This document shows positions 1 through 35,947 of a stretch of DNA of 35,947 nucleotides, piece after piece. The DNA is taken from contig JAGXIM010000002.1 of the NCBI GenBank assembly GCA_024635665.1, positions 1 to 35,947 of the forward strand, given 5' to 3'. This stretch comes from Salinimicrobium sp. (GTDB taxonomy: Bacteria; Bacteroidota; Bacteroidia; Flavobacteriales; Flavobacteriaceae). Under the pieces are notes generated by a model that was not told the DNA's origin, did not search any database, and worked only from the letters and a program-made list of their open reading frames with translations. Both the position numbers and the translations under genes were made by a program. Position 1 is the stretch's first letter. Each line of letters opens with the position of its first letter.

Positions 1-531
1 GCTTCCAATGCCTTTTCAGCTGAATTGCAGCAATACTTAAAAGAGCAGCATACCATTGCCCCCGAAGATACCCGTGCTATCAATATTAATAATTCCCTTG
101 AAAATGCCAAGAGGTTCTATGACCTTATGGATATGATCAAGTTCTTCTTCTGGGGAGTGGGAATTTGTACCATTATCGCCGGAGTCGTTGGGGTGAGCAA
201 TATTATGCTCATTATTGTCAAAGAAAGGACGCGGGAAATTGGGGTTAGAAAAGCATTGGGTGCAGAACCTTTGTCAATTGTTGTGATGATTCTTCATGAA
301 TCCATTTTTGTCACTGCAATAGCCGGTTTTATTGGTCTAATAGCAAGCCTCGCACTTCTGGAATTGGTAGGACCCATGATTGAGACCAACTACATTGCAA
401 ATCCTTCAGTGAATTTTACGGTTGCGCTAACCACTGTGTTTATCCTGGTAATTGCAGGTGCACTGGCAGGATTTTTTCCGGCCTGGCGGGCAGCTAAAAT
501 CAAACCTATTGTAGCATTAAGAGATGAATAG
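1..531 (+). CDS. ABC transporter permease, MacB/FtsX type (5' end cut by window)
   Basis: C-terminal 176 residues of an inner-membrane ABC permease; the frame is open from base 1, so the start lies upstream of the window. What remains is the end of the periplasmic MacB-type domain (with the PEDTRA segment just before the membrane part) and the FtsX domain. The FtsX domain has three hydrophobic segments and the signature VGVSNIMLIIVKERTREIG followed by VRKALGA. The protein ends in KPIVALRDE, the usual end of MacB-like permeases. Such permeases drive efflux or lipoprotein/peptide export by mechanotransmission with a separate ATPase; no ATPase gene is in the window, so it is probably just upstream. 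The stop is 2 nt before the next permease start, so the two are co-translated and likely form a heterodimer. Substrate unknown. Confidence 0.9.
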   Translation, partial: ASNAFSAELQQYLKEQHTIAPEDTRAININNSLENAKRFYDLMDMIKFFFWGVGICTIIAGVVGVSNIMLIIVKERTREIGVRKALGAEPLSIVVMILHESIFVTAIAGFIGLIASLALLELVGPMIETNYIANPSVNFTVALTTVFILVIAGALAGFFPAWRAAKIKPIVALRDE

Positions 532-533
532 CC

Positions 534-1799
534 ATGTTTAGCAAGGACAATTGGGACGAGATACTTGAGGCTTTAAGCGCCAATTGGTTTAGGACAATCC
601 TCACTGCCTTCGGGGTATTGTGGGGGATCTTTATTTTGGTGATCCTCCTGGCGGCAGGGAAAGGTCTGGAAAATGGCGTGAAACAGGGCTTTGGTGGAAT
701 GGCGACAAATTCCATGTTCATGTGGACGCAAGTGACTTCCAAACCTTATAAAGGCCTTCCGAAAGGCAGGCGCTATGAATTTAAAACAGAGGATGTGACT
801 GTTCTCAAACAGGAAATCCCCAATCTCCGATTTGTTTCCCCGCGAAATCAGTTGGGCGGCTTTGGCGGGGCGAACAATGTGGTAAGAGGGTTAAATACAG
901 GAGCATATAACGTGTACGGGGATTACCCGGAGATCATTCAGCAGGAACCCATGGATATTACTTCTGGAAGGTTTTTGAATTATTCAGATATCGACCAAAA
1001 AAGGAAAATTGCGGTGATTGGGCAGGGGGTGCAGAATGATTTATATGAAAAGGGCGAAGAAGTAATTGGATCCTACTTAAAAATAAATGGAGTGAACTTC
1101 ATGGTGGTGGGAACCTACAAGAAAAAAGGCGGGGGCAATGGAAACGTTGAAGAAGCCCAGAAACAGATTTTTGTCCCATTCACAGCTTTTTCACAAGCCT
1201 TCAACAGGGGGAATAATGTAGGCTGGATGGCAATAACCGCACAAGATGGTTCTTCTATCACCCAACTTAAAAGCAAGGTATTTGAAATAATAAAATCCCG
1301 TCATTCCATTCATCCCGAAGATGAACGTGCCATAGGAAATTTTGATCTTTATGAGGAATTCAGCAAGATCAACGGATTGTTCGTAGCCTTAAAAGGGGTA
1401 GCTTATTTCGTAGGGGTACTTGTGTTGCTTTCAGGAATCATCGGGATTAGCAATATCATGTTGATCGTGGTAAAAGAACGTACCAACGAAATTGGAGTGA
1501 GAAGGGCACTCGGGGCGACCCCATGGGCGATACGCGGCCAAATCCTCACTGAATCTATTTTCCTCACCATAATTTCTGGTATGGCCGGGATCGCACTTGC
1601 AACAGGCGTCATTGCTCTTATCAATATAGCTTTGAGTGGGATGGATACTTCCGAAATGATGTTCGCAAATCCCAGTGTCGATCTGGGGGTTGTGATGATA
1701 GCACTGGGAATCCTGGTGGTTTCTGGGTTATTAGCGGGATTGATCCCTGCACAAAATGCCATCAAAGTAAAACCAGTTGATGCCTTAAGAACCGAATAA
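534..1799 (+). CDS. ABC transporter permease, MacB/FtsX type
   Basis: A 421-residue inner-membrane permease. One N-terminal transmembrane segment (about residues 19-41) is followed by a MacB-type periplasmic core domain to about residue 280 and a C-terminal FtsX domain with three membrane segments. The family signature GISNIMLIVVKERTNEIG then VRRALGA lies near residues 302-328, and the protein ends in KPVDALRTE. This is the normal length and plan for MacB-like permeases that lack a fused ATPase. It closely resembles the permease in front of it, which suggests duplication and a heterodimer. Downstream, 24 nt away, is its likely periplasmic adaptor. The exported substrate cannot be read from the sequence. 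Confidence 0.93.
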   Translation: MFSKDNWDEILEALSANWFRTILTAFGVLWGIFILVILLAAGKGLENGVKQGFGGMATNSMFMWTQVTSKPYKGLPKGRRYEFKTEDVTVLKQEIPNLRFVSPRNQLGGFGGANNVVRGLNTGAYNVYGDYPEIIQQEPMDITSGRFLNYSDIDQKRKIAVIGQGVQNDLYEKGEEVIGSYLKINGVNFMVVGTYKKKGGGNGNVEEAQKQIFVPFTAFSQAFNRGNNVGWMAITAQDGSSITQLKSKVFEIIKSRHSIHPEDERAIGNFDLYEEFSKINGLFVALKGVAYFVGVLVLLSGIIGISNIMLIVVKERTNEIGVRRALGATPWAIRGQILTESIFLTIISGMAGIALATGVIALINIALSGMDTSEMMFANPSVDLGVVMIALGILVVSGLLAGLIPAQNAIKVKPVDALRTE

Positions 1800-1823
1800 A
1801 AACAAAAAGTAAATAATTCAACA

Positions 1824-2939
1824 ATGAAAAGATTTGTCACCATTTCAATCCTGGTCCTTATAGCTGTAGCGTTTATAGGATCTTTGTACTACTTGTACGC
1901 TAAAAACCAGGAAGACCCCACCGTTTATGAGACCGAGCAGCCTTCTAGGCAAACGATCATGAAGAAAACTGTGGCCACTGGGAACATCGTACCGAAGGAA
2001 GAAGTACTTATCAAGCCGAACATTTCAGGAATTATTGATGAGATCTATATCGAAGCCGGGGAGCGGGTAAACGCGGGCGACCTTATTGCGAAAATCCGGG
2101 TGATCCCAAACGTTTCTTCCTTGCAAAGTGCAAAAGACGCAGTACAATCTGCTAAGATCAACCTGGACGATCAAAGAAAAAACTTTGAGCGTCAAAATGC
2201 CCTTTTTGAGAAGGGAGTGATTTCTGCAAACGAATATGAGGCGGCAGATGTGGCTTTTAAGCAGGCGCAACAAAATTACCGTTCGGCACAGCAAAATTAC
2301 GAGATTGTACGAACCGGTACCACCAGCGGCCTGGGGACTGCAGCCAATACTATGATTCGGTCCACAGTTAGTGGAATGGTGCTCGACGTACCTGTGAAAG
2401 TGGGGAACCAGGTGATTGAAAGCAACAATTTTAATGAAGGGACAACGATCGCAATCCTTGCCGATGTGAACAAAATGATCTTCGAAGGAAAAGTAGATGA
2501 AAGTGAAGTAGGAAAAATCAAAGAAAATCTGCCGCTGGAAGTAACTGTTGGGGCCATAGAAAACAAAACCTTTGATGCAATCCTGGATTATATTGCGCCC
2601 AAAGGAATAGAAGAAAATGGGGCCATCCAGTTCGATATTGAGGGAACCCTGGACAAAGCCGATACTACTTTTATAAGGGCAGGACTAAGTGCAAATGCTT
2701 CGATCATCCTGGCACGTGCCGATGATGTTCTGGCGATCAAAGAGGCTTTGGTGCAGTTTGATCCCAAGACACAGCAGCCTTTCGTGGAAGTGGCCACGGG
2801 TGACCAGCAGTTTGAACGCAGGGATATTGAGCTGGGCGTAAGTGACGGAATCTATGTGGAAGTCAAAAATGGCATTTCAGAAGGCGATAACATTAAAGTT
2901 TGGAACCAATTGAAGCCGGCGGAATTTAATGCCCAATAA
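1824..2939 (+). CDS. Efflux periplasmic adaptor, HlyD/MacA type
   Basis: A 371-residue membrane-fusion protein. An N-terminal membrane anchor (about residues 5-26) is followed by a split lipoyl/barrel-sandwich domain (starting VATGNIVPKEEVLIKPNISG), an alpha-helical hairpin rich in Q, A, N and E (about residues 95-160, including NALFEKGVISANEYEAA), and beta-barrel and membrane-proximal domains. The family joins an inner-membrane ABC permease to a TolC-type outer-membrane channel. The two MacB-type permeases lie immediately upstream and the TolC-type gene 48 nt downstream, so assignment to a tripartite ABC exporter is well supported. A second adaptor gene follows the channel gene; which adaptor serves which partner is unknown. 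Confidence 0.92.
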   Translation: MKRFVTISILVLIAVAFIGSLYYLYAKNQEDPTVYETEQPSRQTIMKKTVATGNIVPKEEVLIKPNISGIIDEIYIEAGERVNAGDLIAKIRVIPNVSSLQSAKDAVQSAKINLDDQRKNFERQNALFEKGVISANEYEAADVAFKQAQQNYRSAQQNYEIVRTGTTSGLGTAANTMIRSTVSGMVLDVPVKVGNQVIESNNFNEGTTIAILADVNKMIFEGKVDESEVGKIKENLPLEVTVGAIENKTFDAILDYIAPKGIEENGAIQFDIEGTLDKADTTFIRAGLSANASIILARADDVLAIKEALVQFDPKTQQPFVEVATGDQQFERRDIELGVSDGIYVEVKNGISEGDNIKVWNQLKPAEFNAQ

Positions 2940-2987
2940 TCGTAACATTTCCAACAAAACAAAGACTTACCTTTTACAACCGCAATT

Positions 2988-4424
2988 ATGAAAAAAATCT
3001 TCTTGTCTGCAGCTTTCCTTTTCTTAGGAATTTCTGCAAACGCACAAAATGATGAATGGACCCTTCAGGAATGTATAGCATATGCATTGGACAACAACAT
3101 TTCCATTAAGCAATCTGCCCTTGACGTAGACCTTGCGGATATTCAGATATCAGATGCCTTCGGAAATTTCCTCCCCGGGCTCAATGCTAACGCTTCCAAT
3201 TTTTGGAACACCGGACTAACGCAAAATATCACTACCGGGATCCTTCAGACGCAAACCACCCGTAACTTTTCGGCCGGTGTTACTGCCGGTGTCAGCCTGT
3301 TTGACGGGTTGAGGAACATAAAGCAGTACCAGTACGCAAAAATGGCAAAATTGGCCAGCCAATATTCGCTGGAGCAAATGAAAGATGATATTGCCCTTTT
3401 TGTCGCGAATTCTTACTTACAAGTTCTTTTTAACAAAGAAAACCTAAAGGTTATCCAGTCGCAATATGCCATCACGATGGAGCAGTTGGAGAGGGTGGAA
3501 GAATTGGTGGAAGCCGGTGCAGTCCCCAGGGGCGACCTGTTGGAAATAAAAGCGAACGCAGCCAGCGAAGAACAACGCATGATCGTTGCCGAAAACCAGA
3601 TTGAAATTTCGCTTGTAGCTTTAGCGCAAACTCTCCTGATCGAAAATTATAAAGATTTTGATATTGCTGAAAGGGATTACGATGTTTTTGGACATGAAAT
3701 CCTTGACGTGCCGGTTTCTGAAGTGATCGAGACAGCCGAAGAGGAGCGGTATGAAGTGAAAGTAGCCGAAATGAACCAGGAACTCAGTAAAAAAGAACTG
3801 GAGATCGCCCGCGGCGCCTATTATCCTACCCTTGATGGTTTTTTTAGGTATAACACCCGGGAATCAGATGCTGGAAGGTTCGTGGCTGGTGGTTTGGATC
3901 CCGACGAACCTTACCGGGAAATTGGATTTGTGGAAGGCACAAGGGAAGTTGTGGTAGCCCCTAACCAAATGACTACACTTGGAGATCCGCTTCCGTTTTT
4001 TGAGCAACTCCAATTGAATGACGGGATCTCTTACGGGGTTCAGCTCAATGTTCCCATTTTCAATGGTTTTGCCACCCGCAACAGCGTGAAACGTAGTAAA
4101 GTAAATGTGTTGAGGTCAGAATATCAACTGGAGCAAACCAGGCTCGATTTGGAGGCTAATGTTTACCAGGCCTACACCGATGCAAAAGGCGCGATTAAAG
4201 CCTATGAAGCGGCATTGGTAGCACTGGACGCCCAGGTTTTAGCTTATGATTATGCCACAGAGCGTTACAACGTAGGCCTAACCAATGCTTTTGATTTTAG
4301 CCAGGCCAAGTTCAACCTGGAAAATGCCCAAAGCGAGGTGCTTCGGACTAAATATGATTATATATTCAAACTAAAAGTATTGGAACTCTATTTTGGAGTC
4401 CCTGTCACTGATCTTAAATTTTAA
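2988..4424 (+). CDS. TolC-family outer membrane efflux channel
   Basis: A 478-residue outer-membrane factor. An N-terminal signal peptide (MKKIFLSAAFLFLGISANA, cleavage before QND) is followed by WTLQECIAYALDNNISIKQ, the typical opening of Bacteroidota TolC homologues. Two outer-membrane-efflux repeats follow, with long amphipathic helices rich in A, Q, E and L (about residues 110-215 and 380-470). The second repeat has the features expected near the strand-helix junction (GISYGVQLNVPIFNGFATRN). Family members form a trimeric channel-tunnel from the outer membrane to the adaptor. It sits between two adaptor genes in one operon, only 3 nt before the second, so it is the exit duct of this exporter. 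Confidence 0.94.
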   Translation: MKKIFLSAAFLFLGISANAQNDEWTLQECIAYALDNNISIKQSALDVDLADIQISDAFGNFLPGLNANASNFWNTGLTQNITTGILQTQTTRNFSAGVTAGVSLFDGLRNIKQYQYAKMAKLASQYSLEQMKDDIALFVANSYLQVLFNKENLKVIQSQYAITMEQLERVEELVEAGAVPRGDLLEIKANAASEEQRMIVAENQIEISLVALAQTLLIENYKDFDIAERDYDVFGHEILDVPVSEVIETAEEERYEVKVAEMNQELSKKELEIARGAYYPTLDGFFRYNTRESDAGRFVAGGLDPDEPYREIGFVEGTREVVVAPNQMTTLGDPLPFFEQLQLNDGISYGVQLNVPIFNGFATRNSVKRSKVNVLRSEYQLEQTRLDLEANVYQAYTDAKGAIKAYEAALVALDAQVLAYDYATERYNVGLTNAFDFSQAKFNLENAQSEVLRTKYDYIFKLKVLELYFGVPVTDLKF

Positions 4425-4427
4425 ATA

Positions 4428-5702
4428 ATGAAGAAAAACAACCTTTATATTATAATAGGAATTGCCCTGGTGGTCATCATTTTGCTGGTAGTTGGAAAAA
4501 AAGCGGGATGGTTTGGCAAATCGGGGAATTTCAAGGAAGTTGAGATCACCAAAGTTGAAAGAATAGATATTATTGAAACAGTTTCTGCAACAGGGAAAAT
4601 CCAGCCAGAAATTGAGGTGAAACTTTCTTCGGAAGTTTCCGGGGAGATTATTGAACTTCCGGTGGTGGAAGGGCAACAGGTCCAAAAAGGGGACTTGTTG
4701 GTGCGTGTCAACCCAGAGCTTTACCAGTCGAGCCTCGAAAGATCCAGGGCTGGCCTGCAGAATATTCGCGCCGGGCTCTCCCAAACAGAGGCAAGTTTGA
4801 GGGAAGCAGAAGCAAATTATGAACGCAACAAATCCCTTTTTGAAAAAGGTATTATTTCCAAAGCCGAATGGGATAGGATTGTTTCGGCTTATGAAGTTGC
4901 ACAAGCGAACCGCCAATCGGCTTTTTATAATGTGAAAAGTGCTCAGGCCAGTGTAAATGAAGCACTCGAAAATTTAGGACGCACCAATATTTATGCACCT
5001 ATGTCTGGAACCATTTCTTCGCTTGATGCAGAGCTTGGCGAAAGGGTAGTTGGAACTCAGCAAATGGCCGGTACAGAGATCCTTCGGGTTGCAGATCTCT
5101 CAAACATGGAAGTGGAAGTGGATGTAAATGAAAATGATATTGTGAAAATCTCAATTGGGGATTCTACTATTGTCGAAGTAGATGCTTATCTGGGACAGGA
5201 ATTTAGAGGTGTAGTCACTGAAATTTCAAATTCTGCAAATGCAACTGCTACTGCCGACCAGGTGACCAACTTTAAGGTGAAAGTGCGCATTTTGGAGGAA
5301 TCCTATGAGCACCTGCTGGAAGGAAAGCCAGATAATTATTCCCCTTTTCGCCCTGGAATGACAGCAACGGTAGATATCATCACCAACAGGAAAGACGGTG
5401 TGATTGCAGTGCCAATTAGTGCGGTGGTTGTGAAAAGCGATACAACCGCGGGTCGCAGTACCGGCGGGCAAAACAGTGCAGTGGCTACAAATCAAAAGTT
5501 TGAAACTGTTTTTGTGAAGGAAGGTGATGAAGCTGAATTGCGTGTAGTGGTGACGGGAATCCAGGATGATAGAAACATTGAGATCACTCAGGGTCTTGAA
5601 GAGGGGGAAGAAGTGATCACAGGGCCTTACAACACCGTTACCAGGAGCTTAAAAGCTGGTGACAACGTGGAGGTGGTAAGTACAGAGGAATTATCTGAAT
5701 AG
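4428..5702 (+). CDS. Second efflux periplasmic adaptor, HlyD/RND-MFP type
   Basis: A 424-residue membrane-fusion protein that starts 3 nt after the TolC-type gene. It has an N-terminal membrane anchor (about residues 5-22), a barrel-sandwich half starting at VSATGKIQPEIEVKLSSEVS, and a long alpha-helical hairpin (about residues 105-185, with NKSLFEKGIISKAEWDR). The second lipoyl half follows (NIYAPMSGTISSLDAELGERV), then a beta-barrel and a C-terminal domain ending in a glutamate-rich segment. It shares the family plan but not close sequence identity with the adaptor at 1824-2939, so it is not a recent tandem copy. It probably belongs to the same exporter; two adaptors with one channel could mean a mixed adaptor ring or two alternative inner-membrane partners. 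Confidence 0.92.
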   Translation: MKKNNLYIIIGIALVVIILLVVGKKAGWFGKSGNFKEVEITKVERIDIIETVSATGKIQPEIEVKLSSEVSGEIIELPVVEGQQVQKGDLLVRVNPELYQSSLERSRAGLQNIRAGLSQTEASLREAEANYERNKSLFEKGIISKAEWDRIVSAYEVAQANRQSAFYNVKSAQASVNEALENLGRTNIYAPMSGTISSLDAELGERVVGTQQMAGTEILRVADLSNMEVEVDVNENDIVKISIGDSTIVEVDAYLGQEFRGVVTEISNSANATATADQVTNFKVKVRILEESYEHLLEGKPDNYSPFRPGMTATVDIITNRKDGVIAVPISAVVVKSDTTAGRSTGGQNSAVATNQKFETVFVKEGDEAELRVVVTGIQDDRNIEITQGLEEGEEVITGPYNTVTRSLKAGDNVEVVSTEELSE

Positions 5703-5710
5703 AAAAAGCT

Positions 5711-6373
5711 TTGGGACACATTCTTTGCATTGAAACAGCCACAACCAATTGTTCGGTTGCCATTGGAAAGGAAGGCAAAGTTGTGGCCTTAAAGGAAGAT
5801 TACAGCGATAACTATTCCCACGCCGAAAGGCTTCACCTTTTCATACAGGAGGTTTTAAAGGAGAACAACCTGCAGCCAACAGATCTTGCGGCTATTGCCG
5901 TAAGCAAAGGTCCTGGATCCTATACGGGTCTGCGGATTGGCGTTTCGGCTGCAAAAGGACTTTGTTTTTCACTGGACCTGCCGCTTATTTCCATTCCTAC
6001 CCTCACTTCCCTGGCCTGGCAGGTGCCAGAAGAAAAAAGTACGTTCATTGTGCCACTTTTGGATGCCCGCAGGATGGAAGTTTATACCGCCGGGTTCACA
6101 GTATCCAAAGAGCAAATCTTTGACACCCGGGCGGAGATACTTGAACCGAATTCTTTCGCTAAATATCTGGACAAAGGAACCGTGACCTTTATCGGTAGTG
6201 GGGTGGAAAAATTCAGGAACATTTGTGGGCACGAAAATGCCCGGTTTATGGAAGGAAAATTGCCATCGGCCCAGGAAATGGTGCCGCTTGCTGAAATAAA
6301 GTTCCAAAAAAGGGATTTTGAGGATGTGGCTTATTTTGAGCCTTATTATCTGAAAGATTTTATGGTGGGGTAA
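5711..6373 (+). CDS. tsaB: tRNA N6-adenosine threonylcarbamoyltransferase complex subunit TsaB
   Basis: A 220-residue ASKHA-fold protein and partner of TsaD/TsaE in making t6A37 on ANN-decoding tRNAs. The N-terminal ILCIETATTNCSVAIG strand pattern and the motif VSKGPGSYTGLRIGVSAAKG are diagnostic of TsaB. The start is inferred to be TTG at 5711, because no ATG lies in frame before the conserved IETAT motif and homologues begin about four residues before that motif. The preceding AGAAAAAGCT is A-rich, as expected for this phylum. It lies 8 nt after the second adaptor gene and is probably read through from the efflux operon, although its function is unrelated. A strong terminator follows. Confidence 0.93.
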   Translation: MGHILCIETATTNCSVAIGKEGKVVALKEDYSDNYSHAERLHLFIQEVLKENNLQPTDLAAIAVSKGPGSYTGLRIGVSAAKGLCFSLDLPLISIPTLTSLAWQVPEEKSTFIVPLLDARRMEVYTAGFTVSKEQIFDTRAEILEPNSFAKYLDKGTVTFIGSGVEKFRNICGHENARFMEGKLPSAQEMVPLAEIKFQKRDFEDVAYFEPYYLKDFMVG

Positions 6374-6419
6374 TTAACCTGCTTGATTGGCAGAAGAAGT
6401 TACGTTTCTCTTTTATAGT

Positions 6420-6460
6420 ATAACAAAACGGCCACAGGAATCCTGTGGCCGTTTTGTTAT
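6420..6460. terminator. Bidirectional terminator between tsaB and the MscS gene
   Basis: Perfect 20-bp inverted repeat around a single central base (left arm 6420-6439, right arm 6441-6460). The stem contains ACGGCCACAGGA and is flanked by AACAAAA / TTTTGTT, so both strands end in a U-rich run. It sits between convergent genes and should serve both. Confidence 0.93.
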
Positions 6461-6478
6461 TCAAAAATGTGCTTTTCT

Positions 6479-7330
6479 TTACTTATTTTCGGCCGGAGCT
6501 TCTTTGCTGTGATTGAAGAAATGTACGTCGCGCTGCGGGAAAGGAATTGTGATCCCGGCAGCTTCAAGCCTTGTTTTGCTTTCTTCGATAGTGTACCAAT
6601 GCCGATCCCAAAACACTTCATTCCTTGCCCAAAACCTTACTGAGAGGTTCACTGAACTGTCGGCCAACTCTTTCACCACTACTGCGGGTGCTGGATCGGT
6701 GAGTATATCCTCCTGTTCCTTCAGGAGATCCATGATCACATCTTTGGCCACTTTGATATTGCTTTCATATGAAATCCCAATGGTAATAGCGTCCCGTCTT
6801 GTTTCTTCCCCCGAATAGTTGATGATATTCTCGTTGGATAGTTCCCCGTTGGGAATAATAGCAAGTTGGTTTCCGAAAGTGTTGAGCTTTGTGTAAAACA
6901 TGGAAATGTCTTTCACGCTGCCCGAAATGCCATTGACTTCAATCCAATCGCCAAGCTTAAACGGTTTCAATAAAATGATGAGCACGCCGCCGGCAAAATT
7001 GGAAAGTGAACCCTGTAATGCCAGTCCTATTGCCAAACCTGCCGCCCCTAAAACAGCAATAAATGAGGTGGTCTGAATCCCCAGCATTCCAATTACGCTT
7101 ATTAATAAAAGAACGAGGAGGGCACCGTTGGCCAGGTTGAGAAGGAATTTGGTCAAAGCTGGATCGTGTCCTTTCTTGTCGAAAAAGCGTTTCATGTACT
7201 TGATCAACAATTTTATGATCCACCAGCCAACGACCAGCCATAACAGCGCTCCTATTAGATCTGGTAATAAAAGAATAAATCGGTCGAAATATTCTTCAGT
7301 AATAGTTTTTATATCGTCAATTTCCTCCAT
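6479..7330 (-). CDS. Small-conductance mechanosensitive channel, MscS family
   Basis: A 283-residue inner-membrane channel that opens under membrane tension to release solutes after osmotic downshock. Three hydrophobic segments are visible (about residues 17-39, 62-85 and 88-115). The third is the glycine/alanine-rich pore helix GAAGLAIGLALQGSLSNFAG, followed by the MscS beta-domain signature GDWIEVNGISGSVKDI and a cytoplasmic C-terminal alpha/beta domain. Length matches the minimal MscS of E. coli (286 residues). It is transcribed alone, converging on tsaB, with the shared terminator just beyond its stop. The paralogue class is not resolved, so no symbol is given. Confidence 0.94.
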   Translation of the reverse strand: MEEIDDIKTITEEYFDRFILLLPDLIGALLWLVVGWWIIKLLIKYMKRFFDKKGHDPALTKFLLNLANGALLVLLLISVIGMLGIQTTSFIAVLGAAGLAIGLALQGSLSNFAGGVLIILLKPFKLGDWIEVNGISGSVKDISMFYTKLNTFGNQLAIIPNGELSNENIINYSGEETRRDAITIGISYESNIKVAKDVIMDLLKEQEDILTDPAPAVVVKELADSSVNLSVRFWARNEVFWDRHWYTIEESKTRLEAAGITIPFPQRDVHFFNHSKEAPAENK

Positions 7331-7441
7331 TCAGAATGTTTTGCTGCAAAAATTATATTTTTAACGCTTTTTTTACGTTTAAGTTCTGTTAAATCTACAG
7401 CAAAGAGTCTTTTAAAACTCACCAGAGGTTAGGCTAGAAAT

Positions 7442-7467
7442 AAAAAAAGCTCCCATAACAGGAGCTT
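7442..7467 (-). terminator. Terminator of the dodecin gene
   Basis: Stem AAGCTCC (7447-7453) and GGAGCTT (7461-7467) with a 7-nt loop. Read on the minus strand it is followed by seven U residues. It lies 26 nt beyond the dodecin stop. Confidence 0.88.
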
Positions 7468-7492
7468 CGTCAACTAATTAAAACTGCCTGCT

Positions 7493-7696
7493 CTAGGCTC
7501 CCACTTCAAAAGTAATCTTAGTGATCACCCTGTAATCGGTAATGTTATCACCGGAAACGTTCGCGGTTTGCTCCTTCACGTAAACAGAGCGGATATTTTT
7601 AATTGATTTTGCTGCGGTTTTTACTGCATTCTTGACGGCTTCTTCCCAACTTTTATCAGAATTAGCCATTATTTCTACAACTTTTAAGACTGCCAT
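7493..7696 (-). CDS. Dodecin family flavin-binding protein
   Basis: A 67-residue protein matching dodecin, a dodecameric flavin storage/quenching protein of the cytosol. It shows the beta-alpha-beta-beta pattern MAVLKVVEIMANSDKSWEEA then VKNAVKTAAKSIKNIRSVYV. The conserved Trp of SWEEA and the Gln of VKEQTA are at the positions used by dodecins to sandwich and hydrogen-bond the isoalloxazine ring. The frame is open to 7747, but the family always begins at MAVLKVVE, so the ATG at 7696 is chosen; the 17-residue extension looks like leader sequence. It stands alone between the MscS and phosphate transporter genes. Confidence 0.93.
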   Translation of the reverse strand: MAVLKVVEIMANSDKSWEEAVKNAVKTAAKSIKNIRSVYVKEQTANVSGDNITDYRVITKITFEVGA

Positions 7697-7873
7697 AATA
7701 CTTTGTTTTTTATTGGTTAATAAATTTCTTAAATGATTCATTATCAATTTACAAAATCATTATCCTTTTATAAGCAAAGAATTGTTAAACCTTCGGGAAT
7801 TTTAAAGACAGGCATTGGCAAGTCATTCTCTTAAATAATCTGTATTTTGCATTTGCAAAAACAGTTTTGGATT

Positions 7874-10162
7874 ATGGAGGATATCTACATTGTTATGCTC
7901 GTTGCCCTTTTTGCTTTGGCGGTCACCGATTTGGTGGTGGGAGTTAGTAACGATGCCATTAATTTTCTCAGTTCTTCTATCGGTTCCCGGGCTTTTTCCT
8001 TGCGTAACATCCTCATAGTTGCCAGTATTGGTGTAGGGGTTGGAGCAATTTTCTCCAGCGGATTAATGGAAGTTGCGCGAAAAGGAATTTTTCTGCCCGG
8101 GCAGTTTTATTTTGAAGAAATCATGATCATTTTCATGGCCGTCATGATTACCGATGTGCTTTTGCTCGACTTTTTCAACTCCCTTGGATTACCAACTTCC
8201 ACAACAGTTTCTATTGTTTTCGAACTTTTGGGGGCGGCAGTGAGTATGGCTGCGATCAAGGTTTATTCCGCCTCTGGAAACCTGGGTGACATACTTGACT
8301 ATATCAATACCAGTAAAGCGACCGAGATTATTGTTGGGATCCTCATGGCTGTGGTCGTGGCGTTTGTCATTGGTGCCTTTGTGCAATATTTTTCCCGTCT
8401 CATATTTTCTTTTCAGTATGAGCGAAAAATAAAGTATGCAGGTGCCATTTTTGGAGGGTTTTCCCTTACAGCAATACTTTATTTCATCCTGCTCAAAGGG
8501 CTTAAATCGGTTACTTTTATTTCTGAAGGTGTTCAGGATTATATTGATAATAACACCTTGATTATTATCGGCGGTGGTCTGGTACTTTTCTCAATACTCT
8601 CTCAGGTACTTATGAGTTTCTTTAAAGTCGACATTTTAAAGGCCGTTATTTTAGTGGGTACTTTTTCCCTGGCCCTTGCTTTTGCCGGTAATGACCTGGT
8701 CAACTTTATTGGTGTGCCTATTGCGGCATGGCAATCTTTTGTGCTTTGGCAGGACGCTTTCCATGCGACTGGCGTGATCCCATCAGAATTTTTAATGACC
8801 GATCTACAGGGACAGGTGCCCACGCCTCCGTTCCTGTTAGTTGCGGCCGGTGGGGTCATGATAGCCACCCTTTGGTTTTCAAGTAAGGCCCGATCTGTGG
8901 TGGAAACCGGGGTCAACCTTTCGAGACAGGGAGAAGGCAGTGAACGTTTTGAACCTAATTTTCTTTCTCGCGGGATTGTCAGGTATTCGGTTTTCTTCGG
9001 AAATGTGGTGGGGGCAATAACCCCAAAAGTCATTCGTAATAAAATTGAGGAGAAATTCACAAAGCCGCAAGGGTTCCGGGAAAATGCTGAAGAAGCACCG
9101 GCTTTCGACATGGTGCGCGCTTCTGTCAACCTCGTGGTGGCCAGTATCCTCATCTCCATTGGTACAAGCTTAAAACTGCCACTTTCCACTACTTATGTAA
9201 CTTTTATGGTTGCCATGGGTACATCTTTGGCCGATAGGGCCTGGGATAGGGAAAGTGCTGTTTATAGGGTGGCGGGTGTGGTTAATGTGGTGGGTGGATG
9301 GTTTATTACAGCTCTGGTTGCTTTCACCGCCGCTGCTATTTTTGGGGTGATTATTTTCTATGGAGGCATAATAGCGATCTCCGTGCTCCTGGCATTTGCT
9401 GTGTTTATGGTGACCCGGAATATTGTTCTCCACAGCCGGAAAGAAAAGGAAAAAGCCCGCAAAAAGCCTTTTAGCAGGAAAGACATCAGCACCATTAATG
9501 ATATTGTCACCGAAAGCTCAAAAAATATCTCCACGGTTATTGGTGGGGTGAACCAAATGTTCTCAAAAACAGTGAAAAACCTGGGCTACTATGACAAAAA
9601 TAAGCTTAAGAAGAACAAAAAAGCCATAAAAACGCTGGAAAGGGAGATTGATGAGCTCAAACGGAATATTTTCTACTTCATTAAAACAATTGAGGAAAAT
9701 TCTCTCGACTCCAACCGTTTTTATATACTTATCCTGGATTATCTACAGGATATGGTTCAGTCAATTGGATACATTACGAGGAATAGCTACAACCATGTGA
9801 ACAACAACCACAAAAACCTGAAATTTAATCAGATTAGAGACCTCAAAAAAGTCGATAATAAGATCCAGATGTTGTTCGACGAAATAGGAGCCATTTTTGA
9901 CGAACAGGATTTTGGCAGGATCGAAAAAGTTCTGGCTGAAAAGCAGGATTTGCTGGACGAAGTCGCGGAATTGATTGAAAAACAGATAAGCAGGATACGA
10001 ACTTCCGAAAGTAGTCCGAAAAATTCTGAACTTTACTTCGGATTACTCCTGGAAACAAAAGATTTAGTGACTTCTACCATGAACCTGCTCGAATTGTACC
10101 GGGAATTTGATTTGGTTATACAAACCGCTTCTCTTGGGAGACTGGAAAAAAATGAAAGCTAA
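7874..10162 (+). CDS. Inorganic phosphate transporter (PiT family) with PhoU-like cytosolic tail
   Basis: A 762-residue PiT-family (Pi/metal:H+ or Na+ symport) permease. The two inverted PiT repeats are marked by VVGVSNDAINFLSSSIGSRA near residues 22-41 and LAFAGNDLVNFIGVPIAAW near residue 275, each carrying the GxND motif. The LPTSTT and KLPLSTTYVTF loops are the paired conserved serine/threonine segments. About ten membrane segments run to about residue 525; after a basic stretch (HSRKEKEKARKKPFSRK) comes a roughly 230-residue helical, charged domain resembling PhoU. PhoU is normally a separate regulator, so the tail may sense or gate transport. The frame is open from TTG at 7847, but the ATG at 7874 is preferred because the membrane segment follows at once. 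No pst or pho genes are adjacent. Confidence 0.92.
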   Translation: MEDIYIVMLVALFALAVTDLVVGVSNDAINFLSSSIGSRAFSLRNILIVASIGVGVGAIFSSGLMEVARKGIFLPGQFYFEEIMIIFMAVMITDVLLLDFFNSLGLPTSTTVSIVFELLGAAVSMAAIKVYSASGNLGDILDYINTSKATEIIVGILMAVVVAFVIGAFVQYFSRLIFSFQYERKIKYAGAIFGGFSLTAILYFILLKGLKSVTFISEGVQDYIDNNTLIIIGGGLVLFSILSQVLMSFFKVDILKAVILVGTFSLALAFAGNDLVNFIGVPIAAWQSFVLWQDAFHATGVIPSEFLMTDLQGQVPTPPFLLVAAGGVMIATLWFSSKARSVVETGVNLSRQGEGSERFEPNFLSRGIVRYSVFFGNVVGAITPKVIRNKIEEKFTKPQGFRENAEEAPAFDMVRASVNLVVASILISIGTSLKLPLSTTYVTFMVAMGTSLADRAWDRESAVYRVAGVVNVVGGWFITALVAFTAAAIFGVIIFYGGIIAISVLLAFAVFMVTRNIVLHSRKEKEKARKKPFSRKDISTINDIVTESSKNISTVIGGVNQMFSKTVKNLGYYDKNKLKKNKKAIKTLEREIDELKRNIFYFIKTIEENSLDSNRFYILILDYLQDMVQSIGYITRNSYNHVNNNHKNLKFNQIRDLKKVDNKIQMLFDEIGAIFDEQDFGRIEKVLAEKQDLLDEVAELIEKQISRIRTSESSPKNSELYFGLLLETKDLVTSTMNLLELYREFDLVIQTASLGRLEKNES

Positions 10163-10182
10163 AAATGCCCTTTTTGAATGGG

Positions 10183-10225
10183 TAGCTTCCGGACTTTTTC
10201 TGGAGCGAAGTGGAAGCTATCTTTT
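10183..10225 (+). terminator. Probable terminator of the phosphate transporter gene
   Basis: TAGCTTCC (10183-10190) pairs with GGAAGCTA (10212-10219). An inner ACTT/AAGT pairing extends the stem across a 2-nt bulge, and TCTTTT follows. It starts 21 nt after the transporter stop. Confidence 0.65.
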
Positions 10226-10240
10226 AGATTTTTCAATCAT

Positions 10241-10262
10241 GGCCGGCAAATAGCAGCCGGCC
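10241..10262. terminator. GC-rich hairpin between convergent genes
   Basis: GGCCGGC (10241-10247), an 8-nt loop and GCCGGCC (10256-10262). The plus-strand continuation is T-rich (GTTTCTCTTGTT). On the minus strand the run is weaker, so its role in ending the nfu transcript is less certain. Confidence 0.5.
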
Positions 10263-10272
10263 GTTTCTCTTG

Positions 10273-11181
10273 TTATCCGTTGATGGCCTCCACCCGTGAG
10301 ACTTTGTCCTGAAGCATTTCCTTCAGCATATTTTCAATTCCGTTCTTTAGGGTGAGAGTAGAAGAAGGACAACCACTACAGGCTCCCTGTAGAATTACCT
10401 TCACCACCTTTTCATGAGGATCGTAAGATTCGAACAAAATATTTCCCCCGTCACTGGCGACTGCGGGTTTGATGTATTCATCCAGGATAGCAACAATTTC
10501 TTTGGAAGTATCATCCAGCTGGACTCCTTTAATTGCTGTTTTCTCTTTAGCCTGGGTTTGACTGGGAAGAGTATGGTCTTCGGTCAAAACCTCTTTTCCC
10601 TGCTCGAGATATTGCCTGATGAATTCTCTTAGCTCCAGAGTGATGTCTTCCCATTCGGCAATGTCAAATTTCATGATGGACAAATAGTTGTCATCGAGAA
10701 AAACTTCTTTTACGAAAGGAAAGTGAAAAAGTTGTTTGGCCAATGGGGCATTTTTAGCTTCATCAATATTTTTGAATTCCACCGTTTCCAATACGAGTTT
10801 TTTATTAGAAACAAATTTCATGACCGTAGGGTTCGGCGTACTTTCAGCATAGACCGTTACCGGGATCTTCTTGTTTTTATGTTCGGAATCAATGGCAACA
10901 ATGCCGCCATTGTTCAGAAAAGATTCAATTTGGTCAGCGATTTCCTGCTGAACATCTTTCCAATGTACAATGTTATATTTTTCAATCGCCACAAAGTTCT
11001 GTGCGATGTAAACGGTCTTAACAAAAGGAAGATGAAAAAGCTGCTGGGCAAGTGGCGATTTTCCGGCTTCCTCGATATTATGGAATTCAAAGTTCTCATG
11101 TTTTGTTAGAAACTTATTGGCTTCAAACTTAACAATGGTAGGTTTGGTGGTGGGCTGTATATTGATGGTCAATTTTTGCAT
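10273..11181 (-). CDS. NifU-like Fe-S cluster scaffold/carrier with duplicated N-terminal domain
   Basis: A 302-residue Nfu-type protein. Residues about 1-95 and 105-195 are two copies of the Nfu N-terminal domain: TTKPTIVKFEANKFL and STPNPTVMKFVSNKKL open them, and each has a matching APLAQQLFHLPFVKTVY-like middle (SPLAQQLFHLPFVKTVYIAQ and APLAKQLFHFPFVKEVFLDD). Residues about 215-302 are the NifU C-terminal domain, with the cluster-binding C268-x-x-C271 in GACSGCPSSTLTLKNGIENM. Such proteins hold a 4Fe-4S cluster between two subunits and pass it to targets. Start: the ATG at 11181 is chosen over one six codons upstream because MQKLTINIQPTTKPT aligns with family N termini. Single gene with its own -7 element. 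Confidence 0.93.
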   Translation of the reverse strand: MQKLTINIQPTTKPTIVKFEANKFLTKHENFEFHNIEEAGKSPLAQQLFHLPFVKTVYIAQNFVAIEKYNIVHWKDVQQEIADQIESFLNNGGIVAIDSEHKNKKIPVTVYAESTPNPTVMKFVSNKKLVLETVEFKNIDEAKNAPLAKQLFHFPFVKEVFLDDNYLSIMKFDIAEWEDITLELREFIRQYLEQGKEVLTEDHTLPSQTQAKEKTAIKGVQLDDTSKEIVAILDEYIKPAVASDGGNILFESYDPHEKVVKVILQGACSGCPSSTLTLKNGIENMLKEMLQDKVSRVEAING

Positions 11182-11196
11182 CGTAAAAAATTTCAG

Positions 11197-11204
11197 CAAA
11201 AGTA
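11197..11204 (-). promoter_or_regulatory. Putative -7 promoter element of the nfu gene
   Basis: On the minus strand TACTTTTG, an exact match to TAnnTTTG, ends about 16 nt before the ATG. No good TTTG lies at the expected upstream spacing, so the -33 element is weak or absent. Confidence 0.5.
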
Positions 11205-11259
11205 CGAAATCATATCAACTCCCTGGAAGGTTATTTAGAATCATTCCTGTTAAACCAGC

Positions 11260-12048
11260 TTAAAAATCCAGGTAGGATACCGAAAAGTTTTCTGAAGGCT
11301 TTGAAATTAGATTTCTGAGAATTTCAGGATTCCCATTGCTGAAGAATTCCGGAGGCTTTTGCTGCTGCTCTGTCAAAAGATCCATGCTTTGTAATACCAG
11401 CTTTGTTTGCCGGGCGACCGCCATCCCCGAGTCGAGGATTTGAACGTGTTGCGGGAGGATCTCCTTGAGCGTGGGAATGAGGTATGGGTAGTGACTGCAG
11501 CCTAGTACCAGGTAATCTATTCCTGCCTCGATCATGGGTTTCAGAAGTTCTATTAGCATGGCCTTCAAAAAAGGGGAATCCTTTTGCCCTTTTTCGATCT
11601 CCTGTACCAGCCCTGTGCCCACCACTTCTATGACCCTGGTGTTTTTCGAATAAAGATCGGAGGTTTTTGCAAATAGGTCACTGCTCAAGGTTCCTTTCGT
11701 GGCGAGGATACCTATACATTTTGTTTGGGTGTGCAAAGCTGCCGGTTTAATTGCCGGTTCAATCCCAATCAAAGGGATGTCGTAGGAGGATCGTAAGGTT
11801 TTGATCGCGTTGGTAGTTGCTGTATTACAAGCTACCACAATTATTTTCACGCCCATTTCGAGAAGTTTCTCGGTGTTTTTAATGCTGAGGCGCAGGATTT
11901 CTTCCCTGGGTTTTTCACCATAAGGGGCATTGGCGCTATCGGCCAGGTAGATGGTGTGCTCGAGGGGAAGTAGGTGGTGTACCTCTTTCCAAATGGAAGT
12001 TCCGCCTACACCAGAATCAAAAATACCTATTGGGCTGTCTTTCTCCAT
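11260..12048 (-). CDS. murI: Glutamate racemase
   Basis: A 262-residue cytosolic enzyme that converts L- to D-glutamate for peptidoglycan. Both catalytic cysteines are present in their motifs: C74 in VVACNTATTNAI and C184 in LVLGCSHYPYLIPT, with His186 next to the second. The N-terminal GIFDSGVGGTSIWKEV supplies the conserved Asp-Ser pair, and NAPYGEK is also intact. Length is normal for the family. It is the last gene of the envelope block on this strand but lies beyond a strong terminator. I see no TAnnTTTG promoter in the 12 nt between that hairpin and the start, so it may depend on read-through or on a promoter of another type. Confidence 0.96.
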   Translation of the reverse strand: MEKDSPIGIFDSGVGGTSIWKEVHHLLPLEHTIYLADSANAPYGEKPREEILRLSIKNTEKLLEMGVKIIVVACNTATTNAIKTLRSSYDIPLIGIEPAIKPAALHTQTKCIGILATKGTLSSDLFAKTSDLYSKNTRVIEVVGTGLVQEIEKGQKDSPFLKAMLIELLKPMIEAGIDYLVLGCSHYPYLIPTLKEILPQHVQILDSGMAVARQTKLVLQSMDLLTEQQQKPPEFFSNGNPEILRNLISKPSENFSVSYLDF

Positions 12049-12060
12049 TCCTGTAAAAAT

Positions 12061-12091
12061 AAAAACTGCGCATCAAGGATGCGCAGTTTTT
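12061..12091. terminator. Terminator after the ompH pair
   Basis: AAAAACTGCGCATC (12061-12074), loop AAG, GATGCGCAGTTTTT (12078-12091): a 14-bp perfect stem with U-rich ends on both strands. It sits 25 nt beyond the ompH stop and 13 nt before the murI start. Confidence 0.92.
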
Positions 12092-12115
12092 CAATCTTTT
12101 TTTAAGAAGAAGTGC

Positions 12116-12625
12116 TTAGATACCCAAATCTGTCTTTACGTCTGCCATCAAATTGTAACCGTCGGCCATGATCACTCCAGTTCCGGTAGTGGAATCAAGA
12201 ACATAGTCAAAACCTTTTGCACGGGCTACTTTTTGAATGGTGGTACGGGCTTTCTCCAAAACAGGTCTTAGCAGTTGTACTTCTTTTTCTTGCAGTTTCT
12301 GCATAGCGTCCTGACGATATTCCCCAATTGATCTTTGGGTTTGTTGAAGTTCATTCGCCCTTCTTTGGTTTTCTTCATCAGTCTTTGTCTGAGCTTCTGC
12401 CTCATATCGTTTCATGGTGCCTTGTGCTTCGGTCACCATATCTTTGATCTCTGTATCGTAGGTCTTTTGCAGTTTTTCCAATTGGTTCATGGCTGCTTTA
12501 TAGCTGGGCATTTGCTCGATGAGTTCCTGAGTGGCAATATGTGCTACTTTGGATTGAGCGTTAGCGAATGAAGTTGCACCTAAAGTTAAGGCTACAGCTA
12601 TTAGAAGGGTCTTGAATTGTTTCAT
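12116..12625 (-). CDS. OmpH/Skp-family periplasmic chaperone (short paralogue)
   Basis: A 169-residue secreted protein of the OmpH/Skp family, trimeric jellyfish-shaped chaperones that carry unfolded outer-membrane proteins across the periplasm to the BAM complex. The signal peptide MKQFKTLLIAVALTLGATSF with NANAQ-type cleavage is followed by the body-domain strand KVAHIATQELIEQMPSYKAA. A long coiled-coil arm rich in Q, E, K and T comes next (about residues 50-120), then the closing strand GFDYVLDSTTGTGVIMADG. The ATG at 12625 is chosen over one 12 codons upstream because it opens a normal signal peptide. It lies 62 nt after a longer paralogue and is followed by a terminator. Confidence 0.92.
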   Translation of the reverse strand: MKQFKTLLIAVALTLGATSFANAQSKVAHIATQELIEQMPSYKAAMNQLEKLQKTYDTEIKDMVTEAQGTMKRYEAEAQTKTDEENQRRANELQQTQRSIGEYRQDAMQKLQEKEVQLLRPVLEKARTTIQKVARAKGFDYVLDSTTGTGVIMADGYNLMADVKTDLGI

Positions 12626-12687
12626 TTTAAAAGTATTTGTTATTGATTTATTGATTTTCATTATTGAGATGCCGAAAATTCGGCGGG

Positions 12688-13494
12688 TTAATCATTTTCT
12701 TTTTGTTCTTCCCTCACCTTTGCGATCGAATCTTTTTTTCTTTGCCGTTCTTTCAGGATTTCAGCTTTTTGTTGCTCATAAGCTTCTTTTTTTGCTGTCC
12801 TGACGGAATCCCTCACCCGGCGTCGCTCTTCCAGCAGTGCCTGTCGTTCATTTTTTCGTTGCTCCTGAAGGATCTCCCTTTCAGAAACAGCAGCATCCTG
12901 TTCGACGTTTTTTGATTCGTCGCGGATCAATTCCCTTTTTTCTTGTCTTGAATCCAGTTCTTCCCTGTTTGAAGCCCTGGTTATGCTGCGCAATACCTGG
13001 TCACTTACATCCAGCCTGTCGGCGGCATATAACGTGATGACATCTGCAGATTTATCAAAAATAAGATCGTAATCCCTGTTTCGGGCTATTTCCTGTACCG
13101 CTACAAAGACCTGGTCTTGTATTGGTTTTACCAGTTGTAACTTCTGCGTAATAAGATCCCCATTTGGGCCAAACCTTTTTTGTTGGTATTGGAGGATCTT
13201 CTGTTCTTCAAATTTTATTTCATCTTCGCGTTCCTCGATCAATTCAGTTGTTAGGAGTGGCTTTTCATTGGCCAGTTCCTGCTTCATCTTTTCAATACGC
13301 GTAAGCTCGGTCTCAATCTCTTCTTTCCACTGCTGAACCTTTTTGTCCAACTGTGAGGAAGCCTCCTGATATTCCGGAACATTTTCCAGAATGTACTCCA
13401 TATCCACATAACCAATTCTCACTGTTTGCTGCGCCTCGACGGTGAAACCAGTAAGGAATATTAGGACAAGGTTAAAAAGAATCGATTTTTTCAT
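12688..13494 (-). CDS. OmpH/Skp-family periplasmic chaperone (long paralogue with charged tail)
   Basis: A 268-residue secreted protein. A signal peptide of about 20 residues (ending VEAQQ) is followed by the OmpH pattern VRIGYVDMEYILENVPEYQE, a coiled-coil arm (about residues 45-100) and the closing strand DYDLIFDKSADVITLYA. Unlike its neighbour it continues for about 95 residues of extremely charged, predicted coiled coil rich in R, E, K and Q (for example ERQALLEERRRVRDSV and EILKERQRKKDSIAKV). It starts 33 nt after the bamA stop and is surely co-transcribed, which fits a chaperone that delivers proteins to BamA. The function of the tail is unknown; it could extend the chaperone arm or bind peptidoglycan or membrane. 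Confidence 0.9.
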   Translation of the reverse strand: MKKSILFNLVLIFLTGFTVEAQQTVRIGYVDMEYILENVPEYQEASSQLDKKVQQWKEEIETELTRIEKMKQELANEKPLLTTELIEEREDEIKFEEQKILQYQQKRFGPNGDLITQKLQLVKPIQDQVFVAVQEIARNRDYDLIFDKSADVITLYAADRLDVSDQVLRSITRASNREELDSRQEKRELIRDESKNVEQDAAVSEREILQEQRKNERQALLEERRRVRDSVRTAKKEAYEQQKAEILKERQRKKDSIAKVREEQKEND

Positions 13495-13527
13495 GTTATT
13501 TGGATAATAGAAAATACCGTGCCAAAA

Positions 13528-16170
13528 TTAGAATTGTTGACCAATTATAAAGTGGGTTTCCCATCCATTGCGTTCAGTTTCTCCGGGAACAGGATCAAAT
13601 CCATATCCAAAATCGATTCCCAGTAATCCGAAGGCTGGCATGAAAATACGCAACCCGGCACCGGCCGATCTATTCAACTGGAAAGGATTGAAGTCCTGGA
13701 ACCCGTCGTAAGACGCACCTGCTTCAACAAAAGTTAAAGCAAAAATGGAGGCTGTAGGTTTTAAAGTAATAGGATACCTCAGTTCCAAAGAATATTTGTT
13801 ATAAATGGTCGCACCATCGTTACTGGTGGCACTGCTCATTATCCCTCTATCCACCGGAACAAGTGATTGGTTGGGATATCCCCTCATCGCAATAGCTTCC
13901 CTGCCGTCAAGGCTGTAGGTCCCCATCCCGTCACCTCCAAGATAGAACCTCTCGAATGGAGGAATGCCACGCTCATTGTTGTAGGCGCCCAGGAAGCCGT
14001 ATTCGGCATGGGTACGCATAACCAGCTTCTTATAAAGGTTAGTGTACCAGGTACCATTAAATTTTATTTTGTAGAACTCCAGCCATTTATATTTCTCCTG
14101 GTCGATTTTTGATTGGTCGGCTACAGGATCTTCTCCAGGACGAAGTGGTCGTCCCTGGCGGTTGATCAACACGCCATTTTCATTTTGTAGTTGAAATTCC
14201 TCCTGTTCCCCTAAATTTCCGTAGTCTACGTCGTTGAAGAGGGAAAAAGGCGGAGTGAATTTTGCCAGGATCTCGAATTTAGAACCTCCCATTGGGAAAA
14301 TAGGGTTGCTAAAAGTATTGTCCCTGGTAAGCCCAATAGTGTATGAAAGGTTGTTCGAATATCCATCCCCAAAAGTGAAGAGGCCGGTATTGTAGTTGCT
14401 TAGATTATAATGCTGAAAACTGAGAGCATGGGACAACACAAAATAATCATCGGGTACCCTTAATCTCTTGGCAAGTCCAAAAGTCACCCCTGTAATGGAG
14501 AACTTCCGGTCCCTGTCTGCTCTTCTGTTGCGGTAATCATAGAAATACTGCTCGGTATGCTGGAAAGAAGTAGACAGTCGTACCGGTTTTCTTCCGCCCC
14601 ACCATGGTTCTGAGAAAGATAAACTATAAGTTTGATAGTATGTACTCGCCTGTGCCCGCAAAGAAAGCGTTTGGCCGTCGCCCATTGGAAGGGGGCGATA
14701 GGCATCTTTATCAAAAATTCCGGCGAGTGAAAAGTTGTTAAAGGAAAGTCCCAAGGTTCCAACAAATCCGCCGCCACCATATCCTCCCTGGAGCTCGATT
14801 TGGCTGGCGCCACTTTCCACCACAGAATATTCCAGGTCAAGCGTTCCAGAATTGGGGTCTACATTTTTGAATTCCGGGGTGAGGTTTTCTGCATCAAAGA
14901 ATCCAAGTTGCCCAAGTTCCCTGATAGTCCTAACCACATCCTGTTTGCTGTATTTGTTGCCGGGCTTCGTCCTCATTTCCCGGTAAATGACATGATCTTT
15001 TGTCTTGTCGTTCCCGATTACTTTGACCTGGTCAAAATAAGCCACTTTTCCTTCCCTTATTCGTATCTCGAAATCAATAGTGTCATTGTACACTTTTACC
15101 TCTACCGGGTTTATATTAAGGAACAGATATCCATTGTTCTGGTATAGGTTCGTAAGATCGGGTGCATCAGGTTTGCTAACATCAGCGATTTGTTTTTCCA
15201 GCAGTACGCCGTTGTAGACATCTCCTTTGTTGATCCCCAAAACCCGCTGCAGTTGCTGATCTGTATAAACACTGTTGCCAATAAAATCAATATTTCCGAA
15301 GTAATAACGTTCTCCTTCTTCAATATTCAGCCTTAATGCTACATTGTCTTCGTCCACATTGATAAGCGTGTCCGACACAATACGTGCGTCCCTGAAGCCT
15401 CTCTCTTTGTAAACGTTTACCAGGTTTTGTTTGTCGTTTTCATACTCTTCAGGAATGAACTTGGATCTTTTCCAAAACCTCAGGAAATTCTGTTCCTTCG
15501 TTTTCTTCATGGTTCGCTTCAATCGCCTGTTAGAAAGGGCTTCGTTCCCCTGTATGTCAATATCCTCTATTTTCACCCGCTCGCCCCTGTCAATGTTCAC
15601 AACCAGGTTTACCAGGTTCGTGTTGAGAGTGTCTTCAACGGGAATGGCATTTAAATTCACTTTTGTGTTTAAATATCCATCCTCACGGTAGGTGTTTTCA
15701 ATGTAGTTTTTTGTGGTGGTAAGCAGGTTTTCTGTGACTTTGGCGCCAGGAGAGAGCTTGTTTTCTTTTATCAACTCCTGCTGTTTCTTTTTCTTGACGC
15801 CCTGTATTTTTACATCGGCCAATGAAGGGACTTCCTGGATTTCCAGTTCCAGGTTTGCGGTTTCGCCTTCTATACTGGTTACATAAATATTGATATCACT
15901 AAAAAGACCGAGATCCCATAGTTTTTTTAAAGCTTTACTAATGCGGTCCCCAGGGATATAGATTCTTTCTCCTGGTCTCAAGCCCGTGTAAGCAATCACT
16001 GTCTGCTCGTTATAAGAAACTGTTCCGGTCACATTGATCTCGCCTATAATGTATTCTTTTCCATCTGCAAGGGGTAAGTCCTGGGCTGTTGAGGTAAGGC
16101 TGCTAAAAAGGCAAAATGCCAAAAGTGCTAAAATATGTTTTGTGGTAAAGGCACTAACTAAGTTGCTCAC
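13528..16170 (-). CDS. bamA: Outer membrane protein assembly factor BamA
   Basis: About 880 residues: the essential Omp85 insertase that folds beta-barrel proteins into the outer membrane. After a signal peptide (KHILALLAFCLFSSLTSTAQ) come five POTRA-type repeats (about residues 35-430) and a 16-strand barrel. The lid-loop motif MRGYP (in EAIAMRGYPNQSL) and the C-terminal phenylalanine of the beta-signal (HFIIGQQF) are present. Start uncertain: GTG at 16170 gives a normal signal peptide and a 17-nt overlap with uppS. ATG at 16221 would give a long, odd leader and a 68-nt overlap, and TTG at 16182 is a third option. The ompH/skp genes follow, so insertase and chaperones share a transcript. Confidence 0.94.
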   Translation of the reverse strand: MSNLVSAFTTKHILALLAFCLFSSLTSTAQDLPLADGKEYIIGEINVTGTVSYNEQTVIAYTGLRPGERIYIPGDRISKALKKLWDLGLFSDINIYVTSIEGETANLELEIQEVPSLADVKIQGVKKKKQQELIKENKLSPGAKVTENLLTTTKNYIENTYREDGYLNTKVNLNAIPVEDTLNTNLVNLVVNIDRGERVKIEDIDIQGNEALSNRRLKRTMKKTKEQNFLRFWKRSKFIPEEYENDKQNLVNVYKERGFRDARIVSDTLINVDEDNVALRLNIEEGERYYFGNIDFIGNSVYTDQQLQRVLGINKGDVYNGVLLEKQIADVSKPDAPDLTNLYQNNGYLFLNINPVEVKVYNDTIDFEIRIREGKVAYFDQVKVIGNDKTKDHVIYREMRTKPGNKYSKQDVVRTIRELGQLGFFDAENLTPEFKNVDPNSGTLDLEYSVVESGASQIELQGGYGGGGFVGTLGLSFNNFSLAGIFDKDAYRPLPMGDGQTLSLRAQASTYYQTYSLSFSEPWWGGRKPVRLSTSFQHTEQYFYDYRNRRADRDRKFSITGVTFGLAKRLRVPDDYFVLSHALSFQHYNLSNYNTGLFTFGDGYSNNLSYTIGLTRDNTFSNPIFPMGGSKFEILAKFTPPFSLFNDVDYGNLGEQEEFQLQNENGVLINRQGRPLRPGEDPVADQSKIDQEKYKWLEFYKIKFNGTWYTNLYKKLVMRTHAEYGFLGAYNNERGIPPFERFYLGGDGMGTYSLDGREAIAMRGYPNQSLVPVDRGIMSSATSNDGATIYNKYSLELRYPITLKPTASIFALTFVEAGASYDGFQDFNPFQLNRSAGAGLRIFMPAFGLLGIDFGYGFDPVPGETERNGWETHFIIGQQF

Positions 16171-16894
16171 TTGTTTTTCCAAATCGTCTTTCTCTGTTTT
16201 GATAATTAAAAATAGCCTCATAAAGATCATCTTTGCGATAATCTGGCCATAGTATTTCTGAAAAATATAGTTCAGCGTACGCAATTTGCCATAAAAGGAA
16301 ATTACTAATCCGCTGTTCGCCACTGGTCCTGATCAACAGGTCCACGTTCGGCAAATTTCGGGTGTAAAGATGCTTATTTATAACCGATTCATCAATAGCT
16401 TTTACAGAAATCTCCCCGTTTTTCACTTTTTCTGAAATTTCTTTGATAACATGGGTTATTTCCTCCCTGGATCCATAACTCAAGGCCAGGGTAAGGGTCA
16501 TGCGGTTGTTGTTCCCGGTCTTTTCGATCACTTCTTTAAGTTCTGCCCGGGCTTTTGTCGGTAAATTATCAAGGCAGCCTATGGCGTTGAGCTTGATATT
16601 ATTTTCTTCCAGGGTTTTGATTTCTTTTTTAAGGGAGGAGACCAATAACTTCATAAGGGTGTCGACTTCCAGTTTTGGTCGGTTCCAGTTCTCGGTAGAA
16701 AAGGCATACAAAGTGAGGTTTTTGACACCTATTTCGCTGGCTCCTTCCACGACTTCCCGAACTGCCTTTGTGCCTTTTTCGTGACCCATGGCACGCATCA
16801 ATCCCTTTTTTTTCGCCCACCTGCCGTTGCCGTCCATAATAATGGCAATGTGCTGAGGTAAATTATTGGGATTAATCTTTTCTTTAAAATTCAT
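16154..16894 (-). CDS. uppS: Isoprenyl transferase (undecaprenyl diphosphate synthase)
   Basis: A 246-residue cis-prenyltransferase that extends farnesyl diphosphate with IPP to C55 undecaprenyl diphosphate, the lipid carrier for peptidoglycan and other surface polysaccharides. The catalytic motif IIMDGNGRWAKKKG carries Asp21. The middle FSTENWNRP and the C-terminal LLIRTSGEQRISNFLLWQIA then YAELYFSEILWPDY are the other conserved regions. The frame is open upstream to 17128, but that extension lies inside the DUF6089 gene; the ATG at 16894 sits one base after that gene's stop and is right for the family. Its end overlaps the bamA start, so translation of the two may be coupled. Confidence 0.96.
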   Translation of the reverse strand: MNFKEKINPNNLPQHIAIIMDGNGRWAKKKGLMRAMGHEKGTKAVREVVEGASEIGVKNLTLYAFSTENWNRPKLEVDTLMKLLVSSLKKEIKTLEENNIKLNAIGCLDNLPTKARAELKEVIEKTGNNNRMTLTLALSYGSREEITHVIKEISEKVKNGEISVKAIDESVINKHLYTRNLPNVDLLIRTSGEQRISNFLLWQIAYAELYFSEILWPDYRKDDLYEAIFNYQNRERRFGKTSEQLS

Positions 16895-16895
16895 T

Positions 16896-17615
16896 TTAGT
16901 ACTTGTTGTAACAGTCCCTATGGCCAAAATTAAAGGTGAGATAAATTCCTGTGAACATATACCAGTCGGTGGTATTGCGGTTTCCAAAGTCCCTGGTGCG
17001 ATAGTATTCACTACGATCCACACCGGAAGGGTGGCTTCCATCCAGGTTATCACTAAAGGTGTACCTGGCCCCAATTTCAATCCCTGCAGCCATAAAGGAG
17101 TTGAGCGTTTGTTTGTAGCCCATAACAAGCGGTATTGAGAATTCCCAGTTGTTACCTGCTTCTTCTAATCTATTCGCCTTGGGATTTGTGAAGGCCGGGT
17201 TCATTAACATAAAATGTTTAGCATAATAGTAATTGATTCCGCTGTAAAGGTACGGCGTAGATTGGTAAGTATTGGCATGGAGGTCCCATTCCCAAAAAGT
17301 AAATTCCAGCCCCATGGAAGCTTCGGCCAAAGTACTGGAGAATGAGTAGCCCCTAAACTGTCTGCGGGTGTCATCGGCTTTCGCATCATCGGCTTCCAGC
17401 TTTGCGTAAAGCAGCGAAAACCTGAAAGAATGCCGGTCACTCCGGTTCCATTTGAGCAATCCACCAAAAACGGGAGTATTTGGATTGATATAGGTAGTAT
17501 TGCCAACATCTCCAATATAATTGGCTCCACCAATAAATGGACCTATCTCAAAATTTTGGGAATTTGCCTGGTTGTCACAAAAACAAAATAGAACCATAAC
17601 AACTATATACCTCAT
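16896..17615 (-). CDS. DUF6089-type outer membrane/periplasmic protein
   Basis: A 239-residue protein with a short signal peptide (MRYIVVMVLFCFCDNQANSQ). The rest has alternating aromatic/hydrophobic beta-strand character and is rich in Tyr, Phe, Gly and Asn, including NFEIGPFIGGANYIGDVG near the N terminus and WYMFTGIYLTFNFGH at the end. This fits the Bacteroidota DUF6089 family, thought to be small beta-barrels; function unknown. It is the first gene of the uppS/bamA/ompH/ompH transcript, with one base between its stop and uppS and a clear promoter in front. That position makes an envelope-biogenesis role plausible but unproven. Confidence 0.82.
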   Translation of the reverse strand: MRYIVVMVLFCFCDNQANSQNFEIGPFIGGANYIGDVGNTTYINPNTPVFGGLLKWNRSDRHSFRFSLLYAKLEADDAKADDTRRQFRGYSFSSTLAEASMGLEFTFWEWDLHANTYQSTPYLYSGINYYYAKHFMLMNPAFTNPKANRLEEAGNNWEFSIPLVMGYKQTLNSFMAAGIEIGARYTFSDNLDGSHPSGVDRSEYYRTRDFGNRNTTDWYMFTGIYLTFNFGHRDCYNKY

Positions 17616-17632
17616 AGGTTTTCAAAAGTTTG

Positions 17633-17661
17633 CAAATATAACAATATTGTTTGCCCCACAA
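17633..17661 (-). promoter_or_regulatory. Promoter of the DUF6089-uppS-bamA-ompH operon
   Basis: On the minus strand TTG (17661-17659), an 18-nt spacer, then TATATTTG (17640-17633). This matches the Bacteroidota pattern of TTG and TAnnTTTG. The predicted transcript would start about 10 nt before the DUF6089 ATG. Confidence 0.75.
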
Positions 17662-17715
17662 CAATTTGGGCAGAATTGTCCTCTAGCATTAACAAAATTC
17701 GGGGCTATTTATTGT

Positions 17716-18600
17716 CTAATTGCGCTTATCTTCTCCCCACAAGAGCTTTTTACGAAGGGTTTTCAGGAAAGTGTCCCCAGTGAATTCAACCATCTTTAGC
17801 TTAAACGGGGATTTTTTTATTACGATAGTGGTGTTGTTTTTTAGAGAAGTTACCCTGGAATCCATGGAAACCATGTATTCATCCTCTCTTCCGGAAACTT
17901 TGAGGGTGATTTTTGTATTGTCCTTTATAATAAGGGGGCGGGCATTGAGATTGTGTGGAGCAATTGGGGTAATGGCAAGGGCCTTTGTAGCCGGGGTAAT
18001 CACAGGGCCACCGCAGCTTAAGGAATAACCGGTAGAACCTGTTGGAGTAGAAATTATCAATCCGTCTGCCCAATAAGCAGTGAGGTACTCATCATTAAGC
18101 CAGGTGTCAATGGTGATCATAGAGGTAGTGTTTTTACGACTCACCGCAATCTCATTGAGGGCAAAATTCTCGTGACTGGCCTCAGGATCTTCGGGGATAG
18201 TGGAGAAGTAAAGCAGGGAGCGTTCAGAAACACAATAATCCCCGGCTATCAATTGTAGGATGGTTTCCCTTATAGATTCTTTGTTCACAGTGGCCAGGAA
18301 ACCCAGTCTTCCTGTATTTATCCCCAGTACGGGAATGTTCATATCTTTAATGTAACTGGCAGCCTTGAGGATGGTCCCATCCCCGCCAACACTTATCAGG
18401 AAATCGTAAGAAGGATCGAGTTGTTTAAAAGTTTGAAAATGCCGGTAATCTTTTTCAATGGCTTTGTTCTCGTCAATAAGTTTAAAGAATTCATTTTCGA
18501 TTGCGACTTCTGCTTTTTCAGTTTCCAGTACATTCAGGAGCTCCTCAATGTAGATATCTGAATTGGGATGGTAGAACTGGCCATAGATACCTATCTTCAT
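17716..18600 (-). CDS. nadK: NAD kinase
   Basis: A 294-residue cytosolic enzyme that phosphorylates NAD+ to NADP+. The GGDGT motif at residues 72-76 (VGGDGTILKAA), the following GINTGRLGFLATV, the NEIAVSRK segment with the conserved Asn-Glu, and TPTGSTGYSLSCGGP are all intact. Length is normal for bacterial NAD kinases. It starts 2 nt after the stop of the CBS-domain gene, so the two are almost certainly co-transcribed and perhaps translationally coupled. The next promoter begins the DUF6089 operon, about 60 nt beyond its stop. Confidence 0.97.
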   Translation of the reverse strand: MKIGIYGQFYHPNSDIYIEELLNVLETEKAEVAIENEFFKLIDENKAIEKDYRHFQTFKQLDPSYDFLISVGGDGTILKAASYIKDMNIPVLGINTGRLGFLATVNKESIRETILQLIAGDYCVSERSLLYFSTIPEDPEASHENFALNEIAVSRKNTTSMITIDTWLNDEYLTAYWADGLIISTPTGSTGYSLSCGGPVITPATKALAITPIAPHNLNARPLIIKDNTKITLKVSGREDEYMVSMDSRVTSLKNNTTIVIKKSPFKLKMVEFTGDTFLKTLRKKLLWGEDKRN

Positions 18601-18602
18601 AT

Positions 18603-19259
18603 TTATATGTTTAAATATTTATCAAGATACTTTGACCGTTCTTCCAGGTTCGAAGAGAAATCGTCTTCTATATGTGAGGAAACCACTTTGTAACCATATC
18701 TCCTAAAGGCTTGTAAAATGGCATTAAAAGGGGTGCTTCCCGTTTTGAGGGTTATTTGTGCCATATCCTTTTCTATTTTTGAAACAAATGCCCCCAATAA
18801 ATGCGCCCCATTCGATTCCACGATTTGGGAAATTTCACTAAAAGAATAGTCGTTATAGCCTTTTTCCACAACCAGTATTCCACCGGGGCTGCTGAGAAAA
18901 GGAGCTTCGGTGAACAGGTTCATGATATCCTGTAATTCAAGATATCCCAAATATTTGTTCTGGGAGTCCAGGACTGGCATTATATCAGACTTGTTCTTTG
19001 AAAAGCTGTGCAGAACATCGATCCAGTTATCATTGTCGCGCACGAAAAAACCTTCCAGGGCATACTGGTACCTCTCAATTTCTTCAGAAGCATCAAAAGC
19101 CATTACGTCATTGCTTGAAATGCTACCCATGAAAACCCCTTCCTGCTGGATGGGGATATGTGAATAGCCAAACTCCTGAAAAAGGGTTCGGATTTCACTC
19201 ACCGGGCGTGTAATTTCGGGCATTTTCAAATCATTAGTGATGTAGGGCTGAATGTTCAT
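18603..19259 (-). CDS. CBS-domain protein encoded upstream of nadK
   Basis: A 218-residue cytosolic protein. Residues about 10-120 form a pair of CBS motifs: RPVSEIRTLFQEFGYSHIPI and the FMGSISSNDVMAFD strand in the first, and VLHSFSKNKSDIMPVLD with YLGYLELQDIMNLF in the second. CBS pairs bind adenosine ligands such as AMP, ATP or NAD. Residues about 135-218 look like an ACT-type beta-alpha-beta domain. The ATG at 19259 is used; one 7 codons upstream is less likely. It lies 2 nt before nadK, so a role in sensing adenylate or NAD status is attractive but inferred from context only. Confidence 0.85.
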   Translation of the reverse strand: MNIQPYITNDLKMPEITRPVSEIRTLFQEFGYSHIPIQQEGVFMGSISSNDVMAFDASEEIERYQYALEGFFVRDNDNWIDVLHSFSKNKSDIMPVLDSQNKYLGYLELQDIMNLFTEAPFLSSPGGILVVEKGYNDYSFSEISQIVESNGAHLLGAFVSKIEKDMAQITLKTGSTPFNAILQAFRRYGYKVVSSHIEDDFSSNLEERSKYLDKYLNI

Positions 19260-19299
19260 AGCGCTTCCTGTTTTCTGCAAATTAATTAAAATAATGTAC

Positions 19300-19328
19300 T
19301 TTGTTGCCTATTCAACTTTGTATTTTTG
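19300..19328 (+). promoter_or_regulatory. Promoter of pdxJ
   Basis: TTTG (19300-19303), a 17-nt spacer and TATTTTTG (19321-19328), an exact TAnnTTTG match. The predicted start of transcription leaves a leader of only about 13 nt before the pdxJ ATG. Confidence 0.78.
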
Positions 19329-19339
19329 TCTGAAAAATG

Positions 19340-19353
19340 TGTCAAAAATGACA
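19340..19353. repeat. Short palindrome over the pdxJ start codon
   Basis: TGTCA-AAAA-TGACA, with perfect 5-bp arms and a 4-nt spacer. It begins 12 nt after the -7 element and covers the ATG at 19348. It shares TGTCAAAAATG with the palindromes at 28890 and 29016. It could be an operator, but this is inference. Confidence 0.45.
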
Positions 19354-20064
19354 AAATTAAGCGTAAATATTAATAAAGTTGCCACCCTGCGGAATGCCCG
19401 CGGAGGAGATATCCCCAATGTGGTGCAGGTCGCCAAAGATGTTCAAAAATTCGGGGGGCAGGGGATCACAGTCCACCCCCGGCCAGACGAACGACACATT
19501 ACCTATCAGGATATCTTCGATTTGCGGCCTGTGGTGACCACCGAATTCAATATTGAAGGAAATCCAATCAAGAAATTTATAGACCTTGTTTTGAAAGCCA
19601 AACCTGAACAAGTCACCCTGGTGCCCGATGCCGAAGATGCTATTACCTCCAACGCGGGATGGGACACGAGAAAGCATCAGGATTTTCTGAAAGAAGTGAT
19701 TGCTGAATTCAAGCGGAACAACATTCGAACCTCAATTTTTGTCGATCCAGACCCAAAAATGCTGGAATCGGCTGTAAGAACGGGAACCGACCGGATTGAA
19801 CTCTATACTGAAGCCTTTGCAAGGGAATATGAAAAAGGAAACAAAGCCGGGGTGAAGAGCTACGCTGACTGTGCCAAATTAGCCAATGAATTTGGGCTGG
19901 GAATAAATGCAGGTCACGACCTTTCGCTTGAAAACATCAGGTATTTTAAAGAAAATGTTCCCGGATTGCTGGAAGTTTCAATAGGCCATGCCCTCATTGC
20001 CGAGTCCCTTTATCTCGGTCTTGAAAACGTGATCCAACAATATTTAAAACTGCTAAAAGACTAA
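19348..20064 (+). CDS. pdxJ: Pyridoxine 5'-phosphate synthase
   Basis: A 238-residue cytosolic TIM-barrel enzyme that condenses 1-deoxy-D-xylulose 5-phosphate with 3-amino-2-oxopropyl phosphate, the last ring-forming step of the DXP-dependent vitamin B6 pathway. Family motifs are clear: the N-terminal VNINKVATLRNARGGDIPN, GITVHPRPDERHITYQD with the conserved His-Arg cluster, VTLVPDAEDAITSNAGWD, and the C-terminal GINAGHDLSLENIRYF and VSIGHALIAESLYLGLENVI phosphate-binding loops. The frame is open upstream to 19252, but MTKLSVNINK at 19348 fits the family and the promoter. The TAA overlaps the next ATG by one base. Confidence 0.97.
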   Translation: MTKLSVNINKVATLRNARGGDIPNVVQVAKDVQKFGGQGITVHPRPDERHITYQDIFDLRPVVTTEFNIEGNPIKKFIDLVLKAKPEQVTLVPDAEDAITSNAGWDTRKHQDFLKEVIAEFKRNNIRTSIFVDPDPKMLESAVRTGTDRIELYTEAFAREYEKGNKAGVKSYADCAKLANEFGLGINAGHDLSLENIRYFKENVPGLLEVSIGHALIAESLYLGLENVIQQYLKLLKD

Positions 20065-20825
20065 TGGAGCTATATTCAAACATCATCGGTGAAGGCCGGC
20101 CTTTATTGATCCTCCATGGGTTTTTGGGAAGTGGCGATAACTGGAAGACCCTGGGCGGGGAATTTGCCGAGGCAGGTTATGAGGTGCACCTAATTGACCA
20201 GCGTAACCACGGTCGCAGTCCGCATTCCAAAGAATTTAATTATTTGGAATTGGCAAAAGATGTAAAAGAATACATTGATGCCCGGTCACTCAAAAATGTC
20301 ATTTTATTAGGACATTCTATGGGTGGGAAAGCCGCTATGACCGCAGCTTCGTTGTTTCCGAATAAAATTGAAAAGTTAATCGTGGTCGATATTGCCCCAA
20401 AATATTATGCCCCGCACCACCAGCAAATCCTCAAGGGTCTAAAAGCGGTGGACGAGGCAAGCCTTTCTTCACGTGGGGAAGCCGAAGACGTGCTTTCAGA
20501 ATACATCAAAGAACCCGCCGTGCAAATGTTCCTGCTGAAAAACCTGTACTGGAAATCAAAAGGCAGGCTGGCACTTCGGCTTAACCTGGATTCCCTTATA
20601 AATAACATCGAAGCTCTGGGGGCAGCCTTGCCAGATGAATATAACTACAGCAAGCCAACCCTTTTTATAAAAGGAGAAAATTCAGATTATATTTCTTCAG
20701 AAGATAGAGAGCTAATCTCAAAACATTTTCCGGCTTCAAAAGTGGTCAAAGTTCCTAAGGCAGGCCACTGGGTACACGCTGAAAACAAGAAAGGTTTTTA
20801 CCAGGCGGTAATGGATTTCTCGTAA
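20064..20825 (+). CDS. Alpha/beta hydrolase, YbfF-like esterase
   Basis: A 253-residue alpha/beta-hydrolase. The oxyanion segment LILHGFLGSGDNWKTL, the strand VHLIDQRNHGRSPHS, the nucleophile elbow GHSMGGKAAM with Ser85 and the C-terminal KAGHWVHAEN with the catalytic His are present, as in the small YbfF-type thioesterases/esterases. No signal peptide, so cytosolic. It overlaps pdxJ by one base in TAATG, which indicates translational coupling. That does not make it a B6 enzyme; its substrate is unknown and could be an acyl-CoA or a small ester. Confidence 0.9.
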   Translation: MELYSNIIGEGRPLLILHGFLGSGDNWKTLGGEFAEAGYEVHLIDQRNHGRSPHSKEFNYLELAKDVKEYIDARSLKNVILLGHSMGGKAAMTAASLFPNKIEKLIVVDIAPKYYAPHHQQILKGLKAVDEASLSSRGEAEDVLSEYIKEPAVQMFLLKNLYWKSKGRLALRLNLDSLINNIEALGAALPDEYNYSKPTLFIKGENSDYISSEDRELISKHFPASKVVKVPKAGHWVHAENKKGFYQAVMDFS

Positions 20826-20872
20826 TTTTACCCTAAAAACATTGTGCGTGCATAATAAATATAAGGTTTTTA

Positions 20873-20902
20873 TTGCGTTATATCCAATTTATGTTATTTT
20901 TG
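20873..20902 (+). promoter_or_regulatory. Promoter of the FadL-type gene
   Basis: TTG (20873-20875), a 19-nt spacer and TATTTTTG (20895-20902), an exact TAnnTTTG match. The leader would be about 30 nt. It lies 48 nt after the hydrolase stop with no terminator in between. Confidence 0.76.
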
Positions 20903-20938
20903 ACTATTGATCATTCATTATAACCTACAAACTTAATT

Positions 20939-22195
20939 ATGAGAAAAATTCTATTCCTAGCGGTATTTGCATTAGCAAGTGCTGTGACTTATGCCGGTGG
21001 ATATCGGGTAGGTGTCCAGGGTCAGCGCGCGCTTGCCATGGGGCACACCGGGGTAGCCGTTGTTAACAGTGCCGAGCTCGGGTTTTTCAACCCATCTGGG
21101 CTTGTTTATTTGGAAAACCAATTAACCATTTCTGCCGGTGTAAGTGCGGTCTTCGCGGAAGTCGCCTGGCAAAACGAGACCACCGGGGCGGTTGCCCGTA
21201 CAGACAATCCTGTAGGAACGCCCTTCTACTTTAACGCATCCTACAAAATAAATGACTGGGTGGCAGTAGGACTAAGTGTGACTACCCCATATGGAAGTAC
21301 TGTGGAGTGGGAGGATGACTGGGAAGGTTCCCACCTCGTGAACAATATTGCTTTGCAGGCAATTTATATTCAGCCTTTGGTTTCTGTTAAAGTAGCCGAA
21401 TGGTTTAGCGTGGGAGGTGGTCCTATTTATGTAACTGGTGCTGTTAACTTCAATCGAAACCTAAGCCGTACCTTGACAGATATTGATGGCAACCGTGCAA
21501 ACGTGACTGTTGATGCCTCTGGGGTGAACGAATGGGGATGGTCTGCCAGTGCGATGTTCACTGCGACCGATGATCTAAGGATTGGGGTTAACTACCGTTC
21601 CGAAATCATAATGAATGCTGAAGGTGGGGAAGCCGACTTTGAGAATGTTCCAAATACTCCTGTTAACGGTCTCGATCAACTTACCGATACGACTTTTGAT
21701 GCGCAATTACCCCTGCCAGCCGAACTAACTGTAGGTCTTTCATATCAATTTAATGAAAAGTGGTTATTGGCTTTTGATTTCAACCGAACCTTCTGGAGCG
21801 TTTATGAATCCCTTGATATTACCTTTGGCAATGGCAGGGTTTCTTCAAATCCACGTGCCTATGAAGATTCTAACACCTGGAGATTTGGAGCCCAGTACAC
21901 CGCGACAGATAAACTTACTCTACGTGCAGGATATTACCTTGATGAGTCCCCGGTGCAACCCGGTTACTTCGCTCCCGAGACCCCGCGTAATGACTCAATG
22001 GGCTTCACTGCGGGACTTTCTTTGGAGGTAACTTCAAGATTGGCAATAGATGCTTCTTTTGCCTATATAAGATTTGATGAAGTAGATGCTTCTTACGATC
22101 AGTATGTTGATGAGAATGGACAAAATGTTCCTTTTGGAGGAACCTACAAATCTGTAGCCTTTATCCCGGGACTAGGGGTAACTTATAAATTGTAA
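20939..22195 (+). CDS. OmpP1/FadL/TodX-family outer membrane transporter
   Basis: A 418-residue outer-membrane beta-barrel with signal peptide MRKILFLAVFALASAVTYAG. The mature N terminus GGYRVGVQGQRALAMGHTGV and the segment AELGFFNPSGLVYLENQ are hallmarks of the FadL family, in which the N-terminal hatch and NPSG-type motif plug the barrel. The rest alternates in beta-strand fashion to a C-terminal FIPGLGVTYKL. FadL-family channels take up long-chain fatty acids or other hydrophobic compounds by lateral diffusion. An SGNH-hydrolase lipoprotein follows 15 nt later, so the pair may release and import acyl chains. Confidence 0.93.
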   Translation: MRKILFLAVFALASAVTYAGGYRVGVQGQRALAMGHTGVAVVNSAELGFFNPSGLVYLENQLTISAGVSAVFAEVAWQNETTGAVARTDNPVGTPFYFNASYKINDWVAVGLSVTTPYGSTVEWEDDWEGSHLVNNIALQAIYIQPLVSVKVAEWFSVGGGPIYVTGAVNFNRNLSRTLTDIDGNRANVTVDASGVNEWGWSASAMFTATDDLRIGVNYRSEIIMNAEGGEADFENVPNTPVNGLDQLTDTTFDAQLPLPAELTVGLSYQFNEKWLLAFDFNRTFWSVYESLDITFGNGRVSSNPRAYEDSNTWRFGAQYTATDKLTLRAGYYLDESPVQPGYFAPETPRNDSMGFTAGLSLEVTSRLAIDASFAYIRFDEVDASYDQYVDENGQNVPFGGTYKSVAFIPGLGVTYKL

Positions 22196-22210
22196 TAAAA
22201 GAAATTGAAT

Positions 22211-23797
22211 ATGAAAAACTATATAAAATATATCGGAATTCTTGCCCTGGGGATGGTTGCCTGTGAGCCGGAATTCGAGAACCCGGTAGACTCGGGTGAT
22301 CTTTATACAAATGGGGAAGCAGATTTCTCGAACTATGTGGCTCTAGGAAATTCCTTAACTGCGGGTTATGCAGATGGAACGATATACCTTACCGGACAAC
22401 TGAATTCATATCCTAATATTCTGGCTCAACAATTTGCGGTTGTACAGGAAACCCAGGAATTCACCCAACCTTTGGTGGCTAACAATGCAGGTGGTTTATT
22501 AATGGATGGTGTCCAACTACCAGGCTATAATACGAGACTAGTACTTGCGTTTGATGCTGAGGGTAATGCTGCACCTAAATATTATGCAGGAACTATAGAG
22601 ACAGATATTAGCAATATTCTTACTGGTCCTTTCAGTAATATGGGTGTTGCCGGGGTAAAAAGTTATGAAATGCTGGCAGAAGGATATGGTAATATTGCGG
22701 GGATGCAGGCTGAGATGGCAAATCCATGGTTTGTGCGTTTTGCCTCCAGTCCAAATACTTCAGTATTGGCTGACGCAGTTGCTCAGAATCCTACTTTTTT
22801 TACTTCTTGGATTGGGAGTAATGACGTATGGTTATACGCGGGTTCAGGAGGTACGGGAACCGATCATACGGGAAATATGGATCCTACAACTTATGGTAGG
22901 AATGATATCACCGATCCTACTGTTTTTGCAGGAGCGTATGCCCAGATCGTAAACTCCATGGTCCAGGCCGGAGCAGAGGAGGGGGTTTTGATAGGTCTGC
23001 CGAGTGTCACATCTATACCATTTTTCACAACTGTTCCCTACGCGCCTTTAAGCCCGGCTAACCCTAATTTCGGTCCTATGATTCAAACTTTGAATACGAC
23101 TTATTCACAGTTAAACCAGGCTTTCGCCTTTTTAGGGGTACCAGAACGCTCTATTTCATTTTCTGAAACAGGAGCCAGCGCAGTTGTTATCAAAGACGAA
23201 TCTTTGGCAGATATTTCACAACAATTAACTCAGGTTCTCATGGGTGGTGGAATGGATCAGGGCACTGCGACGATCTATGGTATGCAATATGGACAGGCCA
23301 GGCAAGCTACTCCTCAAGATCTTTTACTACTCACCAGCAGCTCCGTAATAGGGCAGGTGAATATGACTCGTGTGCAAGAGCTTATGGCCTTTGGTGTGCC
23401 TCAGGAACTAGCTGGCCAGCTTTCTGTTAATGGGGTAACTTATCCTATGGAGGATCAGCATGTGCTTATCCCTGAGGAAATCCAGAATATTAGTGAAGCT
23501 ACAACTGCTTATAACCAGGCAATCAAACAAATTGCAGAGGCAAATGACCTTGTATTCATTGACCCAACTGTTCTAATGGCGCTTACACAGGGTGTTCCTT
23601 TTGATGGAGGAGTGCTTTCCTCAACTTTTGTATTAGGTGGTGCATTTTCTTTAGATGGTGCGCATATGACACCTCGGGGATACGCTTTTGTTGCTAATAA
23701 AATTATTGAAGGGATTAATAGCAAATACAATGCGACCGTTCCCAAAGTGAACATAGGAAATTATAATACTATCACTCCAAGTAACAATGTGCAGTAG
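22211..23797 (+). CDS. SGNH/GDSL-family hydrolase lipoprotein
   Basis: A 528-residue lipoprotein. The N terminus ILALGMVAC ends in the lipobox cysteine at residue 18. The SGNH fold follows: block I with the nucleophile in NYVALGNSLTAGYADG (Ser48), block III in WIGSNDVW (oxyanion Asn), and block V in SLDGAHMTPRGYAFVANKI with the Asp and catalytic His. The family normally has about 200-350 residues; here a large insertion lies between blocks III and V. The ATG at 22211 is used; a TTG two codons earlier is in frame but less likely. It probably acts as an esterase/lipase on the surface or periplasmic face of the outer membrane, working with the FadL-type transporter next door. Confidence 0.9.
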   Translation: MKNYIKYIGILALGMVACEPEFENPVDSGDLYTNGEADFSNYVALGNSLTAGYADGTIYLTGQLNSYPNILAQQFAVVQETQEFTQPLVANNAGGLLMDGVQLPGYNTRLVLAFDAEGNAAPKYYAGTIETDISNILTGPFSNMGVAGVKSYEMLAEGYGNIAGMQAEMANPWFVRFASSPNTSVLADAVAQNPTFFTSWIGSNDVWLYAGSGGTGTDHTGNMDPTTYGRNDITDPTVFAGAYAQIVNSMVQAGAEEGVLIGLPSVTSIPFFTTVPYAPLSPANPNFGPMIQTLNTTYSQLNQAFAFLGVPERSISFSETGASAVVIKDESLADISQQLTQVLMGGGMDQGTATIYGMQYGQARQATPQDLLLLTSSSVIGQVNMTRVQELMAFGVPQELAGQLSVNGVTYPMEDQHVLIPEEIQNISEATTAYNQAIKQIAEANDLVFIDPTVLMALTQGVPFDGGVLSSTFVLGGAFSLDGAHMTPRGYAFVANKIIEGINSKYNATVPKVNIGNYNTITPSNNVQ

Positions 23798-23819
23798 ACA
23801 CTACTGATATAGTATTCTT

Positions 23820-23848
23820 AAAACGCCGGATATATTTCCGGCGTTTTT
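23820..23848 (+). terminator. Terminator of the FadL/SGNH operon
   Basis: AAAACGCCGGA (23820-23830) and TCCGGCGTTTT (23837-23847) with a 6-nt loop, followed by T. It starts 23 nt after the SGNH gene stop. Confidence 0.92.
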
Positions 23849-23885
23849 CATTCAAAATGCTATCTTAGTATCCAAATAATAAATT

Positions 23886-24227
23886 ATGATCTTCCTATTA
23901 CGTATTCTCCTCACTGCGATCGTCGTGGTGTTTTTGTCAAAATTCCTCCCCGGGGTGGAAGTGGCAGGTTATGGAACTGCAATTGTGGTAGCCCTCGTGC
24001 TGGCCTTGCTCAACCTTATTGTGAAACCTATTCTTGTACTGTTGACCCTGCCCGTTACCATTGTTACCCTTGGACTTTTTCTTATTGTTATTAACGCAAT
24101 TATTATCCTCCTCGTAGATGCCTTCGTTGGCGGATTCGAAGTAAGCGGTTTTTGGATTGCAGTGCTTTTTAGCTTATTGTTGTCCATTATTCAATCTTTG
24201 TTTTACTCTATTGCCGAAAGGAATTAA
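23886..24227 (+). CDS. Small membrane protein, YvlD/holin-4_2 family
   Basis: A 113-residue, very hydrophobic protein with about four transmembrane segments. The family pattern is clear: FLPGVEVAGYGTAIVVALVL, ALLNLIVKPILVLLTLPVTI, TLGLFLIVINAIIILLVD and the C-terminal GFWIAVLFSLLLSIIQSLF. The Pfam name recalls a mycobacteriophage holin, but chromosomal members such as YvlD of Bacillus occur widely outside prophages. There are no phage genes nearby, so a lysis role should not be assumed. The function is unknown; envelope stress is a guess. It stands alone between a terminator and the trigger factor promoter. Confidence 0.88.
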   Translation: MIFLLRILLTAIVVVFLSKFLPGVEVAGYGTAIVVALVLALLNLIVKPILVLLTLPVTIVTLGLFLIVINAIIILLVDAFVGGFEVSGFWIAVLFSLLLSIIQSLFYSIAERN

Positions 24228-24250
24228 ACCCTTCTGAATTTCAGGTTTTT
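24226..24250 (+). terminator. Weak possible terminator after the YvlD-family gene
   Basis: AAACC (24226-24230) pairs with GGTTT (24244-24248). An inner TGA/TCA pairing extends the stem across a bulge, and a five-T run follows. It overlaps the stop codon; the stem is imperfect. Confidence 0.35.
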
Positions 24251-24255
24251 GAAAC

Positions 24256-24286
24256 TTTGCTTGTGCTCAAAAAAGTTGTACTTTTG
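24256..24286 (+). promoter_or_regulatory. Promoter of tig
   Basis: TTTG (24256-24259), a 19-nt spacer and TACTTTTG (24279-24286). Both elements match the Bacteroidota consensus exactly, and the start codon lies 26 nt beyond. Confidence 0.82.
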
Positions 24287-24312
24287 CAGACCAATTTTTA
24301 TAAGAGTTTGTA

Positions 24313-25626
24313 ATGAATATAACTAGAGAGAACATTGATGAGCTGAATGCCGTAGTTAAAGTTGATATTGACAAGGAAGACTACAGTAGCAAAGTTGAAA
24401 AGATCTTAAAGGATTACCGCAAAAACGCTAATATTCCTGGGTTCAGGAAAGGCCACGTCCCAATGGGAATGGTGAAAAAGCAATATGGAAAGTCCGTTTT
24501 GGTGGATGAAGTGAACAAGTTGCTTCAGGATAGCCTCAACAAGTACCTTACTGAAGAGAAGCTGGATGTTCTCGGGAATCCGTTGCCAAAAGAACAGGAC
24601 AGCCTGGACTGGGACAGCGAGACTTTTACATTTGAATTCGAGCTGGGGCTTTCCCCACAGTTTGAAGTGAGCCTGGACAATAAGAAGCCTATTACTTATT
24701 ATAAGATCGTTGCCGGTGAGGAAATGATCGAAAATCAAATTAAGACCATGCGTAAACAGTATGGCAAACTCACTTCCAAAGATGTTGCTAAAGAAGACGA
24801 CCAGGTAGCTGGTACTTTCAAAAATGAAGAAGAAGGGATTGATTCCACGACTACTTTGCCGTTGGAAAAAGTGAAGAATAAGGAGAAGTTTATCGGTGCC
24901 AAAGTTGGGGATGTAATCACCTTGAATACAAAAGAACTTTTTGAAGATGACCATGACCTAATGGAAGTCCTTAAAGTGGAACACGATAAAGCCCATGGCC
25001 TTGATGTTGATTTAGAATTCACAGTTTCTGAAATCAATCACCAGGAGTTGGCAAATTTGGATCAGGAATTTTTTGACAAGCTCTTCGGAACAGGGGAAGT
25101 TACTTCTGTAGATGAACTTAAGGAAAAGATCAAGGAAGATGCTGCAAAACAGTTTGAGCAGCAAAGTGACCAGCAGTTCCTAAATGATGTGACTGAAATG
25201 TTGATCGAAAATACTGAGTTTGACCTTCCGAAGGAATTTCTTCAAAAATGGATACAAACTGCTGGAGAGAAAGAACTTTCAGAAGAAGAAGCAAAAGAAG
25301 AGTACGAAAAAAGCGAAAAAGGACTAAGATTTCAGTTGATCGAAGCTAAGTTGGTCAATGAGAATAATCTTGAAGTTAAATTTGAAGACTTAAAAGCTTT
25401 TGCTATTGACCGCATCAAAGAGCAAATGGCACAATTTGGGCAAATGGATCCTTCAGAAAAAGAGTTGGATGATATTGCTGCACGTATTTTGTCCAGTCAG
25501 GATGAAGTGAAACGTTTGTCGGAGCAATTGATGAACCAAAAGTTGCTCGAGCTATATAAAGAGAAAGTGAATTTGGAGGAGAAAGAAGTGACATACGAAG
25601 AATTTGTTAAAGAGGTCTACCAATAG
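24313..25626 (+). CDS. tig: Trigger factor
   Basis: A 437-residue cytosolic, ribosome-bound chaperone that receives nascent chains at the exit tunnel. The ribosome-docking signature GFRKGHVP is at residues 43-50, after the conserved N-terminal strand-helix region. A divergent middle region (about residues 150-250) stands where the peptidyl-prolyl isomerase domain lies in other bacteria, and its key motif is not obvious. The helical C-terminal arms are Glu/Lys/Gln-rich (about residues 260-437). Length is close to the usual 430-450. It has its own promoter and terminator and is followed by clpP and clpX, an arrangement shared with many bacteria. Confidence 0.95.
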   Translation: MNITRENIDELNAVVKVDIDKEDYSSKVEKILKDYRKNANIPGFRKGHVPMGMVKKQYGKSVLVDEVNKLLQDSLNKYLTEEKLDVLGNPLPKEQDSLDWDSETFTFEFELGLSPQFEVSLDNKKPITYYKIVAGEEMIENQIKTMRKQYGKLTSKDVAKEDDQVAGTFKNEEEGIDSTTTLPLEKVKNKEKFIGAKVGDVITLNTKELFEDDHDLMEVLKVEHDKAHGLDVDLEFTVSEINHQELANLDQEFFDKLFGTGEVTSVDELKEKIKEDAAKQFEQQSDQQFLNDVTEMLIENTEFDLPKEFLQKWIQTAGEKELSEEEAKEEYEKSEKGLRFQLIEAKLVNENNLEVKFEDLKAFAIDRIKEQMAQFGQMDPSEKELDDIAARILSSQDEVKRLSEQLMNQKLLELYKEKVNLEEKEVTYEEFVKEVYQ

Positions 25627-25653
25627 AACTTTTGTAAATTAATACTTATCTTT

Positions 25654-25689
25654 AAGGCGTTAAACCAAATACGGGATAACGCCTTTTTT
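25654..25689 (+). terminator. Terminator of tig
   Basis: AAGGCGTTA (25654-25662) pairs with TAACGCCTT (25677-25685) around a 14-nt loop, followed by T residues. It lies between tig and clpP. Confidence 0.88.
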
Positions 25690-25756
25690 GACAACTAAAA
25701 CGAAGGTTTTTCATTCACAAAAATCCTTCTAAACAAGAAAAAAGAAAAGCAATTAA

Positions 25757-26431
25757 ATGGACTACGGAAAAGAATTTGAAAAATACGCTACCAAGCACCA
25801 CGGGATCAACTCAAACTATTACGAAAAGATAATAAGCAGCATGAACCCAATGGGAATGACTCCCAATATTATTGAAGAAAGGCAGATGAATATTGCCATT
25901 TTTGACGTCTTTTCGAGGCTCATGATGGATAGGATAATCTTTTTAGGAACCGGTATAAATGATCAGGTGGCCAATATTATACAGGCGCAATTGTTGTTCC
26001 TCGAGAGCACAGATGCTTCCAAGGATATCCAAATTTATATCAATTCTCCCGGGGGCAGCGTTTATGCAGGCCTTGGGATCTATGATACTATGCAGTTCAT
26101 TAAGCCCAATGTTGCTACAATTTGTACAGGAATGGCCGCTTCCATGGGAGCTGTGCTTTTATGTGCAGGGGAAAAAGGCAAACGAAGCGGGTTGCCACAT
26201 TCGCGGGTGATGATACACCAGCCAATGGGAGGCGCACAGGGACAAGCCAGTGATATTGAAATCACTGCCCGCGAAATTCTTACCCTTAAAAAGGAATTGT
26301 ATGACATTATTGCCAAACATTCTGGCCAGTCCTTTGACAAAGTCCAGGAGGATAGTGATCGGGATTTCTGGATGAAAGCCGATAAAGCTTTGGAATATGG
26401 GATGATAGATGAAATCTTAACGAGGACATAG
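25757..26431 (+). CDS. clpP: ATP-dependent Clp protease proteolytic subunit
   Basis: A 224-residue serine peptidase that forms the tetradecameric Clp barrel in the cytosol. The catalytic triad is intact: Ser129 in TGMAASMGAVLL, His154 in SRVMIHQPMGG and Asp203 in DSDRDFWM. The preceding INSPGGSVYAG oxyanion segment is also conserved. The N-terminal region of about 40 residues before the mature-like RQMNIAIFDVFSRLM is longer than in E. coli and may be removed autocatalytically. No clear TAnnTTTG promoter is seen in the 67 nt between the tig terminator and the start. clpX follows 72 nt later and supplies the unfoldase. Confidence 0.97.
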   Translation: MDYGKEFEKYATKHHGINSNYYEKIISSMNPMGMTPNIIEERQMNIAIFDVFSRLMMDRIIFLGTGINDQVANIIQAQLLFLESTDASKDIQIYINSPGGSVYAGLGIYDTMQFIKPNVATICTGMAASMGAVLLCAGEKGKRSGLPHSRVMIHQPMGGAQGQASDIEITAREILTLKKELYDIIAKHSGQSFDKVQEDSDRDFWMKADKALEYGMIDEILTRT

Positions 26432-26503
26432 AGTTTAGAATTGGTTCTTAAAAAAAGAATGAAGGAAAAGGTTCCTGGAGGCCAGGCACTGAAATAAAAA
26501 ATT

Positions 26504-27736
26504 ATGGCGAAAGATGAATTAGAATGTTCCTTTTGTGGAAGGAAAAAACCCGAAACCAATTTGCTTATTGCAGGTTTGGACGCACATATTTGCGACCGCT
26601 GTATTGAGCAGGCTCACGGTATTGTAATCGAAGAATCCAAGCAGGAAGGGACCAGCGAGTTGTCTTCAGAGCTTAAACTTCGCAAGCCCAAGGCCATAAA
26701 AGACTTTTTGGATAGTTATGTGATAGGTCAGGAGCACACGAAAAAAGTGCTTTCTGTGGCTGTTTACAACCACTACAAGAGGTTGCTGCAACCAGTATCC
26801 GATGATGATATCGAGATCCAGAAGAGTAACATTATCATGGTAGGAGAGACCGGTACTGGTAAAACATTAATGGCGAAAACCATTGCCAAGATGCTCAACG
26901 TGCCTTTGGCGATCGTGGACGCAACCGTTTTGACCGAAGCCGGTTATGTTGGGGAAGATGTGGAAAGCATTTTGACCCGCTTGCTCCAGGCAGCCGATTA
27001 CAACCTTGAAAAAGCCCAACACGGGATTGTGTTTATCGATGAGATCGACAAGATCGCGCGTAAAAGCGATAATCCCTCCATAACCCGCGACGTTTCCGGG
27101 GAAGGTGTGCAACAGGCTTTACTTAAACTTCTGGAAGGGACTACTGTGAACGTCCCGCCAAAAGGAGGCAGAAAGCATCCCGACCAAAAATTCATAGAAG
27201 TGGATACCGAAAATATCCTGTTCATTACCGGCGGCGCATTCGACGGAATTGAAAGAAACATCAGTAAACGTCTAAATATGCAGGCGGTAGGGTTTAGTGC
27301 TTCTAAGAGCGAAGACACGATTGAGCGGGAAAACCTGCTGAAATATATAATCCCGAAAGATTTGAAGGATTTTGGGTTGATCCCCGAAATCATTGGCCGA
27401 CTTCCTGTGCTTACGCACATGAACCCGTTGGACAAAAAAACTTTGCGTTCTATTTTGACCGAGCCCAAAAATGCCATTATAAAGCAGTATCAGAAGCTTT
27501 TTGAAATGGATGATATAGAATTCTCCATTACCGATGGAGCCCTGGATTTTATTGTTGAAAAAGCAGTGGAGTACAAACTGGGGGCTAGAGGACTACGCTC
27601 ATTATGCGAAGCCATTCTAACCGATGCTATGTTCGAGATGCCCGAGGGCAAGCTGAATAAACTGGAGGTCGACCAGGAATATGCAGAAGCGAAACTCGAC
27701 AAATCGGGGATCAAGAGGCTAAAAGCAGTTTCATAA
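26504..27736 (+). CDS. clpX: ATP-dependent Clp protease ATP-binding subunit ClpX
   Basis: A 410-residue AAA+ unfoldase. The N-terminal zinc-binding domain has C8-x2-C11 and C30-x2-C33. The Walker A GETGTGKT is at residues 114-121, the pore loop GYVGED at about 147-152, and Walker B in [11 protein letters not shown] at about 175-184. The RKH loop (GGRKHPDQ) and the ClpP-docking loop, here VGF in MQAVGFSAS, are present, so it should dock on the ClpP encoded upstream. The C-terminal small AAA+ domain ([19 protein letters not shown]) is complete. Probably co-transcribed with clpP; a terminator follows. Confidence 0.98.
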
Positions 27737-27758
27737 AAAGATAAAAATCATTTACTTT

Positions 27759-27790
27759 AAAGCCATTCTGGTAACGGAATGGCTTTTTTT
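27759..27790 (+). terminator. Terminator of clpX
   Basis: AAAGCCATTC (27759-27768) pairs with GAATGGCTTT (27777-27786) with an 8-nt loop, followed by further T residues. It starts 23 nt after the clpX stop. Confidence 0.93.
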
Positions 27791-27893
27791 ATGGCTGCTT
27801 TTGAAATTCGCTAACATTTTTTTAATAGAATTATATTTTCATATTTCGGTATTAAATGTAAATTAGACTGTAATGTATTGAAATTGAGTTGTG

Positions 27894-28340
27894 ATGATAA
27901 AACTAAATCCCTACTTGACGTTTCCCGGTAATTGTGAGGAGGCGTTTGAATTTTACAGATCTGTGTTTGGAGGCGAATTCCTGTATAAAACCAGATTTTC
28001 TGATATTCCCTCTAATGATGAGGTGACTTTTCCAGAATATAAGATGAACCGTATCATGCATATCGCCCTTTCGGTTGGGAAAGATAACATCATTATGGGT
28101 GGTGATTCCGATGAAGAATGGGGTTCAGAAAAGGTGCAGGCAGGGAATAACATGTCCCTTTCAATAACTACCAGGAACAAAGAAGACGCCGATCGATTCT
28201 TCGAAGGGCTCTGTGGCCAGGGGAAAATGACCATGCAAATTGGCGATGTATTTTGGGGAAGCTATTTCGGCATGTGTACAGATAAATATGGGATTAACTG
28301 GATGGTGAAATATGATAACCATGAGGAGCAGCAGGTATAA
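27894..28340 (+). CDS. VOC-family protein, PhnB-like
   Basis: A 148-residue cytosolic protein of the vicinal-oxygen-chelate (glyoxalase/bleomycin-resistance/dioxygenase) superfamily, closest in plan to PhnB-like proteins. The paired beta-alpha-beta-beta-beta modules are visible: LNPYLTFPGNCEEAFEFYRS near the start and MSLSITTRNKEDADRFFEGL in the second half, ending GSYFGMCTDKYGINWMVKYD. A GTG one codon earlier is in frame, but the ATG at 27894 is taken. Metal ligands cannot be assigned with confidence, and the name says nothing about phosphonate use here. The AHSA1-type gene follows 38 nt later; the two may form a small operon. Confidence 0.86.
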   Translation: MIKLNPYLTFPGNCEEAFEFYRSVFGGEFLYKTRFSDIPSNDEVTFPEYKMNRIMHIALSVGKDNIIMGGDSDEEWGSEKVQAGNNMSLSITTRNKEDADRFFEGLCGQGKMTMQIGDVFWGSYFGMCTDKYGINWMVKYDNHEEQQV

Positions 28341-28378
28341 GACCGCGAACTACTAATCAATTCATGTAGCATATAACA

Positions 28379-28837
28379 ATGGACGCTTTAAAAATTAGTA
28401 CTACAATTCAAATAAGCAAGCCGCAAAACGAGGTTTTTGAAGCTATTGTGGATCCCGCAAAGATGTCTCGTTATTTTATTTCTGAAAGTACCGGAAGGAT
28501 GGAAGAAGGCACAAACCTCGAGTGGAAATTCCCCGAGTTTGCCGAGGAAATACCTGTAACCATAGTGGAAGTATCCAAAAATGAATATGTCTCCTTTACC
28601 TGGGAAGGTGCAAGGGGAGAAAAATTGTTAGTGGAAATCACACTTTTGGAAGTTCCTGAAAATTCCACCCTCGTAAAGATAACAGAAAGGGAAATGCCTA
28701 ATAATAAAAAAGGAATAAAGTGGCTGGCGCAGAATACAGAAGGTTGGGCCAATTTCCTTGTCTGCCTCAAAGCTTATCTGGAACACGGGATCAACCTTAG
28801 AAAGGGGGCTTTTGATTTTATGAAGGAAATCAAGTAG
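28379..28837 (+). CDS. SRPBCC/AHSA1-family protein
   Basis: A 152-residue cytosolic protein with the START-like SRPBCC fold in its AHSA1 form. The opening strand-helix STTIQISKPQNEVFEAIVDP, the strands with YVSFTWEGARGEKLLVEITL, and the long C-terminal helix around NTEGWANFLVCLKAYLEHGI are typical. Proteins of this group bind hydrophobic ligands or act as unspecified stress or polyketide-related factors. The conserved Trp-Glu segment and full length suggest a functional protein, but no substrate can be named. It follows the VOC gene and has no visible terminator before the large gap downstream. Confidence 0.86.
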   Translation: MDALKISTTIQISKPQNEVFEAIVDPAKMSRYFISESTGRMEEGTNLEWKFPEFAEEIPVTIVEVSKNEYVSFTWEGARGEKLLVEITLLEVPENSTLVKITEREMPNNKKGIKWLAQNTEGWANFLVCLKAYLEHGINLRKGAFDFMKEIK

Positions 28838-28889
28838 GAACTAAAATTCCAAATCCCAAATTCCGAATTCATAGAACAAATAAAATTGT

Positions 28890-28911
28890 TGTCAAAAATG
28901 TCATTTTTGGA
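28890..28911. repeat. Palindromic element, copy 1
   Basis: TGTCAAAAATG, then T, then CATTTTTGGA. The inner arms CAAAAATG and CATTTTTG are perfect complements around one base. It differs from copy 2 at a single position. Confidence 0.7.
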
Positions 28912-29015
28912 TGATATTTTCATCCCGAAAAGGAATTTCAGCCCTAAAACCTGAATAGCCTTAGATCCCAAAACCCAGCAATCTTGGGAAAATGTCTAAT
29001 CTCTATTTACTCGGG

Positions 29016-29037
29016 TGTCAAAAATGCCATTTTTGGA
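29016..29037. repeat. Palindromic element, copy 2
   Basis: TGTCAAAAATG, then C, then CATTTTTGGA, 126 bp from copy 1 and identical in 21 of 22 bases. It is followed by AGTTTTTTTTT, so on the plus strand it could also act as a weak terminator. Confidence 0.7.
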
Positions 29038-29103
29038 AGTTTTTTTTTGTTGAAGGTTTTTAGAGTCAAAGAGATTTTTCATTTTCTGAATGAAAGAAGC
29101 AAT

Positions 29104-29134
29104 AAAAAACCCGCCTCAATTAAGAAGCGGGTTT
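29104..29134 (-). terminator. Terminator of groEL
   Basis: AAACCCGC (29107-29114) and GCGGGTTT (29127-29134) with a 12-nt loop. Read on the minus strand the stem ends in six U residues. It lies 89 nt beyond the groEL stop. Confidence 0.88.
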
Positions 29135-29175
29135 AACTATTCAGATAAGCAAGTTTCAGTAGACTTTTTTCAACT

Positions 29176-29203
29176 TACAGTCTACAGTCTACAGTCTACA
29201 GTC
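29176..29203. repeat. Four tandem copies of a 7-bp unit
   Basis: Unit TACAGTC repeated four times without error, then TATCGCCTAACGTC as a decayed continuation. It lies between the groEL stop and its terminator, so it is within the 3' untranslated region of the groEL mRNA. Confidence 0.9.
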
Positions 29204-29222
29204 TATCGCCTAACGTCTATTC

Positions 29223-30863
29223 TTACATCATTCCGGGCATTCCGCCGCCCATTCCTTGTGGCATTCCGCCGCCACCGGAGTTTTCTTCTTTAATATCCAC
29301 TAAAGAGCATTCGGTAGTAAGGATCATTCCAGCGACTGAAGCAGCATTTTCAAGGGCTACCCTTGTTACTTTCTTAGGATCGATAATTCCTGCTTTCATC
29401 ATGTCGACGAAAGTATTGGTTTTGGCATCATAACCGTAGTTGCCTTTGCCTTCAAGCACTTTGTTGATCACAACCGAACCTTCGCCACCGGCGTTTTCAA
29501 CGATTGTTCTCAATGGGCTTTCAATGGCACGGCTTACGATCTTGATTCCGGTAGCTTCATCTGGATTGGCAGCTTTAAGGCTTTCAAGTACAGCTTTTGC
29601 ACGTACAAGCGCTACGCCACCTCCGGCAACGATTCCTTCTTCCACAGCCGCGCGGGTTGCGTGAAGGGCATCATCCACACGGTCTTTCTTCTCTTTCATT
29701 TCAACTTCAGAAGCTGCGCCCACGTAAAGTACGGCAACCCCGCCAGCCAATTTGGCCAAACGTTCCTGAAGTTTTTCCTTATCATAATCAGAAGTTGTGG
29801 TCTCGATTTGGGATTTGATCTGGTTCACACGGGCTTTGATAGCTTCGTTGTCACCAGCACCGTTTACCACAGTTGTATTATCCTTGTCAATAGCTACTTT
29901 TTCAGCAGTACCAAGTTGATCGATGGTTGCGTTTTCAAGGGTGAAACCTCTTTCTTCAGAAATCACAGTACCGCCAGTAAGGACAGCGATGTCTTCCAAC
30001 ATTGCTTTTCTTCGGTCACCAAATCCTGGCGCCTTCACAGCAGCGATTTTTAGTGAACCTCTTAATTTGTTCACAACTAAAGTAGCAAGGGCTTCGCCGT
30101 CAACATCTTCAGCAATGATCAAAAGTGGCTTTCCGCTCTGGGCGACAGGTTCCAATACTGGAAGCAGGTCTTTCATGGCAGATATCTTCTTGTCATAGAT
30201 AAGGATGTAAGGGTCCTCAAGATCTGCAGTCATTTTCTCGCTGTTGGTCACGAAGTAAGGAGAAAGATATCCGCGGTCAAACTGCATTCCTTCCACAACA
30301 TCCACGTAAGTATCAGTTCCTTTGGCTTCTTCAACAGTAATAACGCCTTCTTTTCCTACTTTTTGGAAAGCTTCAGCAATCAATTCACCAATATGCTCAT
30401 CATTGTTGGAGGAAATAGCAGCTACCTGCTTGATTTTTTCTGAAGAATCGCCTACCTGTTGAGCTTGTTCCTTAAGGTGGGCAACCAAAGCTTGTACTGC
30501 TTTGTCAATACCTCTCTTAAGATCCATTGGGTTTGCACCGGCAGCAACATTTTTAAGGCCTTCTTTTACGATTGCCTGTGCAAGTACGGTTGCTGTGGTT
30601 GTACCGTCACCGGCGATATCATTGGTTTTGGAAGCAACTTCCTTCACCATTTGCGCGCCCATATTTTCCAGCGCATCTTCCAATTCTATTTCTTTTGCAA
30701 CGGTCACCCCATCTTTAGTGACCACAGGGGCACCAAAAGATTTGTTGATGATCACGTTACGCCCTTTTGGGCCTAGAGTTACTTTTACAGCGTTTGCCAG
30801 TGCATCCACACCGCGCTTGATCCCGTCACGGGCTTCAATGTCGTATCTAATTTCTTTAGCCAT
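29223..30863 (-). CDS. groEL: Chaperonin GroEL (Hsp60)
   Basis: A 546-residue ATP-dependent chaperonin that forms the double-ring folding chamber in the cytosol. The N-terminal [20 protein letters not shown] and the nucleotide loop [11 protein letters not shown], with the catalytic Asp region following, are intact. The apical domain is complete, and the signature [18 protein letters not shown] is exact. The C-terminal tail is the usual flexible GGM repeat (ending GGGMPGMM). Length is standard. groES is 108 nt upstream, an unusually long gap for this pair, and the gap holds two hairpins. The terminator follows 89 nt beyond the stop, after a tandem repeat. Confidence 0.98.
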
Positions 30864-30880
30864 TTTAATTTAAATTTTTC

Positions 30881-30959
30881 TCCCGAAACATCGGGAATTA
30901 GTTAGTTTTTTAAAAATTATTGGATAAAACCGCCTTTTTGGATAGCAAGTAAAGCGGTT
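30881..30959 (-). promoter_or_regulatory. Two hairpins between groES and groEL
   Basis: Read on the minus strand, AACCGC (30959-30954) pairs with GCGGTT (30933-30928) over a 20-nt loop and runs on as TTATCC. Closer to groEL, TCCCGA and TCGGGA (30896-30891 and 30886-30881) form a 6-bp stem with a 4-nt loop. They could attenuate, process or stabilise the mRNA. No clear promoter is visible. Confidence 0.4.
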
Positions 30960-30971
30960 AGGCCATAGTGA

Positions 30972-31247
30972 TTAAACTACAGCAAGTATATCGTCCTCCC
31001 TCATTATCAGGTATTCTGTGCCCTCAAGTTTGAGTTCGGTACCCGAATATTTTCCATAAAGTACGGTATCACCAACTTTAACAGTCATTTCGTGATCTTT
31101 TTTTCCGCCACCTACAGCTACTACTTTACCTTTTTGTGGTTTTTCTTTAGCCGTTTCGGGAATGTAAATACCTGATGCAGTCTGAGTCTCAGCTGCTACA
31201 GGCTCAACAAGTACTCTGTCTGAAAGAGGTTTAATGTTTAGTGCCAT
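30972..31247 (-). CDS. groES: Co-chaperonin GroES (Hsp10)
   Basis: A 91-residue co-chaperonin; its heptameric ring caps GroEL. It shows the start [20 protein letters not shown], the GroEL-binding mobile loop [20 protein letters not shown], the roof region and the C-terminal [13 protein letters not shown]. Length is normal. It is the first gene of the groES-groEL transcript, preceded by the secG terminator and a 24-bp inverted repeat. A TAATTTTG lies 4 nt before the ATG, but that is too close to act as a normal -7 element, so the promoter is not located. Confidence 0.98.
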
Positions 31248-31313
31248 TTTACAAAATTATTTTAGTTAATGAATTCTTTGATTGAACAAGCAGTAAGTCG
31301 AAAATTGTGCCAC

Positions 31314-31337
31314 TTGATAAATGCTGACATTTATCAA
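31314..31337. promoter_or_regulatory. 24-bp inverted repeat upstream of groES, putative operator
   Basis: TTGATAAATG (31314-31323), spacer CTGA, CATTTATCAA (31328-31337): perfect 10-bp arms. It lies 67-90 bp before the groES ATG and just past the secG terminator. It does not match the CIRCE element of HrcA. Confidence 0.5.
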
Positions 31338-31370
31338 AAAAAAATGCCAGCTTGTCATAAGCTGGCATTT
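31336..31370 (-). terminator. Terminator of the miaB-to-secG operon
   Basis: AAATGCCAGCTT (31342-31353), loop GTCAT, AAGCTGGCATTT (31359-31370). On the minus strand the perfect 12-bp stem runs into nine U residues. It starts 24 nt beyond the secG stop. Confidence 0.93.
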
Positions 31371-31393
31371 GTATAAACAAAAGAGTGTATTTT

Positions 31394-31732
31394 CTAGTCC
31401 TGTGTACCCGGATTTTGTACCGGAGCTTGAATTGGCGCAGGAACGTTGCTTTCAACTTCGGGTTCCCCGCCCATTATTTTAGATTCTCCAATGCTGTTCC
31501 CGTCCATAATAGTAACGTTGGAAAGCAGGATAAGCACCAAAAGAAGCGTAGCCAGTGCCCAGGTACTTTTGTCAAGGAAGTCTGAAGTTTTTTGGACACC
31601 ACCAACCTGGTTGGCACCTCCGCCAAAGGCAGAAGATAATCCGCCACCTTTAGGATTTTGCACCATAATTACTACTACGAGTAAAAATGCCACGATAATG
31701 ATTAATGCTAAAAAGATTGTAAACGTGCTCAT
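31394..31732 (-). CDS. secG: Preprotein translocase subunit SecG
   Basis: A 112-residue inner-membrane subunit of the SecYEG channel. Two membrane helices (about residues 4-23 and 57-75) flank the conserved cytosolic loop VQNPKGGGLSSAFGGGANQV, which is diagnostic. The C-terminal tail after the second helix is longer than in E. coli and rich in Pro, Gln, Val and Glu (PAPIQAPVQNP), as is usual in this phylum. Its start overlaps the stop of the upstream TPR-like gene by one base. It ends the operon, with a strong terminator behind it. Confidence 0.95.
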   Translation of the reverse strand: MSTFTIFLALIIIVAFLLVVVIMVQNPKGGGLSSAFGGGANQVGGVQKTSDFLDKSTWALATLLLVLILLSNVTIMDGNSIGESKIMGGEPEVESNVPAPIQAPVQNPGTQD

Positions 31733-32580
31733 TATTGTAAACTATTATTTTCTTGTAATTTTTCGATCGCCCGAATTTGGTCTGCAAAGGAACCACTTTT
31801 TTCGGGATTTTTCAAAATTAAAATTTTATATGCCTGAATAGCTTTTCTGTAATTTTTTTGTTCGAGGTAAACCCGCGCTAAAGTCTCTGTCATTAAGGAC
31901 TCAGGGTTGGTAAGACTCTCTTCGGCAAGGTTGGCTTTTTTTCCACTTTTTGAGGGATTGATCTTTGGGTTTTTTGTAATAAATTCGTTAATCAATTCAA
32001 ACTTTCTGGACTTGGCCTCATTTTGTTCGGGACTGGTCTTTTCCCGTTCAATTGGTTTTGCAGAAGCCAGTTTCAGCCATTCCGAGAAAGAATGGTTTTC
32101 CTTTTTGTTGAACGACAAGGGTTCGCCCAACTTTAAAGGATCTTCTTCCAACGGTTTTTCTTCTGTTTCTTTCCTGCGGAAAATTCCGGGATCAAACACC
32201 TGTTCCGATTCGCGTAACTTCATCTTGAGTGCCTTGTCCAGGCTCAGGTTTTCATCTGCTTCTGCTTTTTCAGAAATTGAAGTTGCCACTTGTTTTTGTT
32301 CGCGTTCCTGCTTTCTTATTTGGTTTGCTATTTCATTCTGGTTGAATTCTTCCGAGGTAATAAAATCGAACAGGATGCTGCGGTCTGTGGTATAAGCGGC
32401 TGTATTTTTTAGCTCCTTGTTGTAATGAAGGCTGTTTGCGTTTTTCAGCCCTTTTAGCCGTACCGCACGTGCTGCCTGGAAATAAGGATATTTGTGTAAA
32501 ACATCTTTTAGTGCTGCGGTTTCTTCAAAAGTTATCGCAGCAGGGTTTTGTAGCAAATATGTTATTTCTTCTTGTTTCAT
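31732..32580 (-). CDS. TPR-like protein between lptE and secG
   Basis: A 282-residue protein with no signal peptide and no close functional name. The N-terminal part (about 1-70, with LHKYPYFQAARAVRLKGLKN and LHYNKELKNTAAYTTDRSIL) is helical and is typical of a flavobacterial family in this position. A charged, low-complexity middle (about 85-215, rich in K, E and S) follows, then a C-terminal helix pair matching a TPR unit: TETLARVYLEQKNYRKAIQA, followed by YKILILKNPEKSGSFADQI. Overlaps of one base with lptE upstream and secG downstream show tight translational coupling. A scaffold role in envelope export is a guess from context. Confidence 0.8.
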   Translation of the reverse strand: MKQEEITYLLQNPAAITFEETAALKDVLHKYPYFQAARAVRLKGLKNANSLHYNKELKNTAAYTTDRSILFDFITSEEFNQNEIANQIRKQEREQKQVATSISEKAEADENLSLDKALKMKLRESEQVFDPGIFRRKETEEKPLEEDPLKLGEPLSFNKKENHSFSEWLKLASAKPIEREKTSPEQNEAKSRKFELINEFITKNPKINPSKSGKKANLAEESLTNPESLMTETLARVYLEQKNYRKAIQAYKILILKNPEKSGSFADQIRAIEKLQENNSLQ

Positions 32581-33083
32581 TACCAGTTTGTGAGGGTCGC
32601 ATTAAAAATATCCTGCGTAATACGGGTAAATATCTCTTCGAGGGCCGCTGCCAAAACAGCTCCGCTCAGCTGGGCATTTGCAGGATAATCGTAATAGAAG
32701 GAGAACCTGCGCTCCAGGTCTTTTTCCGGGTCGAGGGTGTTGTAATACCGAACGTTCACCACCACAGTCAACCGGTTTTGAGCTGCTGTACTTTGTGCAG
32801 TCGCACTCATGGGGGCAACATAATAATCAATAATCTCGCCTTCATAAATCAGGTCGCCATTGGAATCGGTGAGGCTTAGGTTAGTTTGGCTCTGGATCAA
32901 GTCCTGTAGCTGCAGGGTGAAGGTGCGGTCGATGCCCGGCTCCACCTGGGCAGCGGCATTTTGAAAATAATTCACCTGAAAAGTTTCTGCGGCACCCGTG
33001 TCGGCTCCAGAAAAAGAATAGATCCCACAGGATTGCAGGGTAAAAAAGAGCAGGCCAAGAAGAAGGATTGGTATTTTTTTCAT
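32580..33083 (-). CDS. lptE: LPS-assembly lipoprotein LptE
   Basis: A 167-residue outer-membrane lipoprotein. The signal peptide ends LQSC with the lipidated Cys19, followed by GIYSFSGADTGAAETFQVNY, the common start of Bacteroidota LptE. The strand-helix-strand pattern FTLQLQDLIQSQTNLSLTDS and DLIYEGEIIDYYVAPMSATA is the LptE fold. The protein plugs the LptD barrel and helps insert lipopolysaccharide in the outer leaflet; lptD is not in the window. It lies 26 nt after the sigma-54-type regulator and overlaps the TPR-like gene by one base. Confidence 0.92.
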   Translation of the reverse strand: MKKIPILLLGLLFFTLQSCGIYSFSGADTGAAETFQVNYFQNAAAQVEPGIDRTFTLQLQDLIQSQTNLSLTDSNGDLIYEGEIIDYYVAPMSATAQSTAAQNRLTVVVNVRYYNTLDPEKDLERRFSFYYDYPANAQLSGAVLAAALEEIFTRITQDIFNATLTNW

Positions 33084-33109
33084 AAAAGCATAGGTGTCAA
33101 AAAGGGCAT

Positions 33110-34363
33110 TTACAGGTCATATTGTTTGATCTTTCGATAGAGGGTGCGCTCGCTAATCCCGAGTTCATCGGCGGCGGCTTTGCGTTTTCCATTGTGACGC
33201 TCCAGGGATTTCTTGATGAGTTCCAGTTCTTTGTCATGCAACGAAAGGGTTTCTTCCTCCTCAATTTCTTCTGCAAAGTAATATTTATCCTGTTTTTCGG
33301 GTGAATTTTGCTGCGGAAGTTGTAACACTTCCAACTGTTCATCGGTTAATTCTTCAGAATCTATGTCCTCTTCATCGTTTCCATAGATCTTTTGGATAAG
33401 GCTTTCGTTTTTTTCCTTGACGTTTTTGTGTCCATCATTATCCATCAATTCGAGGGTCAGTTTTTTGAGGTCATGGAGGTCACTTTTCATATCAAAAAGG
33501 ACTTTGTACAAAATTTCCCGTTCATTGCTGAAGTCGTTTTCCTTCTTTTTCTCCTCAATCACCGCTGGCAGATTGCTGCCAATGCCCGGGAGGTAACTTT
33601 TCAACAATTGCCCATCAATATTTCTTTCCTGTTCCAGGACAGAAATCTGTTCGGCGATATTTCTCAACTGCCGTACATTGCCGTTCCAGCGGTACTTTTG
33701 CAAAAGTGCAACGGCATCATCTTCCAGTCGCACAGTTGGCATTTTGTACTTCATGGCAAAATCTGAAGCGAATTTCCTGAACAATAAATGAATGTCTTCT
33801 TTTCGCTCCCGTAACGGCGGAAGGTGAATTTCCACAGTACTTAACCTGTAGTAAAGATCTTCGCGGAATTTCTCTTTTTTGATAGCTTCGAACATTTCCA
33901 GGTTTGTGGCGGCAACAATGCGCACATTGGTCTTTTGCACTTTTGAAGAACCCACTTTAATGAATTCCCCGTTTTCCAGAACCCGCAACAAGCGCACCTG
34001 AGTGGTGAGAGGTAATTCCCCAACTTCATCCAGAAAAATGGTACCGCCATCGGCTACTTCAAAGTAACCATTCCTGGATTGGGAAGCACCTGTAAAAGCG
34101 CCTTTTTCATGCCCAAACAGTTCACTGTCTATAGTCCCCTCAGGAATAGCCCCGCAGTTCACAGCGATGTATTTTCCATGTTTGCGATGGGAGAGTGCAT
34201 GAATGATCTTGGGAATGCTCTCTTTTCCCACCCCGCTTTCCCCTGTAACTAGTACAGAGATATCTGTGGGCGCCACTTGAATGGCTTTTTCAACCGCCCG
34301 GTTTAATTTTTCGTCATTCCCCAGAATTCCGAAACGCTGTTTTATAGCCTGTACACTTTCCAT
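33110..34363 (-). CDS. Sigma-54-type AAA+ transcription activator, Fis-type HTH
   Basis: A 417-residue bacterial enhancer-binding protein without an N-terminal receiver or sensory domain: the AAA+ core begins almost at once. Walker A is GESGVGKE (41-48), the sigma-54-contacting loop is GAFTGA (88-93), Walker B is GGTIFLDEVGEL, and the arginine-finger region LYYRLSTVEIHLPPLRER is intact. A long, acidic, low-complexity linker (about 260-375) separates the core from a C-terminal Fis-type HTH (NGKRKAAADELGISERTLYR). It should activate RNA polymerase with RpoN. It lies between miaB and lptE in one transcript; its targets, possibly including genes nearby, are unknown. Confidence 0.93.
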   Translation of the reverse strand: MESVQAIKQRFGILGNDEKLNRAVEKAIQVAPTDISVLVTGESGVGKESIPKIIHALSHRKHGKYIAVNCGAIPEGTIDSELFGHEKGAFTGASQSRNGYFEVADGGTIFLDEVGELPLTTQVRLLRVLENGEFIKVGSSKVQKTNVRIVAATNLEMFEAIKKEKFREDLYYRLSTVEIHLPPLRERKEDIHLLFRKFASDFAMKYKMPTVRLEDDAVALLQKYRWNGNVRQLRNIAEQISVLEQERNIDGQLLKSYLPGIGSNLPAVIEEKKKENDFSNEREILYKVLFDMKSDLHDLKKLTLELMDNDGHKNVKEKNESLIQKIYGNDEEDIDSEELTDEQLEVLQLPQQNSPEKQDKYYFAEEIEEEETLSLHDKELELIKKSLERHNGKRKAAADELGISERTLYRKIKQYDL

Positions 34364-34425
34364 TCGTTATTCAAGATTCAAAATTCGGAATTCAAAATTT
34401 CTTTAATTCCAATATTCACTGATCA

Positions 34426-35871
34426 TTAATTATTCTCGCTGTAACCAACTGCCTCCCCTTTCAAAGTGGCGCTGGTGCAATCATTAATTTTTACATTCAC
34501 AAAATCACCCACTTCGTAATTATCCTTCGGAAAAACGGCTACCGTGTTTTGGGTAGTTCTTCCACTCCAGTGGGCATTCGATTTTTTTGATTCTTTCTCG
34601 ATCAAAACCTCGACAGTTTTTCCAACGAACTGCTGAGTCCGGTAAAGGCTATGATCCCGTTGAAGGCTAACTATTTCTGTAAGTCTTCTTTTCTTTACTT
34701 CTTCGGGCACATCGTCCTCGAGTTTCCGGGCAGCCATTGTTCCCGGTCTTTCAGAATATGCGAACATAAATCCGTAATCATACTTCACATATTCCATGAG
34801 AGATAAAGTGTCCTGGTGATCCTCTTCAGTTTCAGTAGGGAATCCGGTGATCATATCCTGGGAGATGGCAACATCGGGAATCATTCTTTTGATGTTATCT
34901 ATCAAGGTGAAATATTCTTCGCGGGTGTGCAGGCGGTTCATTTCTTTTAAGATGCGGTCACTTCCGCTTTGTACCGGGAGGTGGATATACTTGCAAATAT
35001 TTGGGTATTTAGCCATCGCTTCGATAACGTCCAGCGTCATATCCTGCGGATTGGAAGTAGAGAAGCGAATTCTCATTTTTGGATGGGCTTCAGCAACCAG
35101 CCGAAGCAACGCAGCAAAATTGGTAGCTGTTGCTTTCTGCATTTCAGAAGCGGTTTTGAAGTTCTTTTTAAGGCCGCCGCCATACCATAAATAGCTATCC
35201 ACATTTTGCCCCAAAAGTGTGATTTCTTTAAAACCTTTTTCCGCGAGGTCGTTCACTTCTTCCAGGATGCTTTGTGGGTCTCGGCTTCGCTCCCTTCCAC
35301 GGGTGAACGGCACCACACAAAATGTGCACATATTGTCGCAGCCACGCGTGATGGAAACAAAGGCAGAAACCCCATTGCTTTGCAGGCGCACCGGCGAAAT
35401 GTCTCCATAAGTTTCATCTTTTGAAAGGATCACATTCACTGCATTCCTACCTTCCTCCACTTCGTTGATAAGATTTGGCAGGTCTTTATATGCATCGGGC
35501 CCCACTACGAGGTCCACGATTTTCTCCTCCTCAAGGAATTGTGCTTTAAGGCGTTCGGCCATACAACCTAACACGCCGACTTTCATTTTTGGATTTATCT
35601 TTTTTACAGCATTGTATTTTTCAAGCCTTTTGCGGATGGTTTGTTCGGCCTTGTCCCGAATTGAGCAGGTGTTAATAAGGACCAGGTCGGCCTCTTCCAG
35701 GTTTTGGGTAGTGCTAAAACCTTCTTTTGCAAGAATAGAAGCCACAATTTCGCTATCACTAAAATTCATTTGGCAACCATAGCTCTCGATCATCAGCTTA
35801 CGGCCGTTTTTGACCTTCGGCTCCAAAACCAAAAAACTTCCCTGTTGTTTTTCGTCTATTATCTTCTCCAT
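34426..35871 (-). CDS. miaB: tRNA-2-methylthio-N6-dimethylallyladenosine synthase
   Basis: A 481-residue radical-SAM methylthiotransferase that adds the methylthio group to i6A37 of tRNA. The N-terminal cluster-binding domain carries Cys33 (YGCQMNF), Cys69 ([10 protein letters not shown]) and Cys103 (LGCMAERLK). The radical-SAM motif is C178-x3-C182-x2-C185 in [20 protein letters not shown], which distinguishes MiaB from RimO and MtaB in combination with [11 protein letters not shown]-terminal TRAM domain (about 410-475) binds tRNA. Length is standard. It is the first gene of the operon running to secG, with a clear promoter upstream. Confidence 0.97.
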
Positions 35872-35905
35872 AATTCAAATAAGTAGCATTGGCTAATTGA
35901 ACGCG

Positions 35906-35937
35906 CAAAGATACGGTTTTAGTTGTGATGTGACAAA
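35906..35937 (-). promoter_or_regulatory. Promoter of the miaB operon
   Basis: On the minus strand TTTG (35937-35934), a 20-nt spacer, then TATCTTTG (35913-35906), an exact TAnnTTTG match. The miaB ATG lies 34 nt further on. Confidence 0.8.
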
Positions 35938-35947
35938 GTGACAGTAA

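Follow-up and report, generated by a model that had tools for sequence, protein, structure and literature searches.

A putative sigma-54 promoter with upstream TGWCA boxes at the groESL locus of Salinimicrobium sp., and its candidate activator

The secG-groES interval and its inverted repeat

The stretch of DNA analysed here (hereafter the window: 35,947 nucleotides of Salinimicrobium sp.) carries the gene order miaB, candidate activator, lptE-like, TPR, secG, groES and groEL, so that the activator gene is the fourth one upstream of groES. The names lptE and TPR are presumptive, being taken from recognition and from the annotation of F. psychrophilum. The following features can be differentiated:

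29223..30863, minus: groEL (which we take it to be from its translation)
30972..31247, minus: groES
near 31286: predicted groESL transcription start
31299..31312, minus: putative sigma-54 -24/-12 promoter of groESL, TGGCACAATTTTCG (assigned by conservation and by the mapped F. psychrophilum homologue, as given in the accessible part of PMC9723704)
31314..31337, no strand: perfect inverted repeat, probably a lineage-specific coincidence overlying a conserved core; its left arm is on the TTGATAAA side
31324..31329, minus: TGTCAG, promoter-proximal candidate activator box (spacing conserved in most of 81 Flavobacteriales loci)
31342..31370, minus: Rho-independent terminator of the secG transcript
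31353..31357, minus: TGACA, a candidate for a second activator box, located in the loop of that terminator and 45 nt upstream of the -24 element
31394..31732, minus: secG
33110..34363, minus: sigma-54 enhancer-binding protein (AAA+ with GAFTGA, Fis-type HTH), proposed activator of chaperone promoters
34426..35871, minus: miaB, whose position beside the activator gene is conserved, reduced genomes included

The 24-bp repeat, located between the secG terminator and groES, has perfect 10-bp arms, TTGATAAATG (31314-31323) and CATTTATCAA (31328-31337), around a 4-nt spacer (CTGA), exactly as the first-pass annotation had described it. It is unusual for the base composition, since a first-order Markov null gives 0.3 perfect repeats per window (arms of at least 10 bp, loop of 3-8 nt); six were observed. 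The other five are GC-rich, terminator-like hairpins. Strong, perfect hairpins at 6420-6460, 12061-12091, 23820-23847 and 27759-27786 are GC-rich, have A/T flanks and resemble ordinary terminators.

CIRCE, a repressor operator whose 9-bp arms (TTAGCACTC) are spaced by N9, belongs to the HrcA/CIRCE system, which controls groESL in many bacteria and probably also in one Bacteroidia genus of the present survey. The annotation had set the repeat apart from CIRCE, rightly so: it does not match TTAGCACTC-N9-GAGTGCTAA, and CIRCE is absent from the window and from most of the groES upstream sequences examined. Also well founded was its expectation of a groESL control element at this spot, where a conserved sigma-54 module is found, and its attention to the TGTCA core, which is kept as TGTCAG-N11-TGGCAY...G across 80 named Flavobacteriales loci. 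As for the statement that other repeats of the window share the TGTCA/TGACA core, it holds for the loop of the adjacent secG terminator and for no other; in the window as a whole, TGTCA and TGACA occur 36 and 20 times (about 40 expected each) and, hence, are not enriched.

The proposal that the repeat is itself a conserved operator fared worse. Actually, the alignment of the secG-groES gap, a check suggested with the annotation, gave the outcome named beforehand as contrary to that proposal: the arms are lost in all ten same-genus sequences, while the terminator is kept and the core TGTCAGCATTTTTCAAGTGGCACAATTTTCGTC is nearly unchanged. In those genomes the left arm varies (GCTAAATG, GATTTTTG, GGCTTTTG), and among the Flavobacteriales sequences compared perfect arms of at least 10 bp around TGTCAG occur in the window and in one other locus (L016) only. 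The assembled genome (2.16 Mb, 76% complete) contains no further copy of the repeat, even with 3 mismatches allowed, and the string that the annotation proposed to search for upstream of other stress genes is absent elsewhere in it. A second structural role in the terminator region, the annotation's alternative, finds no support for the repeat. A dedicated, lineage-particular groESL operator or RNA hairpin would be in the right place, upstream of groES, and perfect arms are unlikely by chance; nevertheless, loss within the genus and the single genomic copy make such a role very improbable. Regarding the hairpin, the repeat lies upstream of the predicted transcription start and, therefore, is absent from the groES RNA. 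From the comparison of relatives, the perfect repeat is best seen as a one-genome coincidence atop a deeply conserved control site, and its arms would have no role in groESL control.

The sigma-54 promoter module upstream of groES

Under the repeat, on the minus strand, lies a module composed of TGTCAG followed by TGGCAC-AATTTTCG, which corresponds to a sigma-54 -24/-12 promoter for groESL. The sigma-54 -24/-12 element is GG-N10-G, with an invariant GG at -25/-24, and TGGCAY-N7-G fits it. The layout was compared in the 160 nt upstream of groES in 80 named Flavobacteriales loci, which have in common (i) the secG terminator; (ii) TGTCAG; and (iii) 11 nt further on, TGGCAYAATTTCTG. The spacing TGTCAG-N11-TGGCAY is found in 64 of 81 Flavobacteriales sequences (74 of 81 if N10-12 is allowed), and a -24/-12 element stands upstream of groES in all 81 loci. 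A wider survey of 159 Bacteroidia genomes yielded 109 groES upstream sequences, 104 of them with a sigma-54 promoter. The GG at -25/-24 (TGGCAC, 31307-31312 in the window) is present in 81/81 and 104/104 selected sites, counts which are partly built in because GG belonged to the search pattern. The -12 G, 10 nt from the GG, is present in the window, in 79/81 Flavobacteriales sites and in 103/104 Bacteroidia sites, although in the latter set it weighted the choice of site. The -12 element of the window is TTTTCGA (TCGA) and not TTGC; grpE promoters have TTTTGC. The pattern TGGCAYAATTTYTG with one mismatch was also tried for searching, and rejected, as its matches were mostly due to chance. The gene for sigma-54 itself, rpoN, is present in the genome of the window (G000:C74, E 6e-53) and was found in 151 of the 159 Bacteroidia genomes.

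The promoter class has been described before. In the accessible part of the F. psychrophilum study, mapping by 5'-end RNA-seq assigns a sigma-54 motif to the starts of groES, dnaK, grpE, htpG, clpB and lon, and induction is reported on blood agar and in other conditions (PMC9723704). The SM4 (sigma-54) promoters of that account are of the same -24/-12 class at groESL, dnaK, grpE-dnaJ, htpG, clpB and lon (PMC9723704). Likewise, a 2025 PSSM survey, as far as its accessible text goes, places GroES, GroEL, GrpE, DnaJ and DnaK among the predicted sigma-54 targets of Flavobacteriia, Bacteroidia and Cytophagia (PMC12316311). Control of groESL by sigma-54 is thus already known, and the window is one more case.

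Classical heat-shock control, by HrcA/CIRCE or by a sigma-32-type promoter, is barely credible at this locus. In its favour, one Bacteroidia genus (g69; G117 and G077, loci L195 and L223) carries at groES a CIRCE with one mismatch in place of the sigma-54 element, accounting for two of the five upstream sequences that lack the element. Against it, the window contains no CIRCE and no recognised sigma-32-like element, and a conserved sigma-54 motif stands there instead, so that the sequence already contradicts it. Judging from these upstream sequences, heat-shock control seems to have been switched in g69, a case within the Bacteroidia.

Helically phased TGWCA boxes

Measured from T to T, TGTCAG (31324-31329) in the window stands 17 nt upstream of the -24 element. 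Over the 130 nt that precede each of the 104 Bacteroidia promoters, 257 TGTCA/TGACA boxes were counted in all, compared to 26 +/- 5 in shuffles; at least one box occurs within 110 nt in 104/104 promoters, and at least two in 83/104. The distances from box to -24 element cluster near 17, 27, 38, 48, 58, 69, 79 and 88 nt, in bands (17-18, 25-28, 35-39, 45-49, 55-60, 65-70, 75-81, 87-91 and 97-100) that are almost empty in between. With -24 sites picked independently of the boxes, the vector strength is R = 0.66 at a period of 10.3 bp, against a null of 0.10 +/- 0.03 (maximum 0.27; 5000 random per-sequence shifts). When the set was reduced to 46 sequences with less than 65% identity (a stricter cut-off, below 55%, left 3 sequences), R remained 0.66 versus a null maximum of 0.37. 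Control words of the same length, with 4-35 occurrences, are too rare for a strong control; one of them, AATTG/CAATT, gave R = 0.53 (n=35), probably due to its adjoining the boxes. Such phasing is the mark of a protein whose binding is restricted to one side of the helix with respect to the polymerase.

Among the 71 Flavobacteriales with a recognised terminator, 51 have a TGWCA box in the terminator loop, compared to 1.4 expected from shuffled loops and, in consequence, the secG terminator may serve as an activator site as well. The loop box may read TGTCA or TGACA and may point either way, as though inversion of the hairpin loop were tolerated but loss of the box were not.

The boxes recur at other chaperone genes. 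The first-pass annotation had suggested stress-gene promoters as a test, and although its own string failed there, the combination of TGWCA boxes and a -24/-12 element is found at dnaK in relatives and at grpE both here and in relatives. The dnaK promoters of relatives read ATGACATCCTGTCATATAATTTCTGCTGGCATAATGATTGACTT, with a flavobacterial box that is the palindrome ATGACATCCTGTCAT (ATGACA-N3-TGTCAT), and the grpE promoters of relatives and of the genome of the window read GTGACATTTTGACAT...TTGGCAGTACTTTTGCC. At both genes, the offset of the proximal box from the -24 element is 17 bp, as at groES, and that of its partner is 25 nt, both counted from the start of the box. As a genome-wide regulon string, TGTCAG-N9-12-TGGCAY was discarded: it has two matches only, both upstream of groES, which indicates that box distance differs by gene. 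The second of these matches is on a probable contaminant contig.

The candidate activator and chaperone control in Bacteroidia

Sigma-54 cannot work without an activator, and no regulator of the heat-shock response in Bacteroidota is, to our knowledge, firmly established. The candidate encoded at 33110-34363 has 417 residues, scores 224 bits for PF00158 and 48.9 bits for HTH_8, contains GAFTGA and lacks an N-terminal sensor domain. The same architecture, in which a GAFTGA-containing AAA+ domain is joined to a Fis-type HTH without any N-terminal sensor domain, is found in proteins of the type of PspF, the phage-shock activator; however, the candidate falls far below the PspF equivalog cut-off (271.6 vs 443.55 bits) and, unlike them, has a partly conserved linker (YKvLFDMKsD..DLKK) between AAA+ and HTH. 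This linker motif (residues 281-306, EReilYKvLFDMKsDlhDLKK) matched no Pfam family, and it is possibly a regulatory contact. Since the protein has no sensor domain, its control via a partner protein or via chaperone titration is plausible.

A homologue is present in 159/159 Bacteroidia genomes, in a few of which the best match is so weak that it could be a paralogue. In 75 of the 80 named loci, the gene stands no more than 3.5 kb upstream of groES. Of the 89 best-scoring genomes for which both positions are given, 64 have activator and groES on one contig and within about 5 kb of each other (coordinate lists, judged by eye). In F. psychrophilum, a 'probable sigma-54-dependent regulator' (THC0290_0733) is four loci away from groES (THC0290_0729), an arrangement shared by the window (PMC9723704). 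A second activator-TPR-secG-groES-groEL cluster (G000:C24:1-5872; L178, L083), with GroES 88% and activator 84% identical, lies on a short contig, which is probably a contaminating one because same-genus genomes show one cluster.

Reduced genomes provide the strongest argument for joint function, namely the co-retention of rpoN, activator and site in tiny genomes. The Flavobacteriales genome G039 (345-kb, 22.8% GC) has rpoN and one enhancer-binding protein, 57.8% identical to that of the window, whose gene lies between miaB and a secG-like reading frame, next to groES; upstream of groES it reads ATGACATTATGTCATTTTTTAATAATTTTTAATAAAATGGCATATTTTTGG, in which ATGACATTATGTCAT, a perfect ATGACA-N3-TGTCAT palindrome, is accompanied by TGGCAT. 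Similarly, G063 (490-kb, 21.8% GC) has rpoN and one enhancer-binding protein, 48.9% identical to that of the window and adjoining miaB, as well as sigma-54-like sites before groES, dnaK and lon, with two TGTCA boxes at groES.

A different protein could occupy the boxes while the sigma-54 promoter stands, for instance an OmpR-type regulator such as RprY or a receiver-domain enhancer-binding protein, and this we consider unlikely. In P. gingivalis, gel shifts show binding of RprY to promoter fragments of groES, dnaK and clpB, and the protein affects chaperone expression (PMC3646045), and the genome of the window encodes a second enhancer-binding protein, of the receiver-domain type (C51), the only other full one apart from the contaminant-contig copy. 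Nevertheless, a Trans_reg_C search of ten genomes found no such protein in four (G063, G039, G136 and G056), the two reduced genomes included, which led us to reject RprY as the box-binder; boxes are seen in those of the four that were inspected (G063, G056 and G039), and the one enhancer-binding-protein match in G063 and in G039 is orthologous to that of the window.

Binding of the boxes and activation by the 33110-34363 protein is what we infer from co-retention, linkage and phasing. Several points count against this reading: (i) the box is centred near -45, nearer the promoter than is usual for enhancer-binding proteins; (ii) the boxes could serve another protein, TGNCA being a short, self-complementary word; (iii) the genome of the window also encodes C51; (iv) genus g69 keeps the activator gene although its groES has CIRCE, hence the activator would have other targets or a residual use there; and (v) the -12 element of the window departs from TTGC. 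The site is probably a groESL sigma-54 promoter activated through TGWCA by the cluster-encoded enhancer-binding protein, with the arms of the repeat idle. RNA polymerase with sigma-54 would sit at TGGCAC...CG (31299-31312, minus), alone unable to open the DNA. The enhancer-binding protein would bind TGWCA half-sites (full site ATGACA-N3-TGTCAT), in the window TGTCAG at 31324-31329 and probably also the terminator-loop TGACA, on the same helical face, and would use ATP to open the groESL promoter. Transcription of dnaK, grpE-dnaJ and lon would likewise be driven by this protein.

In the accessible portion of the F. psychrophilum account, neither the activator of the SM4 chaperone promoters nor an upstream activator site is named, and three predicted activators are said to be possibly in charge of different clusters (PMC9723704). 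The PSSM survey, in its accessible text, deals with the promoter matrix only, with neither activator nor helically phased upstream box (PMC12316311). The literature searched, a scope outside which most subscription journals and preprints fell, yielded no activator for Bacteroidota chaperone genes, nor this activator assignment, site consensus or helical grammar. The promoter class being known, it is these proposals (the activator assignment, the TGWCA site consensus and the helical spacing) that would be new.

Across Bacteroidia, one activator probably switches groES-groEL through sigma-54, as far as genome comparison can tell. More tentatively, and a little short of an even chance, this one enhancer-binding protein may be the ancestral Bacteroidia activator of heat-shock and proteostasis genes, acting via phased TGACA-N3-TGTCA sites (including that of the secG terminator loop), co-retained with rpoN in endosymbiont-sized genomes and possibly kept inactive by a chaperone through which it would sense folding stress. 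Now that a gene can be named for the candidate activator, and a consensus and a helical spacing rule given for the boxes, the question becomes directly testable. That rpoN and one activator persist in a 345-kb genome suggests that, among the functions of this regulatory system, chaperone control is one of the last to be lost.
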